A DNA stretch of 64,000 nucleotides from Flavobacteriales bacterium (GTDB lineage Bacteria; Bacteroidota; Bacteroidia; Flavobacteriales_D; Sanyastnellaceae): positions 124,001 to 188,000 of the forward strand of contig JAKVAX010000006.1 of NCBI GenBank assembly GCA_022447625.1, read 5' to 3'. Position numbers and translations under genes: made by a program. The number at the start of each line of letters is the position of its first letter. Position 1 is the first letter of the stretch. The notes below the pieces were generated by a model. That model was given only the letters and a program-made list of their open reading frames with translations, was not told where the DNA came from and did no database searches. This document shows, piece after piece, positions 1 to 64,000 of this stretch.

Positions 1-1075
1 CCATGGAACGAACCCGGCTTCAGCGGTAATGGCTGGTATGAAGGTTGTCGTGACCAAGTGTGATGAAAACGGGAACGTTGATATCGAAGACTTGCGTGCA
101 CGCGCTGAGGAGTATTCTGATCGCTTAGGTGCATTGATGATTACTTACCCATCAACGCACGGTGTATACGAAGAAGATGTGTTGGAGATCAATGCGTTGA
201 TCCATGAGCACGGTGGTCAAGTATATATGGATGGAGCCAACATGAACGCTCAGGTAGGCTTGACCAACCCTGGGAATATCGGGGCAGATGTGTGCCACTT
301 GAACTTACACAAAACCTTCGCGATTCCTCACGGAGGTGGAGGCCCTGGTATGGGACCTATCTGCGTGGCTTCGCACCTTGCACCATTCCTTCCTGGAAAC
401 CCAGTGATTGAAACAGGAGGAGAGCATGCGATTAGCGCAGTAGCTTCGGCTCCGTACGGAAGTGCATTAATCTTGTTGATTTCCTACGGTTACATCAAGA
501 TGCTCGGTTCAGACGGACTGCGTCAAAGCACAGAAATGGCGATCCTGAATGCGAACTACATCAAGGCGAAGATTCGCGCAGCGTACGATGTATTGTACCA
601 AGGAAAGAACAATACAGTAGCGCACGAGATGATCATTGATTGTCGCGACTTTAAAAAGGTAGGCATCGAAGTAGCAGATATCGCAAAGCGATTGATCGAT
701 TACGGATTCCACGCACCAACGGTTTCATTCCCTGTGGCCGGTACATTGATGATCGAGCCAACAGAGAGCGAAGGAGTAGAAGAACTAGATCGTTTTTGTG
801 AAGCGATGTTGGCGATTCGCGAAGAGATCGCAGAGATCGAGCGAGGAGAGGTAGATCAAGATGACAACGTATTGAAGATGGCTCCTCACACAGCTACTGA
901 GTTAATCAGCAGCGTATGGGCCCATTCATACTCTCGTGAAAAAGCGGCTTATCCAGTAGCATCATTGAAAGATGCAAAGTTCTGGGTGAGCATTAGTCGA
1001 GTAGATAATGCCAGTGGAGATCGCAACTTGATCTGTACTTGTCCACCACTTGAAAACTACATGGAAACGGTGTAA
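1..1075 (+). CDS. gcvP: Glycine dehydrogenase (decarboxylating), P protein, 3' part
   Basis: This is the C-terminal portion of the glycine cleavage system P protein, which decarboxylates glycine with pyridoxal phosphate and passes the aminomethyl group to the lipoyl H protein. The reading frame is open from base 2, where [14 protein letters not shown] is read, so the gene starts outside the window. The segment [17 protein letters not shown] carries the PLP-binding lysine and the glycine-rich stretch typical of GcvP. About 358 residues are present of a family length near 950. A strong hairpin terminator follows 25 bases after the stop. The family assignment is very secure; only the missing 5' part is unknown. 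Confidence 0.97.
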
Positions 1076-1100
1076 ATATTGTTTTGTGAAAGCAATAAAA

Positions 1101-1139
1101 GCCCGGGTGTATATGACGTTTACACCCGGGTTTCTTTTT
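1101..1139 (+). terminator. Intrinsic terminator of gcvP
   Basis: A perfect 10-base stem (CCCGGGTGTA at 1102-1111, TACACCCGGG at 1121-1130) with a 9-base loop is followed by TTTCTTTTTG. It directly precedes a copy of the dispersed TTTCGCTAGCGCGGAAA motif. Confidence 0.9.
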
Positions 1140-1140
1140 G

Positions 1141-1157
1141 TTTCGCTAGCGCGGAAA
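1141..1157 (+). repeat. Dispersed iterated motif, intergenic copy
   Basis: TTTCGCTAGCGCGGAAA, the longest intact form of a motif found about twelve times in the window. This copy is intergenic, immediately after the gcvP terminator, so coding constraint does not explain it. The other copies are at 11049, 11120, 11653, 17005, 28078, 28435, 31945, 33033, 41745, 50947 and 60236. Confidence 0.8.
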
Positions 1158-1292
1158 GGGCTTGGGACATGGGGATTCTATGAATCCTGTACTTGGTTGA
1201 ATCCGGCCGGCATGCGTCATTTACAGAAGTGACCGTTGATCAGGTTCGCAAGCCTGCTTAAAATCTCTTAATAACTCAAGGTTAAAGATTTC

Positions 1293-1300
1293 TATATTTG
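1293..1300 (+). promoter_or_regulatory. Bacteroidota -7 box before the first T9SS protein
   Basis: TATATTTG matches the Bacteroidota -7 consensus TAnnTTTG and lies 38 bases before the ATG at 1339. I see no clear -33 TTTG at the usual distance. Confidence 0.6.
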
Positions 1301-1338
1301 CTGCGCTTGATTAGTTTACGAATCCTATTTAAATCTAA

Positions 1339-3276
1339 ATGATTATGAAGAAAGTTTACGCGATGTTGTTCGTGTCACTTTTTGCTATCGGTGCGAGTGC
1401 ACAGCACGTAATGTCACCTTACGCTAAAGGCAAGGACAAAGAAATGAAGCGTGCGAATAACAGCCAGACGCAAGTCAATACTGACCGTGAAGTGTTCTAC
1501 ACGAATGACTTCTCTGAGTGTTCTGACTTTGTTATCGACAACGCTTATGACAATGGTTTCACACAGTTCGTTTCAGATCTGAACTTCGAATGTGGTGATG
1601 TGCTACCTGAAGGACCGGCTGCAATTGATCCTGTAGCTTCTACAACCGCTGACAACGGTTTTATGATGATCGACTCTGATGAGTACGGTGGTGAAGAAGG
1701 TTTTGACGGAATTGAAAACAGCTGGTTCCAAACAGCGAACCCAATCAACTGTGCGGATCACCTGTTCGTATCTCTAAGCTTTGAGACGTTCTACCGCATG
1801 TGGGATAACGGCTCATCTGATGGAAATGAGTACTGTCTAGTAGAGATTTCTCGTGACGGTGAAACTTGGCCAGACGTTGAAACGTTTGAAGTAGAAGAAG
1901 GTATGGTTGACTTCGGTGACGGAGACGGCATGGTGCAGGCTCGTTGGGAGCTTTGGCCAGAAATGCAGACTCAAGACCCTGTAGACAACCCAACCTTATT
2001 CGTATTTGATATTACATCTGCTGCAGGTGGTCAAGACCAAATTTGGATCCGCTTCCGTTGGAAAGGAACTTGGGGCTACGCTTGGATGATTGACGATATG
2101 CAGCTTTTCGATACTCCTGAAAACGACATCCGTTTCGATAGCTACGCTACTTACACTGATTACAACGGTACGTCCATGTACGAAGTAGATACATGGCACC
2201 CAACTCAGGCAACTGAAATACAGATGGCTGCGAAAGTTCGTAACATCGGTTCTTTGGATCAGACAAACGTTACATTGAACGCTTCCATCAACGGAAACGA
2301 GGCTGGAACATCTGATGCAATCGATCTTCCTTACCTAGCATCTGATACACTACGTATCACGGGGTACACTGTACCAACTGACCCTGGTCAATACGATGTC
2401 GAATTCACAGTTTCTGCTGATGCAGAAGATGAGAACCCTGGAGACAACGTGACTTCGCAGTCATTCCAAGTTTCTCCAGTTGCATACGACGGTGGAATTG
2501 GAGGACAGTACGGTCGTGATGATCGTAACTTCTCGGGTCTATTCCCAGCGGCTGCTTACAATGATGAATTCCAGGCGGCAACGCCAATGCAGTTCTTCGG
2601 TGACGGTACGATTTACTCGATCCAGGTAGCAGTTACTGCTGGTGACGAGGGTGCGCCAATGATCTGTCACGTTCTTGACTTTGAAAACCTAGAAATTCAA
2701 GCTTCTACTGCAGAGTTGGAGTTGAACCCATCTCTATTGAACGACGGTTCTGAGTCTGGTGACGATATCATCTGGTACAACTTCATCCTTGAAGATCCAT
2801 GGCCAGTAGCTGAAGGTGAAGGATGGGTTGCATCTTTTGAAAGCTACGGTGGTTCTGGTATCCGTATCGGTGAGTCTAAGTTCGCACCAGATCAGACATG
2901 TTTCGTGTTCGGTGACTTCGGTACTGCTGGATTCGACTGGTACTTCACAAACGAAACTCCAATGATCCGTTTCAACATGGACGAAGGAGCAGCAGTTGAG
3001 AACATGGAGCAGTTTGATACATTCGCTATCTCACAGAATGCACCAAACCCAGCTTCTGATTTCACTCGCATCACTTACAACTTGGAAGTGGCAGCTGAGG
3101 TTGCAATCGAAGTACGTGACATCACAGGTAAGTTGATGATGACCCGTGATCTTGGAACTGTAGGTGCAGGATCTTACGCTTATGACCTAAGCGTTTCTGA
3201 TTACGCTGCAGGTATGTACAGCTATACATTCACTGTGAATGGTAAGTCTGTAACTCGTAAGATGATCGTGAAGTAA
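1339..3276 (+). CDS. Secreted T9SS type A sorting-domain protein (paralogue 1)
   Basis: Predicted cell-surface or released protein of 645 residues; molecular function not recognised. It opens with a signal peptide (MKKVYAMLFVSLFAIGASAQ) and ends in a type IX secretion sorting domain: QNAPNPASDFTRITYNL, then GKLMM, then YAAGMYSYTF and a basic RKMIVK tail. Residues roughly 50-260 form a beta-rich module with TADNGFMMIDSDEY and a WMIDDMQLF end, seen also in the next three genes (choice-of-anchor-J/MAM-like). Two starts are possible, ATG at 1339 or 1345; the second gives the commoner MKK start. Codon use is strongly biased, suggesting high expression. It is the first of four same-strand paralogues. 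Confidence 0.88.
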   Translation: MIMKKVYAMLFVSLFAIGASAQHVMSPYAKGKDKEMKRANNSQTQVNTDREVFYTNDFSECSDFVIDNAYDNGFTQFVSDLNFECGDVLPEGPAAIDPVASTTADNGFMMIDSDEYGGEEGFDGIENSWFQTANPINCADHLFVSLSFETFYRMWDNGSSDGNEYCLVEISRDGETWPDVETFEVEEGMVDFGDGDGMVQARWELWPEMQTQDPVDNPTLFVFDITSAAGGQDQIWIRFRWKGTWGYAWMIDDMQLFDTPENDIRFDSYATYTDYNGTSMYEVDTWHPTQATEIQMAAKVRNIGSLDQTNVTLNASINGNEAGTSDAIDLPYLASDTLRITGYTVPTDPGQYDVEFTVSADAEDENPGDNVTSQSFQVSPVAYDGGIGGQYGRDDRNFSGLFPAAAYNDEFQAATPMQFFGDGTIYSIQVAVTAGDEGAPMICHVLDFENLEIQASTAELELNPSLLNDGSESGDDIIWYNFILEDPWPVAEGEGWVASFESYGGSGIRIGESKFAPDQTCFVFGDFGTAGFDWYFTNETPMIRFNMDEGAAVENMEQFDTFAISQNAPNPASDFTRITYNLEVAAEVAIEVRDITGKLMMTRDLGTVGAGSYAYDLSVSDYAAGMYSYTFTVNGKSVTRKMIVK

Positions 3277-3302
3277 GTATTACTTCATCTCAATATTGAA
3301 AG

Positions 3303-3332
3303 AGAGGTTTCCTTCGGGAAGCCTCTTTTTTA
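3303..3332 (+). terminator. Intrinsic terminator
   Basis: Stem AGAGGTTTCC (3303-3312) and GGAAGCCTCT (3317-3326) with a TTCG tetraloop, followed by a T run. It ends the first T9SS cargo gene. Confidence 0.85.
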
Positions 3333-3451
3333 TTTTATTACTTCTAGTAAATGAATGGCTTTACAAGAGGTTAAGGCCAGATCAAACTATTTGGAATTGT
3401 ATAATCCGGAGAATTTGGTCTGTACATTCTCATAAATCATTCGCTGTATTG

Positions 3452-3482
3452 TTTGGTTCGAGAGAGGTTTTGCGTAATTTTC
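3452..3482 (+). promoter_or_regulatory. Promoter with -33 TTTG and -7 TAATTTTC
   Basis: TTTG at 3452-3455 and TAATTTTC at 3475-3482 are separated by 19 bases, the spacing known for Bacteroidota promoters; only the final G of the -7 consensus is missing. The ATG at 3503 is 20 bases further on. It is the only promoter here where I can see both elements. Confidence 0.6.
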
Positions 3483-3502
3483 CCGATTCAAAAGTGTAAG
3501 AC

Positions 3503-5515
3503 ATGAAGAAAATCTACTTGCTAGTAACAACAATGATGCTCGTTTCAGTTTTGAACGCACAGCGCATTCAAGATGTAAACGAGTTCAACTCACTCACTCC
3601 AGTAACGCAACAGGAGGCTGAAAATGCACGTCGTGCAGGAACACAACTGAAAGCAGAAGCTGGTGAGCCTAGAGGAAACATCTTCTTCTACGAAGATTTT
3701 GCTAACGGATTCGACGGAAATAATGGCCTAGGTGGCTGGACTGTTGAAGATACAGGCGGCAACACCATTTGGGCAGTAGCTGACGAAAACAGCCCTGCAG
3801 GTGAATTCTCAACCAACATCGGTCCTTTGGCGTCTGCTACAGCTGATAACGGATGGGTGATCTTTGATTGTGATTTCTACAACACTCCGATCTCAGAAGG
3901 ATTCGAGGATACTGAAGGATGGATTATTTCACCAGAAATGGATATGTCTGCGTTGAACTCTGTAGTTGTACAGTGGGAGCAGTACTTCCGTTACTGCTGT
4001 TTCCCATTCGCACCAGTTTTCCTAGAAGTATCTAATGACGGTGGTAGCAGCTGGATCTCTTTCCCAGGCCACGGTGACTTCATCGAGTCTGCAAACGTTG
4101 CTTCTGCAAACCCACTTCCGACTTCAGTAGATATCTCTTGTGCTGCTGCAGGACAAGAGTCTGTATTCATTCGTTTCGCGTATCTACAAAACCCAATCCT
4201 ACGAAACGGATACACTCACTACTACTGGGGAATCGATGATGTAACAATCGTTGAAAATGAAACTGAATTCGATATCCAGATGACTCAGTTGGCTACAGGT
4301 GATATTTTCAACTACTTCGAGTACCGTGATATTCCTCTAGAGCAGGCAATCACTGAAACTGATGGTGGTCTTGTTGCTGGTGTGCTTTACCGTAACGGTG
4401 GATTCGCTGATGCAACGAACACTACAATCACAGTTGAGATCCTTGACGATTCTGAAAACGTATTGAGCACAACAGTTACTGATCCTTTCACAGTTCAGTC
4501 TGCTGCAAACTCTGAGCTTTGTCCACAGAACACAAACGATACACTTTACATTTCTACAGGATGGGCCCCTGCTTCAACTGGTGATTACTCAGTTCGCGCT
4601 ACGATCACTTCTGACGAGATGGATGTAAACGAAGACAACAACGTGATCACTCGCCCTGTGACTTACACAGACGATGAGTACTCTCACGATGATGAAGAGT
4701 CTTGGGACGTAGAGTTCGCTCCACGTGAGAACGACAACGGAGACGCATTCGAACCAACGGGTTACGGTAACTTCTACCTAGCTCCTAACAGCGGAACTAT
4801 GGCATACGGAGTTCTTGTGGCATTCGGTCCTTCTACAGCAGGATTTATGGAGTTTGAAGCTCGCCTATACGAAGTACAGCCGGACGAGGCGTTGAACGAT
4901 GCAAACTTTGAAACATCATTCCACGTAATCGCTCCTGAGTACATCCCGAACACTATCGCTGACGCGGAACTACACTACTACCCATTCGAAGATCCAATCG
5001 AAATGTCAGTAGCTAACCCGAACGATATTGATGGTGATGTATTCTACTTCGCTGGTGTAATCAACGATTTCGAAACAGAAGATCAGTTCACAGTTGTAGG
5101 TAACGGTGATTCAGATACAGATAACTCAACTGGAGTTTACGAGCTTTCAGGTGGTGGTGACTTCATCTGGTTCACATCTCAAACAGCTTCTCCTGCAGTT
5201 CGCTTGATCACATCGCAGCGTGTTGCTGTTGATGAGCTAGCAAACCAGAACGGTGTTGAGTTGATGCAAAACGTTCCTAACCCTGCAAACAACACTACAT
5301 TGATCCAGTGGTACCAGGTAGCTGGTAAAGAAGTAACATTCGAAGTGATGGACGCACAAGGACGTGTGATCGAAGTTCGCGACCTAGGAACTCTTCCTGG
5401 TGGTGAACACCGTATCAACTACGATGTTAACGAGCTAAGCTCAGGTATCTACTACTACACATTAACATTTGACGGTGTACGTCTAACGAAGAAAATGGTC
5501 GTTAGCGCTAAGTAA
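3503..5515 (+). CDS. Secreted T9SS type A sorting-domain protein (paralogue 2)
   Basis: A 670-residue predicted surface protein of unknown function. It has a signal peptide (MKKIYLLVTTMMLVSVLNAQ), then a beta-rich module starting FFYEDFANGFDG near residue 55, with SATADNGWVIFDCDFYN and HYYWGIDDVTIVE, matching its three neighbours. A middle CARDB-like stretch (residues about 255-390) follows. The C-terminus is a T9SS type A sorting domain: MQNVPNPANNTTLIQW, then DAQGRVIEVRDLG, then SSGIYYYTLTF and KKMVVSAK. Its own promoter and terminator suggest a single-gene transcript. Codon bias is strong, as in the gene before it. Surface location follows from the family; the binding or catalytic role is not visible. 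Confidence 0.88.
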   Translation: MKKIYLLVTTMMLVSVLNAQRIQDVNEFNSLTPVTQQEAENARRAGTQLKAEAGEPRGNIFFYEDFANGFDGNNGLGGWTVEDTGGNTIWAVADENSPAGEFSTNIGPLASATADNGWVIFDCDFYNTPISEGFEDTEGWIISPEMDMSALNSVVVQWEQYFRYCCFPFAPVFLEVSNDGGSSWISFPGHGDFIESANVASANPLPTSVDISCAAAGQESVFIRFAYLQNPILRNGYTHYYWGIDDVTIVENETEFDIQMTQLATGDIFNYFEYRDIPLEQAITETDGGLVAGVLYRNGGFADATNTTITVEILDDSENVLSTTVTDPFTVQSAANSELCPQNTNDTLYISTGWAPASTGDYSVRATITSDEMDVNEDNNVITRPVTYTDDEYSHDDEESWDVEFAPRENDNGDAFEPTGYGNFYLAPNSGTMAYGVLVAFGPSTAGFMEFEARLYEVQPDEALNDANFETSFHVIAPEYIPNTIADAELHYYPFEDPIEMSVANPNDIDGDVFYFAGVINDFETEDQFTVVGNGDSDTDNSTGVYELSGGGDFIWFTSQTASPAVRLITSQRVAVDELANQNGVELMQNVPNPANNTTLIQWYQVAGKEVTFEVMDAQGRVIEVRDLGTLPGGEHRINYDVNELSSGIYYYTLTFDGVRLTKKMVVSAK

Positions 5516-5537
5516 TATTTGACAGATTTTTGTCAAG

Positions 5538-5568
5538 AAGCCTCAGGGGAAACCCTGAGGCTTTTTTT
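5538..5568 (+). terminator. Intrinsic terminator
   Basis: Perfect 11-base stem AAGCCTCAGGG (5538-5548) and CCCTGAGGCTT (5553-5563) closed by a GAAA tetraloop, then a T run. Confidence 0.92.
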
Positions 5569-5594
5569 ATCTTCTTAGTTCAACTGCGCTAGCC

Positions 5595-7412
5595 ATGAAA
5601 TACTGCCTATCTCTGCTGTTTCTGTTCTTGGTTGTGACCAGTCAAGGACAAGAAGTAGTTCTTTTCTCCGAAGACTTCGCTAACGGACTTGCAGGTAACA
5701 GCGGATTGGGTCCGTTAATGACCTGGGATAGTGTAGATGGGGATGTTTGGCATTTGGGGTTGGAGACAGGGCCTGAGAGCGTTTATTCTTCGTGTCAGCC
5801 CTTGCACTCTTCGACTGAAGAGAATGGTTGGGTTATTTGCGATATATCCGGGTATAATGATCAGTTCAACGATGATCAATCTTGGGTAGAAGTAAACGCA
5901 TGGATGGAACTACCGGCCATAGATTGCAGTGGATTCGAAACTGTGGAGCTTCGCTTTGAACATTATTATCGCTATCAAGTCCTACAGAATGCTCCCATGC
6001 GCGTGGAGATTAGCACAGATAATGGGCAAACTTGGAATAGTCTTGAGGTTCCACGTCAAAATGAAAATCGGTACAGAAGTTATCAAAGTGCATACGGTGT
6101 AGCTGTAGAGGTGAATATGAACTTGACGTGTCAGGTAAACAATGCTGATAACGTCAGAATCAGATTCAGTCATTGGGTGAACTCTAACATTGAACCCAAT
6201 ATCTACTTTGGAGAGTTCTGGGGAATTGATGATATCGTCGTCGTAGGCAACAGTCAAAGGATGAAGTTAGAGGCTGTATTTCTGAATGATATTAAGTCAA
6301 GAACTACAGGGTATCAGCAAATTCCCTCTCAATTTGAAGATCTTAAACTGAGCACAAGTATTTTAGTCGAGAACATGCAGCTCACGGATGAAGAGTCTAT
6401 TCCAGCTTCTCTGACTGTGTTTAATTCAGCTAATCAGGCAATCTACAGTCTCGATACTTTATTTGAAATTGCTGGACTAGTTACACTCGATGCTATTTGT
6501 GATACTCAATGTCCGTATGATACATTGGTATTAAAGACCGACTTTGATTTTCCTATTTACGGAGACTATCATTTCGAGGCAACATTGGGATTCCCCATGG
6601 ATAGCCAGTCTGAGCTTTTGGAATTTAAAGGATCGGACGCACAATCGATCTACGTCAATAATGAAGACTTAGACTACCATGTATTACTTGGGTCAAGTCT
6701 GACTGTTGATGGCGATACCATTTATGGTTTGAGATTGAAGCATCAATTTGCAAGTGAAGAACTATTGTTGACTGCTGGGCTATTAAGCCCTGGTCCATTA
6801 TGTGAGTACACACCCTTTGATTGGGAAGCTACGGTTGTTGAGGAAAGTGATATGGGTGTTGAAGGTTTAGAGCACCTATTCTTCACAAATAGCCCAGAAT
6901 TAGTTCCTACAGATTGGGATGAATCTGAGATATATTGCGCACCTGTGGAATGCTATATGTCGATTGAGCCAGACAAACAGTATTGGATCTCGCTGGTGGA
7001 TTTCGACAATAAAGGTTTAGATATCCCAGGAAGGATAAGCTTTCATAGTCCGGATGTAGAAATTCTTCTGAAGGATGAAAATTCCAACTTGTACTGGACA
7101 CCATACCAATACTTTCTTCCTGTACTAGGTCTTGATGTTGATTTCTGTTACTCAATCGGTGAAATTGAGCCGCTGAAAGCCGATTTGACAAATCCTGTAA
7201 ATAATGAACTAAGGATTCGATTTGAGGAAGAATATCAAGTCATCAGGTGGTCAATTTTCGATTCAGGTGGTCATTTGCTTCTAACTCGTTCACCCAATCA
7301 ACGCACGAATTCTCTGACAATTCCAACGGTAAATCTTCCTACAGGACATTACATCATTCAATGCGCTACATCGCTCGGAACCCTCAGTGAACACTTCATT
7401 GTGCTCCACTAA
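5595..7412 (+). CDS. Secreted protein with divergent T9SS sorting domain (paralogue 3)
   Basis: A 605-residue predicted secreted protein. The signal peptide is MKYCLSLLFLFLVVTSQGQ; it is followed by SEDFANGLAGNSGLGP, the same opening as the neighbouring paralogue, and by EENGWVICDISGYND and EFWGIDDIVVVG. The last 80 residues resemble a T9SS sorting domain (NPVNNELRIRF, then LPTGHYIIQC, then HFIVLH) but the usual NPA and basic tail are altered. Its codon use is noticeably less biased and more AT-rich than in paralogues 1, 2 and 4, suggesting lower expression or a different history. The ATG lies 27 bases after the preceding terminator. Confidence 0.8.
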   Translation: MKYCLSLLFLFLVVTSQGQEVVLFSEDFANGLAGNSGLGPLMTWDSVDGDVWHLGLETGPESVYSSCQPLHSSTEENGWVICDISGYNDQFNDDQSWVEVNAWMELPAIDCSGFETVELRFEHYYRYQVLQNAPMRVEISTDNGQTWNSLEVPRQNENRYRSYQSAYGVAVEVNMNLTCQVNNADNVRIRFSHWVNSNIEPNIYFGEFWGIDDIVVVGNSQRMKLEAVFLNDIKSRTTGYQQIPSQFEDLKLSTSILVENMQLTDEESIPASLTVFNSANQAIYSLDTLFEIAGLVTLDAICDTQCPYDTLVLKTDFDFPIYGDYHFEATLGFPMDSQSELLEFKGSDAQSIYVNNEDLDYHVLLGSSLTVDGDTIYGLRLKHQFASEELLLTAGLLSPGPLCEYTPFDWEATVVEESDMGVEGLEHLFFTNSPELVPTDWDESEIYCAPVECYMSIEPDKQYWISLVDFDNKGLDIPGRISFHSPDVEILLKDENSNLYWTPYQYFLPVLGLDVDFCYSIGEIEPLKADLTNPVNNELRIRFEEEYQVIRWSIFDSGGHLLLTRSPNQRTNSLTIPTVNLPTGHYIIQCATSLGTLSEHFIVLH

Positions 7413-7529
7413 AACTTCAGGTATTCCACCGAACTAACTCTGTTTCTGTCTATTACTAACATGTAGATGTAGGAAAGTTCTGACAGTATCTTCGGCACTT
7501 GACTGTAAGACATCGTAGTATTGAGTCGA

Positions 7530-7537
7530 TAACTTCG
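7530..7537 (+). promoter_or_regulatory. Probable -7 box
   Basis: TAACTTCG, a TAnnTTCG variant of the Bacteroidota -7 box, 28 bases upstream of the ATG at 7566. The TTCG ending recurs at several other starts in this window. Confidence 0.45.
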
Positions 7538-7565
7538 CCACACAAACCATGTAAAAATTCTTTCC

Positions 7566-9467
7566 ATGAAAACAGCTTGCTCACTGTTATTGCTCATGGT
7601 GATAGGATCGCTGTCTCTATCCGCACAGCAGACCATCGTTGGTCCTGCCCCCGGTAGAATTATCAACGGTCAATCACCTGAAGACGGCGCAGTCAACTTG
7701 CGCGAAGAGACCATCTGGTCTGAAGATTTTGCTAACGGTATCCCCGCCACATGGATCAACACCGGTGACCCGGAGTTGGCAGTGTGGGAATACCGTGGAC
7801 CGAACACCAACCCGAGTTCAGATGCGGGTACACGCGGTTCGTGTCTGCCTGATGACGTGACCTTCGGTGAACCGATCCAGTCACTTACCGCTGATAACGG
7901 CTTTATCATCTTTGACTCTAACTACTGGGATGATAACGTTGGACCTTGCGGTAGCTTCGGTGAAGGACCTGCACCAGGGCCTCACTTCGGTACACTTGAA
8001 ACTCCTTCCATTGATCTCAGTGCCTACCCTTCAGTAGGTCTTCGATTCAATCAGTATTGCAAAAACTATCAAACAGAATCGAGAATCGACTACAGCGTTG
8101 ACGGAGGAGAATGGATGCCACTATGGATCAATGACGTTCCGCTGAATAGTGGAGAAAGTAGTGAAGACCGTTTCGATCGAATCAACGTAACCGAGCAACT
8201 CGGCGGACAATCAGATGTACGTCTGCGTTTCGTGTTCGATGGAAACTACTACTTCTGGATGCTAGATGATATCGAGCTATTCGAACTCCTTCAGAACAAT
8301 ATCTACGTTGAAAGCGCCACTTACGGTGACTTCAATATGGATGATCAAGGACACGAAACAGGATACGAGTACATGGAGTACAGCCTGTATCCTGCAGAAA
8401 TGGCTCCTGATGTTCAATTCGGAACCAATGTTTACAACTACGGTGCAGAAGATCAAACGAACTGCGCGATGGAAGTATTCCTACGCAATGAGTTGACAAT
8501 GGACACGGTGTTCACTGACGTGACTGTGGCGACAGATCTAGATACTGACGAGTTCTGGAACTTCCGTGCTGATGCACATCAGTTGGGTCCTGATATGGCA
8601 CCGTACACAGCGCACTTCAATTTGACTCAAAATGAAGAAGAAGATTCACCAGATGACAATCACGTTATTCGTGATTTTGAGGTGACAGACGTTGTTTACG
8701 CACGTGACCGACTGTCCACTGAAGGGATCTACATTCCAGATCAAGCATACGCCGGACAAACGTACGAGGTCGGAAACTTCTTTGTGATCACGTCGGATGA
8801 TCAGGCCGTAGAATCCGTTTCAATTGGTGTAGGTGTGGGGTCTGACCCAAATGCAACGGTTTATGCACGCATCTACTCAGTATCGATTGAAAACTCAATC
8901 TCAGCTACGGAAATCGCTTCTACAGATGAGTTTGGAATCATCGCTGATTCATACAACAACGTAGGAGATAACAATATCATGACCATCCCATTCCCTGAGC
9001 CAGTTGAACTCCACCAAGATTCAGCTTATTTGGTGATGGCTGGAACAACGGCAGGCCCGTCTGAAGTATTTTTCCCAATCAGTGGAGATTCTCCAGCATT
9101 GACATCTATGGTGCGCTTCTTCCCGAACAGCTGGTTCTACCTTGTGCGCACGCCGTTAGTGCGTATGAACTTCGGACCTGTGAGCAACATCGAAGAAGCT
9201 ACTGCTCAAGACATCGAATTGAATGTATACCCGAACCCTGCTAGTGCGCAGCTCAATGTCAGTTACGAGTTAGAAGGTTCGTCAAATGTCCAACTCATCG
9301 TTTACGATGAACTCGGGCAGATCGTTGAAGAAAAAGCTCTTGGTAATCTTCCTGCAGGGACGCAACGTCACCAAGTCAGCACCGACGCATGGGCTGATGG
9401 TTGGTACGTGATCACGATCCAAACTGATAAAACACGCGTGAACGAAATGGTGATTGTAAGACACTAA
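7566..9467 (+). CDS. Secreted T9SS type A sorting-domain protein (paralogue 4)
   Basis: A 633-residue predicted surface protein of unknown function. Signal peptide MKTACSLLLLMVIGSLSLSAQ; the mature part has WSEDFANGIPATW, LTADNGFIIFDSNYWD and YYFWMLDDIELFE, the same module order as the three genes upstream. The C-terminal sorting domain reads NVYPNPASAQLNVSYEL, then YDELGQIVEEKALG, then WADGWYVITIQT. A terminator follows 20 bases after the stop. The run of four paralogues with one strand and separate terminators points to local duplication, each copy keeping its own transcription signals. Confidence 0.87.
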   Translation: MKTACSLLLLMVIGSLSLSAQQTIVGPAPGRIINGQSPEDGAVNLREETIWSEDFANGIPATWINTGDPELAVWEYRGPNTNPSSDAGTRGSCLPDDVTFGEPIQSLTADNGFIIFDSNYWDDNVGPCGSFGEGPAPGPHFGTLETPSIDLSAYPSVGLRFNQYCKNYQTESRIDYSVDGGEWMPLWINDVPLNSGESSEDRFDRINVTEQLGGQSDVRLRFVFDGNYYFWMLDDIELFELLQNNIYVESATYGDFNMDDQGHETGYEYMEYSLYPAEMAPDVQFGTNVYNYGAEDQTNCAMEVFLRNELTMDTVFTDVTVATDLDTDEFWNFRADAHQLGPDMAPYTAHFNLTQNEEEDSPDDNHVIRDFEVTDVVYARDRLSTEGIYIPDQAYAGQTYEVGNFFVITSDDQAVESVSIGVGVGSDPNATVYARIYSVSIENSISATEIASTDEFGIIADSYNNVGDNNIMTIPFPEPVELHQDSAYLVMAGTTAGPSEVFFPISGDSPALTSMVRFFPNSWFYLVRTPLVRMNFGPVSNIEEATAQDIELNVYPNPASAQLNVSYELEGSSNVQLIVYDELGQIVEEKALGNLPAGTQRHQVSTDAWADGWYVITIQTDKTRVNEMVIVRH

Positions 9468-9486
9468 CCGTTCATGACCGCTTTGA

Positions 9487-9518
9487 AAGCCGCTTACTTC
9501 CGAGTAAGTGGCTTTTTT
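9487..9518 (+). terminator. Intrinsic terminator
   Basis: Stem AAGCCGCTTACT (9487-9498) and AGTAAGTGGCTT (9503-9514), one G-T pair, TCCG loop, then a T run. The start codon of the next gene is only 18 bases past it. Confidence 0.88.
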
Positions 9519-9535
9519 CTTCACCTTTGCGCCCT

Positions 9536-11038
9536 ATGGGAATCAAATCTGCATTAAGTAAACCCTTTGCTCGTCAGGTCGCAGCCAAAGTGGCGCGTGA
9601 GTCACGACGTGCTGTCTATTGGCAAAAGAAGCAATTTGAGATGCTGATTACTGAAGGACGTAAAACCGCCTTTGGAAAGGATCATCGCTTTGATCAGATC
9701 AGTTCCCCAGAAGAATTCCGACAAGCTGTTCCTGTGCTCGATTATGAGGTGCTCAAACCATACGTTGATCGCGCAGTGAATGGAGAAGACAGCGTGCTTT
9801 GGCCTGGGAAGCCATTGTACTTCTGCAAGACCAGTGGGACCACTTCAGGAACGAAATACATTCCACTGACCAAAGCATCCATGCCTAACCACATCGTTTC
9901 AGCCCGAAACGCATTGCTATCGTACGTCGCAGAGACGGGTAAGGCTGAATTCGTGAATGGTAAGATGATTTTCCTTCAAGGAAGTCCTGAGTTGCAGAAG
10001 TTAGAAAGTGGTATTCCATTTGGTCGTCTTTCAGGCATTGTGGCCCACCACGTGCCTGGCTACCTTCAGCGCAATCGTTTGCCTTCAATGGAAACGAACA
10101 TGATTGAAGAGTGGGAGACGAAGTTAGAGGCAGTGATTGATGAGACCATTGATCAGAATATGACCTTGATTTCGGGAATTCCTTCGTGGCTTCAGATGTA
10201 TTTCGAACGTCTCGTAGAACGTTCAGGTAAGGCGAACATCAAAGAGATCTTCCCGAACTTCTCACTCATGGTATGGGGAGGGGTGAACTTTGAGCCATAC
10301 CGTGCGCGTTTCCTAGAGCTGATAGGAGAGGCGATTCCTTCCATCGAAACCTACCCTGCCAGTGAAGGTTTTATCGCCTACCAAAACTCCCAAGAAGAAG
10401 AAGGACTCTTGTTAACCTTCGATTCAGGGATTTGGTATGAGTTTATTCCAGCAGATAAGTACTTCGATGAAAATCCACCGCGACTTTCATTAGCGGAAGT
10501 TGAGATCGGAGTGAACTACGCCGTGATTCTGAATACCAATGCCGGTATGTGGAGTTACAGCATCGGAGATACCGTTCGTTTTGTATCGCTTGATCCTCCA
10601 AAGATTAAGGTGACTGGACGTATCAAGCATTTCACCTCTGCGTTTGGAGAGCACGTGATTGCGGAAGAGGTAGAACGCGCCTTGACCTATGCAGTAGGCA
10701 AAATGCCAGCACAAGTACGTGAGTTCCACGTAGCGCCTGAAGTCAATCCATCGGAGGGTCTTCCATTCCATGATTGGTTGATTGAGTTCGAAGAGGAACC
10801 AGCATCTCTGGAGCAATTCGCAGCACTTCTTGACGAGAACATGTGTGATCAGAATGTCTATTACAAAGATCTCATTACTGGAAGTGTGCTTCGGGCGTGC
10901 AAAATTCGATCTGTGAAGAGAGGCTCATTCGAAGGTATGATGAGAATGAGAGGCAAGCTGGGAGGACAGAATAAAGTTCCGCGATTAGCGAATGATAGGA
11001 GCATTGCTGACCTTGTGATTCAGTCCTCAGAACAGTAA
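9536..11038 (+). CDS. GH3 auxin-responsive-promoter family protein
   Basis: A 500-residue member of the GH3 superfamily, related to plant acyl-acid amido synthetases that adenylate a carboxylic acid and join it to an amino acid. Visible features are KTSGTTSGTKYIPLT near residue 97, matching the ATP/AMP-binding P-loop-like motif, and ETYPASEGFIAY and MWSYSIGDTVRF further on, matching the second and third adenylation motifs. Length fits bacterial GH3 homologues. The ATG at 9536 is preferred over an in-frame TTG at 9527; CACCTTTG just upstream may be a -7 box. The substrate in bacteria is not known and cannot be inferred here. Confidence 0.9.
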   Translation: MGIKSALSKPFARQVAAKVARESRRAVYWQKKQFEMLITEGRKTAFGKDHRFDQISSPEEFRQAVPVLDYEVLKPYVDRAVNGEDSVLWPGKPLYFCKTSGTTSGTKYIPLTKASMPNHIVSARNALLSYVAETGKAEFVNGKMIFLQGSPELQKLESGIPFGRLSGIVAHHVPGYLQRNRLPSMETNMIEEWETKLEAVIDETIDQNMTLISGIPSWLQMYFERLVERSGKANIKEIFPNFSLMVWGGVNFEPYRARFLELIGEAIPSIETYPASEGFIAYQNSQEEEGLLLTFDSGIWYEFIPADKYFDENPPRLSLAEVEIGVNYAVILNTNAGMWSYSIGDTVRFVSLDPPKIKVTGRIKHFTSAFGEHVIAEEVERALTYAVGKMPAQVREFHVAPEVNPSEGLPFHDWLIEFEEEPASLEQFAALLDENMCDQNVYYKDLITGSVLRACKIRSVKRGSFEGMMRMRGKLGGQNKVPRLANDRSIADLVIQSSEQ

Positions 11039-11048
11039 TTGCATACCA

Positions 11049-11063
11049 TTCCGCGATAGTGAA
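11049..11063 (-). repeat. Dispersed iterated motif, intergenic copy
   Basis: TTCCGCGATAGTGAA on the plus strand, one mismatch from the consensus TTCCGCGATAGCGAA, lying 12 bases before the next start codon. Confidence 0.65.
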
Positions 11064-11075
11064 CGTTAAATCATC

Positions 11076-12491
11076 ATGCAAGGAAGACTGCTCATCTTCA
11101 TATTCATCTTGCTTAGCCATTCCGCGCTAGCGCAAATAGAAGCCTCGATCAAAAAACACAATTTTGGAGAGGTTGAACGTACCACAGACCGTGTGGTGGA
11201 TATTCAATTCACCAACAACGGCGATGACGGTGCCTTCGTTTTGCGCACGAAAAGCGAGAACTATTACTCCACGCTCTGGTCACATCGACAGGTAGCGGCG
11301 GATAGTACCATTACGCTACGTGTGAAGTTTAACCCAAGAAATAAGGGCGCTTACAATGATGAGCTTGAGATCTATTTCTCGACGATGCAAGAGCCAATTA
11401 AGATCAAGTTGCGTGCAGAAGTAAACTACGTTGATCGAGGAGATAATCCCGCTTGTCCTAGTTTCAGAGAACGTCCAGATAATTGTTGTGAGGATGATGC
11501 GTTCATGGTCAAAGTGATTGATCAAAAAACGCGCAAACCCATCAAGAATGCACGTTTCAGATTGATTGAGCAAGGGGTGTTGCAACGTGATGTGCGCACT
11601 GACCGTGAAGGCGTGTATACTGAGCCTGTGCCTATTGGCTATTACTTTATGGTCGCTAGCGCGGAAGGGTACCTCAGCACAGATTCAACGAGCTACATCA
11701 ACCGACGGAATAACTACTTCGAGCTTGAGCTTGAAAAGGAAGAGGTTGAGGAAGAGTTAGAATTAGAGGAAGAATTAGAATTAGAAGAAGAGTGGACTGT
11801 TGAGAGTGAAGAGACGATTGTGATTCGAATTGAACGTCCGGTGGAGCTTGAACCTGAGCCAGAGCCAGTAGTGGTGGAGTCGGTAGAAGAGGAACCTGTT
11901 GTTGTCACGAGCGCTGACCTTCCTGAAGATCAATACCGTCCGAACAGCATTGTGTTCTTGGTTGACGTTTCACAGTCAATGAACCAAAGTGGAAAGTTAG
12001 ATCTGTTGAAGGCATCTATGCTGGAGATGATTGGTATTCTTCGTCCGATTGATCAGGTGGCCTTAATCAGCTATGCTTCTAAAACCGAGGTGGTCTTTGA
12101 TATGACTTCAGCAGATCGGAAAGGCGAGATGGAATCAGCCATCAAAGCCTTAGAAGCTGGGGGAATGACTTCTGGAGCGAAGGGTTTCAGAGACGCCTAT
12201 GAACTCGTGAACGAATATTTCATCGAAGGTGGAAACAATGAAGTCATAGTAACCACTGATGGTGCCTTTACGAAACGTGACAGTCCGCAGATTCTCAAGA
12301 TGGCTGACAAGAACCGTAAGAAAGATGTGAAGACAACCGTGGTAGGGATTCGATCGAAGTCTTATGCTATCGAAACCCTTGAAAAGGTCGCGGAAGAAGG
12401 CCAAGGGTCCTTCATTTTGATTCAAGACTACGATGTGGCCTTGAAGTCTTTGGTCGACGAGATCAAAAAGCAATCGCTACGTCGACAGTAA
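11076..12491 (+). CDS. Secreted von Willebrand factor A protein with ASH-like and carboxypeptidase-regulatory-like domains
   Basis: A 471-residue exported protein of unknown partner. A signal peptide (about 20 residues) ends SHSALAQ and is itself encoded over a copy of the dispersed motif. Residues about 25-115 resemble the DUF1573/ASH beta-sandwich (HNFGEVERT, then VKFNPRNKGAYNDE). Residues about 145-210 look like a carboxypeptidase-regulatory-like fold (DQKTRKPIKNARFRL, then YFMVASAEGYLS). An acidic linker of E and L repeats spans roughly 215-285. The C-terminal von Willebrand A domain has the MIDAS motif DVSQS and the later VTTDGAF. No sorting domain is present, so it may stay in the periplasm. 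Another motif copy lies at 11653-11666. Confidence 0.82.
   Translation: MQGRLLIFIFILLSHSALAQIEASIKKHNFGEVERTTDRVVDIQFTNNGDDGAFVLRTKSENYYSTLWSHRQVAADSTITLRVKFNPRNKGAYNDELEIYFSTMQEPIKIKLRAEVNYVDRGDNPACPSFRERPDNCCEDDAFMVKVIDQKTRKPIKNARFRLIEQGVLQRDVRTDREGVYTEPVPIGYYFMVASAEGYLSTDSTSYINRRNNYFELELEKEEVEEELELEEELELEEEWTVESEETIVIRIERPVELEPEPEPVVVESVEEEPVVVTSADLPEDQYRPNSIVFLVDVSQSMNQSGKLDLLKASMLEMIGILRPIDQVALISYASKTEVVFDMTSADRKGEMESAIKALEAGGMTSGAKGFRDAYELVNEYFIEGGNNEVIVTTDGAFTKRDSPQILKMADKNRKKDVKTTVVGIRSKSYAIETLEKVAEEGQGSFILIQDYDVALKSLVDEIKKQSLRRQ
11120..11136 (-). repeat. Dispersed iterated motif inside a signal peptide
   Basis: TTCCGCGCTAGCGCAAA. It encodes SALAQ of the signal peptide cleavage region of the VWA protein. 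Confidence 0.7.
11653..11666 (+). repeat. Dispersed iterated motif, coding copy
   Basis: TCGCTAGCGCGGAA, read as ASAE within the VWA protein. Confidence 0.7.
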
Positions 12492-12494
12492 GCT

Positions 12495-12502
12495 TATCTT
12501 TG
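12495..12502 (+). promoter_or_regulatory. -7 box almost touching the udk start
   Basis: TATCTTTG fits TAnnTTTG and ends 4 bases before the GTG start at 12507, implying a leaderless or near-leaderless transcript. Confidence 0.6.
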
Positions 12503-12506
12503 CGGC

Positions 12507-13124
12507 GTGAAAAAGCCGTATCTCATCGGAATCGTAGGTGGCAGCGCCAGTGGGAAAACATCCTTCCTGAATGCTTTGCTTGACAGCTTTGGTCAAGAAG
12601 AACTCAGTCTCGTTTCACAGGATAACTATTATCGTCCGGCCGAAGAACAGCCCAAAGATGAAAATGGATGGATGAATTTCGATCTTCCGGAATCGATCTA
12701 CGAAGATGAATTCGTTCGAGACCTCGAAGTATTGAAATCAGGTCAAGCCATTGAACGTCTGGAATACACCTTCAATAATCCAGCAATTACCCCAACTATG
12801 ATTCGCGTTGAACCTACTCCGGTAGTGATCAGCGAAGGCCTATTTGTGCTTCATTATGAGAGAGTACGGGAGATGCTTGATTTCAAGGTCTACATCGATG
12901 CTGATCCTGATATTCGTCTGCAACGACGCATTGACCGAGATGCAAAAGAGCGAGGTTATCCTGAAGATGAAGTACGCTATCAATGGGCAAATCACGTAAG
13001 ACCAGCTGACCAGAAGTACTTGGAGCCATACAAGGATCAATGCGACCTCGTGGTGAATAATAATGAGAGCTTTGAACAAGGACTAGCAGCACTGGTTAGT
13101 CACATCAAGAGCAAATTGACATGA
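12507..13124 (+). CDS. udk: Uridine kinase
   Basis: A 205-residue P-loop kinase that phosphorylates uridine (and usually cytidine) in pyrimidine salvage. The start is GTG. GIVGGSASGKTSF near residue 8 is the Walker A motif, VSQDNYYRP matches the substrate-binding DxYY segment, and RRIDRDAKERG is the lid region typical of the family. Length fits Udk. Its stop overlaps the next start by 4 bases (ATGA), so it is translationally coupled with the ArsC-like gene. A -7 box lies immediately upstream. Confidence 0.9.
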   Translation: MKKPYLIGIVGGSASGKTSFLNALLDSFGQEELSLVSQDNYYRPAEEQPKDENGWMNFDLPESIYEDEFVRDLEVLKSGQAIERLEYTFNNPAITPTMIRVEPTPVVISEGLFVLHYERVREMLDFKVYIDADPDIRLQRRIDRDAKERGYPEDEVRYQWANHVRPADQKYLEPYKDQCDLVVNNNESFEQGLAALVSHIKSKLT

Positions 13125-13477
13125 AAAAGATCTACCACCTTTCTACTTGTAATACTAACCAGCGTATTATCAAGGAACTTGGCCTAAAAGACCGAAATGA
13201 CATCGAAATGCAGGACATCAAGTTCGACAAGATGACTCCTGAACAGGTAGATCACATGAAGTCCTTGGCAGGTTCATACGAAGCCTTGTTTTCACGTCGT
13301 TCAATGAAGTTTCGTTCAATGGGATTGGCAGAAAAGGCCTTGACCGAAGACGATTACCGCCAACTCATTATCGATGAGTATACTTTCTTAAAGCGACCAG
13401 TAATCGTGATTGACGACAAGATCTTTATCGGAAGTGCCAAGGCTCAGGTTCAAGGTGCCGCCGAAGCAATGGGCTAA
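13121..13477 (+). CDS. ArsC/Spx-family thioredoxin-fold protein
   Basis: A 118-residue ArsC-like protein. The start MKKIYHLSTCNTNQRII places one cysteine at the position of the ArsC/Spx active-site loop, and FLKRPVIVIDDKIFIG is the conserved cis-proline segment. Family members are glutaredoxin-linked arsenate reductases or Spx-type regulators; with only one cysteine and no arsenic genes nearby, real arsenate reduction is not shown. It overlaps udk by 4 bases and shares one base with the following transporter gene (TAATG), so the three form an operon. Confidence 0.82.
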   Translation: MKKIYHLSTCNTNQRIIKELGLKDRNDIEMQDIKFDKMTPEQVDHMKSLAGSYEALFSRRSMKFRSMGLAEKALTEDDYRQLIIDEYTFLKRPVIVIDDKIFIGSAKAQVQGAAEAMG

Positions 13478-14376
13478 TGTCAAAAAAGCTCGTAGCACAC
13501 ATACTACTGTTCTTTGTAGCCGTTATCTACGGCGCGAATTACTTGGTGGCTAAAGGCTTGATGCCTGACTTAATTGGTCCATCTGGCTTTATCTTCATCC
13601 GTGTTTCTGCAGCTACAATTTTGTTTTGGATTGTCTATCTGCTCAGTTACGAGAAGATAGATCGGAAAGACCTCGCCCGAATAGCTCTGTGTGGTCTGAC
13701 CGGCGTGGCGACCAATCAGCTATTCTTTTTCAATGGATTGAATGCGACCTCTCCGGTCAATGCATCCATCATCATGACGAGTAACCCGATCCTAGTATTG
13801 GTGGTGTCAGCGATCATACTGAAGACCCGAATTACCTCGAGAAAACTAGCTGGGATCTTCTTGGGAGCGGCCGGAGCGATTGTATTGCTTTTACTTCAAG
13901 GAAGCGCCAAAATCAGTTGGCAGGGAGATGTAATGATCCTGATCAATGCGCTGTCATATGGTGTCTACCTTGTACTGGTCAAGCCATTGATGGCAAAGTA
14001 CAAGCCCGTTACCGTGATTACATGGGTGTTTACCATGGGGCTCATCTTAGTGGCCCCTGTTGGCTTCGATCAATTCACTGCTGTTGACTGGAGTAGCTTC
14101 ACCTCCTCGCATTGGTTGGGTGTATTCTACGTGGTGATTTGTACCACGTTCTTAGTCTATTTGATGAATATCTACGCCTTGAAGACCGTTCAGCCAACAG
14201 TAGTGAGTGTATACATCTACCTGCAACCATTGTTAGCAGGAATCTTTGCCTACATCTTCGCTAGCTTTGGTGGTGAAGACTATACAGGCGACATCAATTG
14301 GCAACGAATCTTGTGTGCGCTCGCGATCTTCGTCGGAGTTTATTTGGTAAGTGTGCCTGCCCGCGGTCAGCGGTAG
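13477..14376 (+). CDS. EamA/DMT-family transporter
   Basis: A 299-residue inner-membrane protein with about ten hydrophobic segments arranged as two EamA repeats (residues about 8-140 and 150-293), typical of the drug/metabolite transporter superfamily. Substrate is not deducible; relatives export amino acids, nucleosides or metabolites. The ATG shares its A with the stop of the ArsC-like gene. NYLVAKGLMP near the start and TSNPILVLVVSA fit the family. Confidence 0.88.
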   Translation: MSKKLVAHILLFFVAVIYGANYLVAKGLMPDLIGPSGFIFIRVSAATILFWIVYLLSYEKIDRKDLARIALCGLTGVATNQLFFFNGLNATSPVNASIIMTSNPILVLVVSAIILKTRITSRKLAGIFLGAAGAIVLLLLQGSAKISWQGDVMILINALSYGVYLVLVKPLMAKYKPVTVITWVFTMGLILVAPVGFDQFTAVDWSSFTSSHWLGVFYVVICTTFLVYLMNIYALKTVQPTVVSVYIYLQPLLAGIFAYIFASFGGEDYTGDINWQRILCALAIFVGVYLVSVPARGQR

Positions 14377-14423
14377 TTCCAAGTTCAAGCATTCCTTCTT
14401 ACCTTACGGGAAAATCTCCAGTC

Positions 14424-14963
14424 ATGTCCATTAGACGTCCGTTCAACCTCCTTCAGTGGATCGAAGAAAACAGAGAATTACTCAAGCCTCCGGTTGGAAA
14501 CAAAAACATGTATGTAGAAAGCGGCGATTACATTGTAATGATCGTTGCCGGACCGAACGCGCGTAAGGATTACCACTACAATGAAACTGAAGAGCTCTTC
14601 TATCAAATCGAGGGAGAGATCAACGTACGCATCCAAGAGGATGGCAAGGCGGTAGATATTCCATTGAAAGCAGGTGATATGTACTTACACCCTGCGAAGG
14701 TGCCGCATTCTCCAATGCGTTCAGAGGGCTCAATCGGACTAGTTATTGAGCGTAAGCGTGCCTCATACGAAGGAAAAGATGGACTTTTATGGTTCTGCGA
14801 TAATTGTAATCACAAACTGCATGAAACCTACTTCCCGTTATCGAATATTGAGAAGGATTTCTTGCCTCGATTCAATGAGTTTTATACCTCTAAAGAGCTG
14901 AGAACATGCAACAATTGCGGGCATGTGATGGAAGTGGATGAACGCTTCGTTAAAGAAGCCTGA
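14424..14963 (+). CDS. nbaC: 3-hydroxyanthranilate 3,4-dioxygenase
   Basis: A 179-residue cupin dioxygenase that opens 3-hydroxyanthranilate in the kynurenine route from tryptophan. RRPFNLLQWIEENRELLKPP is the family's N-terminal signature; the iron ligands are the H of DYHYNETEE, the E that follows and the H of PAKVPHSPMR. Two C-terminal CxxC pairs (CDNC, CNNC) form the rubredoxin-like site of bacterial HAAO. An in-frame open stretch reaches back to 14298, but the homology begins at the ATG at 14424. No other kynurenine gene is in the window. A terminator follows. Confidence 0.93.
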   Translation: MSIRRPFNLLQWIEENRELLKPPVGNKNMYVESGDYIVMIVAGPNARKDYHYNETEELFYQIEGEINVRIQEDGKAVDIPLKAGDMYLHPAKVPHSPMRSEGSIGLVIERKRASYEGKDGLLWFCDNCNHKLHETYFPLSNIEKDFLPRFNEFYTSKELRTCNNCGHVMEVDERFVKEA

Positions 14964-14984
14964 AAATATTGAACTCCTTTTTTT

Positions 14985-15010
14985 AAGCTGACAACTTCGT
15001 CGGCTTTTTT
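14985..15010 (+). terminator. Intrinsic terminator
   Basis: Stem AAGCTGAC (14985-14992) and GTCGGCTT (14999-15006), loop AACTTC, then T run. Confidence 0.8.
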
Positions 15011-15077
15011 GTGCAACGTTTTTTCGAAAGCTCTGGTCATACAGGGGAACGGCGCAAGCTGAGCTAACGAAACAACG

Positions 15078-17258
15078 ATGAAACGAACTATACTTTCTCT
15101 TGCATTGCTAATGCTTTGCTTTCCTGTCTTATCTCAGGATTGCTACAATGTTTATCTAGGTCTTGATAGCTACATCTCCCAAGACGGACCCGAAGCGGTT
15201 TTCTGGGAGTTAGTAGATAGCGATGATGCCCTTGTGGAATCAGGAGTAGCCCAATATTCGATGAACGATCCGTACTACGATCAAGTGCTCTGCTTACAAC
15301 CAGGGTGCTATACATTGAACGCTGAGGTGAATGGCTTTTTTAATCCAATGGGTATCGAAGCTTACCTTGAGTCAGACATCGGTGAAATCAATGATTTGAT
15401 GATTTCAATGCTCGACTTAGGTCTTGCCATCGAGTTCTGTCTTTCGGCACCAGCGGTTAATTGTCCGGAAACGATCAGCTTCGAACAAGTAGGAGACGAG
15501 TGTGCTGTATACATCGCTACCGTTGACGGCTATGATGGACCTGTCATCTGGGATGCTACTGGTTTTGGAGCGTTCGACGGAGATGAATCATACGTGTTCG
15601 ACTTCTGGAACGAAGGTGTTTACGATGTGTGTGCAACGATCCTGACCGATGACTGTGAGACGACCATTTGTACTTCCATCAACGTCGATTGTTTTGATAA
15701 TTGTGAGTTATACGTAGGATTAGAACAAGAGTCAGATTGTGGGCCATTCGTCTTCTACGGCGAAAACGAGAATCCTGACCTGCCAATCTGGTGGTGGGTT
15801 GAAGGACAGAACATTGAAAGTGAAGGAAACGTGTTCACCTTTATGCCAGAAGAAGCAGGGGTCTACACGATCTGTGCAGGCATCGAAACACCTGAATGTC
15901 CGTTTGGAACGACTGAATGCATTACGATAGAAGTGCCTGAAGGCTGCTTTGAAACAGAAGATTGTACCCTCTACGGTGAAGTGGAAGCCTTGACTTGCGA
16001 TGTATGGTTGCTAGAACTAAGCGGAAACCTTCCATGGGAAGTTATTCCAGGAATATGGCTTGATAATGAGTACTACGGACAAGGAATGTCAGCGACCTTC
16101 TTGCTCGAGCCAGGATGGCACACAGTATGCGCTGGATACGAGTCTGAAGCCTGCGAAGGCGAAGTAGAATGGTGTACTGAATTCTACGTCGAAGAATGTG
16201 AATGTCCGTACTACGTGGAGTCTTGGGTTGACGGATGCCAAGTATTCCTCGAAATTCCGCAAGCTGATCCAAACGCAGAGGTGTTGTGGGAAGTAAATGG
16301 AGTCACCTATGAAGGAGGAGGTATCCTAGATGTGATCGTTAGCGAAAATGGTTACTACACAGGTTGCGCGGTCTACAATGACCCATTCTGTCAAGACCTT
16401 GTGTTGTGCTTCGACTTTGGAATTGATGGTTGCGAAGAAGAAACAGGTTGTTTCCTTCAGGTAAGCAACCAATTGATCGAGGGAACAACTTACCTCTTTG
16501 AGGCGAATGCCCCAGATAACGCCACGGTTTGGTGGACGATTAATGATGAAGTGGTGGATAGTGGAAACCTCTTTGATTATGAGTTCAACGCTTTTGGTCA
16601 ATACGATATCTGTGCCTTCTATGAGACGCCGGAATGTCCTGAAGGAGTTTTAGAATGTGTGAACATTGTAGTAGCTGATGAATTCGATTGTACTCCAGTA
16701 GTGATCTACTTTGATGCCGTTGAAGGATTGGATGTAGATGTCGATATCGAGTACATCATCGAAGGCCTTGGTTTTGAATTAGAAGGGATGATCACGATCC
16801 AAGAAGAGTGTGGTTCAACGATTCTAGAGCTATGTGTGCCTGATGGATGTTACCAGGTGACCATGTCGTTCGAAGAGTTCGAAGACCTCGCGCTTTACCT
16901 CGCCATCTTTATCGATAATGGTTTGCCCATTGAGTATGACATCGACTTGTTGAACCAGACGGTTACAATTGAAATGGGTGTGAATGATGACTGTGCTACT
17001 GATATCGCTAGCGCGGAATTGGAATCACTTTCTCTCTTCCCTAATCCGGTAAATGAAACATTGAATGTTATTTACCCGAATGACAACAATGAAGAATGGA
17101 TGATTTTCGATAGCAAAGGAAGTTTAGTCGAACAAGGAAATTTGAACGAATTCGGTGTGCTTAAACTGAACACTAGCCACTGGAAAAGCGGTGTGTATGT
17201 CCTTCATATAGAAGGTGATACCAAAGTCCTGACGCAGCGATTCCAGGTGGTTCACTGA
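15078..17258 (+). CDS. Secreted Cys-rich repeat protein with T9SS sorting domain
   Basis: A 726-residue predicted surface protein of unknown function. Signal peptide MKRTILSLALLMLCFPVLSQ. From about residue 125 to 540 there are five diverged repeats of roughly 80-85 residues, each with a conserved aromatic core (VIWDATG, IWWWVEG, WEVIPG, LWEVNG, VWWTIND) and a YxxCAxxxxxxC segment such as YTICAGIETPEC. This looks like a PKD/immunoglobulin-type beta fold with paired cysteines, strongly acidic. The last 80 residues are a T9SS type A sorting domain (LFPNPVNETLNVIY, then WKSGVYVLHIEG). A dispersed-motif copy sits at 17005-17018, in the linker before that domain. Confidence 0.82.
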   Translation: MKRTILSLALLMLCFPVLSQDCYNVYLGLDSYISQDGPEAVFWELVDSDDALVESGVAQYSMNDPYYDQVLCLQPGCYTLNAEVNGFFNPMGIEAYLESDIGEINDLMISMLDLGLAIEFCLSAPAVNCPETISFEQVGDECAVYIATVDGYDGPVIWDATGFGAFDGDESYVFDFWNEGVYDVCATILTDDCETTICTSINVDCFDNCELYVGLEQESDCGPFVFYGENENPDLPIWWWVEGQNIESEGNVFTFMPEEAGVYTICAGIETPECPFGTTECITIEVPEGCFETEDCTLYGEVEALTCDVWLLELSGNLPWEVIPGIWLDNEYYGQGMSATFLLEPGWHTVCAGYESEACEGEVEWCTEFYVEECECPYYVESWVDGCQVFLEIPQADPNAEVLWEVNGVTYEGGGILDVIVSENGYYTGCAVYNDPFCQDLVLCFDFGIDGCEEETGCFLQVSNQLIEGTTYLFEANAPDNATVWWTINDEVVDSGNLFDYEFNAFGQYDICAFYETPECPEGVLECVNIVVADEFDCTPVVIYFDAVEGLDVDVDIEYIIEGLGFELEGMITIQEECGSTILELCVPDGCYQVTMSFEEFEDLALYLAIFIDNGLPIEYDIDLLNQTVTIEMGVNDDCATDIASAELESLSLFPNPVNETLNVIYPNDNNEEWMIFDSKGSLVEQGNLNEFGVLKLNTSHWKSGVYVLHIEGDTKVLTQRFQVVH
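17005..17018 (+). repeat. Dispersed iterated motif, coding copy
   Basis: TCGCTAGCGCGGAA, read as ASAE just before the sorting domain of the Cys-rich T9SS protein. Confidence 0.7.
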
Positions 17259-17277
17259 TTTGGTTAAGGCGATAAGG

Positions 17278-17303
17278 AGAGGGGCTTTTAGCCCCTCTTT
17301 TTG
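17278..17303 (+). terminator. Intrinsic terminator
   Basis: Stem AGAGGGGCT (17278-17286) and AGCCCCTCT (17290-17298) followed by a T run; ends the Cys-rich T9SS gene. Confidence 0.9.
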
Positions 17304-17429
17304 TGCTTGTATTTAGGGCATCTTAACAATTCAGGGAATTCCATTCACATGCATTAGGAATTCAGGGTGGGTAGGCTGGTTTCTTATTACTAAATTCGCC
17401 CATTGCCAAAGAGCACCATTACGCCAAGC

Positions 17430-20400
17430 ATGACGTATACCAAGATCAACAACTACACTGGGTGGGGAATATGGCTGATAGCCACACTCACCTACCTTTC
17501 AACGATTGAACCAACTTCCAGCTTCTGGGATTGTGGAGAGTTCATCGCATCTGCATACAAACTTGAAGTAGGTCACCCGCCGGGTGCACCGTTCTTCATG
17601 ATGGTCGCGCGCTTCTTCTCGATGTTCGTGCCATCTGAGTATGCCGCAACAACGATTAACGTGATGAGCGCCTTGTGTTCCTCATTCACTATCCTCTTCT
17701 TATTCTGGAGTATTACCCACTTTGCCCGCAAAATTGCGAGCAGATCAGGTGAGCTAGATAGCGGAAAGATTATAGCTATCATGGCTTCGGGAGCAGTGGG
17801 TGCGCTGGCTTATACCTTCAGTGATTCCTTCTGGTTTAGTGCTGTAGAAGGTGAGGTTTACGCCATGTCATCGCTCTTTACAGCCGTTGTATTCTGGGCC
17901 ATTCTGAAATGGGAAAGCCTCGCTGATCGCGGAGGAGAATTGCGTTGGATTATCTTGATTGCCTACCTCATGGGACTATCCATCGGGGTCCACCTCTTGA
18001 ACCTTCTTGCGATTCCGGCGATAGCCTACGTATACTACTTCAAGCGCTACAAGCCGAACTTACCTGGAATCCTTCTGACAGGGGCCATTTCTATTGCCAT
18101 CCTTGGTTTCGTTCAATACGGGATCGTTCAAGGATTCATCAAGTTGGCGGCGAAGTTTGAACTCTTCTTCGTGAATGATCTAGGTATGGGCTTCAACACA
18201 GGAGTAGTCGTCTATGCCCTCCTTGTACTAGGAGTCATCGGAGCATTGATTTGGTTCTCACACAAGAAGAACTGGCGCGCGGTGAACGTAGGTGCTTTGA
18301 GTATCCTAGTGGTACTCATTGGGTACTCTACCTTCGCAATGATCGTTATCCGTTCATCGGCCAATCCACCGATGGATGAGAACAACCCTGAAAACCTATT
18401 TACGCTTCTATCTTACCTCAACCGTGAACAATACGGTGATCGTCCATTAGCTTCTGGTCAGTACTGGAACACGCCTACTGACCAGGAAGATCCATACAGC
18501 GATGGAAGTGCGACATGGGTAAAGAGTTACTCTGTGAAAGAGCAACGGGGAACACGCGAACAACGTGTGAAGTCATTTCGTTGGGAGTATGAAGCGGAGA
18601 AGTTCATGGCCGAAAATCAAGGCAAGTTCTTCATCGTGGAGGAATACGTTGATAGTGGTGAAAAGAAAGGGAGTATCCCGAATTACGACAATCGTTTTAC
18701 AACGATTTTCCCACGGATGTATAGTTCGCAAGCGAACCACGAACGTGAGTACAAGCAGTGGAGTAACTACAAGGATTGGAATGTCGAACGCGTTTATGAA
18801 TCACCGCTAGTGGAAGACTTCCGCATGAGCCGTGAAGAATTCGTATACCATATTGAAAAAGACATCCTAGGTGCTGGAATGGATCAGCGAAGTCTACAAC
18901 GCACCTTGACGAGACTCTTCGGTACCTATAAACTGAAAGCAAACGATATCGTTCAAGTTCGCGCAGCGAATGAACTCTTGATTTACAATGATCAAACGAA
19001 AGAGTTTGATCAGCTAGCAGTGCTTGATGATGAGCGTATGCTTCAAGCGGTATCGATGTACGTCGTTGATATTCTTTCTGAAAACGTGACCGTTGGACGC
19101 ACCTACGTAGAGCGTATGGAAGAAACAAAACGCCGCCTTGAACAGGAAGAACGTATGTCAATCATGCGTGCGAATGCGACGGGAAATCAAGATGATTACA
19201 CACGTGCACTACAGATTCGTTCGCAGCTAGATAGAATATACGGTGAGCTAACCCCAAGCTTCAGTGAAAACTGGCGATTCTTCATGGATTACCAAGTAAA
19301 CTGGATGTACTGGCGTTACTTCATGTGGAACTTCGCTGGAAAGCAAAATGACAATCAGGGGCATGGTTCATTCCTTGATGGTAATTGGTTGACAGGACTG
19401 GATTTCATCGACGAGCAACGTATCGGAAACCGCGATAATCTGCCAATGAATGCGCAGAACAACAAAGGTTTGAATAAGTTCTTTTTGTTCCCATTGATCC
19501 TCGGATTGATTGGATTGATTTTCCAATTGGTGAGATCTCCTAGAGAATTCTTGGTAGTAGCGCTTCTGTTCCTCATGACAGGGTTGGCGATTGTGATCTA
19601 CTTGAACCAGTACCCATTACAACCACGTGAGCGTGACTACGCTTATGTAGGTTCCTTCTATGCCTTCGCCATGTGGATAGGTATGGGAGTCTACGGACTG
19701 TACTGGGCTGCTCGCGCGATGAAGTGGAAAGACCTTGGCGTAGTAGCAGGAATGTCTATTGGGGCAGGCTTGGTATTCTATACCATCGAAAACATCTCAG
19801 GTGGAGATAACGCATTCTCTTACTGTGTGCTTTACATGAGTGCAATCGCTGTTGCCTTGCTCGCAATATCTATGTTGCTCCAAACCATTGCAACCAGCAA
19901 TTTCGTCAGGGCAGCCGCTCCGGCAGTGTTATGTTTGATCGTACCGCTAGTGATGGCTGCTGATGGATGGGATGATCACTCTCGTGCGAAACGTGAGACG
20001 GGAGTAGATTTTGCGAAGAATTACCTCGATTCACTCGAGCCGAATGCCATCATATTTACCAACGGAGATAACGACACTTTCCCACTTTGGTATGTACAAG
20101 AGGTGGAAGGTTACCGAACGGATGTTCGTATCGTCAACTTGAGTCTTCTGAATACTGATTGGTATGTTGACCAGATGAAGCGCAAGGCGTACGAGTCAGA
20201 CCCAGTTCAGATCTACATGGAGGAAGAGAAGTACCGTCAGGGTACCCGTGATATCGTACTCTTGGAAGATCCAGCGAACCCGTCAAATCCCTACGTTGAC
20301 GTAGAAAGCGCAATGCGTATTTCACTTGATGACAGTAAAATGGTTGACTATGGTGAAGGAAGAGGCTATAACTACCTCCCATCACACAGCTTCCGAATGG

Positions 20401-21311
20401 AAGTAGATTCAGCGGCTGTTATGAACGCGGGTGTGGTAGGTCCGGATGAAGCAGATAGGATTGTAGATGCCATCGAATGGACAATCGCAGATCAGCGAGG
20501 GCGACCAAAGCCATACATCTTAAAGAACCACTACATGGTGATGGAGTTGATCCGAAACAATGACTGGACGCGTCCAATTTACTTCGCGGTTACTACTGGT
20601 CCTGACTCATACGTAGGTCTGCAAGATTATTTCAGACTAGAAGGATTGGCTTACCGTTTGGTTCCGATCAAATATCCCAAGAGCCAAAACCCGAACGTTC
20701 TTGGTGGATTCGCTGCGGACAAGATGTACGATCTTGTAATGAACGAATTCCAATGGGGTAACATGGATGATACAACGGGCATCTACATGGATGAGAACAA
20801 CCGTCGTATGACCACAAATCTTCGTCTTCAGCTGACGAATTTGGCGGAAGAGTTGATGATTCGTTCAGAAGATGATCGGGCGTTGAACGTATTGAATAAG
20901 CTTCTGACGGTTACGCCAGAAAAGAACGTGGAATACGACCGCGTACTTCTTCCAGTGGCTGAGGCATTGATCAACTTATCTGGTGAGCCAGATTCATTAC
21001 GCCAGTCGAACCTGTCAGCTGAAGAGCGTGCTCAAGCCAAAGAATTGGCTACGGGATTGAGTGATCGACTATTTACTGTCTTCGAAAGTGAGATTGAATA
21101 CTTCTTGAGTCTAGACGGACGTTACTTCGACCAAGTGACAGAAGACTTGAGCATTCTTTATCAAGTGAATGCACGAATTCTAAGCGAAATGGAAAGAGAG
21201 CATCCTGACGACCCATTGAGCATTGAACTTTCGGAAAGACTCGGCGAAATCGAAAAAGCCATTGACCGAAAAGAACAAGAATTGAAAGACTTAGGAACGG
21301 TAAGTTTCTAA
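17430..21311 (+). CDS. Glycosyltransferase family 117 / DUF2723 membrane protein
   Basis: A 1293-residue polytopic membrane protein of the DUF2723/GT117 family, relatives of TMEM260 that are linked to protein O-mannosylation. The N-terminus TIEPTSSFWDCGEFIA and GHPPGAPFFMMVARFF carry the acidic and His-Pro-Pro-Gly-Ala motifs of the family. About ten membrane spans occur in residues 10-310 and again in 680-870, followed by a soluble region with FTNGDNDTFPLWYVQEVEG and a C-terminal helical tail after about 1100. The ATG at 17430 is preferred over an in-frame TTG at 17403. In Bacteroidota such enzymes may glycosylate exported proteins; that role is inferred. Confidence 0.88.
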   Translation: MTYTKINNYTGWGIWLIATLTYLSTIEPTSSFWDCGEFIASAYKLEVGHPPGAPFFMMVARFFSMFVPSEYAATTINVMSALCSSFTILFLFWSITHFARKIASRSGELDSGKIIAIMASGAVGALAYTFSDSFWFSAVEGEVYAMSSLFTAVVFWAILKWESLADRGGELRWIILIAYLMGLSIGVHLLNLLAIPAIAYVYYFKRYKPNLPGILLTGAISIAILGFVQYGIVQGFIKLAAKFELFFVNDLGMGFNTGVVVYALLVLGVIGALIWFSHKKNWRAVNVGALSILVVLIGYSTFAMIVIRSSANPPMDENNPENLFTLLSYLNREQYGDRPLASGQYWNTPTDQEDPYSDGSATWVKSYSVKEQRGTREQRVKSFRWEYEAEKFMAENQGKFFIVEEYVDSGEKKGSIPNYDNRFTTIFPRMYSSQANHEREYKQWSNYKDWNVERVYESPLVEDFRMSREEFVYHIEKDILGAGMDQRSLQRTLTRLFGTYKLKANDIVQVRAANELLIYNDQTKEFDQLAVLDDERMLQAVSMYVVDILSENVTVGRTYVERMEETKRRLEQEERMSIMRANATGNQDDYTRALQIRSQLDRIYGELTPSFSENWRFFMDYQVNWMYWRYFMWNFAGKQNDNQGHGSFLDGNWLTGLDFIDEQRIGNRDNLPMNAQNNKGLNKFFLFPLILGLIGLIFQLVRSPREFLVVALLFLMTGLAIVIYLNQYPLQPRERDYAYVGSFYAFAMWIGMGVYGLYWAARAMKWKDLGVVAGMSIGAGLVFYTIENISGGDNAFSYCVLYMSAIAVALLAISMLLQTIATSNFVRAAAPAVLCLIVPLVMAADGWDDHSRAKRETGVDFAKNYLDSLEPNAIIFTNGDNDTFPLWYVQEVEGYRTDVRIVNLSLLNTDWYVDQMKRKAYESDPVQIYMEEEKYRQGTRDIVLLEDPANPSNPYVDVESAMRISLDDSKMVDYGEGRGYNYLPSHSFRMEVDSAAVMNAGVVGPDEADRIVDAIEWTIADQRGRPKPYILKNHYMVMELIRNNDWTRPIYFAVTTGPDSYVGLQDYFRLEGLAYRLVPIKYPKSQNPNVLGGFAADKMYDLVMNEFQWGNMDDTTGIYMDENNRRMTTNLRLQLTNLAEELMIRSEDDRALNVLNKLLTVTPEKNVEYDRVLLPVAEALINLSGEPDSLRQSNLSAEERAQAKELATGLSDRLFTVFESEIEYFLSLDGRYFDQVTEDLSILYQVNARILSEMEREHPDDPLSIELSERLGEIEKAIDRKEQELKDLGTVSF

Positions 21312-21346
21312 ACTAAGAAAGCCGGCTTTAGCCGGCTTTCTTAGTT
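21311..21346. terminator. Perfect 16-base inverted repeat, bidirectional terminator candidate
   Basis: AACTAAGAAAGCCGGC (21311-21326) and its exact complement at 21331-21346 flank a TTTA loop. It sits at the stop of the GT117 gene and 45 bases beyond the stop of the small minus-strand gene, so it can serve both converging genes. The T run is short. Confidence 0.75.
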
Positions 21347-21390
21347 CTTAAATGCTCTAAACGTTTGGTGTAAAGCGGTCGTGTAGTTTG

Positions 21391-21537
21391 TTAGCTGTTA
21401 ATAGTTACTTCTTTGTATCCACGAGGAAAGCGAGCTCTACTTCGCACCTCTTTGTGATACTTCTCCCACAACGGACCACTGAAGTCGTAAGGATCACGCT
21501 CCTTACCGTGCTCTTGGTATTGGCTGTTTTGATTCAT
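21391..21537 (-). CDS. Small hypothetical protein, 48 residues
   Basis: A complete 48-codon frame, ATG to TAA on the minus strand. It is highly polar and basic: it starts MNQNSQYQEHGKERDPYDFS, has the central WEKYHKEVRSRARFPRGYKE and ends VTINS. No transmembrane segment or signal peptide. The amphipathic composition with a W/Y/F set and RFPRGYKE reads like a real small protein rather than a chance frame, but I do not recognise the family. It converges with the GT117 gene across a shared 16-base inverted repeat and diverges from the response regulator. Confidence 0.6.
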   Translation of the reverse strand: MNQNSQYQEHGKERDPYDFSGPLWEKYHKEVRSRARFPRGYKEVTINS

Positions 21538-21752
21538 AAGTCTTGAAGTTGAAGTGTTTCATTAGTAACACTTACACATGTATCAAATGGTTGCACTACC
21601 GTTACAAAGGTTGGTGATTTTGATGTAGATTAAGCCTCGCTAACATTATTGCATCGTAGGGCTAATCTGACATTCTATAAGGGATACGTTCTTACCCACG
21701 CCTTAAATCATGCGTGTACATTTGAGACTGTATTCCCAAGAGAAGACAACTA

Positions 21753-23096
21753 ATGGCACAACCATTCAACATATTTATTGTCGAAGACGACCTCTGGTAC
21801 GGGGAAGTTCTGGAGTATTTGCTCAAGCTGAATCCAGAATACAATGTAGAGAAGTTCACTTCAGGTAAAGACTGTATCAAGAATCTGCACAAACGTCCGT
21901 CGTTGGTGACACTTGATTATTCTCTTGATGATATGACCGGTATTGAAGTAATGCGTCAAATCAAGCAGTTTGATGCAGAAATCCCTGTGGTAGTGATCTC
22001 AGGTCAGGAGGATGTCTCAACAGCCGTAAACCTCCTTCGTGAAGGGGCTTATGATTACATCGTGAAGGATGACGACGCAAAAGATCGTCTGTGGAATGTT
22101 GTCAAGAATATCCGCGAGAAGAAAGATCTACAAGCTGAGCTTGAAGGACTTCGAGAGGAGATCGGTGCGCGTTATGATTTTGCCAATCTTATTGGTACCA
22201 GCCAGCCAATCCAGAAAGTGAAGAAGCTGATGGAGAAGGCGGTGAATACCAACATTACTGTTTCCATCAATGGAGAAACAGGTACAGGTAAGGAAGTTGT
22301 TGCCAAGGGAATCCACTACAATTCAACGCGGAAGAAGAAGCCATTTATTGCGGTAAACGTAGCAGCCATTCCTTCAGAGTTGATTGAAAGTGAACTCTTC
22401 GGGTATGAGAAAGGTGCCTTCACCGGTGCTGAAACTGCGCGTAAAGGAAAGTTTGAAGAAGCTGATGATGGTACACTCTTCCTAGATGAGATTGGTGAGA
22501 TGGATCCAGCAATGCAGAGTAAACTACTGCGGGCAATACAGGAAAAAGAGATTACCCGAATTGGTGGTAATGCAACGAAAAAAGTGAACGTTCGCTTGAT
22601 TGTTGCAACACATAAAAATCTCTCTGAAGAGGTGGAGAACGGAAATTTTAGGGAAGACCTTTACTATCGCTTATTAGGTCTCCCAATTATTCTTCCTCCG
22701 CTCCGTGAGCGAGGAAATGATATTCTCATGCTTGCCCGATTCTTTGTGGATGCATTTAGTAAAGACAATGGATTAGGCAACGTGGAGATCACAGAAGAAG
22801 CACGTCAGAAGTTGTTGAAGTATCCCTTCCCGGGGAACGTTCGTGAGCTGAAGGCATTGATGGAGCTGGCTGCAGTGATGTCAAGCAATGGAGTCATCGA
22901 ATCTGACGATATCACATTCACCTCTACCCGAGGAATTTCCGGATTACTTTCTGAAGAACGTTCCTTGAGAGAATACACCACGAGTATTATCAAGCACTTT
23001 TTAGACAAATATGACAACAACGTTTTGCTCGTTGCTCGGAAGCTAGATATCGGTAAATCCACGATTTACCGAATGCTGAAGAATGAGGAGATCTGA
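21753..23096 (+). CDS. Sigma-54-dependent response regulator (NtrC family)
   Basis: A 447-residue transcription activator. Residues 5-125 are a receiver domain with the acidic pocket VEDD and phospho-acceptor Asp55 (TLDYS). The AAA+ domain has Walker A GETGTGKE near 173 and the sigma-54 contact loop GAFTGA at 221-226, then DGTLFLDEIGEM as Walker B. The C-terminus (LLVARKLDIGKSTIYRML) is a Fis-type helix-turn-helix. It should activate RNA polymerase with sigma-54 after phosphorylation. It is directly followed by a FIST sensor and a hybrid kinase, its likely upstream partners. No -24/-12 site was identified in this window. Confidence 0.94.
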   Translation: MAQPFNIFIVEDDLWYGEVLEYLLKLNPEYNVEKFTSGKDCIKNLHKRPSLVTLDYSLDDMTGIEVMRQIKQFDAEIPVVVISGQEDVSTAVNLLREGAYDYIVKDDDAKDRLWNVVKNIREKKDLQAELEGLREEIGARYDFANLIGTSQPIQKVKKLMEKAVNTNITVSINGETGTGKEVVAKGIHYNSTRKKKPFIAVNVAAIPSELIESELFGYEKGAFTGAETARKGKFEEADDGTLFLDEIGEMDPAMQSKLLRAIQEKEITRIGGNATKKVNVRLIVATHKNLSEEVENGNFREDLYYRLLGLPIILPPLRERGNDILMLARFFVDAFSKDNGLGNVEITEEARQKLLKYPFPGNVRELKALMELAAVMSSNGVIESDDITFTSTRGISGLLSEERSLREYTTSIIKHFLDKYDNNVLLVARKLDIGKSTIYRMLKNEEI

Positions 23097-23109
23097 AAAA
23101 CCACTGACT

Positions 23110-24240
23110 ATGAATGTTTCTCAAATGAGATGGTCGGCATCCGGTGGATGGACGACCCCAGACGGATCCGCTCCAAACCCACAGCTGGTCTTAGCCTTCG
23201 GAGGGATTGATGTAGTGTTCGAAAACACGCATTATGAGCATCTTCGATCTAATTTTCCTGAGGCAAACATCGTAATGGCTTCCACTGCGGGAGAAATTGA
23301 CAACGATGAGGTAAACGATGAAACCATCATCGCAAACCTCCTTCAGTTTGACAGCACTGAGATCGTCGCACACATGCTACCAGTAGATGTTGCTTCTGAC
23401 AGCCGTGAACTCGGACAAAACCTCGGACAACAGTTTGATACGACCGACCTGCGTCATGTATTGGTGATTTCCGACGGTTCGAAGGTAAACGGTGATCAGC
23501 TGGTAGCTGGTTTGAATGCTAGCCTTCCTGAAGGTGTACTTGTGACTGGTGGTCTTGCAGCAGATGCAGGTCGATTCACAAAGACTTTCGTTGGTCTAAA
23601 TGGTACTCCTGAATCAGGAAATGTCGTTGTCATCGGTTTCTATGGAAGTAGAATCAAAATCGGACATGGTTCGATGGGGGGGTGGGACGAATTCGGTCCG
23701 GTCCGTAGCATTACCAAGTCAGAAGGTAACGTACTTCATGAGCTTGACGGAAGGCCAGCGTTGGAAATCTACAAGGATTACCTTGGAGATAAAGCGAAAG
23801 ACCTTCCAGGAGCAGCGCTGCTATTCCCATTGAACATTTATGTGGAAGGGGATGTCACTCTGGTGCGAACGATTCTAAGTATCGACGATGAAACAGGAAC
23901 CATGACATTTGCCGGAGACATTCCTGAAGGTAATCAAGCGCGTTTTATGATGGCGAACTTCGACCGATTGGTGGAAGGAGCAGAAAAGGCAGCACAATTC
24001 GGACTACAGTCGATTGACGGAGAAAGCCCTGATTTCGTACTAATGATTAGCTGTGTAGGACGAAAAATGGTGCTTGGTCATCGCGTAGAAGATGAAGTGG
24101 AAGCAGTATGCGATTTCTTCGGTGAGAAGCCATGCTACTCAGGATTCTACAGCAATGGAGAGATTACTCCAGTTAATGGTAAAGTAGAGTGTTCTCTGCA
24201 CAACCAGACGATGACAATCACGACATATAGAGAAGAATAA
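23110..24240 (+). CDS. FIST-domain sensory protein
   Basis: A 376-residue cytoplasmic protein consisting of FIST N and FIST C domains, a ligand-sensing module usually fused to or encoded beside signalling enzymes and proposed to bind small molecules such as amino acids. ASTAGEIDNDEVNDETI, LVTGGLAADAGRF and SCVGRKMVLG match conserved FIST segments. An upstream ATG at 23083 would overlap the response regulator; ATG at 23110 starts nearer the homology. The TAA stop at 24238-24240 is immediately followed, in the same frame, by the TTG start of the kinase. It probably supplies the signal input that the kinase lacks. Confidence 0.88.
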   Translation: MNVSQMRWSASGGWTTPDGSAPNPQLVLAFGGIDVVFENTHYEHLRSNFPEANIVMASTAGEIDNDEVNDETIIANLLQFDSTEIVAHMLPVDVASDSRELGQNLGQQFDTTDLRHVLVISDGSKVNGDQLVAGLNASLPEGVLVTGGLAADAGRFTKTFVGLNGTPESGNVVVIGFYGSRIKIGHGSMGGWDEFGPVRSITKSEGNVLHELDGRPALEIYKDYLGDKAKDLPGAALLFPLNIYVEGDVTLVRTILSIDDETGTMTFAGDIPEGNQARFMMANFDRLVEGAEKAAQFGLQSIDGESPDFVLMISCVGRKMVLGHRVEDEVEAVCDFFGEKPCYSGFYSNGEITPVNGKVECSLHNQTMTITTYREE

Positions 24241-26445
24241 TTGATCGTCAATAAGGGACAATATAGCCGATTACTTTCCCGTCAATTGAGGAAGCATTTC
24301 GGGTCGTTGGAGAACGTTCCGCTCGACCTGCTGCCTTTCCTTGATGTGGTGGAAAGCTCATACGCTCACTTTGAAGAGAACTATTCTTTGCTTCAACACG
24401 CGACCGAGGTCAGTTCTCGTGAGTTGACCGAGATCAACAGTGAGCTCCGTAAACAAACTATGCAGGCACAGCTGGTGTTGGATGCATTGAAGTTTTCCAT
24501 CAATGATCTCAGCGGGGGTAATGAAGACCTCGATAGCGAAGATGTATTGAGCGTGATCGACGTGCTACGTGCTGAAATCACCAGGCGTAAAAATGCCGAG
24601 CAGCAGATTGCCCTGAGTGAACATAAGTACCGAGGAATTATTGAAAACCTCTCTCTCGGTTTGATTGAAACTGACAACGAAGATCGCATTACCAAGGTAT
24701 ATGACCAGTTCGTTGAAATGATCGGTTACGAAGCAGATGAACTCTTAGGTCAAAGGGTATTTGAGTTATTCGTTCCGAAAGAGGAGCAAGAGAAGTTCAA
24801 TCAGCAGATGTCAAACCGAAAAGAAGGGGTGGCAGGTGCTTACGAAGCAAAGCTTGTTCGGAAGGATGGAAAAGAAATCTGGGTGATTATCTCGGCAGCA
24901 CCAATCGTTTCTACGGAAGGTGAAGTAGTAGGGTCTATAGGACTACATTTTGATATTTCAGAACGCAAGCAGATGGAAGAAGCCCTAATCACTGCCCGTG
25001 AAGATGCTGAAGCTGCACTTGCATCCCGAGATCAGTTCTTGGCGAATATCAGTCACGAAATTCGTACTCCAATGAATGCCATTATGGGTATGGCCGGTCT
25101 CCTTGGTAAAGCTTCCTTGAATATCGAGGAACGCAAGTACCAGGAAGCTATCGTGACCTCAGCTAAGAACCTTCTGGTTATAATTAACGACGTACTTGAT
25201 GTCTCTAAACTGAACTCTGGCAAATTCGTCCTGGAGTCAGTTCGGTTCGATTTCAATAAGACTGTTAGTGACACCGTGAAGGCTCTGGAACAGACGGCCG
25301 CGGTGAAAGATATCTATATCAAAGCGGAAATTGACCCTGCCATCAACCAATGGCGTATGGGTGATCATGTGCGTTTGGCTCAGGTGGTTACAAACCTCGC
25401 CGGAAATGCCATCAAATTTACCGAGGATGGGGGGGTGACCATTAAGATCACCGAACCATCTAAAGAACGACTTCGAGTTGAAGTGATTGATACCGGAGTG
25501 GGCATCGCTAAAGACAAACTAGGGTCAATCTTCGAAGATTTCACGCAGGAAGATGATAAGGTGACGCGTAAATATGGAGGTACCGGACTCGGTCTTTCCA
25601 TCTGTCGTCAATTAGTAGATTTATTCGGTGGTGAAATTGGCGTTGATTCAGAGAAAGGAAAAGGGTCGAACTTCTGGTTTGAAATTCCACTCGAAATTGG
25701 GAATGAGGTTAAGAAAGTGGCGAAAGCAACAATTGAGCAATTAGACGGAGTGCGCGTGCTTCTTGTCGAAGACAACGAAATGAACAGGTTCCTAGCCCGC
25801 ACTATTCTGAATAGATGGGGGGTGATCCTTACCGAAGCTGTCAATGGTTTCGAAGCGGTTGAGGCGCTTAAGAATGACTTCTTCGATGTGGTCTTGATGG
25901 ACCTTCAAATGCCTGAATGTGACGGTATGACAGCCACGAAGTTGATTCGCGAAGAACTCCGTCAAATGGTGCCAATAATCGCTCTAACTGCCAATGCCTT
26001 GGCAGGTGAACGTCAGCGATGCCTTGACGCCGGAATGAGTGGTTACCTATCGAAGCCTTTTGCTCCAGAATCACTCAATCAGACCATTCGCCATGCCATT
26101 TCAAATGAAGATCTCGTTGAGATTGATCAAGAGTCCGGGTTGTCAAAACTACGCGAGCAAATGTACGGTGACTTCGCACCTTTCCTTGAAGTAGTGAATG
26201 ACAGTTTGAAGTCACACGAAGAAAGGATTGACCAAGCTGTCAAGGCTGAAGATTGGGAAAGACTCGCTGAATTAGCGCATTCGGTACGTCCAACACTCAG
26301 TATTGTAGGAGCGTCTAATCTGGCGAAGACTCTAGCACACGTTGAACATGCCGTAAGCCATGAGCGTTACGAGATGTTAGAGCTTCAAGGAAAAGAGTTG
26401 CTGAATCGCTACAAGGAACTCTTAGAGAGAATCCCAAAAGAGTAA
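24241..26445 (+). CDS. PAS hybrid histidine kinase with receiver and HPt domains
   Basis: A 734-residue soluble kinase; no membrane span is seen. Order: N-terminal helical region with a coiled coil (about 40-125), PAS domain (about 128-245), HisKA with His272 in NISHEIRTPMNA, HATPase with GGTGLGLSICRQL near 445, receiver with Asp554 (VLMDLQMPE), and a C-terminal HPt-like domain with His680 (LAHSVRPTL). The start is TTG at 24241, right after the FIST stop codon in the same frame; the next ATG is 74 residues in, so TTG is favoured. Phosphate could pass His272-Asp554-His680 and on to Asp55 of the upstream NtrC-type regulator. Confidence 0.9.
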   Translation: MIVNKGQYSRLLSRQLRKHFGSLENVPLDLLPFLDVVESSYAHFEENYSLLQHATEVSSRELTEINSELRKQTMQAQLVLDALKFSINDLSGGNEDLDSEDVLSVIDVLRAEITRRKNAEQQIALSEHKYRGIIENLSLGLIETDNEDRITKVYDQFVEMIGYEADELLGQRVFELFVPKEEQEKFNQQMSNRKEGVAGAYEAKLVRKDGKEIWVIISAAPIVSTEGEVVGSIGLHFDISERKQMEEALITAREDAEAALASRDQFLANISHEIRTPMNAIMGMAGLLGKASLNIEERKYQEAIVTSAKNLLVIINDVLDVSKLNSGKFVLESVRFDFNKTVSDTVKALEQTAAVKDIYIKAEIDPAINQWRMGDHVRLAQVVTNLAGNAIKFTEDGGVTIKITEPSKERLRVEVIDTGVGIAKDKLGSIFEDFTQEDDKVTRKYGGTGLGLSICRQLVDLFGGEIGVDSEKGKGSNFWFEIPLEIGNEVKKVAKATIEQLDGVRVLLVEDNEMNRFLARTILNRWGVILTEAVNGFEAVEALKNDFFDVVLMDLQMPECDGMTATKLIREELRQMVPIIALTANALAGERQRCLDAGMSGYLSKPFAPESLNQTIRHAISNEDLVEIDQESGLSKLREQMYGDFAPFLEVVNDSLKSHEERIDQAVKAEDWERLAELAHSVRPTLSIVGASNLAKTLAHVEHAVSHERYEMLELQGKELLNRYKELLERIPKE

Positions 26446-26745
26446 TTACTTCTCTGAACGAACCAAACGCAAGGTCTGCACCTGGTTCTCTCCAATAAGA
26501 TGTACAAAGTAGATTCCTTCTGGAATCATCGTAAGATCCACGTCTTGATGGCGTGATTTACCCATTTCAATAAGCACCTTTCCTTGCATGTCTAAGATAC
26601 GTAGTTCTACAGGCACAGAAGTGCTGATTTCACAATAGTTTCTGGCAGGATTCGGAGAGATCATCGCATTCAATGATACATCTTGACTCAACCCAATCAC
26701 TGGGATAGAAAGCAAAAACAGACTGGTGAAAATGAGTTTACGCAT
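26446..26745 (-). CDS. 99-residue protein made of a signal peptide and a T9SS sorting domain
   Basis: Signal peptide MRKLIFTSLFLLSIPVIGLSQ is followed almost directly by a T9SS type A sorting domain: MISPNPARNYCEISTS, then ILDMQGKVLIEMG, then IPEGIYFVHLIG and QTLRLVRSEK. There is no room for a cargo domain. It could be a minimal surface-anchored peptide or a remnant of a longer cargo protein; the intact start and stop favour a working gene. Its TAA abuts the TAA of the kinase gene (TAATTA at 26443-26448). It diverges from wecB across only 53 bases. Confidence 0.8.
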   Translation of the reverse strand: MRKLIFTSLFLLSIPVIGLSQDVSLNAMISPNPARNYCEISTSVPVELRILDMQGKVLIEMGKSRHQDVDLTMIPEGIYFVHLIGENQVQTLRLVRSEK

Positions 26746-26786
26746 GTTTCATTATACGGAACCTGCGTAAAAGAGTTCCCTTTGAC

Positions 26787-26794
26787 TACTTTCG
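26787..26794 (+). promoter_or_regulatory. -7 box next to the wecB start
   Basis: TACTTTCG (TAnnTTCG variant) ends 4 bases before the GTG at 26799, a near-leaderless arrangement. Confidence 0.5.
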
Positions 26795-26798
26795 CACC

Positions 26799-27878
26799 GT
26801 GAAGAAGATCGCCATCGTTATTGGAACGCGTCCTAACTTCATCAAGGTGACGCAAATGAAGAAGGTCGGTGCTGAATTGGGTATCGACGTCTCTATCGTG
26901 CATACAGGTCAGCATTATGACCATAACATGGCCACGGTTTTCTTTGATCAATTCGGTTTACGACCTGATCACGTGTTGTCGCTCAATGAACGTCGTCCTT
27001 CACAGCAGTTGGGTGAGAATATCGTTGCATTAGCGAATTTCTTTGAAGAGCTTCAACCTGAATTAGTCATGGTGGTGGGAGATGTGAACTCCACATTAGC
27101 TGGTGCCTTGGCTGCTCAGAAAGCAGGTTTTCCAATCTCCCATCTCGAAAGTGGGTTGCGTTCCCTCGATAGAGGAATGCCAGAAGAAATAAATCGCATT
27201 CTAACCGATGAAATCACTGATCACTTCTTCGTTACTGAGGCCAGTGGTGCCAAGCATTTATTAGCCGAAGGTAAGCAAGAAGCCGCCATTCATATGGTAG
27301 GGAACACGATGATTGATACTATGGTGGCCTTCGAAGATGAGATTGATGCTTCTTCTATTCTCGATGATTTAAGCCTAACGGCGGAACGCTACGCTTTGAT
27401 GACCTTTCATCGTCCGGCTTTGGTTGATAATGAAGCCGGTTTGAAATCATTGCTGCAACTTCTCACGGAAATTAGCCAATTCCGTTCGATTGTGCTGCCG
27501 CTTCATCCTCGAACAAAAAAGCGCATGGAGGACTTTGGGTTGTGGTTATCATTTGAAGGCTTGAAAGAAGTCCACCTGATCGAACCCATCGGCTATTTCG
27601 AGTTCCAGAAGTTGATCAAATGCGCGAAGTGGGTGCTCACTGATAGCGGCGGTATTCAAGAGGAGACCACCTTCAGACAACTTCCGTGTATAACGCTCAG
27701 ACCAAATACCGAAAGGCCAATTACTATAGACCTCGGTACCAATGTTCTTGCGGAAATTGATGAGGTGATAGGCCATGTAAAGTCGATTGAGGCCGGAACC
27801 TTCAAATCAGGAGAAGTGCCTCCAATGTGGGATGGTCAGGCCACCCGAAGAGTGCTTGAGATTATTCGTTCACTGTAA
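26799..27878 (+). CDS. wecB: UDP-N-acetylglucosamine 2-epimerase (non-hydrolysing)
   Basis: A 359-residue enzyme that interconverts UDP-GlcNAc and UDP-ManNAc, feeding surface polysaccharide synthesis. KIAIVIGTRPNFIKV is the family N-terminus, VHTGQHYDHNM and HLESGLRSLDRGMPEEINR carry conserved catalytic residues, and LTDSGGIQEE is the UDP-binding signature. The start is GTG. The gene stands alone, not within a polysaccharide cluster, and has its own -7 box. Length matches the family. Confidence 0.93.
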   Translation: MKKIAIVIGTRPNFIKVTQMKKVGAELGIDVSIVHTGQHYDHNMATVFFDQFGLRPDHVLSLNERRPSQQLGENIVALANFFEELQPELVMVVGDVNSTLAGALAAQKAGFPISHLESGLRSLDRGMPEEINRILTDEITDHFFVTEASGAKHLLAEGKQEAAIHMVGNTMIDTMVAFEDEIDASSILDDLSLTAERYALMTFHRPALVDNEAGLKSLLQLLTEISQFRSIVLPLHPRTKKRMEDFGLWLSFEGLKEVHLIEPIGYFEFQKLIKCAKWVLTDSGGIQEETTFRQLPCITLRPNTERPITIDLGTNVLAEIDEVIGHVKSIEAGTFKSGEVPPMWDGQATRRVLEIIRSL

Positions 27879-27927
27879 TTGTCGGAATCTTTTTTGTAGA
27901 CGCGATTCAGGAGCTCCCTGAACGCAC

Positions 27928-27935
27928 TAGCTTTG
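27928..27935 (+). promoter_or_regulatory. -7 box of purN
   Basis: TAGCTTTG fits TAnnTTTG, 11 bases before the ATG at 27947. Confidence 0.6.
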
Positions 27936-27946
27936 CATTGAATTTT

Positions 27947-28513
27947 ATGAAAAAACGCATCGCCATATTCGCTTCCGGTGGGGGAAGTAACGCCGCTCGA
28001 ATCATTGATCACCTGAAAGACAGTCAGTTGGCAGAGGTCGTTCATGTACTGTCGAATCGTAAGTCTGCGGGTGTTCACGCTATCGCGGAATCGGGTGGGG
28101 TTCCATCGATGAGTTTCAATCGTTCAGCGCTTGAAGAAGGGGGAGTTACCTCTTTCCTAACGAGCCAAAACATTGACTTGGTAGTACTTGCAGGATTTCT
28201 GATGAAAATCCCTGACAATCTGCTTAGGGCATTTCCAGACCGCATTGTAAACATTCATCCAGCACTGCTCCCTAATTATGGAGGTAAAGGAATGTATGGA
28301 GTGAATGTGCATGAAGCAGTGAAAGCAGCCGGAGAAAAAGAATCGGGAATGACAATTCATTTGGTGAATGAGAATTACGACGAAGGTAAGCTGCTGTTTC
28401 AGGCGAAAATAGCTATCAACGACGATGATGACGCTTCCGCGATAGCGAAAAAAGTATTGCAATTAGAACACCGCTTCTACCCTCAAATTGTAGAAGCCTT
28501 ATGTAAAGCGTGA
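27947..28513 (+). CDS. purN: Phosphoribosylglycinamide formyltransferase
   Basis: A 188-residue folate-dependent enzyme adding a formyl group to GAR in de novo purine synthesis. The N-terminus IAIFASGGGSNA, the catalytic segment VNIHPALLPNYGGKG with Asn and His, and the later YDEGKLLFQ are diagnostic. ATG at 27947 is chosen over an in-frame TTG at 27938 because homology begins with KRIAIF. Two copies of the dispersed 13-17 base motif lie inside it (28078 and 28435). It is followed after 2 bases by marC, then rnhA, forming an apparent operon. Confidence 0.95.
   Translation: MKKRIAIFASGGGSNAARIIDHLKDSQLAEVVHVLSNRKSAGVHAIAESGGVPSMSFNRSALEEGGVTSFLTSQNIDLVVLAGFLMKIPDNLLRAFPDRIVNIHPALLPNYGGKGMYGVNVHEAVKAAGEKESGMTIHLVNENYDEGKLLFQAKIAINDDDDASAIAKKVLQLEHRFYPQIVEALCKA
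28078..28090 (+). repeat. Dispersed iterated motif, coding copy
   Basis: CGCTATCGCGGAA, read as AIAE in PurN. Confidence 0.65.
28435..28450 (-). repeat. Dispersed iterated motif, coding copy
   Basis: TTCCGCGATAGCGAAA, a full consensus copy, read as SAIAK in PurN. Confidence 0.75.
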
Positions 28514-28515
28514 TT

Positions 28516-29094
28516 ATGGAATTTACTTGGACGAACTTCTTCTCGGTGACCATGGTTTTGTTCGCGGTTATCGATATCATCGGATCAATTCCGGTGATCT
28601 TGGATGTAAAGAAAAAAGCAGGTGATATCAATGAACTGAGAGCTTCTCTTGTGGCACTGGGTATCATGATTGCCTTCCTGTTTATTGGAGAAAAGCTGAT
28701 CACTTTCCTCGGAATCGATGTCAATTCATTTGCCGTTGCGGGGTCATTCGTCTTGTTCTTCCTAGCCTTGGAAATGGTGCTTGGAGTCGAGTTCTTTAAA
28801 CAGGATGAAACAGCGCATAAGACGGCTACCATTGTCCCAATTGCCTTTCCATTGATTGCTGGAGCCGGTAGTATGACGACCATCATCTCGCTCCGCTCAG
28901 AATTCTCTCAATTGGAGATTGGATTGGCTATTATCGCCAATATGCTCATCGTTTTCTTTGTGTTAAAGCTGACCGATCGAATTGGAAGAGCCTTAGGGGA
29001 TGCGGGAATTGCTGTGCTGCGAAAAGCCTTCGGGATTATCCTATTGGCGATTGCGATCAAACTGTTCTCATCTAACGCGAAAATGCTCTTTTAA
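28516..29094 (+). CDS. MarC-family integral membrane protein
   Basis: A 192-residue inner-membrane protein with about six hydrophobic spans, of the MarC/UPF0056 family. FAVIDIIGSIPVIL near the N-terminus is the conserved first-span motif and AFPLIAGAGSMTTII the second. The function of MarC proteins is unresolved; an early link to multiple antibiotic resistance has not held up. ATG at 28516 is preferred to GTG at 28510. It sits between purN and rnhA with 2-base spacing and 1-base overlap. Confidence 0.9.
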   Translation: MEFTWTNFFSVTMVLFAVIDIIGSIPVILDVKKKAGDINELRASLVALGIMIAFLFIGEKLITFLGIDVNSFAVAGSFVLFFLALEMVLGVEFFKQDETAHKTATIVPIAFPLIAGAGSMTTIISLRSEFSQLEIGLAIIANMLIVFFVLKLTDRIGRALGDAGIAVLRKAFGIILLAIAIKLFSSNAKMLF

Positions 29095-29552
29095 TGGAAG
29101 TAGTGGCTTATACCGACGGCGGCGCAAGTGGAAATCCAGGTCCTGGTGGTTATGGAGCGATCCTCATGTGGGGTAAACACCGAAAGGAACTGAGCGAAGG
29201 CTTTCGTCTGACCACCAACAACCGCATGGAGCTACTCGCTGTGATCATGGTGCTTGAAACACTGAAACGCGATGGGCTGTCGGTAGTCATCTATTCAGAC
29301 AGTAAATACGTGGTAGACGCGGTATCAAAAGGTTGGGTTTTCAACTGGGAAAAGAAGAACTACAAAGACAAAAAGAACCCTGATCTCTGGAAGCGTTTCC
29401 TCATCTCATACAGGAAACACAATGTCCGTTTCAATTGGGTAAAAGGCCACGCAGGAGATCCCATGAACGAGCGCGCTGACGAACTCGCGGTCTCAGCCTA
29501 CCAAATAGGACCGTTGTTGGTAGACGAAGGCTACGAGGCGATTGCTAAATGA
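29094..29552 (+). CDS. rnhA: Ribonuclease HI
   Basis: A 152-residue endonuclease that cuts RNA in RNA-DNA hybrids. YTDGGASGNPGPGGYG carries the first catalytic Asp, NNRMELLAV the Glu, YSDSKYVVDAV the second Asp, and GHAGDPMNERADELA the His and last Asp. It matches the usual RNase HI length. The ATG shares its A with the marC stop (TAATG), so it is translated as part of the purN-marC-rnhA run. Confidence 0.96.
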   Translation: MEVVAYTDGGASGNPGPGGYGAILMWGKHRKELSEGFRLTTNNRMELLAVIMVLETLKRDGLSVVIYSDSKYVVDAVSKGWVFNWEKKNYKDKKNPDLWKRFLISYRKHNVRFNWVKGHAGDPMNERADELAVSAYQIGPLLVDEGYEAIAK

Positions 29553-29553
29553 T

Positions 29554-29574
29554 GGTGGACGGTAGACGGTAGAC
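29554..29574. repeat. Heptad repeat tract A1
   Basis: Three 7-base units GGTGGAC, GGTAGAC, GGTAGAC start 2 bases after the rnhA stop. It is one of eight tracts with 7-base periodicity in intergenic DNA of this window. Confidence 0.7.
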
Positions 29575-29632
29575 GGGATGGAAGAGTAACCAAATAAATA
29601 ATTATTTCTAATTAGTGAATGGGGCTATGGTT

Positions 29633-29695
29633 TAGTTCGTTCCACGTTCCAAGCACCGCATTCCGCAATCCGCGCTCCGCACTCCTAATTTCGAA
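29633..29695. repeat. Heptad repeat tract A2
   Basis: Nine in-phase 7-base units, for example TTCCACG, TTCCAAG, CACCGCA, TTCCGCA, ATCCGCG, CTCCGCA, CTCCTAA. Units differ but keep a TCCGCA-like core. It ends 30 bases before the -7 box of the acyl-CoA dehydrogenase gene. Confidence 0.7.
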
Positions 29696-29725
29696 CAATC
29701 TTCTGTGTTGCTGATTACTATTCCG

Positions 29726-29733
29726 TACTTTTG
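29726..29733 (+). promoter_or_regulatory. -7 box of the acyl-CoA dehydrogenase gene
   Basis: TACTTTTG fits TAnnTTTG, 18 bases before the ATG at 29752. Confidence 0.6.
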
Positions 29734-29751
29734 CCTCCGAAATTTAGGATT

Positions 29752-30930
29752 ATGAGAACCGACCAGTACCAAGGACACGACTACTACCTAATGGATGATT
29801 TGCTCACTGAAGAGCATAAGTTAATACGTGACACAGCACGTGCATGGGTGAAGAAGGAAGTAAGTCCGATCATTGAAAAAGCGTTCGAAGAAGGGAAATT
29901 CCCGCGCCATCTGATCAAAGGAATCGCAGAAATCGGCGGATTCGGACCTTATATCCCAACAGAATATGGAGGCGCAGGACTTGATCAAATCTCTTACGGA
30001 TTGATCATGCAAGAGCTGGAGCGCTGTGATTCAGGACTGCGTTCGACATCGTCGGTACAGAGTTCATTGGTGATGTACCCGATTTGGAAGTATGGAACAG
30101 AAGAGCAACGTCAGAAATTTCTTCCAGGCCTTGCATCTGGAGAGCTTGTTGGATGTTTCGGTTTGACAGAGCCAGACCACGGGTCAAATCCAGGAGGGAT
30201 GACCACAAACTTTAAAGATATGGGTGACCACTACTTGCTAAATGGAGCAAAGATGTGGATCTCCAACGCACCATTCGCTGACGTGGCTGTAGTTTGGGCT
30301 AAGGACGAATCAGGGCGTATCCACGGATTGATCGTGGAGCGTGGGATGGAAGGTTTCTCTACACCAACAATGACTGGTAAGTGGAGCCTGCGTGCCTCTG
30401 ATACAGGAGAACTTATCTTCGAAGACGTGAAGGTGCCAAAAGAAAACTTGATGCCAGGTCGCAGCGGACTAGGAGCTCCATTGAGCTGTCTTGATTCTGC
30501 ACGCTATGGTATCGCCTGGGGTGCCATCGGAGCAGCACTTGACTGTTACGATATCGCACTTCGTTACGCGAAAGAGCGCAAGCAGTTCGATCGTCCAATC
30601 GCAGGTTTCCAGCTACAGCAGAAGAAACTCGCGGAGATGATCACTGAGATCACCAAAGCACAGTTGTTCACTCATCGTCTAGGCCAACTTCGTAACGAAG
30701 GACGTGCAACATCAGCACAGATCTCTATGGCAAAGAGAAACAACGTAGATATGGCAATTAATATCGCACGTGAAGCACGCCAGATTCTCGGTGGTATGGG
30801 CATCATCAATGAATACCCAATCATGCGCCACATGATGAACCTCGAATCAGTAATCACCTACGAAGGAACTCACGATGTCCACCTGTTGATTACAGGAATG
30901 GATATTACGGGCGAGAATGCCTTTAAATAG
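29752..30930 (+). CDS. gcdH: Acyl-CoA dehydrogenase, glutaryl-CoA dehydrogenase-like
   Basis: A 392-residue flavoenzyme. Residues about 15-130 are the N-terminal helical domain, CFGLTEPDHGSNPGGMTT is the flavin-contacting beta domain, and the C-terminal segment VITYEGTHDVHLLITGMDIT holds the catalytic Glu in the YEGTHD form characteristic of glutaryl-CoA dehydrogenases. GcdH oxidises and decarboxylates glutaryl-CoA to crotonyl-CoA in lysine and tryptophan breakdown, consistent with the HAAO gene elsewhere in the window. ATG at 29752 is preferred to TTG at 29731, which overlaps the -7 box. A terminator follows. Confidence 0.9.
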   Translation: MRTDQYQGHDYYLMDDLLTEEHKLIRDTARAWVKKEVSPIIEKAFEEGKFPRHLIKGIAEIGGFGPYIPTEYGGAGLDQISYGLIMQELERCDSGLRSTSSVQSSLVMYPIWKYGTEEQRQKFLPGLASGELVGCFGLTEPDHGSNPGGMTTNFKDMGDHYLLNGAKMWISNAPFADVAVVWAKDESGRIHGLIVERGMEGFSTPTMTGKWSLRASDTGELIFEDVKVPKENLMPGRSGLGAPLSCLDSARYGIAWGAIGAALDCYDIALRYAKERKQFDRPIAGFQLQQKKLAEMITEITKAQLFTHRLGQLRNEGRATSAQISMAKRNNVDMAINIAREARQILGGMGIINEYPIMRHMMNLESVITYEGTHDVHLLITGMDITGENAFK

Positions 30931-30974
30931 GCGTAGGGCTGATGGTCTAAGGTGTTTTAAAGATGAAATTAGAC

Positions 30975-31003
30975 GGGTGCTTCGTATTGGAGCACCCTTT
31001 TTT
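30975..31003 (+). terminator. Intrinsic terminator
   Basis: Stem GGGTGCT (30975-30981) and AGCACCC (30991-30997) followed by a T run. Confidence 0.85.
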
Positions 31004-31033
31004 GTGTCCGATATTTTAGGCTGCAGGGAGCGA

Positions 31034-31047
31034 TTGACTCGAGTCAA
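31034..31047. repeat. Perfect 14-base palindrome
   Basis: TTGACTCGAGTCAA in the gap between two converging genes. It may be an operator-like site or a short hairpin; nothing else supports a function. Confidence 0.4.
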
Positions 31048-31069
31048 CCTATGCCATAAGCCTTTACGA

Positions 31070-31849
31070 TTATTGATCGTAAAGCACCGGAAACTTCCCC
31101 CGAAACGCTTCGAGTTCACTCGCTGAGAAACTGCCGTGTAAAATCATTTCTTCTCCTGGAGCGCCGATGGCGATGTCTTCGCCTTTGGAGTCGAGGAGGC
31201 ATGAATCGCCTGTGTATTCAATGTTGTTGCCGTCGCTACCTACGCGGTTGCAGCCGATCATGTAGCATTGGTTCTCGATGGCTCGTGCTCGTAGCAGTGT
31301 TTTCCATGGAGTGCTGCGCACTGCGGGCCAGTTTGCAGAATAGATGGCAACATCGTAATCTGGTTGGCCGTCTGTGATCGTATTGCGAGCGAAAGACGGA
31401 AAACGAAGGTCATAACATATCTGAAGGAGGATGTTCCATCCGCGCCAGTTGACGATGACTCTGGAGCCTCCGGGAGAGTATTCGTCGTCTTCACTAGCGA
31501 AGCTGAAGAGATGGTATTTGTCATACCAATGCACGTCACCGTCAGGACGAACGAAGTACATACGGTTATAGTACTTCCCTTGGTCTTTGGTGCTAATGGA
31601 ACCCACGATGGCAGCGTCAAGGTTTTTAGCCCATTGGCGCATACGTTGAAGGCTTTCCATAGAGTCAAGGTGGTGATCTTCAGCGATAGGAGCAGGTTTC
31701 ATGGAGAAACCAGTAGTGAACATTTCAGGCAGCACGATGAGGTCGCTCGATGATTCGTTGCTGATGAGTTGTTCAATGTGATCGAGATTGGCTATGCGGT
31801 CTTCCCAGTACAGCGTGCACTGAACTAAGGATACGTGAAAATCTTCCAT
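31070..31849 (-). CDS. Nitrilase-superfamily amidohydrolase, omega-amidase-like
   Basis: A 259-residue carbon-nitrogen hydrolase. The catalytic triad is visible as Glu in VLPEMFTTGFS, Lys in WYDKYHLFSF and Cys in LQICYDLRFP. The sequence resembles YafV-type omega-amidases, which hydrolyse alpha-ketoglutaramate. Two genes upstream in the same operon lies a methionine/glutamine-type aminotransferase, whose product with glutamine would be exactly that substrate, so the glutamine transaminase-omega-amidase pathway is a reasonable inference. A -7-like box TACCTTCG precedes the start, so it may also have its own promoter. Confidence 0.87.
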   Translation of the reverse strand: MEDFHVSLVQCTLYWEDRIANLDHIEQLISNESSSDLIVLPEMFTTGFSMKPAPIAEDHHLDSMESLQRMRQWAKNLDAAIVGSISTKDQGKYYNRMYFVRPDGDVHWYDKYHLFSFASEDDEYSPGGSRVIVNWRGWNILLQICYDLRFPSFARNTITDGQPDYDVAIYSANWPAVRSTPWKTLLRARAIENQCYMIGCNRVGSDGNNIEYTGDSCLLDSKGEDIAIGAPGEEMILHGSFSASELEAFRGKFPVLYDQ

Positions 31850-31854
31850 ATCCC

Positions 31855-31862
31855 CGAAGGTA
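31855..31862 (-). promoter_or_regulatory. -7 box before the omega-amidase-like gene
   Basis: Minus-strand TACCTTCG ends 5 bases before the ATG at 31849. Confidence 0.4.
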
Positions 31863-31870
31863 GAACTTGT

Positions 31871-32707
31871 CTACTTCAGAAGGAATAAAAGATCGAAGAA
31901 TTGTGGTAGTTCTTGGTCTTTCTTCCAGTCAAAAGGTATTGCGTTTCCGCGATAGCGAAATGCCTGAAACCCTTTAGAATCTAGGTGCTCACATACTGCA
32001 CGATAACTATTTGGGTTGCGGTCAGAGCTAGCGCTTCGAACCTCACACCAGACAGCTTTAACCTTTCCAGCGTTGAACAGCTCTTCGCATCCCTTTATTG
32101 CAGCTTCTTCATGGCCCTCCACATCTATCTTCAATAGGTCGATGGTACCCACTTCTGATAGCAAATCGTCTAGACGTTGCGTCACCACTTCTGTCTCGCG
32201 GCTGTAACCTGAAGCTTCCCAGCCCTCAGAGCTCATGGTTAAGGAGTTTCCACCGATATTGCTGTCACTCAAATAGAAGGTCGCAGAACCAGCTTTATCA
32301 CTCACCGCAACGGTATGTACCTCGCCGAAACTCTGTTCATTCTCACTTAAGAAGGCAGCCAGTTCCGGAGCAGCTTCAACCGCTATGGAGCGTGCTCCCA
32401 TTCCTTGAGCTAACAAACTAAAGCCACCCAAATTGGCGCCTATATCCACGAATAAGTCGCCCCTTTTCAAGCTGGAACGCATGTAGTTTCCAAGATCAGA
32501 TTGATGGAAGTTGCGCAGGAAGTTCTTTCCTGCAAAAGCGATGATGTGCGCGTTAGGATGACCTTTGGTGCTAATGCGATGTCCGTTGAGTTTGATGCCG
32601 CTAGGGTCGCTATTCAGCTTACGTCCAACATTTACGATGAAGTCGTGCTTTCGTCCACTGACGTTCACCGTAAAGGGTAAGACCGAAAGCAGATTGGCTA
32701 ACCACAT
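31871..32707 (-). CDS. FkbM-family SAM-dependent methyltransferase
   Basis: A 278-residue methyltransferase. FVDIGANLGGFSLLAQ is motif I, AVEAAPE follows, and LLKIDVEGHEEAAIKG is the FkbM signature. FkbM relatives methylate hydroxyl groups of sugars or natural products, but the substrate here is unknown. Its ATG is 1 base past the stop of the aminotransferase, so the two are surely cotranscribed, although they have no obvious metabolic link. A full copy of the dispersed motif (31945-31960) lies near the C-terminus and encodes RYRGN. Confidence 0.88.
   Translation of the reverse strand: MWLANLLSVLPFTVNVSGRKHDFIVNVGRKLNSDPSGIKLNGHRISTKGHPNAHIIAFAGKNFLRNFHQSDLGNYMRSSLKRGDLFVDIGANLGGFSLLAQGMGARSIAVEAAPELAAFLSENEQSFGEVHTVAVSDKAGSATFYLSDSNIGGNSLTMSSEGWEASGYSRETEVVTQRLDDLLSEVGTIDLLKIDVEGHEEAAIKGCEELFNAGKVKAVWCEVRSASSDRNPNSYRAVCEHLDSKGFQAFRYRGNAIPFDWKKDQELPQFFDLLFLLK
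31945..31960 (-). repeat. Dispersed iterated motif, coding copy
   Basis: TTCCGCGATAGCGAAA on the plus strand; in the minus-strand FkbM gene it is read in a different phase from most other copies (RYRGN instead of AIAE). Confidence 0.75.
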
Positions 32708-32708
32708 G

Positions 32709-33866
32709 TTAGAGTGTTTTCAATACCTCAGCCGCCTTGACGAGGGTCTCGTCTGATTTGGCAAAACAGAAGCGCAGTACGTGCTCTTGAATTGGGTTGT
32801 GGTAGAACACAGAAACAGGGATAGACGCAATACCAGGATTGGCAGTCCATTGCTTCGCAACCTCAGTATCATCTGCGTCAACGATTTGACTGTAATTCAG
32901 CAGTTGGAAGTAGGTTCCTTCCGCTGGAATCAATTCGAAGCGACTGCCATCGAGGGCATCGATGAAGAGGTCTCGTTTCTTTTGGTAGAAAGAACTTAAT
33001 TCAGCGACGTGTCCTCCATCTTCCTTCATGAATTCCGCGATAGCGTATTGCAGCGGATGATTCACACAGAAGACATTGTATTGATGCACCTTTCTAAATT
33101 CGGTCATCAATGCTTCCGGAGCGGCGATGTAACCGATTTTCCAACCGGTGAGGTGATAGGTCTTTCCAAACGAACCAACGATCAAGCTTTGTGCAGCTAA
33201 GATCGGTGAAAGAGCACAAGAAGCGTGCTGCTTGCCATCGAAGACAATGTGTTCGTAGACCTCGTCACTCAAGACGATGATGTCTGAATCTTCAACAATC
33301 TTTTCCAGCTCCTTCAGGTCATTCTTATCCATGCACATTCCTGTTGGATTGTGTGGTGTGTTGAGAATGATCATGCGCGTTTTTCGGTTCACTACCTTAC
33401 GCACTTCATCCCAGTCAATGCGGTAATCTGGACATTTGAGTTGGATGTAAATCGCAGAACCTCCAGCCATTTCTACCGCGGGAGCATAACAATCGTAAGC
33501 AGGGGTGAAGATGATCACCTCGTCATCTTCTTTCACCAAGGCGTTCACTGCCGTAAAGATGGCTTGCGTAGCACCCGCGGCAATGGTGATTTCAGATTCA
33601 GGGTTATAGCTGGTTCCATAGCCCTCAAGTTGTGCTGAAACCTGCTCACGCAGGGAAAGAAGTCCGGCCATTGGAGCGTACTGGTTCATACCAGCATTCA
33701 TCGCTTTTTTGGCGTGCTTCAACATTTGTTCAGGGGCATCAAACTCAGGAAAACCTTGCGATAGATTAATCGCTCCTTGCTCCCTGGCAAGGGCAGACAT
33801 CACCGTGAAAATGGTGGTTCCTACACGCGGCAGTTTCGATGAAAGAGTGGATGGGTAGATTGGCAT
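32709..33866 (-). CDS. Methionine/glutamine-type aminotransferase (class I/II)
   Basis: A 385-residue PLP enzyme. INLSQGFPEFDAP is the start signature of the YbdL/kynurenine-aminotransferase group, LNTPHNPTGMCM binds the cofactor, and SFGKTYHLTGWKIGY contains the PLP lysine. YbdL-like enzymes use methionine, glutamine and aromatic amino acids. It heads a three-gene minus-strand operon ending in an omega-amidase-like hydrolase. A dispersed-motif copy (33033-33045) reads AIAE in this gene. A TATCTTCG box lies 21 bases upstream. Confidence 0.9.
   Translation of the reverse strand: MPIYPSTLSSKLPRVGTTIFTVMSALAREQGAINLSQGFPEFDAPEQMLKHAKKAMNAGMNQYAPMAGLLSLREQVSAQLEGYGTSYNPESEITIAAGATQAIFTAVNALVKEDDEVIIFTPAYDCYAPAVEMAGGSAIYIQLKCPDYRIDWDEVRKVVNRKTRMIILNTPHNPTGMCMDKNDLKELEKIVEDSDIIVLSDEVYEHIVFDGKQHASCALSPILAAQSLIVGSFGKTYHLTGWKIGYIAAPEALMTEFRKVHQYNVFCVNHPLQYAIAEFMKEDGGHVAELSSFYQKKRDLFIDALDGSRFELIPAEGTYFQLLNYSQIVDADDTEVAKQWTANPGIASIPVSVFYHNPIQEHVLRFCFAKSDETLVKAAEVLKTL
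33033..33045 (-). repeat. Dispersed iterated motif, coding copy
   Basis: TTCCGCGATAGCG on the plus strand, read as AIAE in the aminotransferase. Confidence 0.65.
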
Positions 33867-33887
33867 ATGTCGAGCAGCTCAAGGCCG

Positions 33888-33895
33888 CGAAGATA
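33888..33895 (-). promoter_or_regulatory. -7 box of the aminotransferase operon
   Basis: Minus-strand TATCTTCG, 21 bases before the ATG at 33866; a TAnnTTCG variant. Confidence 0.45.
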
Positions 33896-33930
33896 GCCCA
33901 TTTTTCTGGCTATCGAAGGCATTTTTTTCG

Positions 33931-33958
33931 TCCAGCGTCCGGCATACCGCGTCCGTTT
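33931..33958. repeat. Heptad repeat tract B1
   Basis: Four 7-base units TCCAGCG, TCCGGCA, TACCGCG, TCCGTTT between the divergent aminotransferase and subtilase genes. Confidence 0.6.
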
Positions 33959-33993
33959 TTTAATTGTTGCTCGAGGAGCGATTCCAACTCGCC

Positions 33994-34056
33994 GAGAACT
34001 AAGAACCAAAGATTAACAACCAACAACCCCGTAATCTGCGATGAGCGATCCGCCTG
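33994..34056. repeat. Heptad repeat tract B2
   Basis: Nine 7-base units, for example AAGAACC, AACAACC, AACAACC, CTGCGAT, GAGCGAT. It sits about 50 bases upstream of the subtilase start. Confidence 0.6.
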
Positions 34057-34109
34057 TCATAAGCCAGATTTTCACTATCTTTATATCTCGTTTATAACCT
34101 TAACAACCA

Positions 34110-36761
34110 ATGAAAAAGTTCTTGACTCTCGCGCTGGCGCTGTGCACGGCCCTTGTTATCTATGCTCAAGAAGCTCCTTATGTTGATGGTGAAATTATCG
34201 TGATGTTGGAGCAAAGCAAGAATCCAGCGAAACTTTCCCGCACACTTGCCTCTGATCTAGGCAGCATTGAAGCTGTTGAGCTTGATCGCCAATTATCTGA
34301 ATTGAGCGGGATCTATTTGTTGAAATTCGATACTTCGATTATCAGTAATGAAGAAATGCTTGAAATGGTGCAACGCAGAAGTGGAGTTCGAGCAGCACAA
34401 TTCAACCACATCGTAACAGAGCGCGCTACGCCAAATGATCCTGGTTTTGGAAATCAGTGGCACCATGTTGACGCTTCTGATAATGATATTGACTCGGATC
34501 TTGCTTGGGATATCACTACTGGTGGTACAACAATCAATGGAGACGATATCGTAGTCTGTGTCATTGAAGGTGGTGGTTCTAACTACAACCACGTTGACCT
34601 GATCGATAACCACTGGACAAACGCCAACGAAATTGACGGAAACGGAACTGATGATGATGGCAACGGATACATCGATGACGTGAATGGATGGAATCCGGTT
34701 TCAAACAACGATAACATCCCTGGTGGTGGACACGGTACTGCTGTATCGGGTATGATCGGTGCAAAAGGAAACAACGGAAACGGTGGTGCCGGTGTAAACT
34801 GGGACGTAAGCATCATGCAAGTCACAGTTGGTGGATTGAACGAAGCGAATGTAATCGCAGCGTACAACTACCCATACGTAATGCGTAACCTATACAACAC
34901 AACAAACGGTGCGAACGGAGCATTCGTTGTGGCGACCAACGCTTCTTGGGGTATTGACAATGCGAACCCAGCAAACTACCCAGTTTGGTGTGCTTACTAT
35001 GACGATCTTGGCGCTGTAGGTATTCTGAACTGTGGTGCAACAGCAAACAACAACGTAAACATTGATGTGGTTGGAGATATGCCTACTGGATGTGCTTCTG
35101 ATTACATGGTTGCTGTAACCGCAACAAACTCTAGTGATGTTCGTACGTTCTCTGGATACGGAGCAACAACGATTGACCTGGGAGCTCCAGGAGAAAGTGT
35201 TTACCTCCCTTCAGGTTCTACAGGATATTCCAACACGAGTGGTACATCATTCGCTTCACCTTGTGTGGCGGGTGCTATTGCTTTGATTTACTCGGCTCCA
35301 TGTTCTGATCTCGCGGCATTGGCCATCTCGAATCCACAATTGGCAGCCGATATGGTACGAGGATACATCATGAATGGTGTTGACCCGGTAGCGAACCTTG
35401 CAGGTGAGTGTGTCACTGGTGGACGTTTGAATGTGCGCAATTCGATTGACCTCGCATTGGGTAACTGTGGCCCACTTCCTCCATGTGATCCTGCTTCTAT
35501 TGCTGGTGCTGGTGAGTGCTACCTTGATATCAATGGCGTCGTCCAAGCGTCGATTGTTGTTGATGTTGAGATGTCTGAGGCATTTTGTTCAGCAGAAACA
35601 GTTTGTTTCCGTCCTGTTGGTGGAACATGGGCTTGTGATGATTTGGTATCACTCGGAGTTGACCTGAACAACATGAATACCTACGCTATTCTCGGACTGG
35701 CATCTAACACCGACTACGAGGTGTACTTCACCACTGCGGAAGGAAGCTCGTCGACGATCGTGGTTTCTACAGGAGATTGCGATAGCCAAGTGCCAGGATG
35801 TACTGATCCAATTGCAACTAACTACGATGCCGCGGCCACATTTGATGATGGCTCATGTGTTTTCCCGTGCAGCGATGTAACACTTACCATTGATACAGAT
35901 TGCTGGGGTGGAGAGGTTTCTTGGGAAATTCTAGATGCAGGAGGTAGTGTTATCGCCAGCGTATCTGGAGGTACCTACGGAAACCAGCAAACCTTCACTT
36001 GGTCAGGCTGTCTCGAGTACGGATGTTATACATTCAACATCTTCGATAGCTTCGGCGATGGTCTTGATGGAACTGCTTCAGGTTGTGCCGTAGATGGTAA
36101 CTACAGTATGTCTGATGATCTCGGCAATGAGTTGTTCGCTATGGGGGCAGCTAACTACGGATCAGGAACATCACACAGCTTCTGTGTCCCAGTAGACCTT
36201 CCTGGGTGTACAGATCCAACGGCATGTAACTATACTGCCGCAGCGACTACAGATGATGGTTCTTGTATCCTCCCTGACGGATGTACAGATGCTTCTGCAT
36301 GTAATTATGACCCAGCAGCAACATGTGACGATGGATCATGTATCCTTCCTGATGGATGTACAAACCCTGCAGCCTGTAACTACAATGCCGGTGCGGTTTG
36401 TGACGACGGTTCATGTATCCTCCCTGACGGATGTACAGATGCTTCTGCATGTAACTATGACCCAGCAGCAACATGTGACGATGGATCATGTATCCTTCCT
36501 GATGGATGTACAGACCCAATGGCTTGTAACTACGATGCCGCAGCGTCTTGTGATAACGGAAGCTGTGAATTTGATAGCTGTGGAAGCTGTCCTGGAGACT
36601 TCAACGAAGATGGAAACGTTGACGTTGCTGACCTCCTCATCATGCTGGGCGACTACGGTTGTAGCGCAGGATGTTCAGCAGATATGAATGAAGATGGTTT
36701 CGTCAATTCGACAGATATGCTCGGATTCCTTGCGGCCTTCGGATTCCCTTGTGTGAACTAA
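34110..36761 (+). CDS. Secreted subtilase-like (S8) protein with Cys repeats and dockerin-like end
   Basis: An 883-residue exported protein. After the signal peptide (MKKFLTLALALCTALVIYAQ) and a propeptide-like segment comes an S8 domain: Glu153 in VCVIEGGGSNYNHVDL stands where the catalytic Asp is expected, with His208 in GGHGTAVSGMIGA and Ser380 in SGTSFASPCVAGA. From about residue 565 there are repeats of the GCTDPxACNYxxxAxxDDGSC type, five of them tandem at 25-residue spacing. The end is a dockerin-like pair (GDFNEDGNVDVADLL, then DMNEDGFVNSTDML) rather than a standard sorting domain. It may be a surface protease, or a binding protein if the Glu swap abolishes activity. Confidence 0.85.
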   Translation: MKKFLTLALALCTALVIYAQEAPYVDGEIIVMLEQSKNPAKLSRTLASDLGSIEAVELDRQLSELSGIYLLKFDTSIISNEEMLEMVQRRSGVRAAQFNHIVTERATPNDPGFGNQWHHVDASDNDIDSDLAWDITTGGTTINGDDIVVCVIEGGGSNYNHVDLIDNHWTNANEIDGNGTDDDGNGYIDDVNGWNPVSNNDNIPGGGHGTAVSGMIGAKGNNGNGGAGVNWDVSIMQVTVGGLNEANVIAAYNYPYVMRNLYNTTNGANGAFVVATNASWGIDNANPANYPVWCAYYDDLGAVGILNCGATANNNVNIDVVGDMPTGCASDYMVAVTATNSSDVRTFSGYGATTIDLGAPGESVYLPSGSTGYSNTSGTSFASPCVAGAIALIYSAPCSDLAALAISNPQLAADMVRGYIMNGVDPVANLAGECVTGGRLNVRNSIDLALGNCGPLPPCDPASIAGAGECYLDINGVVQASIVVDVEMSEAFCSAETVCFRPVGGTWACDDLVSLGVDLNNMNTYAILGLASNTDYEVYFTTAEGSSSTIVVSTGDCDSQVPGCTDPIATNYDAAATFDDGSCVFPCSDVTLTIDTDCWGGEVSWEILDAGGSVIASVSGGTYGNQQTFTWSGCLEYGCYTFNIFDSFGDGLDGTASGCAVDGNYSMSDDLGNELFAMGAANYGSGTSHSFCVPVDLPGCTDPTACNYTAAATTDDGSCILPDGCTDASACNYDPAATCDDGSCILPDGCTNPAACNYNAGAVCDDGSCILPDGCTDASACNYDPAATCDDGSCILPDGCTDPMACNYDAAASCDNGSCEFDSCGSCPGDFNEDGNVDVADLLIMLGDYGCSAGCSADMNEDGFVNSTDMLGFLAAFGFPCVN
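36264..36563 (+). repeat. Tandem 75-base coding repeats with 150-base higher-order unit
   Basis: Four consecutive 75-base units encode the CILPDGCTDxxACNYxxxA repeat. A segment of about 99 bases at 36264-36362 recurs at 36414-36512 with a single difference, so two-unit blocks were duplicated recently. Confidence 0.85.
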
Positions 36762-36788
36762 GAAAAACACCTCTTCTCTCAATAATTG

Positions 36789-36823
36789 ACCCCGGAGTTG
36801 CCAACGCAGCTCTGGGGTTTTTC
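36789..36823 (+). terminator. Intrinsic terminator
   Basis: Stem ACCCCGGAG (36789-36797) and CTCTGGGGT (36810-36818), one G-T pair, followed by TTTT. Confidence 0.8.
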
Positions 36824-36831
36824 TTGGAGGA

Positions 36832-36866
36832 ATACAGAACGCGGAATACAGAACGCGGAACGCAGG
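36832..36866. repeat. Heptad repeat tract C
   Basis: Five 7-base units ATACAGA, ACGCGGA, ATACAGA, ACGCGGA, ACGCAGG right after the subtilase terminator. Confidence 0.75.
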
Positions 36867-36885
36867 AGATGTTGAATAAATACCG

Positions 36886-37393
36886 TCAGCCGTCAACGTC
36901 GACACTGATTGCCTTCCCATCTTTAACCTCAGACTCTTTGATGGTGCTCTCCAATTGAAAGTCAAGTTTTGACATGGCGTATTTGCACTTGAGGTTTTCT
37001 GATTCTACGAAGCCTTCAATACGATGGCGGTGTAAACTTCTAATTCCGAATTCGGTGATCAAGGAGAGTGCTTCTTGCATGACCCCTTGTCCCAAATACG
37101 AAGGCAGGAGCCCAAGACCGATTTCAGCTTTCTTAGCGCTCAGATCGATATCATTTAATCCGCCAGCGTCTAAAAAATCCTGAGTTGTCTGGGGAGCAAA
37201 TGGCCCACCAGCGTTGCTCTTTCTTTTCGAACCACTCAAGTTGTTCTTTCGCCGCTTTTTCATCCTTTAAATGAATGCCGTAGAAGTTCGTGACTTCGGG
37301 GTTAGATAAGCCCAAGAGGATATTGCCGGGATCAGCCGATGTAATCTCACGAAGCAAAAGATTCGAAGAAGTAAGCGTAGGTGTTTTACTCAA
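36886..37393 (-). pseudogene. GNAT-family N-acetyltransferase, frameshifted
   Basis: Two overlapping minus-strand frames together make one RimJ/RimL-like acetyltransferase of about 168 residues. The first (from ATG 37393) has LLLREITSADPGNILLGLSN, then QRWWAICSPDNSGF; the second continues with LDAGGLNDIDL, then KAEIGLGLLPSYLGQGVMQE (acetyl-CoA site) and HRIEGFVESENLK. They join at a run of six T (plus-strand A at 37172-37177): removing one base restores DNSGFLDAGG. It may be a real decay product, a slippery site, or a homopolymer sequencing error. Confidence 0.75.
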
Positions 37394-37411
37394 CGGTGAG
37401 GTTGTTGGTGA

Positions 37412-37460
37412 TTAGTCGTTAGTCCCAAGTCTCTCGCCGCTAGACCCTAGACTCTCGTCT
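37412..37460. repeat. Heptad repeat tract D
   Basis: Seven 7-base units TTAGTCG, TTAGTCC, CAAGTCT, CTCGCCG, CTAGACC, CTAGACT, CTCGTCT, running up to the porZ stop codon. Confidence 0.7.
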
Positions 37461-39774
37461 ATCGTACGACCGCCACCTTCGCGACATTCGTCGCCTTCCC
37501 ATCTTCTGTAGTGCAGAAAACAAGATACACGCCTGTACTTACTCGTTTACCGTAACGGTCATTACCATCCCATGTGGCACGTCCTCCAAGTGAGGTTGTT
37601 GTATAAACGATGTTGCCGCTGACATCAGTTACTTTCACGTCGGTTTCGAATGCGAGCCCGTCAATGGTGATGATACCTTCGTAATCTTCTCGGACTGGGT
37701 TCGGGTAAACGGATACTTCTGAAATTTCTTGGTCGAAGTTAGTTGCGGTACCAGTGTAGCTGATGATGCCCCGGTCAGTACCAAAGAATATTTCACCATT
37801 GCGCTGGTTGATGGCAATGTCAACGACGTTGTTCGAAAGTAGGGGACTACTCTCTTCAGTGAAGTGCTGAATTTGGCTCAGTCCATCTTCGCTGAAAAGG
37901 AAGACACCGCTGTTAGCAGTTCCAACCCATTTGCGGTTCGCACCATCAATTTCAATGCAATTCACTTGCTCCGTTTCCAGGAGGATCTGAATATTCCCAT
38001 CTTGTTCGATCAAGATCTGTTGTGCATCGAAGTTGTTTCCATTAAAGATCGATTCGGGAGAAAAGAATACCGCGATTCCTTGAAGCGTTCCCACCCACAT
38101 TTCACCGTCAAGGTCTTCTTCCAAACAGTAAACGTCAAGGGTTGGTAGTCCACCTTCACCTTCTTCATTGGTGAGTACTTGGTAGCTGTCATCACTGGTA
38201 TCTCCAATGGTTTCGTTATGGTTGAGCACTACGATGCCGTGTCCTCGAGGGAGGATTGACCAAATGTAGCCTTGACGGGTCGCCACAATGTCTCCGATGA
38301 AAATGTCGCTGTCTACTTCTGGTTGGAAGTTGAAACTCACAAATGAGTTGCCTGCAGTGCGCACCATCAGCGGATCATCAGTGTAAGCATTGGCAAACCA
38401 TAGGTTTCCATTCGGGTCAAAATCAACACCGCCTACTCCAATACGTGGTGAGCCTCCGAAATTGGCGAGCTCAAGCGGACTATCACTATCGTTCCAAATC
38501 TCAGTAATCTCACCTCCATTGACTTCGATGAGCCCTTCTTCCCATGACCCCAAGAAAATGTTGTTGTTGTTCGTCGGGTTCACAGAAACGGTCATGTAAT
38601 CGTTGATCGAGCCGATGTCGTTCTCTCCGTCAGATTGAGGAGCGATTATCCATTGGTCGTTCACAAGACCGTAAATTCCTTTCTTGTCATAATTATTGGT
38701 CCAGGTGGGATCCACGCCACCAGACGCAATCCATATGTTGTCGTTAAATGCATCGATACGACGAACATTGAATGCAGGTGGACCAGCAGGTTGAAATGCT
38801 GCTTCGGGTCCTGAAAGCTCAAATGAAAGCAGACCGCCAAATTCACTGGCGATCCAGATGGTTTCTCCTTCGATCAAGGCGGCACGAGGAATTACAGCAT
38901 TACCCTGAATTCCTTGCTGAGACCCCACTTCGGCGTAAGCCTCATCAACTACGGTTACCTTATTAAAGGTGGAAATGACCACGTGATCTTCATTGTGATT
39001 TAGATCAACTACCTGCTCAGATTCATAGCCCGGGAGGATAGTGAAGTTCAAGTCATTGCGGTTCGCAACCCACAATTCATCTTCAAAACCATTTTCACGA
39101 ACAAGGAAGATGTCTTCTTTGAAGACCATGAGCTCAGAGTACTCAGCATCTTCATCTGGTGTGTCGGTCATTAGTTCCCACGCCTCAAAGCTTACCAAGA
39201 AGGGGTTGCTTCGTTCTGCCCGGTAGATACCTTCTTCTGTCGCAGCGTACCAGTAGGTCTCATCAAAATCAAGCGTGTTGATGCGGATGAGGTTTGATTG
39301 CCCATTGATAAACCACGTTTCACGTACCTCTCGGTTGTTGATGTCGACAACAACGATCCCGAAACCACAACTGAGATAAGCCAGTCCGTCAACAATCGTA
39401 ATGTCGTAAATGGCCTTGTCTCCAATCACATTACTTTGAGCAATGTCAGCTAGGTTGAAAGGTGAACCGTTGGTGATAATGTCAAGCTCTCCAGTAGTGT
39501 AGCCAACAAGAAGGGTAGAGCTAGGCGGATCAAAATCAATGGATGAAAGGTCGGATCCACTCAAGAGATTGACTTTCGAAATGCGTTCAAGGCTTTGATC
39601 AACCTTTGAATAAGCGAACACGCTGAAAGGCGTAGCGCAATACACGCGGTCATTACCGAAGGCAACATCAATTGTTTCTCCATAGGGTAAGTGTTCACGC
39701 CATGTTCCGATTGCCTGCTGGGCATAGCTGGCAAGGGTGCAAAAAGTGAGGATAATTGCGAGTAGCCTCCGCAT
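37459..39774 (-). CDS. porZ: Type IX secretion system protein PorZ
   Basis: A 771-residue two-propeller surface protein of the T9SS attachment complex, which helps link cargo to anionic lipopolysaccharide. Signal peptide MRRLLAIILTFCTLASYAQ is followed by WREHLPYGETIDVAFGNDRVY, the PorZ opening, then two seven-bladed propeller regions and a C-terminal sorting domain (EVSVYPNPVREDYEGIITI, then TTSLGGRATWDGNDRYG, then VSTGVYLVFCTT). An open frame extends to 39915, but ATG at 39774 begins the signal peptide. Several T9SS cargo genes in the window would depend on it. Confidence 0.92.
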   Translation of the reverse strand: MRRLLAIILTFCTLASYAQQAIGTWREHLPYGETIDVAFGNDRVYCATPFSVFAYSKVDQSLERISKVNLLSGSDLSSIDFDPPSSTLLVGYTTGELDIITNGSPFNLADIAQSNVIGDKAIYDITIVDGLAYLSCGFGIVVVDINNREVRETWFINGQSNLIRINTLDFDETYWYAATEEGIYRAERSNPFLVSFEAWELMTDTPDEDAEYSELMVFKEDIFLVRENGFEDELWVANRNDLNFTILPGYESEQVVDLNHNEDHVVISTFNKVTVVDEAYAEVGSQQGIQGNAVIPRAALIEGETIWIASEFGGLLSFELSGPEAAFQPAGPPAFNVRRIDAFNDNIWIASGGVDPTWTNNYDKKGIYGLVNDQWIIAPQSDGENDIGSINDYMTVSVNPTNNNNIFLGSWEEGLIEVNGGEITEIWNDSDSPLELANFGGSPRIGVGGVDFDPNGNLWFANAYTDDPLMVRTAGNSFVSFNFQPEVDSDIFIGDIVATRQGYIWSILPRGHGIVVLNHNETIGDTSDDSYQVLTNEEGEGGLPTLDVYCLEEDLDGEMWVGTLQGIAVFFSPESIFNGNNFDAQQILIEQDGNIQILLETEQVNCIEIDGANRKWVGTANSGVFLFSEDGLSQIQHFTEESSPLLSNNVVDIAINQRNGEIFFGTDRGIISYTGTATNFDQEISEVSVYPNPVREDYEGIITIDGLAFETDVKVTDVSGNIVYTTTSLGGRATWDGNDRYGKRVSTGVYLVFCTTEDGKATNVAKVAVVR

Positions 39775-39824
39775 ATTCTTTGTTTTGGTCTGCAATGTAA
39801 ACGGAAGAGTTGGAATAATCGTAT

Positions 39825-40517
39825 TTACAGATTCGAAGAAGCCTTGTTCTCCTGACCTGCGTGTTGCCGATCGAGCTCGTGTGCTTTTTCTTCGTCTTTC
39901 AGACGGAAAAAGCATCCCGTATCAGAGAACTCCATTTCTAAGATGTCCCAAGCAACAAGCTGTGCTAAGGTATTCTCTGTACGCTCACGTCCCATGCGAA
40001 GGATGTTAGATGTCTTCTTAAAACCGAGTTTGCCTTTTTCGGTGAGCACTTTGAAGAGTCGGCGCACTTTCCATGTGTAATGGAAGTCGTTGATTCCATC
40101 GGTCATTTGATGTTGCCAGACTTTTAAAAGTACGCCGTTCGCGCGCACGTTTCGATCATCCTGACGCTGGTAAGCGTACCATTGATGATCGTGATCTTCT
40201 GCGAAATGGGGCTTCTTCAAAGAGGGTTCTACAATGACTTCGAGAACAGATTTGAAGTCGGATTTCCAGACTTGGGTTTGAAAATCTACCACAGGCTTGC
40301 AATGCAACTCCGCGGCTGCTTCAATCATGTGGAATTCTTCTTCAACGCTAACTCCGCTGACTGAGCCGTTGTCTTTGACCCCAATCAACAAGCGACCACC
40401 ATCCGTATTGGCAAAAGCCACTAAGGTCTTCGCGATTTTGCGTGCGTCTTCCACGCGCATCTTAAAGTCTTGCTGTTGATGTTCGCCTTCTGCGATCATC
40501 TTTGTCACGTACGACAT
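39825..40517 (-). CDS. AlbA_2 / Schlafen-type putative DNA-binding protein
   Basis: A 230-residue protein. Residues about 12-130 form an AlbA_2 (divergent AAA-4) domain: EGEHQQQDFKMRV, then LVAFANTDGGRLLIGVKDNG and a C-terminal winged-helix-like part (KKTSNILRMGRERTENTLA). Such proteins are usually called putative transcriptional regulators or ATP-binding proteins; the role is not established. It lies between the MORN-repeat gene and porZ on the same strand, with 50-90 base gaps. Confidence 0.8.
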   Translation of the reverse strand: MSYVTKMIAEGEHQQQDFKMRVEDARKIAKTLVAFANTDGGRLLIGVKDNGSVSGVSVEEEFHMIEAAAELHCKPVVDFQTQVWKSDFKSVLEVIVEPSLKKPHFAEDHDHQWYAYQRQDDRNVRANGVLLKVWQHQMTDGINDFHYTWKVRRLFKVLTEKGKLGFKKTSNILRMGRERTENTLAQLVAWDILEMEFSDTGCFFRLKDEEKAHELDRQHAGQENKASSNL

Positions 40518-40604
40518 GCTTACCCCGCGTTTGTTACGAAGTTACTTCATGGAGCGCGAAATGTTCAAAGAGGCCAATGGAAAATGAGTGAAAGTTTGCC
40601 TTCT

Positions 40605-42197
40605 TTAACCTCTTCGGGTTTTGATGACTTTGACCACTTTTCCGTTTTCGAAGATCATGTGCTCTTCTACTTGTCCGTTTTTCTCATTGTAAGTGATCCA
40701 CTTACCATGTCTCCGGTTGTTCTTGTACTCAGCTTCGATGAGCACTTGTCCACGGCGGTTGTAGGTTTTTGACAGGCCGTCGAGTTTTCCTTCGCTGTAT
40801 TCGCATTCGCGATTCGGTGAACCATTCGGGAAGTTATAAGTCCACTCTCCATCTGGGGTTCCGTCTTTGTATGATCCTTTGGTTTCGATGATGCCGTTTT
40901 CATTTCCCATCACCCACTCACCGGTACGATTGCCGTCTTGATTGTACTTTCCGGCTTCATGGAGTTGCCCGTTTTCATAACGGAAGTCCCATTCACCAAC
41001 CCGAAGGTCGCCTTTCCATTCTCCTGAATAGTTCTTGATTCCGTTAGGGTACCATCCTTCCCATTTGCCGTCGAGTTTCCCCATGGCATAGGAGCCTTTG
41101 TCTTTTGGGTTGCCGTTGTCAAACCAGCTTTCCCAGAGGCCATCTTCCTTATCGTCAGTGAAGGTTCCCGTCATGAGTTGGTTGCCATTTTCGAACCAAT
41201 ATTCCCAGATGCCGTTCTTCATCCCATTCTTGTAACTACCCTGTTTCCAGTCTTCACCAGTGATGTAATAATAGTGCCAGACGCCTTCCATTTGGCCTTG
41301 AACGTATTCACCTTCGTAGTGTACTTGTCCGTTTCCATAATAGTACTTCCATTCGCCTTCTTGTAAGTCGGCGTCGAAAGAGCCTTCCATATCTACGTTT
41401 CCGTCTTTAAAGTACCAGGTCCATTTTCGGGTTTTCTTTCCTGCTGCGTAGTTTCCTTTGACTTCAGTCGCTCCGCTCCGAAAATTTCTCAGGAGTTCAC
41501 CGTCGAGCATTCCGTTCTTGTAGTTTTCTATTTGCTCAAGCGTACCGCCGAAGTAGTTGGTTTTCCATTGACCGTCTTTCTTTCCTGCTGCGTAGCTTCC
41601 TTCTTGACGAAGGCTGCCGTCTTCAAAGTAGCCGGTGTATTTTCCGTTAGGAATGCCGTTCGCGAAAGTTGTTTCACTTTTTACGGGACCAGACTTGAAG
41701 AACATTGGGTACGTTCCGCTCCCATTCTCAATGAGTGTTTCTCCTTCCGCGTTAGCGAAATAAAGCACACGCTTCAGACTGTCAGTATATTCTTCAACCA
41801 GCTTTTTGTCGCCGTTGTCAAAATAGTAGTACCAATCACCCGTTTTGAAATCTGCTTTGTAGAAACCGTATTCGAGAAGCACGCTGTCAGGAGTGAGAAC
41901 ACGCATCACGCTATCCTGGAGACCTCGAATGAAATAACCCTCTGTTTCAATGATCCCGTTTTGATGGTAACGAATGGTAGGGCCATCAAGAACACCAAAC
42001 CAGTAAGTCGATTCTTCTTTCAGATTCCCGTCTTCATACCACCATTGCCACTTGCCGTGTTCGAGTCCTCTTTCGTAGAAGCCTTCGCTACGCTTTTGGC
42101 CATCATCATAGAAGTCAACGTAATGTTGCTTTTGAGCTATTCCGCCAATGGCGAATAAAAGAAGCAGGGAAGTCAGGATCGGTTTCAAATCTTGCAT
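40605..42197 (-). CDS. MORN/YwqK-type repeat protein, exported
   Basis: A 530-residue protein of about twenty tandem repeats of 22-24 residues with the pattern YxNGxxxxEGxYxxGxxxGxWxxY. Examples are FYDDGQKRSEGFYERGLEHG and YYGNGQVHYEGEYVQGQMEG. The N-terminal signal peptide (MQDLKPILTSLLLLFAIGGIAQ) indicates export. Databases often label these repeats antitoxin-like (YwqK) from one Bacillus gene; nothing here supports a toxin-antitoxin role. Structural or protein-binding function is more likely. A dispersed-motif copy reads ANAE at 41745-41760. A -7 box lies 4 bases before the start. Confidence 0.85.
   Translation of the reverse strand: MQDLKPILTSLLLLFAIGGIAQKQHYVDFYDDGQKRSEGFYERGLEHGKWQWWYEDGNLKEESTYWFGVLDGPTIRYHQNGIIETEGYFIRGLQDSVMRVLTPDSVLLEYGFYKADFKTGDWYYYFDNGDKKLVEEYTDSLKRVLYFANAEGETLIENGSGTYPMFFKSGPVKSETTFANGIPNGKYTGYFEDGSLRQEGSYAAGKKDGQWKTNYFGGTLEQIENYKNGMLDGELLRNFRSGATEVKGNYAAGKKTRKWTWYFKDGNVDMEGSFDADLQEGEWKYYYGNGQVHYEGEYVQGQMEGVWHYYYITGEDWKQGSYKNGMKNGIWEYWFENGNQLMTGTFTDDKEDGLWESWFDNGNPKDKGSYAMGKLDGKWEGWYPNGIKNYSGEWKGDLRVGEWDFRYENGQLHEAGKYNQDGNRTGEWVMGNENGIIETKGSYKDGTPDGEWTYNFPNGSPNRECEYSEGKLDGLSKTYNRRGQVLIEAEYKNNRRHGKWITYNEKNGQVEEHMIFENGKVVKVIKTRRG
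41745..41760 (-). repeat. Dispersed iterated motif, coding copy
   Basis: TTCCGCGTTAGCGAAA on the plus strand, read as ANAE in the MORN-repeat protein; one central base differs from the usual form. Confidence 0.7.
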
Positions 42198-42201
42198 GGC
42201 A

Positions 42202-42209
42202 CAAAATTA
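42202..42209 (-). promoter_or_regulatory. -7 box of the MORN-repeat gene
   Basis: Minus-strand TAATTTTG ends 4 bases before the ATG at 42197, another near-leaderless start. Confidence 0.5.
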
Positions 42210-42286
42210 ACGGCCTTCTGTACCAAAGAGGTATGTCTTACTTCGACTTTTCCACACATACATACTCGTAGAAAAGGTTAAAATCT

Positions 42287-42328
42287 CTGACTATGTACTA
42301 AAGACCAACAACTAACCACTAATTTGTA
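42287..42328. repeat. Heptad repeat tract E
   Basis: Six 7-base units CTGACTA, TGTACTA, AAGACCA, ACAACTA, ACCACTA, ATTTGTA directly upstream of the rimP -7 box. Confidence 0.7.
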
Positions 42329-42329
42329 C

Positions 42330-42337
42330 TATATTTG
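42330..42337 (+). promoter_or_regulatory. -7 box of the rimP-nusA-infB operon
   Basis: TATATTTG, an exact TAnnTTTG match, 62 bases before the rimP ATG, with a terminator-like hairpin between them. Confidence 0.65.
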
Positions 42338-42365
42338 CAGCGCAAAGGAGATGCTAAAACAAATG

Positions 42366-42390
42366 AAGAGGGGCGAGAGTCCCTCTTTTT
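42366..42390 (+). promoter_or_regulatory. Terminator-like hairpin in the rimP leader (attenuator candidate)
   Basis: Stem AAGAGGGGC (42366-42374) and GTCCCTCTT (42379-42387) closed by a GAGA tetraloop and followed by T residues, ending 9 bases before the rimP ATG. No gene upstream runs in this direction, so it can only act on transcripts started at the box at 42330. An AAAGGAG followed by ATG (42344-42353) lies between box and hairpin and could open a short leader frame overlapping rimP. Confidence 0.6.
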
Positions 42391-42399
42391 ATTACGCAC

Positions 42400-42870
42400 A
42401 TGATCACAAAAGACCAGATCGAACAGTTGTTGGAAGAAGGCTTGGGAGAAGGTCCGATCTTCGTTGTGAAGCTTGATGTTTCCGCAGGAAATGACATCAG
42501 AGTTTTGATTGATAACGACGAAGGGATTGCGATCTCTGATTGTGTGAAAGTAAGCCGAATGATCGAAGGTTCTTATGACCGAGATTTAGAAGATTTTTCC
42601 CTGAATGTATCTTCTCCTGGGGCGGATCAACCGCTTATGGTGAAGCGTCAATATGTGAAGAATGTGGGGAGAGGTCTCAAAGTGAAGACCACTGAAGGAT
42701 TGAAGATTGAAGGCACCTTGGAGGCAGCCGATGATGAAAGCATTGCGGTTGTTGTGCGTGAAAAGCGTCGAATTGAAGGCCGAAAGGCGAAAGAATGGGT
42801 AGAAGAAAAGCATACCATCGCTTATGCCGACATCGACAAGGCGACGGTTGTCATATCATTTAAAAAATAG
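42400..42870 (+). CDS. rimP: Ribosome maturation factor RimP
   Basis: A 156-residue protein needed for assembly of the 30S ribosomal subunit. The N-terminal domain has LDVSAGNDIRVLIDNDEGI, then VSRMIEGSYDRDLEDFSLNV and SSPGADQPL, the most conserved RimP segment; the C-terminal part is the Sm-like domain. It heads the classic rimP-nusA-infB operon, with nusA starting 3 bases after its stop. Confidence 0.95.
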   Translation: MITKDQIEQLLEEGLGEGPIFVVKLDVSAGNDIRVLIDNDEGIAISDCVKVSRMIEGSYDRDLEDFSLNVSSPGADQPLMVKRQYVKNVGRGLKVKTTEGLKIEGTLEAADDESIAVVVREKRRIEGRKAKEWVEEKHTIAYADIDKATVVISFKK

Positions 42871-42873
42871 AAT

Positions 42874-44109
42874 ATGAACGTTCTTAATCTGAATGAGTCG
42901 TTTCAGGATTTCAAAGAATTGAAGAACATCGATCGTGAGACGATGCTCGCGATCCTTGAAGACGTATTCCGCGCGATGATTATTAAGCGCTACGGAAGCG
43001 ATGAGAACTTTGATATCATCATCAACCCAGATAAGGGTGACCTTGAGATCTGGCGTAACCGCGAGATCGTGGCTGACGGAGAGGTTGAAGATGAGAACAT
43101 GGAAATCGAGCTTGCTGAAGCATTGAAGATCGAGGATGACTTCGAGATCGGAGAGGAAGTTTCAGAAGAGATCAAGATCGAGAAGTTCGGTCGCCGTAAT
43201 GTGTTGGCGATGCGTCAAAACTTGGTGAGCCGAATCCTAGAATTAGAAAAAGACCATATCTACGCGAAGTACAAAGAGCGCGTGGGAGATATCATCAGCG
43301 GTGAAGTTTACCAGATCTGGAAACGTGAAATGTTGGTGATTGATGATGAAGATAACGAGCTTGTGCTTCCTCGTCAAAACCAGATTCCTTCTGATTACTT
43401 CAAGAAAGGTGACACGGTACGTGCCGTAGTTGCTGAGGTAGATATGCGTAACAATACACCACGAATCATTCTTTCTCGCACAGCTCCAGAATTCCTTGAG
43501 CGCTTGTTCGAGCAGGAGGTGCCTGAGGTGTTTGACGGACTGATCACGATCAAGAAGATCGTGCGTGAGCCGGGTGAGCGTGCTAAAGTGGCGGTAGAGT
43601 CATACGATGATCGCATCGATCCAGTGGGAGCATGTGTCGGTATGAAAGGTGCCCGTATCCACAGCATCGTTCGTGAATTGAAAAATGAAAATATTGACGT
43701 GATCAACTTTACAGCGAATGAGCAGCTGTTGATCTCACGTGCACTGTCTCCAGCGAAAATTTCTTCGATCACGTTGGATAATGATAATATGAAAGCAGAT
43801 GTTTACCTCAAGCCAGACCAAGTTTCACTTGCGATTGGTAAAGGAGGGCATAACATTAAGCTTGCGAGTCGTTTGACAGGCTTTGAGATTGACGTTTACC
43901 GCGAGTCAGAAGCTGAATTGGATGACGTTGAACTGGAAGAATTCTCAGATGAAATCGAAGGATGGATCATCGATGCCTTCAAGGAGATTGGTTGCGACAC
44001 AGCGCGCAGCGTACTTGACTTGGAAGAAGATGATCTAGCGAAGCGTACAGACCTCGAGATCGAAACGATCCGTGACGTACGACGTATCCTCCGTTCTGAG
44101 TTCGAATAA
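42874..44109 (+). CDS. nusA: Transcription termination/antitermination factor NusA
   Basis: A 411-residue RNA-polymerase-binding factor. The N-terminal domain (about 1-125) binds polymerase, an S1 domain covers about 130-200 (GDIISGEVYQIWKREML), and KH1 and KH2 follow (VGACVGMKGARIHSIVREL, then VSLAIGKGGHNIKLASRL). A short acidic C-terminal extension includes a helix-hairpin-helix-like piece (DLAKRTDLEIETIRDV). In other bacteria NusA influences its own operon, which makes the leader hairpin upstream of rimP notable. Confidence 0.96.
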   Translation: MNVLNLNESFQDFKELKNIDRETMLAILEDVFRAMIIKRYGSDENFDIIINPDKGDLEIWRNREIVADGEVEDENMEIELAEALKIEDDFEIGEEVSEEIKIEKFGRRNVLAMRQNLVSRILELEKDHIYAKYKERVGDIISGEVYQIWKREMLVIDDEDNELVLPRQNQIPSDYFKKGDTVRAVVAEVDMRNNTPRIILSRTAPEFLERLFEQEVPEVFDGLITIKKIVREPGERAKVAVESYDDRIDPVGACVGMKGARIHSIVRELKNENIDVINFTANEQLLISRALSPAKISSITLDNDNMKADVYLKPDQVSLAIGKGGHNIKLASRLTGFEIDVYRESEAELDDVELEEFSDEIEGWIIDAFKEIGCDTARSVLDLEEDDLAKRTDLEIETIRDVRRILRSEFE

Positions 44110-44154
44110 TCGTAACTTCCACCCCAGAAAAAGAGAGAATACAGGAAGAACTAT

Positions 44155-47046
44155 ATGACCGAAGTAAAGAAACCGGTACGTTTAAGTAAAGTCGCGAAAG
44201 AATTCAATGTCGGGATAAGTACGATCGTTGATTTCCTCGGAGATAAGGGTATTGAGGTTGATAGCAACCCAAATACCAAGATCGATGGGGCAACATACGG
44301 CGTGATTCGTGATGAATTCGCAGACGAGAAAATGCTCAAAGAGAAATCGAAGAGTGTGTCTCGTTCCCGCTCTGAGCGTGAGACTATTACGCTAGAGTCA
44401 AGCAAGAAGGAGAAGGATAAGCCCGAAGAAGAAGAGTTCGAGATCGACCTGTCTTCTTTCCAGAAAAGTGAAACTCCCGAAGCTAAGAAAGAGGAAGCCC
44501 CTGCTCCTGCACCGGAAGCAGAGAAGATTCCTGAGCCAGAGCCAGAGCCAGCTCCAGAGCCGACTCCTGAACCAGAACCTGCCCCCGTTGCTGAAGAGGT
44601 GAAAGAGGAGCCGAAAGCAGAAGCACCAGCGCCTGAGGCGAAAGAAGAACCTCCCGCTGCCAAACAAGAAGCGCCAGCGAAGGAGGAGGAAAAGACCGGA
44701 CCAAAAGTAGTTGGGAAGGTAGATCTTGATAGCATCGCTCCTAAGAAGAAGCCAGCTCCTAAGAAGGACAAGGAAGAGAAGAAAGTGGCACCGGCGGAAA
44801 AGCCAGCTGCTAAGAAGGAGCCTGCACCAAAAGCGCCAGCTGTAAAGCCAGCAGCAGAGGAAAAGCCTGTGCCAGAAAAGAAGAAGCCTGAGATTGTACG
44901 CGCTGAAGCGAAGAAACTCACGGGTCCTACAGTAGTGGGTAAGATTGAGCTTCCGGTTGAAAAGCCGAAGAAGAAGCCCGTAGCTTCATCAACTGATGAC
45001 GACCTGCGCAAGAAGCGCAAGCGTAAGCGTATCTCTAAGGTAGATGTCAATAAACCAGGCCAAGGTGGTGGCGGAAACCGTCGTGGTGGAAACCAACGTG
45101 GAGGAAACCAACGCGGAGGCAATCGCCGAGGTGATAAGCCAGAGATTTCCGATAAGGATATCCAGAAAGAAATCAAGGAGACACTTGCTCGTCTGAGCGG
45201 TGGTGGTAAATCGAAGTCTTCTAAGATGCGTCGTGCGAAACGTGATGCAGCCGCAGAACGACGCGAAGAAGAACAGCAGAGACTACAGGAAGAGTCAACA
45301 ATCTTGAAACTGACGGAATTCGTAACAGTTTCCGAGTTGGCTAATATGATGTCAACGAGCGTGAACGATGTGATTTCAGCATGTATGTCGCTCGGTATCA
45401 TGGTGTCTATCAACCAGCGTCTTGATGGTGAAACCATCTCCATCATCGCAGAAGAATTCGGCTACGAAGCAGAATTCGTTGCTGCTGATGTACAGGATGC
45501 TATTCAAGAGGAAGTTGATGCTCCTGTAGATCTACTTGATCGTCCGCCGATTATTACGGTGATGGGTCACGTTGACCACGGTAAGACATCCTTGCTTGAC
45601 CACATCCGTAAAGCGAACGTGATTGCCGGTGAGGCCGGAGGAATCACCCAGCATATTGGAGCGTACAACGTTGAGTTGTCTACAGGTAAGACCATTACCT
45701 TTCTTGATACACCGGGTCACGAGGCCTTTACAGCTATGCGTGCACGTGGTGCGCAAGTAACAGACCTTGCGATCATCGTGATCGCGGCAGATGACTCTGT
45801 GATGCCACAAACGATCGAGGCGATCAATCACGCGCAAGCGGCGGAGATCCCAATGGTCTTTGCTTTCAATAAGATCGATAAGCCAGGCGCTAACGCGGAT
45901 AAGATTCGTGAAGAGCTGTCTACTATGAATATCCTCGTAGAAGACTGGGGTGGAACGTACCAAGCCCACGAAATTTCTGCGAAGAACGGTGTTGGAATCG
46001 ATGAGCTACTCGAGAAAGTATTGCTTGAAGCAGAACTTCTTGAACTCAAAGCCAACCCAGCAAAACGTGCCGTAGGTACCATCATCGAATCGTCGCTTGA
46101 TAAAGGACGAGGATACGTAAGTACACTTCTTGTTGAAGGTGGTACACTACGCGTAGGTGATGCTGTATTGGCAGGTCAGTACTCAGGACGTGTGAAAGCG
46201 ATGTTCAATGAACGTGGTAATCGCATTGACGAGGCTGGGCCATCTATGCCGGTATCGATGCTTGGTCTCTCGGGAGCAGCAGCGACCGGTGATAAGTTCC
46301 ACGTACTCGAAGATGAGAAGGAAGCTCGTGGAATCGCTGTGAAACGCCAGCAACTGCAGCGTGAGCAAGGTGTTCGTACACAACGACACATTACCATCGA
46401 AGAGATCGGACGACGTATTGCGATTGGAGAATTCAAGGAATTGAACTTGATTGTGAAAGGTGACGTTGATGGATCGATCGAAGCCTTGAGTGATTCCCTA
46501 CAGAAACTCTCAACAGAGAAGATTCAAGTGAATATTATTCACAAGGCCGTAGGTCAGATCTCAGAGAGCGATGTACTCCTCGCTTCTGCGTCAGACGCGA
46601 TCGTGATTGGTTTCCAAGTTCGTCCTTCAGCTGGAGCACGTAAACTTGCTGAAACAGAAGAGATCCAAATCCGTCTTTACTCTGTAATCTACAAGGCGAT
46701 CGAAGAAATGAAAGAAGCCATGGAAGGCATGCTTTCAGCGAAGATTGAAGAGAAAGTTACAGGTACATGTGAAGTGCGTGAGACCTTCAAAATCTCGAAA
46801 GTAGGTACCATTGCTGGATGTTTCGTCTTGGACGGAAAACTCAACCGCAACAGCAATGTGCGCGTGATCCGTGATGGTATCGTGATCTACACTGGACTAC
46901 TAGGATCACTGAAGCGTTTCAAAGACGATGTGAAAGAAGTGACCAAAGGTTACGAGTGTGGTCTGAACGTAGACAAGTTCAACGATATCAAAGTGGGAGA
47001 CCACATCGAAGCATACGAAGAAGTCGAAGTGAAGCAGAAGCTATAA
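44155..47046 (+). CDS. infB: Translation initiation factor IF-2
   Basis: A 963-residue GTPase that brings initiator tRNA to the ribosome. Residues 1-60 form the IF2N module ([20 protein letters not shown]). A long low-complexity linker rich in Lys, Glu, Pro and Ala runs from about 85 to 350, with a [12 protein letters not shown] stretch near 310. The G domain starts near residue 471 ([12 protein letters not shown]), with DTPGHEAF and NKIDKPG, followed by domains II, III and IV. The biased linker composition creates a long meaningless open frame on the other strand. A terminator follows. Confidence 0.97.
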
Positions 47047-47065
47047 TCGAAATAGAACGAAATAA

Positions 47066-47095
47066 AAAGGCCTCCACTTGGAAGGCCTTTTTTAT
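47066..47095 (+). terminator. Intrinsic terminator of infB
   Basis: AAAGGCCTCC and GGAAGGCCTTT arms with a one-base bulge, followed by a T run. Confidence 0.85.
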
Positions 47096-47109
47096 GATTA
47101 AATGCTTTA

Positions 47110-47661
47110 TCAGGGGTTTTCAATCGCCGTCTTGACGATGATTGAATTGGGGAATCGTGCCTTTAATTCTTCCTGAACTCTATATGCATCGAGCTCTGAA
47201 CGAAAATCTCCAATCTGTACGGCAAAGTTCGGTGGATTCTGCACGAGGTAGCACGGAAGATCTTTGTTCTCACTGATGACGTTACCTCGGAGTTCACGCG
47301 CTTGACTTAGCGATCCAAAGTAGATCTGAACGCGATAACCCTGTACCATCGGAGGTTCTTTCATATATAGGCTGTCCAGACGATCAAGCCCCGGAGGAAG
47401 TGCGATAGTCACATATCCCGTTTCACCCGTGTTCGCGAGGTTTACTTTAGTGTCAGGTCTTTCTTCCATCACCTTGTCTTCTGTAGCCTTGTCTTCAACA
47501 GGTGTGACAACAGGAGGAGACGTCTTGTCAGGCTCCGCCATTTCGTCGACTGTTTCCTTGCGAAACATCTTTTTCCACCATGGAAGGTCATCTTGTGCCT
47601 TTAGATCTGCTGATAAGGCCAAAAGACCAATAATGAATAGTATTCGTGCTGAACTTTGCAT
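47110..47661 (-). CDS. SPOR-domain secreted protein
   Basis: A 183-residue protein. A signal peptide (ends SADLKAQ) is followed by a short aromatic/basic stretch, a Pro/Glu/Asp-rich linker (residues about 40-75) and a C-terminal SPOR-like domain (about 105-180: GYRVQIYFGSLSQARELRG, then NFAVQIGDFRSELDAYRVQE). SPOR domains bind peptidoglycan stripped of stem peptides, usually at the division site. It converges with infB. Confidence 0.87.
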   Translation of the reverse strand: MQSSARILFIIGLLALSADLKAQDDLPWWKKMFRKETVDEMAEPDKTSPPVVTPVEDKATEDKVMEERPDTKVNLANTGETGYVTIALPPGLDRLDSLYMKEPPMVQGYRVQIYFGSLSQARELRGNVISENKDLPCYLVQNPPNFAVQIGDFRSELDAYRVQEELKARFPNSIIVKTAIENP

Positions 47662-47777
47662 AGAAAAATAGATACGGCGGTAAATCTACAGATATAAACG
47701 CATGAACCGTGCCGAAAATGTATTCAGTTCCTCTAAGTGCCCTTGGTACAAAGCTATGCGCAGCAAAGCACTGATTG

Positions 47778-47806
47778 ATCTAATTTAGAACGATTTTAAA
47801 TTAGAT
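47778..47806. promoter_or_regulatory. Perfect 10-base dyad upstream of the respiratory operon
   Basis: ATCTAATTTA (47778-47787) and its exact complement TAAATTAGAT (47797-47806) flank 9 bases, centred about 70 bases upstream of the act operon -7 box. Two TGTCAC direct repeats 11 bases apart (47812, 47823) follow. This looks like a dimeric-regulator operator; no regulator is identified. Confidence 0.5.
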
Positions 47807-47858
47807 GGTACTGTCACAATTTTGTCACGTGCGCCCTAAGCTGGATGTTAATTTCACA

Positions 47859-47866
47859 TAAATTTG
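47859..47866 (+). promoter_or_regulatory. -7 box of the act-cox operon
   Basis: TAAATTTG fits TAnnTTTG and lies 39 bases before the ATG at 47906. Confidence 0.6.
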
Positions 47867-47905
47867 CCCGCGAAAATGACCAAACTGTTCTGTAAAAGAA
47901 GCACG

Positions 47906-49303
47906 ATGAACCTTCAATCTTCGAGACCTTCGTGGGGTCGTAAAGCCATCCATGGCTTGGTTCTGTTGCTGGCAGTAACGCTAACCACTTCGGCATTCGC
48001 CGGAATCTTCGATGAAGGAGATGCCGCGAACGGTGAGACGGTTTTTAATGCGAACTGTGCAGCCTGTCACTCCATCACGAATGAAGTAGTAGCCGCACCA
48101 GGCTTGGGCGGTATTAGCGAACGTTGGGGAGCCAGCGATGAGTTGCTAGTTAAGTGGATCCAAAATCCACAAGGAGCAGCTGAGTCGGGTGATCCATACA
48201 TCGCAAATCTTGTCGAAACTTACGTAGGAGTCTACGGGTGGATGTCTGCGCAAGCAGTGTCTGAGGCGGAGATCAAGGATATCATGGCCTACATCAAGGC
48301 CGGTCCTGCTGAGGGCCCAGCAGATGGAGGAGATGTTGCAGCATGTCCAACCTACGATGAACTACAAGCAAGTGACGACAACGATTCAGCGGCCATCTGG
48401 TTCCTGATTTTGTTAGTTCTATTTGTCATCATTGCGATCTCTTCGACCAACATCCAGCGTTCTGTGAAGAATGCGCACCGTGAGTCTGAAGGGTTGGAAC
48501 CGCTTCCAAACGTTTCGTACGGAGAAGCAGTTCGCGCTTGGGCTTGGAAAAATATCGTCTTTGTTTCCATCATCGGGCTTTTCGTTACAGCTTACGTTGT
48601 GACGGTGGCGTACCAAGAAGCAATGGATGTTGGTGTTTACGAAGCTTACGAACCAGAGCAGCCAATCAAATTCTACCACAGCATCCACGTATGTGAGAAT
48701 GAGGTAGACTGCCAATACTGCCACAGCTCAGCTTCAAAATCAAAGCACGCTGGAATCCCTTCTACAAACGTTTGTATGAACTGTCACAAGGGGATCAAGA
48801 AAGGAAGCCGTTGGGGAGAGAAGGAGATTGATAAGATCTACGCAGCTATCGGATTCGATCGTACTTCTGGTCAGTACATCGAAGACTACGAACAGCAGCC
48901 TGTCATGTGGAACAAAGTTCACAACCTTCCTGATCACGTGTTCTTCAGCCACCAGCAGCACGTAACTGTCGGTAACCTAGAATGTCAGAACTGTCACGGT
49001 GATGTGGCTACGTTCAAGGGCGGACGAATCGCTCCTGTAGAAGAAGTTGCTGCTTACGCTGATGCAAACCCAGGTGCTGGTATCATCAAGTTGACGAAGC
49101 CGACGCTCACAATGGGATGGTGTATCGAATGTCACAACAAAGCGAAAGTGAACGTGGTGACTTCGGATAACGGATACTACCAAGAGGTGCATGATCGCCT
49201 AAAAGAAGGACGAGGCTACGAAGAAATGCTTCGTTACATGGAAGATGAAAAAATTACAGTGAAAGATCTTGGTGGCTGGGAATGCTCCAAGTGTCACTAT
49301 TAA
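47906..49303 (+). CDS. actA: Alternative complex III multihaem cytochrome c subunit ActA, fused to a monohaem domain
   Basis: A 465-residue subunit of the quinol:cytochrome c oxidoreductase. After a signal peptide (ends TTSAFAG) comes a monohaem cytochrome c domain with CAACH. Two membrane spans (about residues 155-175 and 210-230) lead to the pentahaem part with CQYCH, CMNCH, CQNCH, CIECH and, at the very end, CSKCH: six haem sites in total. ATG at 47906 is chosen because the upstream open stretch begins with a TTG inside the -7 box. It is the first gene of the operon actABCDEF-coxB-coxA. Confidence 0.9.
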   Translation: MNLQSSRPSWGRKAIHGLVLLLAVTLTTSAFAGIFDEGDAANGETVFNANCAACHSITNEVVAAPGLGGISERWGASDELLVKWIQNPQGAAESGDPYIANLVETYVGVYGWMSAQAVSEAEIKDIMAYIKAGPAEGPADGGDVAACPTYDELQASDDNDSAAIWFLILLVLFVIIAISSTNIQRSVKNAHRESEGLEPLPNVSYGEAVRAWAWKNIVFVSIIGLFVTAYVVTVAYQEAMDVGVYEAYEPEQPIKFYHSIHVCENEVDCQYCHSSASKSKHAGIPSTNVCMNCHKGIKKGSRWGEKEIDKIYAAIGFDRTSGQYIEDYEQQPVMWNKVHNLPDHVFFSHQQHVTVGNLECQNCHGDVATFKGGRIAPVEEVAAYADANPGAGIIKLTKPTLTMGWCIECHNKAKVNVVTSDNGYYQEVHDRLKEGRGYEEMLRYMEDEKITVKDLGGWECSKCHY

Positions 49304-49321
49304 TCTCAATCGACTGGAGAA

Positions 49322-52300
49322 ATGGATAATAGCAAAAACTATTGGACCGGTCTTGATGAACTCGACAAGACAGAAGCTTATCAGGAAGGACTCGAAAACG
49401 AGTTCCCTGCGCAGCAGAAAGTAGATGAGTTCCTAGCAGACGACCGTCTGAAAGAGACTAACACAGGACGACGAGATTTCTTAAAGTTCATGGGATTCAG
49501 CCTTGCAGCAGCTACACTAGCCGCATGTGAGACTCCTGTGGTCAAGTCTGTACCTTACGTAGTGAAGCCAGAGGAGATTACTCCTGGGGTTCCTAACTAC
49601 TACGCAAGTACTTACTACGATGGTCATGATTACGGAAGTGTCATGGTCAAGACTCGTGAAGGACGTCCGATCTTCATTAAAGGAAACAAATACCACGGCC
49701 ACCAGGCAGGTGCATTGAATGCACGAATCACTGGTTCCGTGATCGATCTATATGACTCGTCTCGCTTGAAGGGACCTGTAGCTGCTGGACAAGCAGCGAC
49801 ATGGGATGCTGTGGATGCAGCGGTTGCAAGCGGACTGTCTTCAGCACGTAATGTAGTTGTCTTGAGTGCCTCTGTAGCCTCACCTACAACTCAGCGTGCA
49901 ATCAACGCATTTGCTACTAAGTACAACGCGAAGCACGTTCAGTACGATGCTGTTTCTTACAGCGGTATCTCTGAAGCGAACCGACGTTCTTTCGGTTCAG
50001 CAATGGTTCCAACTTACGACTTCTCGAAAGCGAAGACGATTGTAAGTATTGGAGCTGACTTCCTTGCGAACTGGTTGAACTCAAACCTCTACGCTCCACA
50101 ATACGGTATGACTCGTCGTCCGGAAGGAGAGTGGATGTCTCGTCACTTCCAGTTTGAAACAACAATGTCACTTACTGGTACAAACGCTGATACCCGCGTG
50201 ATGATCAATCCTTCGGATGAAGGTAAGGTTGCGGCGGCGCTGTATGAACTTGTTTCTGGAAGCGGAAGCGGGAAAGTTGACGGAGTGAGCGAAATGGCGC
50301 TTCAGAATGCAGCCAATGCATTGAAAGCGACAAAAGGAGCTTCTCTTGTTGTGGCAGGAAGCAACAACCCAGACGTTCAAGAGATCGTGAATGCGATCAA
50401 TCAATCACTAGGTAGTTACGGATCTACCATCGACACTTCGAAGCCATTGAACATGTTCAAAGGTGACGATAAGGCGATGACTCAGCTTGTACGCGACATG
50501 AAAGGCGGACAGGTTGACGCGTTAATCGTTTACGGAGTGAATCCGTCATACAGCTGGTACGCTGCTGAGGAGTTCAACGAAGGACTTGCGAAAGTGAAGA
50601 CTTCGGTTTCATTCTCAGGTAAGGCAGACGAAACAGCTGCACGTTGTGGATTCATCTGTCCAGATAGCCACTACCTAGAATCTTGGAACGACCTTAGCTT
50701 GACTGAAGGACGTGTTGACTTGGTTCAACCAGCGATTACACCGTTGTTCGATACGCGTCAGGCGCAGGAAACGCTGTTGAAGTGGGCAGGAGTTGAAAGT
50801 GACTACTACACTTTCCTTCGTTCGACTTACAACGCGAGCTACGACATGAGCATGATGTACACTGATAGCGATTGGAACGCTGCAGTGCACAATGGATATA
50901 TGATGGCGGCTGCTACCCCGGTAGCTGAGGCTACTGTTGTTGAAGACGCTAGCGCGGAAGCTCCTGCAGCGTCGAATCTATCAGCTGCGATCAACGCTGT
51001 GAAGAAGATCAGCGGTGGTTCAATGCAGTTGGCGATCTACCAGAAGACAGCGATTGGTAACGGAGCGCACGCTTCAAACCCATACGCTCAAGAGCTTCCA
51101 GATCCTGTAACTAAAGTGACGTGGGACAACTACGTGACGATGGCGCGCTCGGATATGGAAGCGATGGGATTGAATATCTACATCGCCCAGCTTGACCACG
51201 CTTCATTGGTGAAAGTAACTGCTGGAGGACGCGAAGTTGTTCTACCAGCATACATGCAGCCAGGACAGAAGCCAGGAACAATCGGTATCGCACTTGGATA
51301 CGGTCGCGGGGCGAACGGTGAGAACATCGGACGCGCTGCATTCCAAACAGCTGAAAACGGTGACCACTTGACAGACGAGAACGGAGCGTTGGTTCCGGTA
51401 GGAAAGAATGTGTTCCCGATGGCGACAATGATGGGTGGCTACCCAGTATTGGCGAACATGGACGTATCTGTAGAGGCAATGGGTGAAGAATATCCACTGG
51501 CATCTACGCAGATGCATCACACATACATGGGGCGTGAATCTGTAGTGAAGGAAACAACACTCGGAGCTTTCCTTGCAGAAAAAGACAAAAAGAAAGGTTA
51601 CGCATCATGGAACCGCATGCACGCATTGAATGTGCATGAGGACACAAACAATGATGGCGAAATCAATGCATCAGATAAGAAGTCAACTCGCGAGTTTGAC
51701 CTATGGCATGACCACGCAGTAGAAAACGTTGGTCACCGCTGGGGTATGACAATCGACTTGAGCTCTTGTATCGGTTGTGGTGACTGTGTGACTGCATGTC
51801 ACATCGAGAACAACGTACCTGTAGTAGGTAAAGATGAAGTTCGCCGTCACCGTGATATGCACTGGCTGCGTATTGACCGTTTCTACTCTTCAGACTACAC
51901 GATGGAACGTGGAGAAGAAGAAGGACTAGGAGCGATCTCTACTTACCGTAAGATGGAAGATCCGGCAGAGAACCCGCAAACAGTTCACATGCCGATGATG
52001 TGCCAGCACTGTAACCACGCTCCTTGTGAGACGGTTTGTCCGGTTGCTGCTACAACACACAGCAACGAAGGTTTGAACCAAATGACATACAACCGTTGTA
52101 TCGGTACACGTTACTGTGCGAACAACTGTCCGTACAAAGTGCGTCGATTCAACTGGTTCAACTACATGGGTTACGACAAGTTCAAGAATGTAAACCCAGC
52201 ACAAGACATGCTAACCCGTATGGTTCTTAACCCTGACGTTACTGTTCGTGCTCGTGGTGTGATGGAGAAGTGTAGTATGTGTGTTCAACGCATCCAGGCT

Positions 52301-52537
52301 GGTAAGCTTGAGGCGAAGAAGGCAAGTGCCCCAGTTCAGGATGGAGCAATCCAAACGGCTTGTGCAGAGTCTTGTTCAGTGAACGCGATCCATTTTGGAG
52401 ACTTGAACGACCAGGGATCGAACGTTAAAAAGATCTCTGAAAACAACCGCTCTTACCACGCACTAGAAGAGATCGGTGTTCAGCCGAACATCTACTACAT
52501 GGCGAAGGTGAGAAATATCGAAGATCAAGAAGCATAA
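49322..52537 (+). CDS. actB: Alternative complex III iron-sulfur/molybdopterin-like subunit ActB
   Basis: A 1071-residue periplasmic subunit. [20 protein letters not shown] combines a Tat-type twin-arginine motif with a lipoprotein-like Cys. The first 700 residues resemble a molybdopterin oxidoreductase, which in ActB is not expected to hold the cofactor. The C-terminal third has ferredoxin clusters: [38 protein letters not shown] and CSMCVQRI. It relays electrons from quinol to the cytochrome subunits. A dispersed-motif copy at 50947-50959 reads ASAE in a linker. Confidence 0.94.
50947..50959 (+). repeat. Dispersed iterated motif, coding copy
   Basis: CGCTAGCGCGGAA, read as ASAE in ActB. 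Confidence 0.65.
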
Positions 52538-52549
52538 AAGACTGCAACC

Positions 52550-53935
52550 ATGCAAAAAGAAGCAGCGATCAGAGAGCCCCTCATATTAGGGGACAAATCA
52601 TACAAGGACATCACCGATGACGTGGTAGGGCCTATCGAAGGACCAGCACCACGTACGTGGAAGTTGTTGATCACCATTGCAGGATTGGTAGCGTTCTACG
52701 GGGTAGGATGTATCCTTTACTTGATCGGTACAGGAATCGGTGTCTGGGGTCTGAATAAGACCGTAGGATGGGCCTGGGATATCACCAACTTCGTATGGTG
52801 GGTAGGTATCGGTCACGCTGGAACCCTGATCTCGGCCGTTCTACTTCTGTTCCGTCAGAAGTGGCGTATGGCGATCAACCGCTCCGCAGAGGCAATGACC
52901 ATCTTTGCCGTAATCATGGCGGCGATCTTCCCGGGAATACACATGGGGCGTATCTGGTGTGCGTACTGGGTATTCCCATTGCCAAACCAGTTCGGCTCAC
53001 TTTGGGTGAACTTTAACTCACCACTTCTCTGGGACGTATTCGCGATCTCGACTTACTTCTCGGTTTCGTTGGTGTTCTGGTACATTGGGTTGATTCCTGA
53101 CTTCGCAACGATCCGTGATCGTATGGTGAAGCCACTACCAAAGAAGATCTACGGAATCCTGGCTTTTGGTTGGTCAGGACGAGCTAAGAACTGGACGCGA
53201 TTTGAAGAAGTATCACTTGTACTTGCGGGTATTGCAACACCACTTGTGTTCTCGGTACACTCGATCGTATCGATGGACTTCGCAACGTCGGTGATCCCTG
53301 GATGGCACACGACGATCTTCCCACCTTACTTCGTATCGGGAGCGGTATTCTCTGGATTCGCTATGGTACAAACGCTTCTCTTGATCATGCGTAAAGCCAT
53401 GAACCTTGAGAACTACATCCACGTTCGTCACGTGGAGTACATGAACATCGTAATCATCGTTACGGGTTCTATCGTAGGTGTGGCTTACCTCACAGAGCTA
53501 TTCATCAGCTGGTACTCAGGAGTTGAGTACGAATCATACGCATTCATCAACCGATTCTCTGGACCGTATAGCTGGTCTTACTGGATCATGATGACATGTA
53601 ACGTGATCTCACCACAGCTATTCTGGGTGAAGAAATGGCGTCGAAGCTTGACGTTCACATTCGTTCTTTCGATCGTTGTGAATATCGGTATGTGGTTCGA
53701 GCGCTACGTGATCATCGTTACATCGATCCACCGTGACTACAACCCATCTTCATGGGGTGAGTTCCACGCAACATCGATCGATATCGGAATCTTTGTTGGA
53801 ACGATTGGAATCTTCTCAACGCTGTTCTTGTTGTTCGCACGCTTCTTCCCTGTGCTAGCCCTGAACGAGTTGAAGTCGATCCTGAAGTCTTCTGGAGAGA
53901 ACTTTAAGAAACTACACCACACTGACAATCACTAA
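52550..53935 (+). CDS. actC: Alternative complex III membrane subunit ActC (NrfD/PsrC-like)
   Basis: A 461-residue membrane protein with about ten spans of the NrfD/PsrC family; it carries the quinol-binding side of the complex. WWVGIGHAGTLISAVLLLFRQ and FPGIHMGRIWCAYWVFPLPN are conserved segments. It follows actB by 12 bases and precedes actD by 1 base. Confidence 0.94.
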   Translation: MQKEAAIREPLILGDKSYKDITDDVVGPIEGPAPRTWKLLITIAGLVAFYGVGCILYLIGTGIGVWGLNKTVGWAWDITNFVWWVGIGHAGTLISAVLLLFRQKWRMAINRSAEAMTIFAVIMAAIFPGIHMGRIWCAYWVFPLPNQFGSLWVNFNSPLLWDVFAISTYFSVSLVFWYIGLIPDFATIRDRMVKPLPKKIYGILAFGWSGRAKNWTRFEEVSLVLAGIATPLVFSVHSIVSMDFATSVIPGWHTTIFPPYFVSGAVFSGFAMVQTLLLIMRKAMNLENYIHVRHVEYMNIVIIVTGSIVGVAYLTELFISWYSGVEYESYAFINRFSGPYSWSYWIMMTCNVISPQLFWVKKWRRSLTFTFVLSIVVNIGMWFERYVIIVTSIHRDYNPSSWGEFHATSIDIGIFVGTIGIFSTLFLLFARFFPVLALNELKSILKSSGENFKKLHHTDNH

Positions 53936-53936
53936 G

Positions 53937-54473
53937 ATGAGCAAGAAAGTATTCCACGTAATGTTTGATGACGAGGAAAAGCTGATGCACTCAGCTGAAG
54001 GCCTTGTCGAAAAAGGGATAAAAGTCAAAGATGTGTACTCACCATTCCCGATTCACGGATTGGATCCTATCATCGGAGTGAAGAGAACACGTTTGGCCAT
54101 TGCATCTTTCATGTACGCTTCTACAGGAACTGCACTTGCACTTCTTGGAATGTGGTACTTCATGATCAGTGACTGGCCGATGAACATCGGAGGTAAGCCA
54201 AGCTTCTCGTTGATCGAGAACCTTCCAGCTTTCATTCCGGTAACCTTCGAGTTCAGTGTACTATGTGGTGCACACGGTATGGCGATCACATACTTGCTTC
54301 GTAACGGAACACTGCCAGGTGTGCCAGCGAGCAACCCTGATCCGCGTACAACGGATGATAAGTTCGTGATGGAGATCACTACGGATGAAAACCACAGCAT
54401 GTCTTCAGAAGATATCGAAGCACTTGTGCGCGATACAGACATGATCGAATTGAGTATTAAGGATTACGAGTAA
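53937..54473 (+). CDS. actD: Alternative complex III membrane subunit ActD (DUF3341)
   Basis: A 178-residue protein with a short N-terminal soluble domain (FHVMFDDEEKLMHSAEGL, then DVYSPFPIHGLD, the family signature) and two membrane spans (about 58-80 and 97-120). Assignment rests on family features and position between actC and actE. Confidence 0.92.
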   Translation: MSKKVFHVMFDDEEKLMHSAEGLVEKGIKVKDVYSPFPIHGLDPIIGVKRTRLAIASFMYASTGTALALLGMWYFMISDWPMNIGGKPSFSLIENLPAFIPVTFEFSVLCGAHGMAITYLLRNGTLPGVPASNPDPRTTDDKFVMEITTDENHSMSSEDIEALVRDTDMIELSIKDYE

Positions 54474-54485
54474 ACGCAACACACG

Positions 54486-55187
54486 ATGTTGACAAGAAAT
54501 ACATTCCTTTTTGCATTGGTGGCACTCCTAATGGGAGCATGTACCACTGATCCAAACAGCCCAGGACTAGAGTACATGCCTGATATGTACCGTTCTCCTG
54601 CAGTTGAAGCTTACGTTGACTACGGTATGGACCCTTACCACTTCGGCGAAGCTCAGTACGATTCGTTGAATCACCGTCTTTCTGCGCGCAAACCAGCTGA
54701 CGGTTCTATCGCATACGCAGGTGATGTTCAGCCGTACAACATGCCTTACCCATACCCGAACACTACTGAAGGGTACGAAGAGGCAGCTGAATTGAAGAGT
54801 CCACTTCCAACAACCAAAGCGAATATTGAGCGCGGTAAGGAAGTTTACGAGATCATGTGTATCCACTGCCACGGTGAAGCGGGTAAGGGTGACGGTGCCA
54901 TCTCGAAGAACGGACACATCAAAGGTATTCCTGATTACTCAGGGAAGTTGAAAGATCTTCCAGAAGGAAAAGCGTTCCACTCAATCCACTACGGTAAAGG
55001 GTTAATGGGATCACACGCTTCTCAGATTTCTCAGTACGAGAGATGGCAAGTTGTACAGTACGTAAAAGTGCTTCAGAACGGTGGAACTATGCCAGAGTTC
55101 GATGAGAACGGCAACATGATGGCTGCAGGAGCGGCAAGCGCTGAAGAAGCTACAGAAGAGGTAGCCCCAGAAGAAACTGAAGGATAA
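54486..55187 (+). CDS. actE: Alternative complex III monohaem cytochrome c lipoprotein ActE
   Basis: A 233-residue lipoprotein: the signal peptide ends in a lipobox (LLMGAC), so it is anchored by a lipidated Cys. A cytochrome c domain has the haem site CIHCHGEAGKGDG and the distal Met region KGLMGSH. The C-terminus is acidic. It probably passes electrons to the oxidase. Confidence 0.92.
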   Translation: MLTRNTFLFALVALLMGACTTDPNSPGLEYMPDMYRSPAVEAYVDYGMDPYHFGEAQYDSLNHRLSARKPADGSIAYAGDVQPYNMPYPYPNTTEGYEEAAELKSPLPTTKANIERGKEVYEIMCIHCHGEAGKGDGAISKNGHIKGIPDYSGKLKDLPEGKAFHSIHYGKGLMGSHASQISQYERWQVVQYVKVLQNGGTMPEFDENGNMMAAGAASAEEATEEVAPEETEG

Positions 55188-55223
55188 AAAGAACGATTTT
55201 AACACATTACAGATCATACGATC

Positions 55224-56483
55224 ATGGAATTTAAATTCGAAGGTAGACTCAAGACAGCATCAATGGTCCTTATGGTGATTGGTGTGATTGCATTGGTCGG
55301 AGGCTTCATTACTGATAGCTCTGATCATCACCAACGTTGGTGGGCGAACTTGCTAGTAAATGGATTCTTCTACTTCGCAATCGCATTGGGAGCTTTGTTC
55401 TTCTATGCGTTGCAATATGCGGCTGAAGTAGGTTGGTCAGCGTACATCAAGCGCTTCTTTGAAGCGATGTATGCCTATATCCCATATGGAGCAGCCGTTA
55501 TCCTGATTGTTCTGTTGGCAGGTCAATTCCACGCTCACCACTTGTACCACTGGATGGATCATACGCTTTACCATGAATTTATGGTTGTTGGATCTGATGG
55601 TGCTACAACTTATTCAGATACGAAAGAAGCAGGTGCGGTGCTCAATCCAAATTATGACCACATCATTGCAAATAAATCAGCATATCTAGGAGGTTGGTTC
55701 TTTTGGCTTCGTACGATTGTTTATATCGCGACCTTCGTCATCTTCGCTCGCTTGTTCCGCAAGTGGTCATTGCAAGAAGATGAAGTCGGTGGAACAAAGA
55801 TCCACTTCATGATGTACCGTCGCAGTGCCTTGTTCTTGGTATTCTTCGCGGTATTTAGCTCAACACTTTCATGGGACTGGTTGATGTCAATTGACACGCA
55901 CTGGTTCTCGACATTGTATGGTTGGTACGTATTCTCAGGAATGTGGGTTGGCTGTATGATCTTCGCTTTAGTGAGCTTGCTTTACCTACGCACGAAAGGA
56001 TACTTCCAAGAACTGAATGATTCACACGTACACGATCTAGCTAAGTGGATGTTCGCCATCTCTATGCTTTGGGCGTACCTATGGTTCTCTCAGTTCATGT
56101 TGATCTGGTACTCGAACATTCCGGAAGAGGTGACGTACTTCACTCAGCGAATTTTCACTGATTACAAAGTGCCATTCTTCATTATGTTCTTCATCAACTT
56201 CGCGGTTCCATTCTACGTAATGATCGCTCGTGATGCGAAACGTAATCCAAGATTCATTCTGCCTGTAGCGTTCTTGATCTTTGTGGGACACTTTGTGGAC
56301 ACGTATCTGCTAGTTATCCCCGGAACCATGTTTGATCACAACGAATTTGGTTTTATGGAGGTAGGAATGTTCCTCGGATTCCTTGGATTGTTTGTCTACG
56401 TCACCTTTAACGCATTGTCGAAGGCACCATTGATTGCAAAGAATCATCCATTCCTTCAGGAAAGCCAGGAACTACACCATTGA
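55224..56483 (+). CDS. actF: Alternative complex III membrane subunit ActF
   Basis: A 419-residue membrane protein of about ten spans, related to ActC. WANLLVNGFFYFAIALGALFF and WSQ-type segments near WAYLWFSQFMLIWYSNIPEE match the family. Function follows from position and homology within the quinol:cytochrome c oxidoreductase. Confidence 0.93.
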   Translation: MEFKFEGRLKTASMVLMVIGVIALVGGFITDSSDHHQRWWANLLVNGFFYFAIALGALFFYALQYAAEVGWSAYIKRFFEAMYAYIPYGAAVILIVLLAGQFHAHHLYHWMDHTLYHEFMVVGSDGATTYSDTKEAGAVLNPNYDHIIANKSAYLGGWFFWLRTIVYIATFVIFARLFRKWSLQEDEVGGTKIHFMMYRRSALFLVFFAVFSSTLSWDWLMSIDTHWFSTLYGWYVFSGMWVGCMIFALVSLLYLRTKGYFQELNDSHVHDLAKWMFAISMLWAYLWFSQFMLIWYSNIPEEVTYFTQRIFTDYKVPFFIMFFINFAVPFYVMIARDAKRNPRFILPVAFLIFVGHFVDTYLLVIPGTMFDHNEFGFMEVGMFLGFLGLFVYVTFNALSKAPLIAKNHPFLQESQELHH

Positions 56484-56505
56484 TTGAATAAGAAAGAGAT
56501 TGATC

Positions 56506-57969
56506 ATGAAGCTTTTAATACTTCTAGTTGTTATTGTCGGGATTGTTGCTGTATCGCAGCTAGCCCGTATATATGAGCTGACATCACTTCTTCGTAAGAA
56601 ACGTGAAGAAGAGATCTCCTTTGCAGACAATAAAATGAATGCAAAGATGTGGTTGGTGTTCGGTGTATTGTTCTTTGCTGGCTTTATCTGGCTAATGATA
56701 CGCTACGGTGACTACCAGCCGCCATCAGCATCAGCACACGGTGAAGAGGTGGATACACTCATGTTCTTTAACATGGTGATCATCATCATCGTATTCTTCA
56801 TTGTGAACACATTGCTTTTCTGGTTCGCTTCGAAGTACTACTACCGTAAGGATCGAAAGGCGAAGTTCTTCCCTCACGACAACCGTTTGGAGTTGATATG
56901 GACAGTAATCCCATCCATTGTGTTGGCTGTGATTATTATCTACGGTCTGCGCACTTGGAACGCGATGACAGGAGAAGCGCAAGCTGACGCTATTCAAATT
57001 GAACTCTATTCTAAGCAGTTTGACTGGACAGCACGTTACGCAGGTGCCGATGCTGAGTTCGGATTGGCTAGCTACAACCTGATTACTCCAACGAACCCAC
57101 TAGGTATCGTTACTAAGGAGCGTATGGAAGAAAGCTTGACTGACCTCCAGAAGTCAATCAACAAGCTGAAAGGTGAGCTTGATTATGAGTACGGTCATTT
57201 GATGGCTGAGAAGCATGATCTGGAAGAGCAACTTCACGAAGCAGCGCATGGTCATCACGGCCACGATCATGGAGATAATCACGGCGAAGAACATGCTGAA
57301 GAAGGTCATGATGATCACCACCACGGAATGTCTGAAGAAATGAAGACAGCAATCAATGCACGTATAACGGATATTGATAGAATGTTGGCTGAAACAGACA
57401 AAATTACACGTCTAACTGATGCAGCTTATGAAGCAAAGTCAGAAAAACTTTACCGTCTCGAACGTCAAGTTGAACGTATCGCTGAAATTGATGATTACGA
57501 TTTCAACGGAGTGCAGGCGTGGGAAGCAGGTAAAGATGACCGCATAGTGAAAGGTGAATTCCACATCCCTGTTGGAAGGGAAATCGAATTCGTATTCCGC
57601 TCACGTGATGTCATTCACTCGGCATATATGCCACATTTCCGTGCACAGATGAACTGTGTACCTGGACTACCAACACGCTTTAAAATGACTCCAACGATCA
57701 CAACAGATAGTATGCGTTTGATCATGGATGACGAGGAGTTTGACTACGTATTGCTTTGTAACAAGGTATGTGGAGCAGCGCACTTTAATATGCAAATGAA
57801 GATCGTTGTGGAAACAGAAGAGCAATACAAGGATTGGTTAGAACAACAGGATACCTTCTATGTTGAGGAGGTAAATCAGGAAGAAGCTCCGGCACTTGCA
57901 GCTCAAGAAGCACCGGTACCGGTAGAGGAGGTTGCCGAAGAACCAACAGAGACTGCTTCTCTAAATTAA
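56506..57969 (+). CDS. coxB: Cytochrome c oxidase subunit II with His-rich insert
   Basis: A 487-residue subunit that takes electrons from cytochrome c via the CuA centre. Three hydrophobic segments lie in the first 150 residues. A long helical insert (about 200-330) contains a His-rich block (HGHHGHDHGDNHGEEH, then HDDHHHGM) not needed for CuA. The CuA site is CNKVCGAAHFNM with the upstream His in VIHSAYMPHFRAQMN. An Ala/Pro/Glu-rich tail follows. ATG at 56506 is preferred over TTG at 56500. It is longer than usual CoxB (about 250-350) mainly because of the insert. Confidence 0.93.
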   Translation: MKLLILLVVIVGIVAVSQLARIYELTSLLRKKREEEISFADNKMNAKMWLVFGVLFFAGFIWLMIRYGDYQPPSASAHGEEVDTLMFFNMVIIIIVFFIVNTLLFWFASKYYYRKDRKAKFFPHDNRLELIWTVIPSIVLAVIIIYGLRTWNAMTGEAQADAIQIELYSKQFDWTARYAGADAEFGLASYNLITPTNPLGIVTKERMEESLTDLQKSINKLKGELDYEYGHLMAEKHDLEEQLHEAAHGHHGHDHGDNHGEEHAEEGHDDHHHGMSEEMKTAINARITDIDRMLAETDKITRLTDAAYEAKSEKLYRLERQVERIAEIDDYDFNGVQAWEAGKDDRIVKGEFHIPVGREIEFVFRSRDVIHSAYMPHFRAQMNCVPGLPTRFKMTPTITTDSMRLIMDDEEFDYVLLCNKVCGAAHFNMQMKIVVETEEQYKDWLEQQDTFYVEEVNQEEAPALAAQEAPVPVEEVAEEPTETASLN

Positions 57970-57993
57970 TTAGAACTAGGAAACGTAGGAATA

Positions 57994-59747
57994 ATGGCAC
58001 AAGGACACGAACATCACGAGGAAAGCTTCATTTCGAAGTACGTCTTTTCGATGGATCACAAGATGATCTCGAAGCAGTTCCTTATAACAGCGATCTTTAT
58101 GGGTGTGGTAGCAGTCATGCTATCCATTCTATTCCGCCTTCAGTTGGGGTGGCCAGGAGAATCGTTCGCAATTCTTGAAACACTGCTAGGTAAGTGGGCT
58201 CCCGATGGGGTTCTAGACCGAAACGCATATCTCGCCTTGGTAACGATTCACGGTACCATCATGGTATTCTTCGTACTAACGGGTGGTCTTTCAGGTACTT
58301 TCTCGAACCTACTCATCCCGCTCCAAATTGGAGCGCGTGATATGGCTTCAGGATTCTTGAATATGCTTTCATACTGGTTCTTCCTAGTATCTAGTTTAAT
58401 CATGCTCTTCTCACTCTTCGTTGAAGGTGGTGCAGCCTCTGGAGGTTGGACAATCTATCCTCCGTTGAGTGCATTGCCACAGGCAATGCCAGGGTCAGGT
58501 ATGGGTATGACACTATGGTTGATCTCAATGGTACTCTTCGTAGCATCTTCGCTACTTGGAGGTCTGAACTATATTGTTACGATTGTAAACCTTCGTACGA
58601 AGGGAATGAAAATGACACGTCTTCCATTGACGATTTGGGCATTCCTTGTAACGGCGATTCTAGGCGTACTTTCATTCCCTGTTCTTGTATCAGCAGTAGT
58701 TCTTCTATTGATGGACCGTTCGATGGGAACAGCGTTCTACTTGAGTGATATTCACATCGCAGGAGAAGCACTTGACGTAACTGGGGGTTCACCTATTCTT
58801 TACCAGCACTTGTTCTGGTTGTGCACCCTGAGGTATACATTGTTCTGCTACCAGCATTGGGTATCTCTTCAGAGATTATCTCTACGAATAGCCGTAAGCC
58901 GATCTTCGGTTACCGTGCCATGATCGGATCAATCCTTGCGATCGGATTCCTTTCGTTTATCGTTTGGGGTCACCACATGTTCGTTACAGGTATGAACCCA
59001 TTCATCGGATCAGTATTCGTATTCACTACGCTATTGATTGCGATTCCTTCTGCTGTGAAAGCATTTAATTACATCACAACACTGTGGAAAGGTAACATCA
59101 AGTTTACTCCAGCGATGTTGTTCTCAGTAGGTCTTGTATCGACGTTCGTAACAGGAGGTCTTACAGGAATCATCCTTGCTGATTCTGCGCTCGATGTTAA
59201 CGTACACGATACCTATTTCGTAGTCGCCCACTTCCACATTGTTATGGGTATGTCGGCGATCTTCGGAATGCTTGGCGGTGTCTATCATTGGTTCCCGAAA
59301 ATGTTCGGTCGCATGATGAGTACGAAGTTAGGTTATGCTCACTTCTGGATCACACTTGTAGCGGGATTCGGGGTATTCTTCCCTATGCACTTCGTAGGTC
59401 TTGCTGGTGCTCCTCGTCGTTACTACGAGTACAGCAACTTTGACTACCTCGATTTTGTAATGGACTTGAACCCACTGATCTCGGTATTCGCAATCATTGG
59501 AGGTATTGCTCAGATTTTGTTCCTATACAACTTCTTCTACAGCATCTTCCGCGGTCAGCCTGCTACTGAGAACCCATGGCAGTCGAACACATTGGAGTGG
59601 ACGACACCTGTAGAACGTATCCACGGAAACTGGCCAGGAGCACTTCCTGAAGTACACCGTTGGGCTTACGATTACAGCAACCCGAACTACGAAGAAGACT
59701 TTGTTCCTCAAACTGTTCCTTTGAAAGAAGGGGAAGAGGATCACTGA
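57994..59747 (+). CDS. coxA: Cytochrome c oxidase subunit I, interrupted by a frameshift
   Basis: The haem-copper oxidase catalytic subunit, about 585 residues if joined. The first frame (57994-58923) runs normally to QHLFW and then loses homology; the second frame picks up HPEVYIVLLPALGISSEI at 58821. About 4 bases are missing near 58819-58823, where FFG of FWFFGHPEVY is expected. That motif holds the CuB His and cross-linked Tyr. Later ligands are intact (VHDTYFVVAHFHIV). Since the operon seems otherwise healthy, a sequence error is as likely as a real lesion. No subunit III gene follows in the window. Confidence 0.9.
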
Positions 59748-59776
59748 TCTATATAATATTCCACTAAAGGAGTCCG

Positions 59777-59784
59777 TATCTTTA
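59777..59784 (+). promoter_or_regulatory. -7-like box
   Basis: TATCTTTA, one base from TAnnTTTG, 5 bases before the ATG at 59790, and inside the loop of a 10-base-stem hairpin (59767-59776 with 59805-59814). Confidence 0.4.
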
Positions 59785-59789
59785 AGACA

Positions 59790-60455
59790 ATGTCAATGAA
59801 GGTCCGGACTCTTTGTTTGTCTCTACTTTTTCTCGCCTACGGCGGAATCGGTGCCGTAGCTCAAGATGAGCTACCGGAATTGACCGACTCATTGGCCGTG
59901 GCCTTCGAACAAGAGCCTAAGCTCTTTGGGAGATTTGGTTCAACGAATGCCTTCATCACCGGAAGACCCGTTCGTACCTATGGAATCAAAGGAGGGGTCT
60001 CCTTTGGAGAACGTGTGAATGTGGGCATTGGCTACCACTGGCTCAAACATGGTGATACTTATATTTTCGACAACGATGGAGTAGAAGAGATCAGGGAACT
60101 TCGTCTCAGTTACATCGCTCCCTTTTTTGAATACGCTTTCATCCATAAGCGTAAATGGGAAGTCACCATTCCCTTCCAACTTGGATTAGGCAGAAGTTAT
60201 GAACTACTTGGAGACACCAATGGAAACGGAGACGCTTCCGCGCGAGCGAAAAGAAACGCCAGCACAGTCATCCTCTACGAACCGGGAATGGCCATTGAAT
60301 ACCGCTTACTCAAATACTTCGGCGTAGGTGCCGGTGTTGGATTCCGTTTCATGCTCAAAAACAACCGAAACATCGATCAGCAATTCACCGCCCCCACCTG
60401 GGAACTCCGCTTCCGTATCCGTTTCGGTCAGATCTACAGAGACATCATAGAATAG
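59790..60455 (+). CDS. Outer-membrane beta-barrel-like protein
   Basis: A 221-residue exported protein: signal peptide ends GGIGAVAQD, then alternating hydrophobic/polar strands with aromatic ends ([19 protein letters not shown], then [20 protein letters not shown], then ELRFRIRF). The pattern fits a small outer-membrane beta barrel of about eight strands, function unknown. A dispersed-motif copy (60236-60251) lies in the segment DASARAK. It is the gene after coxA but has its own -7-like box. Confidence 0.75.
60236..60251 (-). repeat. Dispersed iterated motif, coding copy
   Basis: TTCCGCGCGAGCGAAA on the plus strand, one central mismatch from consensus, read as SARAK. Confidence 0.6.
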
Positions 60456-60464
60456 AAGATGGAT

Positions 60465-60499
60465 CGTTCAACTTTCAACGTTCCTCGTTCAACCTTCCT
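60465..60499. repeat. Heptad repeat tract F
   Basis: Five 7-base units CGTTCAA, CTTTCAA, CGTTCCT, CGTTCAA, CCTTCCT ending 4 bases before the ruvB -7 box. Confidence 0.75.
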
Positions 60500-60503
60500 T
60501 TCG

Positions 60504-60511
60504 TACATTTG
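60504..60511 (+). promoter_or_regulatory. -7 box 3 bases from the ruvB start
   Basis: TACATTTG fits TAnnTTTG. Transcription starting 4-8 bases downstream would begin at or inside the ATG at 60515. Confidence 0.6.
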
Positions 60512-60514
60512 ACT

Positions 60515-61534
60515 ATGTCGTCTTTTGATTTCCATGATGAGGCTGCGAATAGCTCTGCAGAAGAGCTAGAGCGCGTGTTGAGACCCCAAACCTTCGATGA
60601 CTTTACCGGACAACGTCAGGCCTTGGATAACCTCCAGATTTTCGTTGCTGCCGCAAAGCAACGTGAAGAAGCGCTAGACCACGTACTATTGCATGGCCCT
60701 CCAGGATTGGGAAAGACCACATTAGCCAACATCATTTCTATGGAAATGGGGGTGGATATCAAGACCACTTCGGGACCAGTTTTAGACAAGCCGGGTGATT
60801 TGGCCGGACTTCTCACCAACCTCGAAGAAAATGACGTCTTGTTCATAGATGAAATCCACCGGATGTCTCCGGTGATTGAAGAGTACTTGTACTCAGCAAT
60901 GGAAGATTACCGTATCGACTTGGTGATAGATACCGGTCCAAATGCGCGTACCGTACAGATTGATTTGAATCCATTCACCTTGGTAGGTGCTACGACGCGT
61001 TCTGGGCTTCTTACAGCGCCATTACGGGCTCGTTTCGGTATCAATCTACGTCTGACCTATTACGACTCTAAAACGCTCACAGATATCGTAGAACGAAGCG
61101 CAGGTATTCTGAACATACCGATCAAGCCTGAAGCTTCTTATGAAATCGCTTCAAGATCCAGAGGTACGCCTCGTATTGCGAACGCATTGCTGCGTCGAGT
61201 ACGTGACTTTGCTCAGATCAAAGGAGATGGTACGATCAATTCTGAAATCACCCACATGGCCCTTAACGCCCTCAATGTAGATGGTAAGGGACTGGATGAA
61301 ATGGACAATCGTATACTCACGACGATCATCGAGAAGTTCAAGGGTGGTCCTGTGGGATTGACTACGATTGCTACGGCAGTGGGTGAAGATGCCGGTACAC
61401 TTGAAGAAGTATATGAGCCATTCTTAATCCAAGAAGGCTTCTTGGTGCGTACCCCACGTGGTAGACAGGCCACAGAATTGGCATTCGCACACCTAGGCAA
61501 GGTTCCTGGCGGTAAAGACCAGCTCCTATTCTAA
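60515..61534 (+). CDS. ruvB: Holliday junction branch migration helicase RuvB
   Basis: A 339-residue AAA+ motor that drives branch migration with Ruv[13 protein letters not shown] is the family N-terminus, [15 protein letters not shown] is Walker [16 protein letters not shown] Walker B, and [18 protein letters not shown] the sensor and arginine finger region. A C-terminal winged helix completes it. ATG at 60515 is preferred to TTG at 60509, which lies in the -7 box. queG starts 1 base after its stop. Confidence 0.96.
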
Positions 61535-61535
61535 C

Positions 61536-62471
61536 ATGACGAGCGCAGAGCTCAAGGCGGCAGAAAACAGCAAACTCATCAAGGGTCTTGCTGCTGAATG
61601 CGGTTTCCTTCATTGCAGTATTTCGAAGGCTGATTTCCTAGAAGAAGAAGCCTCAAGATTATCTCAATGGTTGAAAGATGATCGACATGGGAAGATGGGT
61701 TACATGGCCAATCACTTTGACAAGCGACTTGATCCTCGACTATTGGTTCCAGGTTCCAAATCGGTGGTGACTCTCTTGTACAATTATTACAATCCTCAGA
61801 AGCAAACAAAAGACGCTCCGAAGCTTTCGATGTATGCCTATGGTGAAGACTACCATTATGTGGTCAAACGCCATATGAAAACGCTCGTTGAGCGCATTGA
61901 AGAGCGGATTGGTAAAGTAGAAGGAAGAGCATTTGTAGATTCTGCACCGGTGCTTGACAAAGCATGGGCCGTGCGCTCAGGAGCTGGGTGGATGGGGAAG
62001 CACACCAATGTCATTCGAAAACAGGAGGGGAGTTACTTCTTCATTGCTGAGTTGATTATTGACTTAGAGCTGACACCAGATGGTCCTACTACAGACCACT
62101 GCGGAAAGTGCACCGCATGTATAGATGCTTGTCCTACCGGTGCCATCATTCAACCATACACGGTAGATGGTTCGCGATGTATCAGCTACTTCACCATTGA
62201 ATTAAAGGAGGCGATTCCTCAAGAGGTAAAAGGGCAATTCGACGATTGGATGTTTGGTTGCGATATCTGTCAAGAGGTGTGTCCGTGGAATCGCTTTGCG
62301 AAAGCACATAACGAACCAGCCTTCGAGCCAAAAGAAGGAACGCTTGACATGGATCGATCCGATTGGGTCGATATTACAAAAGAGGTGTTCAATGACATTT
62401 TCCGCAAGTCTGCGGTGAAGCGAACAGGGTATGAAGGGTTAACGAGAAATATTCGTTTCCTAGGAGATTAA
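61536..62471 (+). CDS. queG: Epoxyqueuosine reductase
   Basis: A 311-residue cobalamin and iron-sulfur enzyme that performs the last step of queuosine synthesis in t[22 protein letters not shown] near residue 55 is diagnostic; [19 protein letters not shown] contains the catalytic Asp, and [16 protein letters not shown] and [11 protein letters not shown] bind two 4Fe-4S clusters. It is coupled to ruvB. Its TAA overlaps the TAA of the converging small gene within TTAA. Confidence 0.95.
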
Positions 62472-62659
62472 GCGATGGCGTGTGGGAATGATTCCTGAAT
62501 GATATCTCCATAGATTGTGCCGAATTGCTGTACACACCAATTCTTTAGTGCAGGGATATCTTCTTTGCTTAAGCGAGAAATCGCTTTTTTCAATTCTTTC
62601 TTGAAGAGTAGACGGTCAAAACTCACCTTCGTCAAGATTTTCTTGCAGAACTCCAACAT
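62468..62659 (-). CDS. Small conserved-looking hypothetical protein, 63 residues
   Basis: A basic helical protein, [20 protein letters not shown] followed by [14 protein letters not shown] and ending [13 protein letters not shown]. An open frame reaches back to 62779 but the ATG at 62659 begins the well-formed part. It resembles small Bacteroidota proteins of about 60 residues, recalled from general familiarity and not verified; function unknown. It converges with queG, sharing TTAA for both stop codons. Confidence 0.65.
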
Positions 62660-62973
62660 ATCTTCCAGGTTTTTTGGGCGGGACCTAAAAATACGAATTG
62701 CTCTTCCAGAGATGCTAGTAGGTGCCACAAATGTTGTTAACAGATGGGTGTGGCAGGGGGGCGTATTTCTTTGGTCCATTATCTGACGCGAAAGTGGTGC
62801 TTTTTATTGTGTTCACTTGTAGGAATCAGTCTTACTTTGGCTTCTCTTTACATGCGATCGATGGCTGCTGATAAAGATCATTCTCGATCAACGCATTGAA
62901 AGCCGTACCTTTGCAGCTCGTTCACTCCGAAAGTCGGTTTGAAGTGGTATCACGTATAACATGTAATTGTACG
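62660..62973. other. Intergenic region of about 310 bases
   Basis: It separates the small minus-strand gene from the trhO-like gene. Apart from the -7 box at 62906-62913 I see no terminator, RNA gene, heptad tract or motif copy here. Confidence 0.6.
62906..62913 (+). promoter_or_regulatory. -7 box of the trhO-like gene
   Basis: TACCTTTG fits TAnnTTTG, 60 bases before the ATG at 62974. Confidence 0.5.
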
Positions 62974-64000
62974 ATGAAAAAGCTTTACAACAAGGTCGAT
63001 CGAAGGGAACTGATGAAGCGTATGGAAGATAGCACTGTGCCCCGCACAACTATCTCGTTCTATAAGTACGCACGTATTCAGAACCCTGATTTTTTCCGCG
63101 ATTTCCTCTACGTTAATTGGGAGGAGCTAGGTGTTTTTGGCCGCACCTACGTAGCGTCAGAAGGTGTTAATGCACAAATCTCTATCCCAAGTGAGAATGT
63201 AAATGCATTTCGTGAGCACCTCTACAGTGTTACTTTCCTAGATGGTATCCGTTTGAATATCTCAGTTGACGACGATGGTAAATCGTTTTATAAGCTGAAG
63301 ATTAAAGTGCGCGATAAAATCGTTGCTGATGGTCTGGATGATGAATCGTTCGATGTCACACAACGAGGAAAGCATGTCAATGCTGAAGAGTTCAACGAAC
63401 TGACCTCTGACCCTGATACGATCTTGGTTGACATGCGTAATCACTACGAATCTGAAGTAGGGCATTTCAAAGGAGCCATTCTCCCTGACGTGGATACCTT
63501 CCGCGAGGAGTTGGATATGGTGACCGACATGCTTGAAGAAGACAAAGACCGTAAGGTGGTGATGTACTGCACAGGTGGAATTCGTTGTGAGAAAGCGAGT
63601 GCTTGGTTTAAGCATCAAGGCTACCACAACGTTTATCAGCTGAACGGTGGAATCATCGAGTACACGCGCCAAGTTCGTGAGGGAGATCTTGAGAACCGTT
63701 ACGTTGGAAAGAACTTTGTATTTGACGAGCGTCGTGCGGAGCGGATTACCGATGACGTGATCTCACTATGCCACCAATGTGGCGAACCATGTGATGACCA
63801 TACGAACTGTGTGAACGTCGCATGCAATCTGCTTTTCATCCAATGTGAGAAGTGTAAGGCAAAATATAACAACTGCTGCTGTACGGAATGTCAAGAGATT
63901 CATGCGCTTCCAGAAGAAGAGCAGAAGGAATTGCGCAAAGGCAAGGAAAACAGCAATAAGATTTTCCGAAAAGGACGTTCAGAGTCGTTAAAATTCCAGG
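62974..64000 (+). CDS. trhO: Rhodanese-type tRNA uridine hydroxylase TrhO, 3' end outside window
   Basis: The frame is open from ATG 62974 to the window end (342 codons), so only the C-terminus may be missing. TrhO (YceA family) hydroxylates uridine 34 of tRNA with molecular oxygen. Features in order: N-terminal domain with YVASEGVNAQIS, a rhodanese domain with the active-site loop YCTGGIRCEKAS, and a Cys-rich zinc-like region (CHQCGEPCDDHTNC, then CEKCKAKYNNCCCTEC). Family length is about 320-350, so little is lost. Confidence 0.92.
   Translation, partial: MKKLYNKVDRRELMKRMEDSTVPRTTISFYKYARIQNPDFFRDFLYVNWEELGVFGRTYVASEGVNAQISIPSENVNAFREHLYSVTFLDGIRLNISVDDDGKSFYKLKIKVRDKIVADGLDDESFDVTQRGKHVNAEEFNELTSDPDTILVDMRNHYESEVGHFKGAILPDVDTFREELDMVTDMLEEDKDRKVVMYCTGGIRCEKASAWFKHQGYHNVYQLNGGIIEYTRQVREGDLENRYVGKNFVFDERRAERITDDVISLCHQCGEPCDDHTNCVNVACNLLFIQCEKCKAKYNNCCCTECQEIHALPEEEQKELRKGKENSNKIFRKGRSESLKFQ

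Follow-up and report, generated by a model that had tools for sequence, protein, structure and literature searches.

The rimP-leader described by Naville and Gautheret in 2010 was termed "the most ubiquitous transcription attenuator" and was reported in the majority of species (PMC2965389). The published element is a short terminator hairpin with a G-rich 5' arm, a C-rich 3' arm, and a T stretch, located upstream of rimP-nusA-infB at a distance of 4-130 nt from the gene, with no antiterminator visible in its general form (PMC2965389). Feedback by NusA was proposed for this leader in general, and the text names Firmicutes and Gammaproteobacteria, while words beginning with Bacteroid or Flavobacteri are absent from its main text (PMC2965389). 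For B. subtilis, NusA is reported to control its own synthesis through intrinsic termination that it stimulates in the 5' leader of this operon (PMC12288461), a leader of 180 nt (PMC2965389). The E. coli metY-nusA-infB leader, which belongs to the same operon, features the terminators t1 and t2 upstream of rimP (PMC6511841). A transcriptome study of F. psychrophilum reported a structured 5' element upstream of rimP that has no Rfam hit and is said to be present in other Flavobacteriaceae genera, and the section describing it assigns no mechanism to the element (PMC9723704). The main texts of two B. thetaiotaomicron atlases do not mention rimP or nusA (PMC7366714, PMC10994844), and there was no fuller account of a rimP leader element in Bacteroidota among the matches listed by a literature search.

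The window analyzed here is a stretch of 64,000 nucleotides from a Flavobacteriales genome of 3.9 Mb, and it carries a terminator-like hairpin in the leader of rimP-nusA-infB. The hairpin is followed by a T stretch and stands 12 nt before the rimP ATG with no visible antiterminator, as in the published rimP-leader. The published core is GGGc(...)gCCC (PMC2965389), whereas many Bacteroidia have GAGGGGAC(...)GTCCCCTC and the window has GAGGGGC GAGA GTCCCTC. The central part of the window's stem, GGGGC GAGA GUCCC, has the c-g closing pair and a run of G-C pairs interrupted by one G-U pair, and many relatives have GGGGAC...GUCCCC. As in the B. subtilis system (PMC12288461), the nusA operon has a terminator-like hairpin in its leader, and this hairpin is conserved in relatives of the window. 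The stem in the window ends 50 nt after the -7 box, in contrast to the leader of 180 nt in B. subtilis (PMC2965389). The F. psychrophilum element (PMC9723704) is a structured leader of the same gene in the same phylum and, compared by description, it is likely the same hairpin. An attenuator of this kind is already known; what is new here is its spread across the phylum, the covariation of its stem, and its promoter-anchored spacing. Comparison of sequences suggests that the hairpin is probably a promoter-proximal premature terminator (attenuator) of rimP-nusA-infB, most likely under negative feedback by NusA. On this reading, an attenuator that is known but little tested, and that belongs to an operon central to transcription and translation, also occurs in a phylum whose promoters are unusual.

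The Rfam rimP family (RF01770) is a model of 102 positions that matches only E. coli among 14 control genomes. At its gathering cut-off of 47 bits none of 99 Bacteroidia genomes passes, the window has no match to it, and the host genome has a weak match on another contig. A search of the whole 64-kb window with Rfam gave no match at the gathering threshold, so a known Rfam riboswitch or leader family was rejected as an explanation; the three matches in the leader itself have E values of 5 to 10. The consensus with covariation reported below is not covered by the Rfam rimP model.

Organization of the locus

The features of the locus are collected in Table 1. A preliminary description of this DNA had placed a hairpin between the -7 box and the rimP ATG and an upstream neighbor running the opposite way, and the sequence agrees with both, including the coordinates, stem, and loop of the hairpin. 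The leader start was placed using a spacing of ~6 nt between the -7 box and the start of transcription, which is presumably the distance that applies here. A transcript from this box would include the hairpin. No -33 element was found; the sole TTTG in 42291-42330 is located at 42323, 3 nt ahead of the -7 box. The closest NusA proteins from named records among the matches listed are those of a Cryomorphaceae and a Flavobacteriales metagenome assembly with 86% identity, a set of matches from which the window's own or very near records may be missing.

Table 1. Features of the rimP-nusA-infB leader and its surroundings in the window
Feature	Position	Strand	Basis or remark
MORN_2-repeat protein, 530 aa, divergent from rimP	40605-42197	minus	Pfam
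-7 promoter element TATATTTG	42330..42337	+	Perfect TAnnTTTG, consensus of the Bacteroidota primary sigma factor (PMC7366714)
Predicted rimP leader, ~57 nt	42343..42399	+	Start placed from the -7 box
AAAGGAG (42344-42350) abutting ATG (42351)	42344..42353	+	Judged a non-functional leader-peptide start
Terminator-like hairpin, 9-pair stem, GAGA loop	42366..42387	+	Sequence, folding, counterparts and pair changes in relatives; 5' arm AAGAGGGGC 42366-42374, loop GAGA 42375-42378, 3' arm GTCCCTCTT 42379-42387
U tract TTTTTATT	42386..42393	+	First two T also close the stem
rimP	42400..42870	+	Pfam RimP_N, DUF150_C; ATG at 42400
nusA	42874..44109	+	Pfam N-terminal, S1 and KH domains
infB (IF-2)	44155..47046	+	Pfam

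Structure and stability of the hairpin

The stem consists of eight Watson-Crick pairs and one G-U pair. When a tenth pair (G-U) is included, the isolated hairpin has a folding energy of -15.8 kcal/mol with z = -4.55, and 0 of 200 shuffled sequences are equally stable. The 68-nt leader that contains the hairpin has z = -2.86 with 3 of 200 shuffles equally stable. After the full ten-pair stem, four of the next eight bases on the plus strand are T, which makes a moderate U tract. A generic terminator scan listed the hairpin on the minus strand only and not on the plus strand, where the tract following the full stem is only moderately T-rich. The same scan found 2 terminator-like sites in a 2-kb stretch versus 2.2 in shuffled sequences, so there is no excess.

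PMC2965389 describes regulatory terminators as less stable. Of 38 hairpins found at the 3' ends of genes in the same genome, 28 are more stable than the stem in the window (-14.3). The U tracts of leaders are not weaker than those at 3' ends (mean of 5.39 versus 5.29 T in 7), and a weak terminator is therefore indicated by the energy of the stem alone.

The rarity of the arrangement was determined in 464 kb, about 12% of the host genome, with genes called by a simple ORF rule. The detector requires a single hairpin of at least 5 pairs, with -8 kcal/mol or better, that ends at a 7-base stretch containing 5 or more T. Leaders of divergent genes feature a hairpin and T tract in 3 of 84 cases, rimP among the 3, and only the rimP leader (1/84) also has a -7 box 5-60 nt ahead of them. 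Leaders behind a co-directional gene feature a hairpin in 19 of 107 cases, 0 of which have a -7 box ahead. An alternative first detector gave 3/84 divergent and 21/107 co-directional leaders, with rimP again as the single boxed case, and shuffled leaders of the class have a hairpin and T tract in 12 of 450 cases. The hairpin that follows the -7 box in the rimP leader is not a product of chance.

Distribution in the Bacteroidota

Relatives were collected in several samples. The family sample consisted of 114 genomes searched, 105 of which have NusA, and 70 loci were read. The phylum sample of 148 genomes provided 28 new loci and 80 sequence stretches, and a further sample of rimP leaders provided 80 named loci. 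The class sample consisted of 99 genomes, 98 with NusA, and the 98 that were read comprise 27 new loci, 58 stretches, and 13 earlier loci. Seven loci were dropped, 5 for lack of a RimP match and 2 because their upstream sequence was short. For lack of a RimP match, 8 of the 98 genomes of the class-wide draw were also dropped. Identical leaders were merged in the pooled count.

Conservation of the hairpin upstream of rimP in relatives had been proposed as a check in the preliminary description, and it is evident in the relatives sampled. A hairpin and T tract precede rimP in 220 of 239 distinct Bacteroidia leaders, and 196 of these 220 have a -7 box no more than 60 nt upstream of the stem. In the other classes of the phylum 67 of 70 leaders have a hairpin and T tract; for these leaders the promoter was not located and some hairpins are 80-170 nt from rimP, so that a part of the 67 may be terminators of the preceding gene. 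The class-wide draw gives the fairer picture, because the larger sums include near-identical leaders from a single genus as individual cases. This draw features a hairpin and T tract in 79/90 genomes and 45/50 families, with 3 of the 79 (L309, L314, and L347) scoring through a different hairpin that is located 82-109 nt upstream. Within the family of the window, the hairpin and T tract are present in 60 of 68 distinct leaders. The main exception there is the genus g21, in which 1 of 8 leaders is over the threshold and a shorter GGGGC core remains.

The hairpin could in principle terminate the transcript of an upstream gene. In the window this was rejected, as the neighbor is divergent and the hairpin comes after the promoter. 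The upstream neighbors of 246 distinct leaders, hairpin-less leaders included, are divergent in 142 cases and co-directional in 104 by a crude ORF call, and this mixed direction in relatives disfavors the neighbor-terminator reading in general. The earlier assignment of the hairpin to the operon's own leader is in line with its counterparts upstream of rimP throughout the phylum and with the divergent neighbor in the window.

The detector finds no leader hairpin in five Bacteroidia genomes from three families, L361 (f55), L368 and L369 (f76), and L370 and L371 (f69). In f69 and f76 rimP begins soon after a -7-like box, and these genomes provide natural losses for comparison. In six genomes of the class-wide draw (L102, L308, L321, L327, L330, and L343) the stem is retained but the U tract is poor, for example CTTCATTT, and three of them (L321, L327, and L330) belong to family f36. 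These genomes speak against a plain intrinsic terminator and are candidates for factor-dependent termination, such as weak terminators that depend on NusA, or for a different function of the stem.

In two loci, L027 (genome G031) and L197, rimP is located ~1.1 kb before nusA and a small extra ORF, beginning MHQFEKLHIWQEG as judged by eye, lies between them. This ORF is presumably similar to four-helix-bundle proteins of the kind found in rRNA intervening sequences. The genome G031 retains the leader hairpin.

Covariation of the stem and sequence models

The preliminary description held that a lack of compensatory conservation in the stem would refute its proposal; compensatory changes are present in two alignments, and this refutation fails. 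The first is a set of 14 rows with equal stem-loop length, taken from the 19 distinct leaders that families f6, f8, and f9 provided, in which the aligner displaced nothing but the flanks of a single row. Two-sided changes occur at 4 of 8 pairs and 100% of cells pair, a percentage that 0 of 500 shuffles reach; two related rows account for all four two-sided changes, which may reflect a single event. The second alignment contains 52 distinct class-wide rows (from 76 matches, 53 of which are sense rows), with two-sided changes at 6 of 8 pairs and 99.5% of cells pairing in rows that were fitted to the model and so lean towards it. Sliding the partners by 1-3 columns leaves 0-3 two-sided pairs versus 6 in the same rows. 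The third and fourth pairs from the stem base are G-C in 52 of 52 rows, and because these two pairs are invariant the stem may be held in part by sequence as well as by pairing. A MAFFT alignment of 133 of 134 hairpins, which excluded L234 where the strongest hairpin is a different one, was not used for pair counts because the varying loop length put the 5' arms out of register.

The stems of other classes differ from those of the Bacteroidia, for example GTGGGG...CCCCAC in f15 and TAGCCCG...CGGGCTA in f12 and f17. The window's stem is a shorter variant than that of covariance model R1, which was built from the 14 Flavobacteriaceae-type rows; R1 does not recover the window's hairpin and has two matches in the window's genome on other contigs. 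With E of no more than 0.1, R1 finds a match in 52 of 99 genomes, and since only 12 of the 20 best matches are at rimP, the sequence of the hairpin alone is not diagnostic. An exact pattern for the family gave 108 matches in 73 of 114 genomes. Of these, 64 are located upstream of nusA on its strand, 7 correspond to this site read in reverse, and 37 are in other places, including 3 in genomes that have no NusA match. In the rimP leaders of seven genomes (G024, G050, G051, G056, G059, G062, and G066) the exact hairpin pattern with TTT fits both strands, and there the hairpin may also stop antisense transcription.

Position of the hairpin relative to promoter and gene

The stem ends at a median of 47 nt after the -7 box with a standard deviation of 5.3 nt in 196 Bacteroidia leaders. 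In the same leaders, the spacing between the stem and the first RimP residue, which was placed by homology, has a standard deviation of 15.4 nt. Because the nearest TAnnTTTG in a span of 60 nt was used as the box, the scatter of the first distance has an upper limit, yet distances distributed evenly over the span would scatter far more. The tight distance to the promoter and the loose distance to the gene are more in keeping with a signal for transcription than with one for translation. This bears on whether the hairpin acts mainly after transcription, on translation initiation or on the stability of the 5' end of the mRNA. Its position 12 nt before the rimP ATG in the window and the six genomes with a stem and a poor U tract are compatible with such a role, however, the looser spacing to rimP and the 220 of 239 Bacteroidia leaders that pass a detector demanding T-rich ends make it improbable.

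The segment between the box and the stem is 14-31 nt (5-95%), which leaves no room for a large sensor. A promoter followed by a terminator-like end is also the anatomy of a short RNA, and the terminated leader of ~45-50 nt could be a small RNA acting in trans. This is very doubtful, as the segment before the stem varies between most clades when judged by eye, although g12 and g13 share a stretch.

The preliminary description further suggested that AAAGGAG and the ATG ahead of the hairpin could start a leader peptide, and 17 of 196 leaders have a short ORF with its stop ahead of the stem. This part of the description did not hold. There is zero spacing between AAAGGAG and the ATG in the window, the frame (42324-42476) crosses the hairpin and overlaps rimP out of frame, and 142 of 196 leaders have no ATG between box and stem, which leaves only 54 with one. 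Leader-peptide attenuation was rejected on the out-of-frame overlap and the scarcity of the ATG, and its probability is close to nil.

Proposed mechanism

In the preferred reading, attenuation with NusA feedback, which is of the type already offered in the preliminary description, RNA polymerase would start ~6 nt past the -7 box and make roughly 45-50 nt of RNA. A fraction of the complexes would terminate at the U tract, and the remainder would read through into rimP-nusA-infB. More NusA on the early elongation complex would lead to more termination and therefore to less NusA. Termination, its efficiency, and NusA as the signal are deduced from an element whose counterparts, covariation, and promoter distance come from sequence comparison. 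With a large sensor, a general antiterminator, and a leader peptide all disfavored, the reading left is a premature terminator with a strength that would depend on the elongation complex. NusA is the natural candidate for the signal because it is encoded by the second gene of the operon, with its N-terminal, S1, and KH domains present, and self-regulation by NusA is plausible by analogy with the B. subtilis precedent.

There is an appreciable though minor chance that the attenuator is real and that its signal is not NusA. Readthrough could be a constant fraction, or the signal could be NusG, RimP, temperature, or nucleotide levels. The short leader, without a general antiterminator or large sensor, suits such a reading, and conservation is silent on the signal. 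Against it, the operon encodes NusA and the precedent in B. subtilis is NusA itself (PMC12288461). Additionally, rimP is the only boxed hairpin leader in the 464 kb (about 12% of the genome) that was covered, which fits feedback specific to this operon. Feedback by NusA becomes directly testable in Bacteroidota, and the rimP leaders are a natural series of promoter-proximal terminators.

A more specific version of NusA feedback, which is speculative and rather unlikely, is that in Bacteroidia the hairpin reads whether NusA has joined the polymerase as sigma leaves. If this is true, only complexes with NusA bound in the first 45-50 nt would terminate and the hairpin, unlike the long leader of B. 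subtilis, would directly sense free NusA as the polymerase escapes from the promoter.

An antiterminator was sought as pairing of the 5' segment with the 5' arm of the stem, and there is no general pairing of this kind in 196 leaders, with a mean longest run of 3.44 versus 3.38 in shuffled sequences. A complementary run of at least 6 is present in 23 leaders versus 8 shuffled ones, and antitermination in some clades is conceivable from this excess. In the window's genus the 5' segment has no complement of 6 or more.

Among the relatives, eight leaders of g12 and g13 (L013, L014, L015, L017, L022, L028, L037, and L038) share, by eye, the stretch CGCTTT-GGCACTGA between the -7 box and the hairpin. 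In g12 this stretch can pair 6 bases with the 5' arm.
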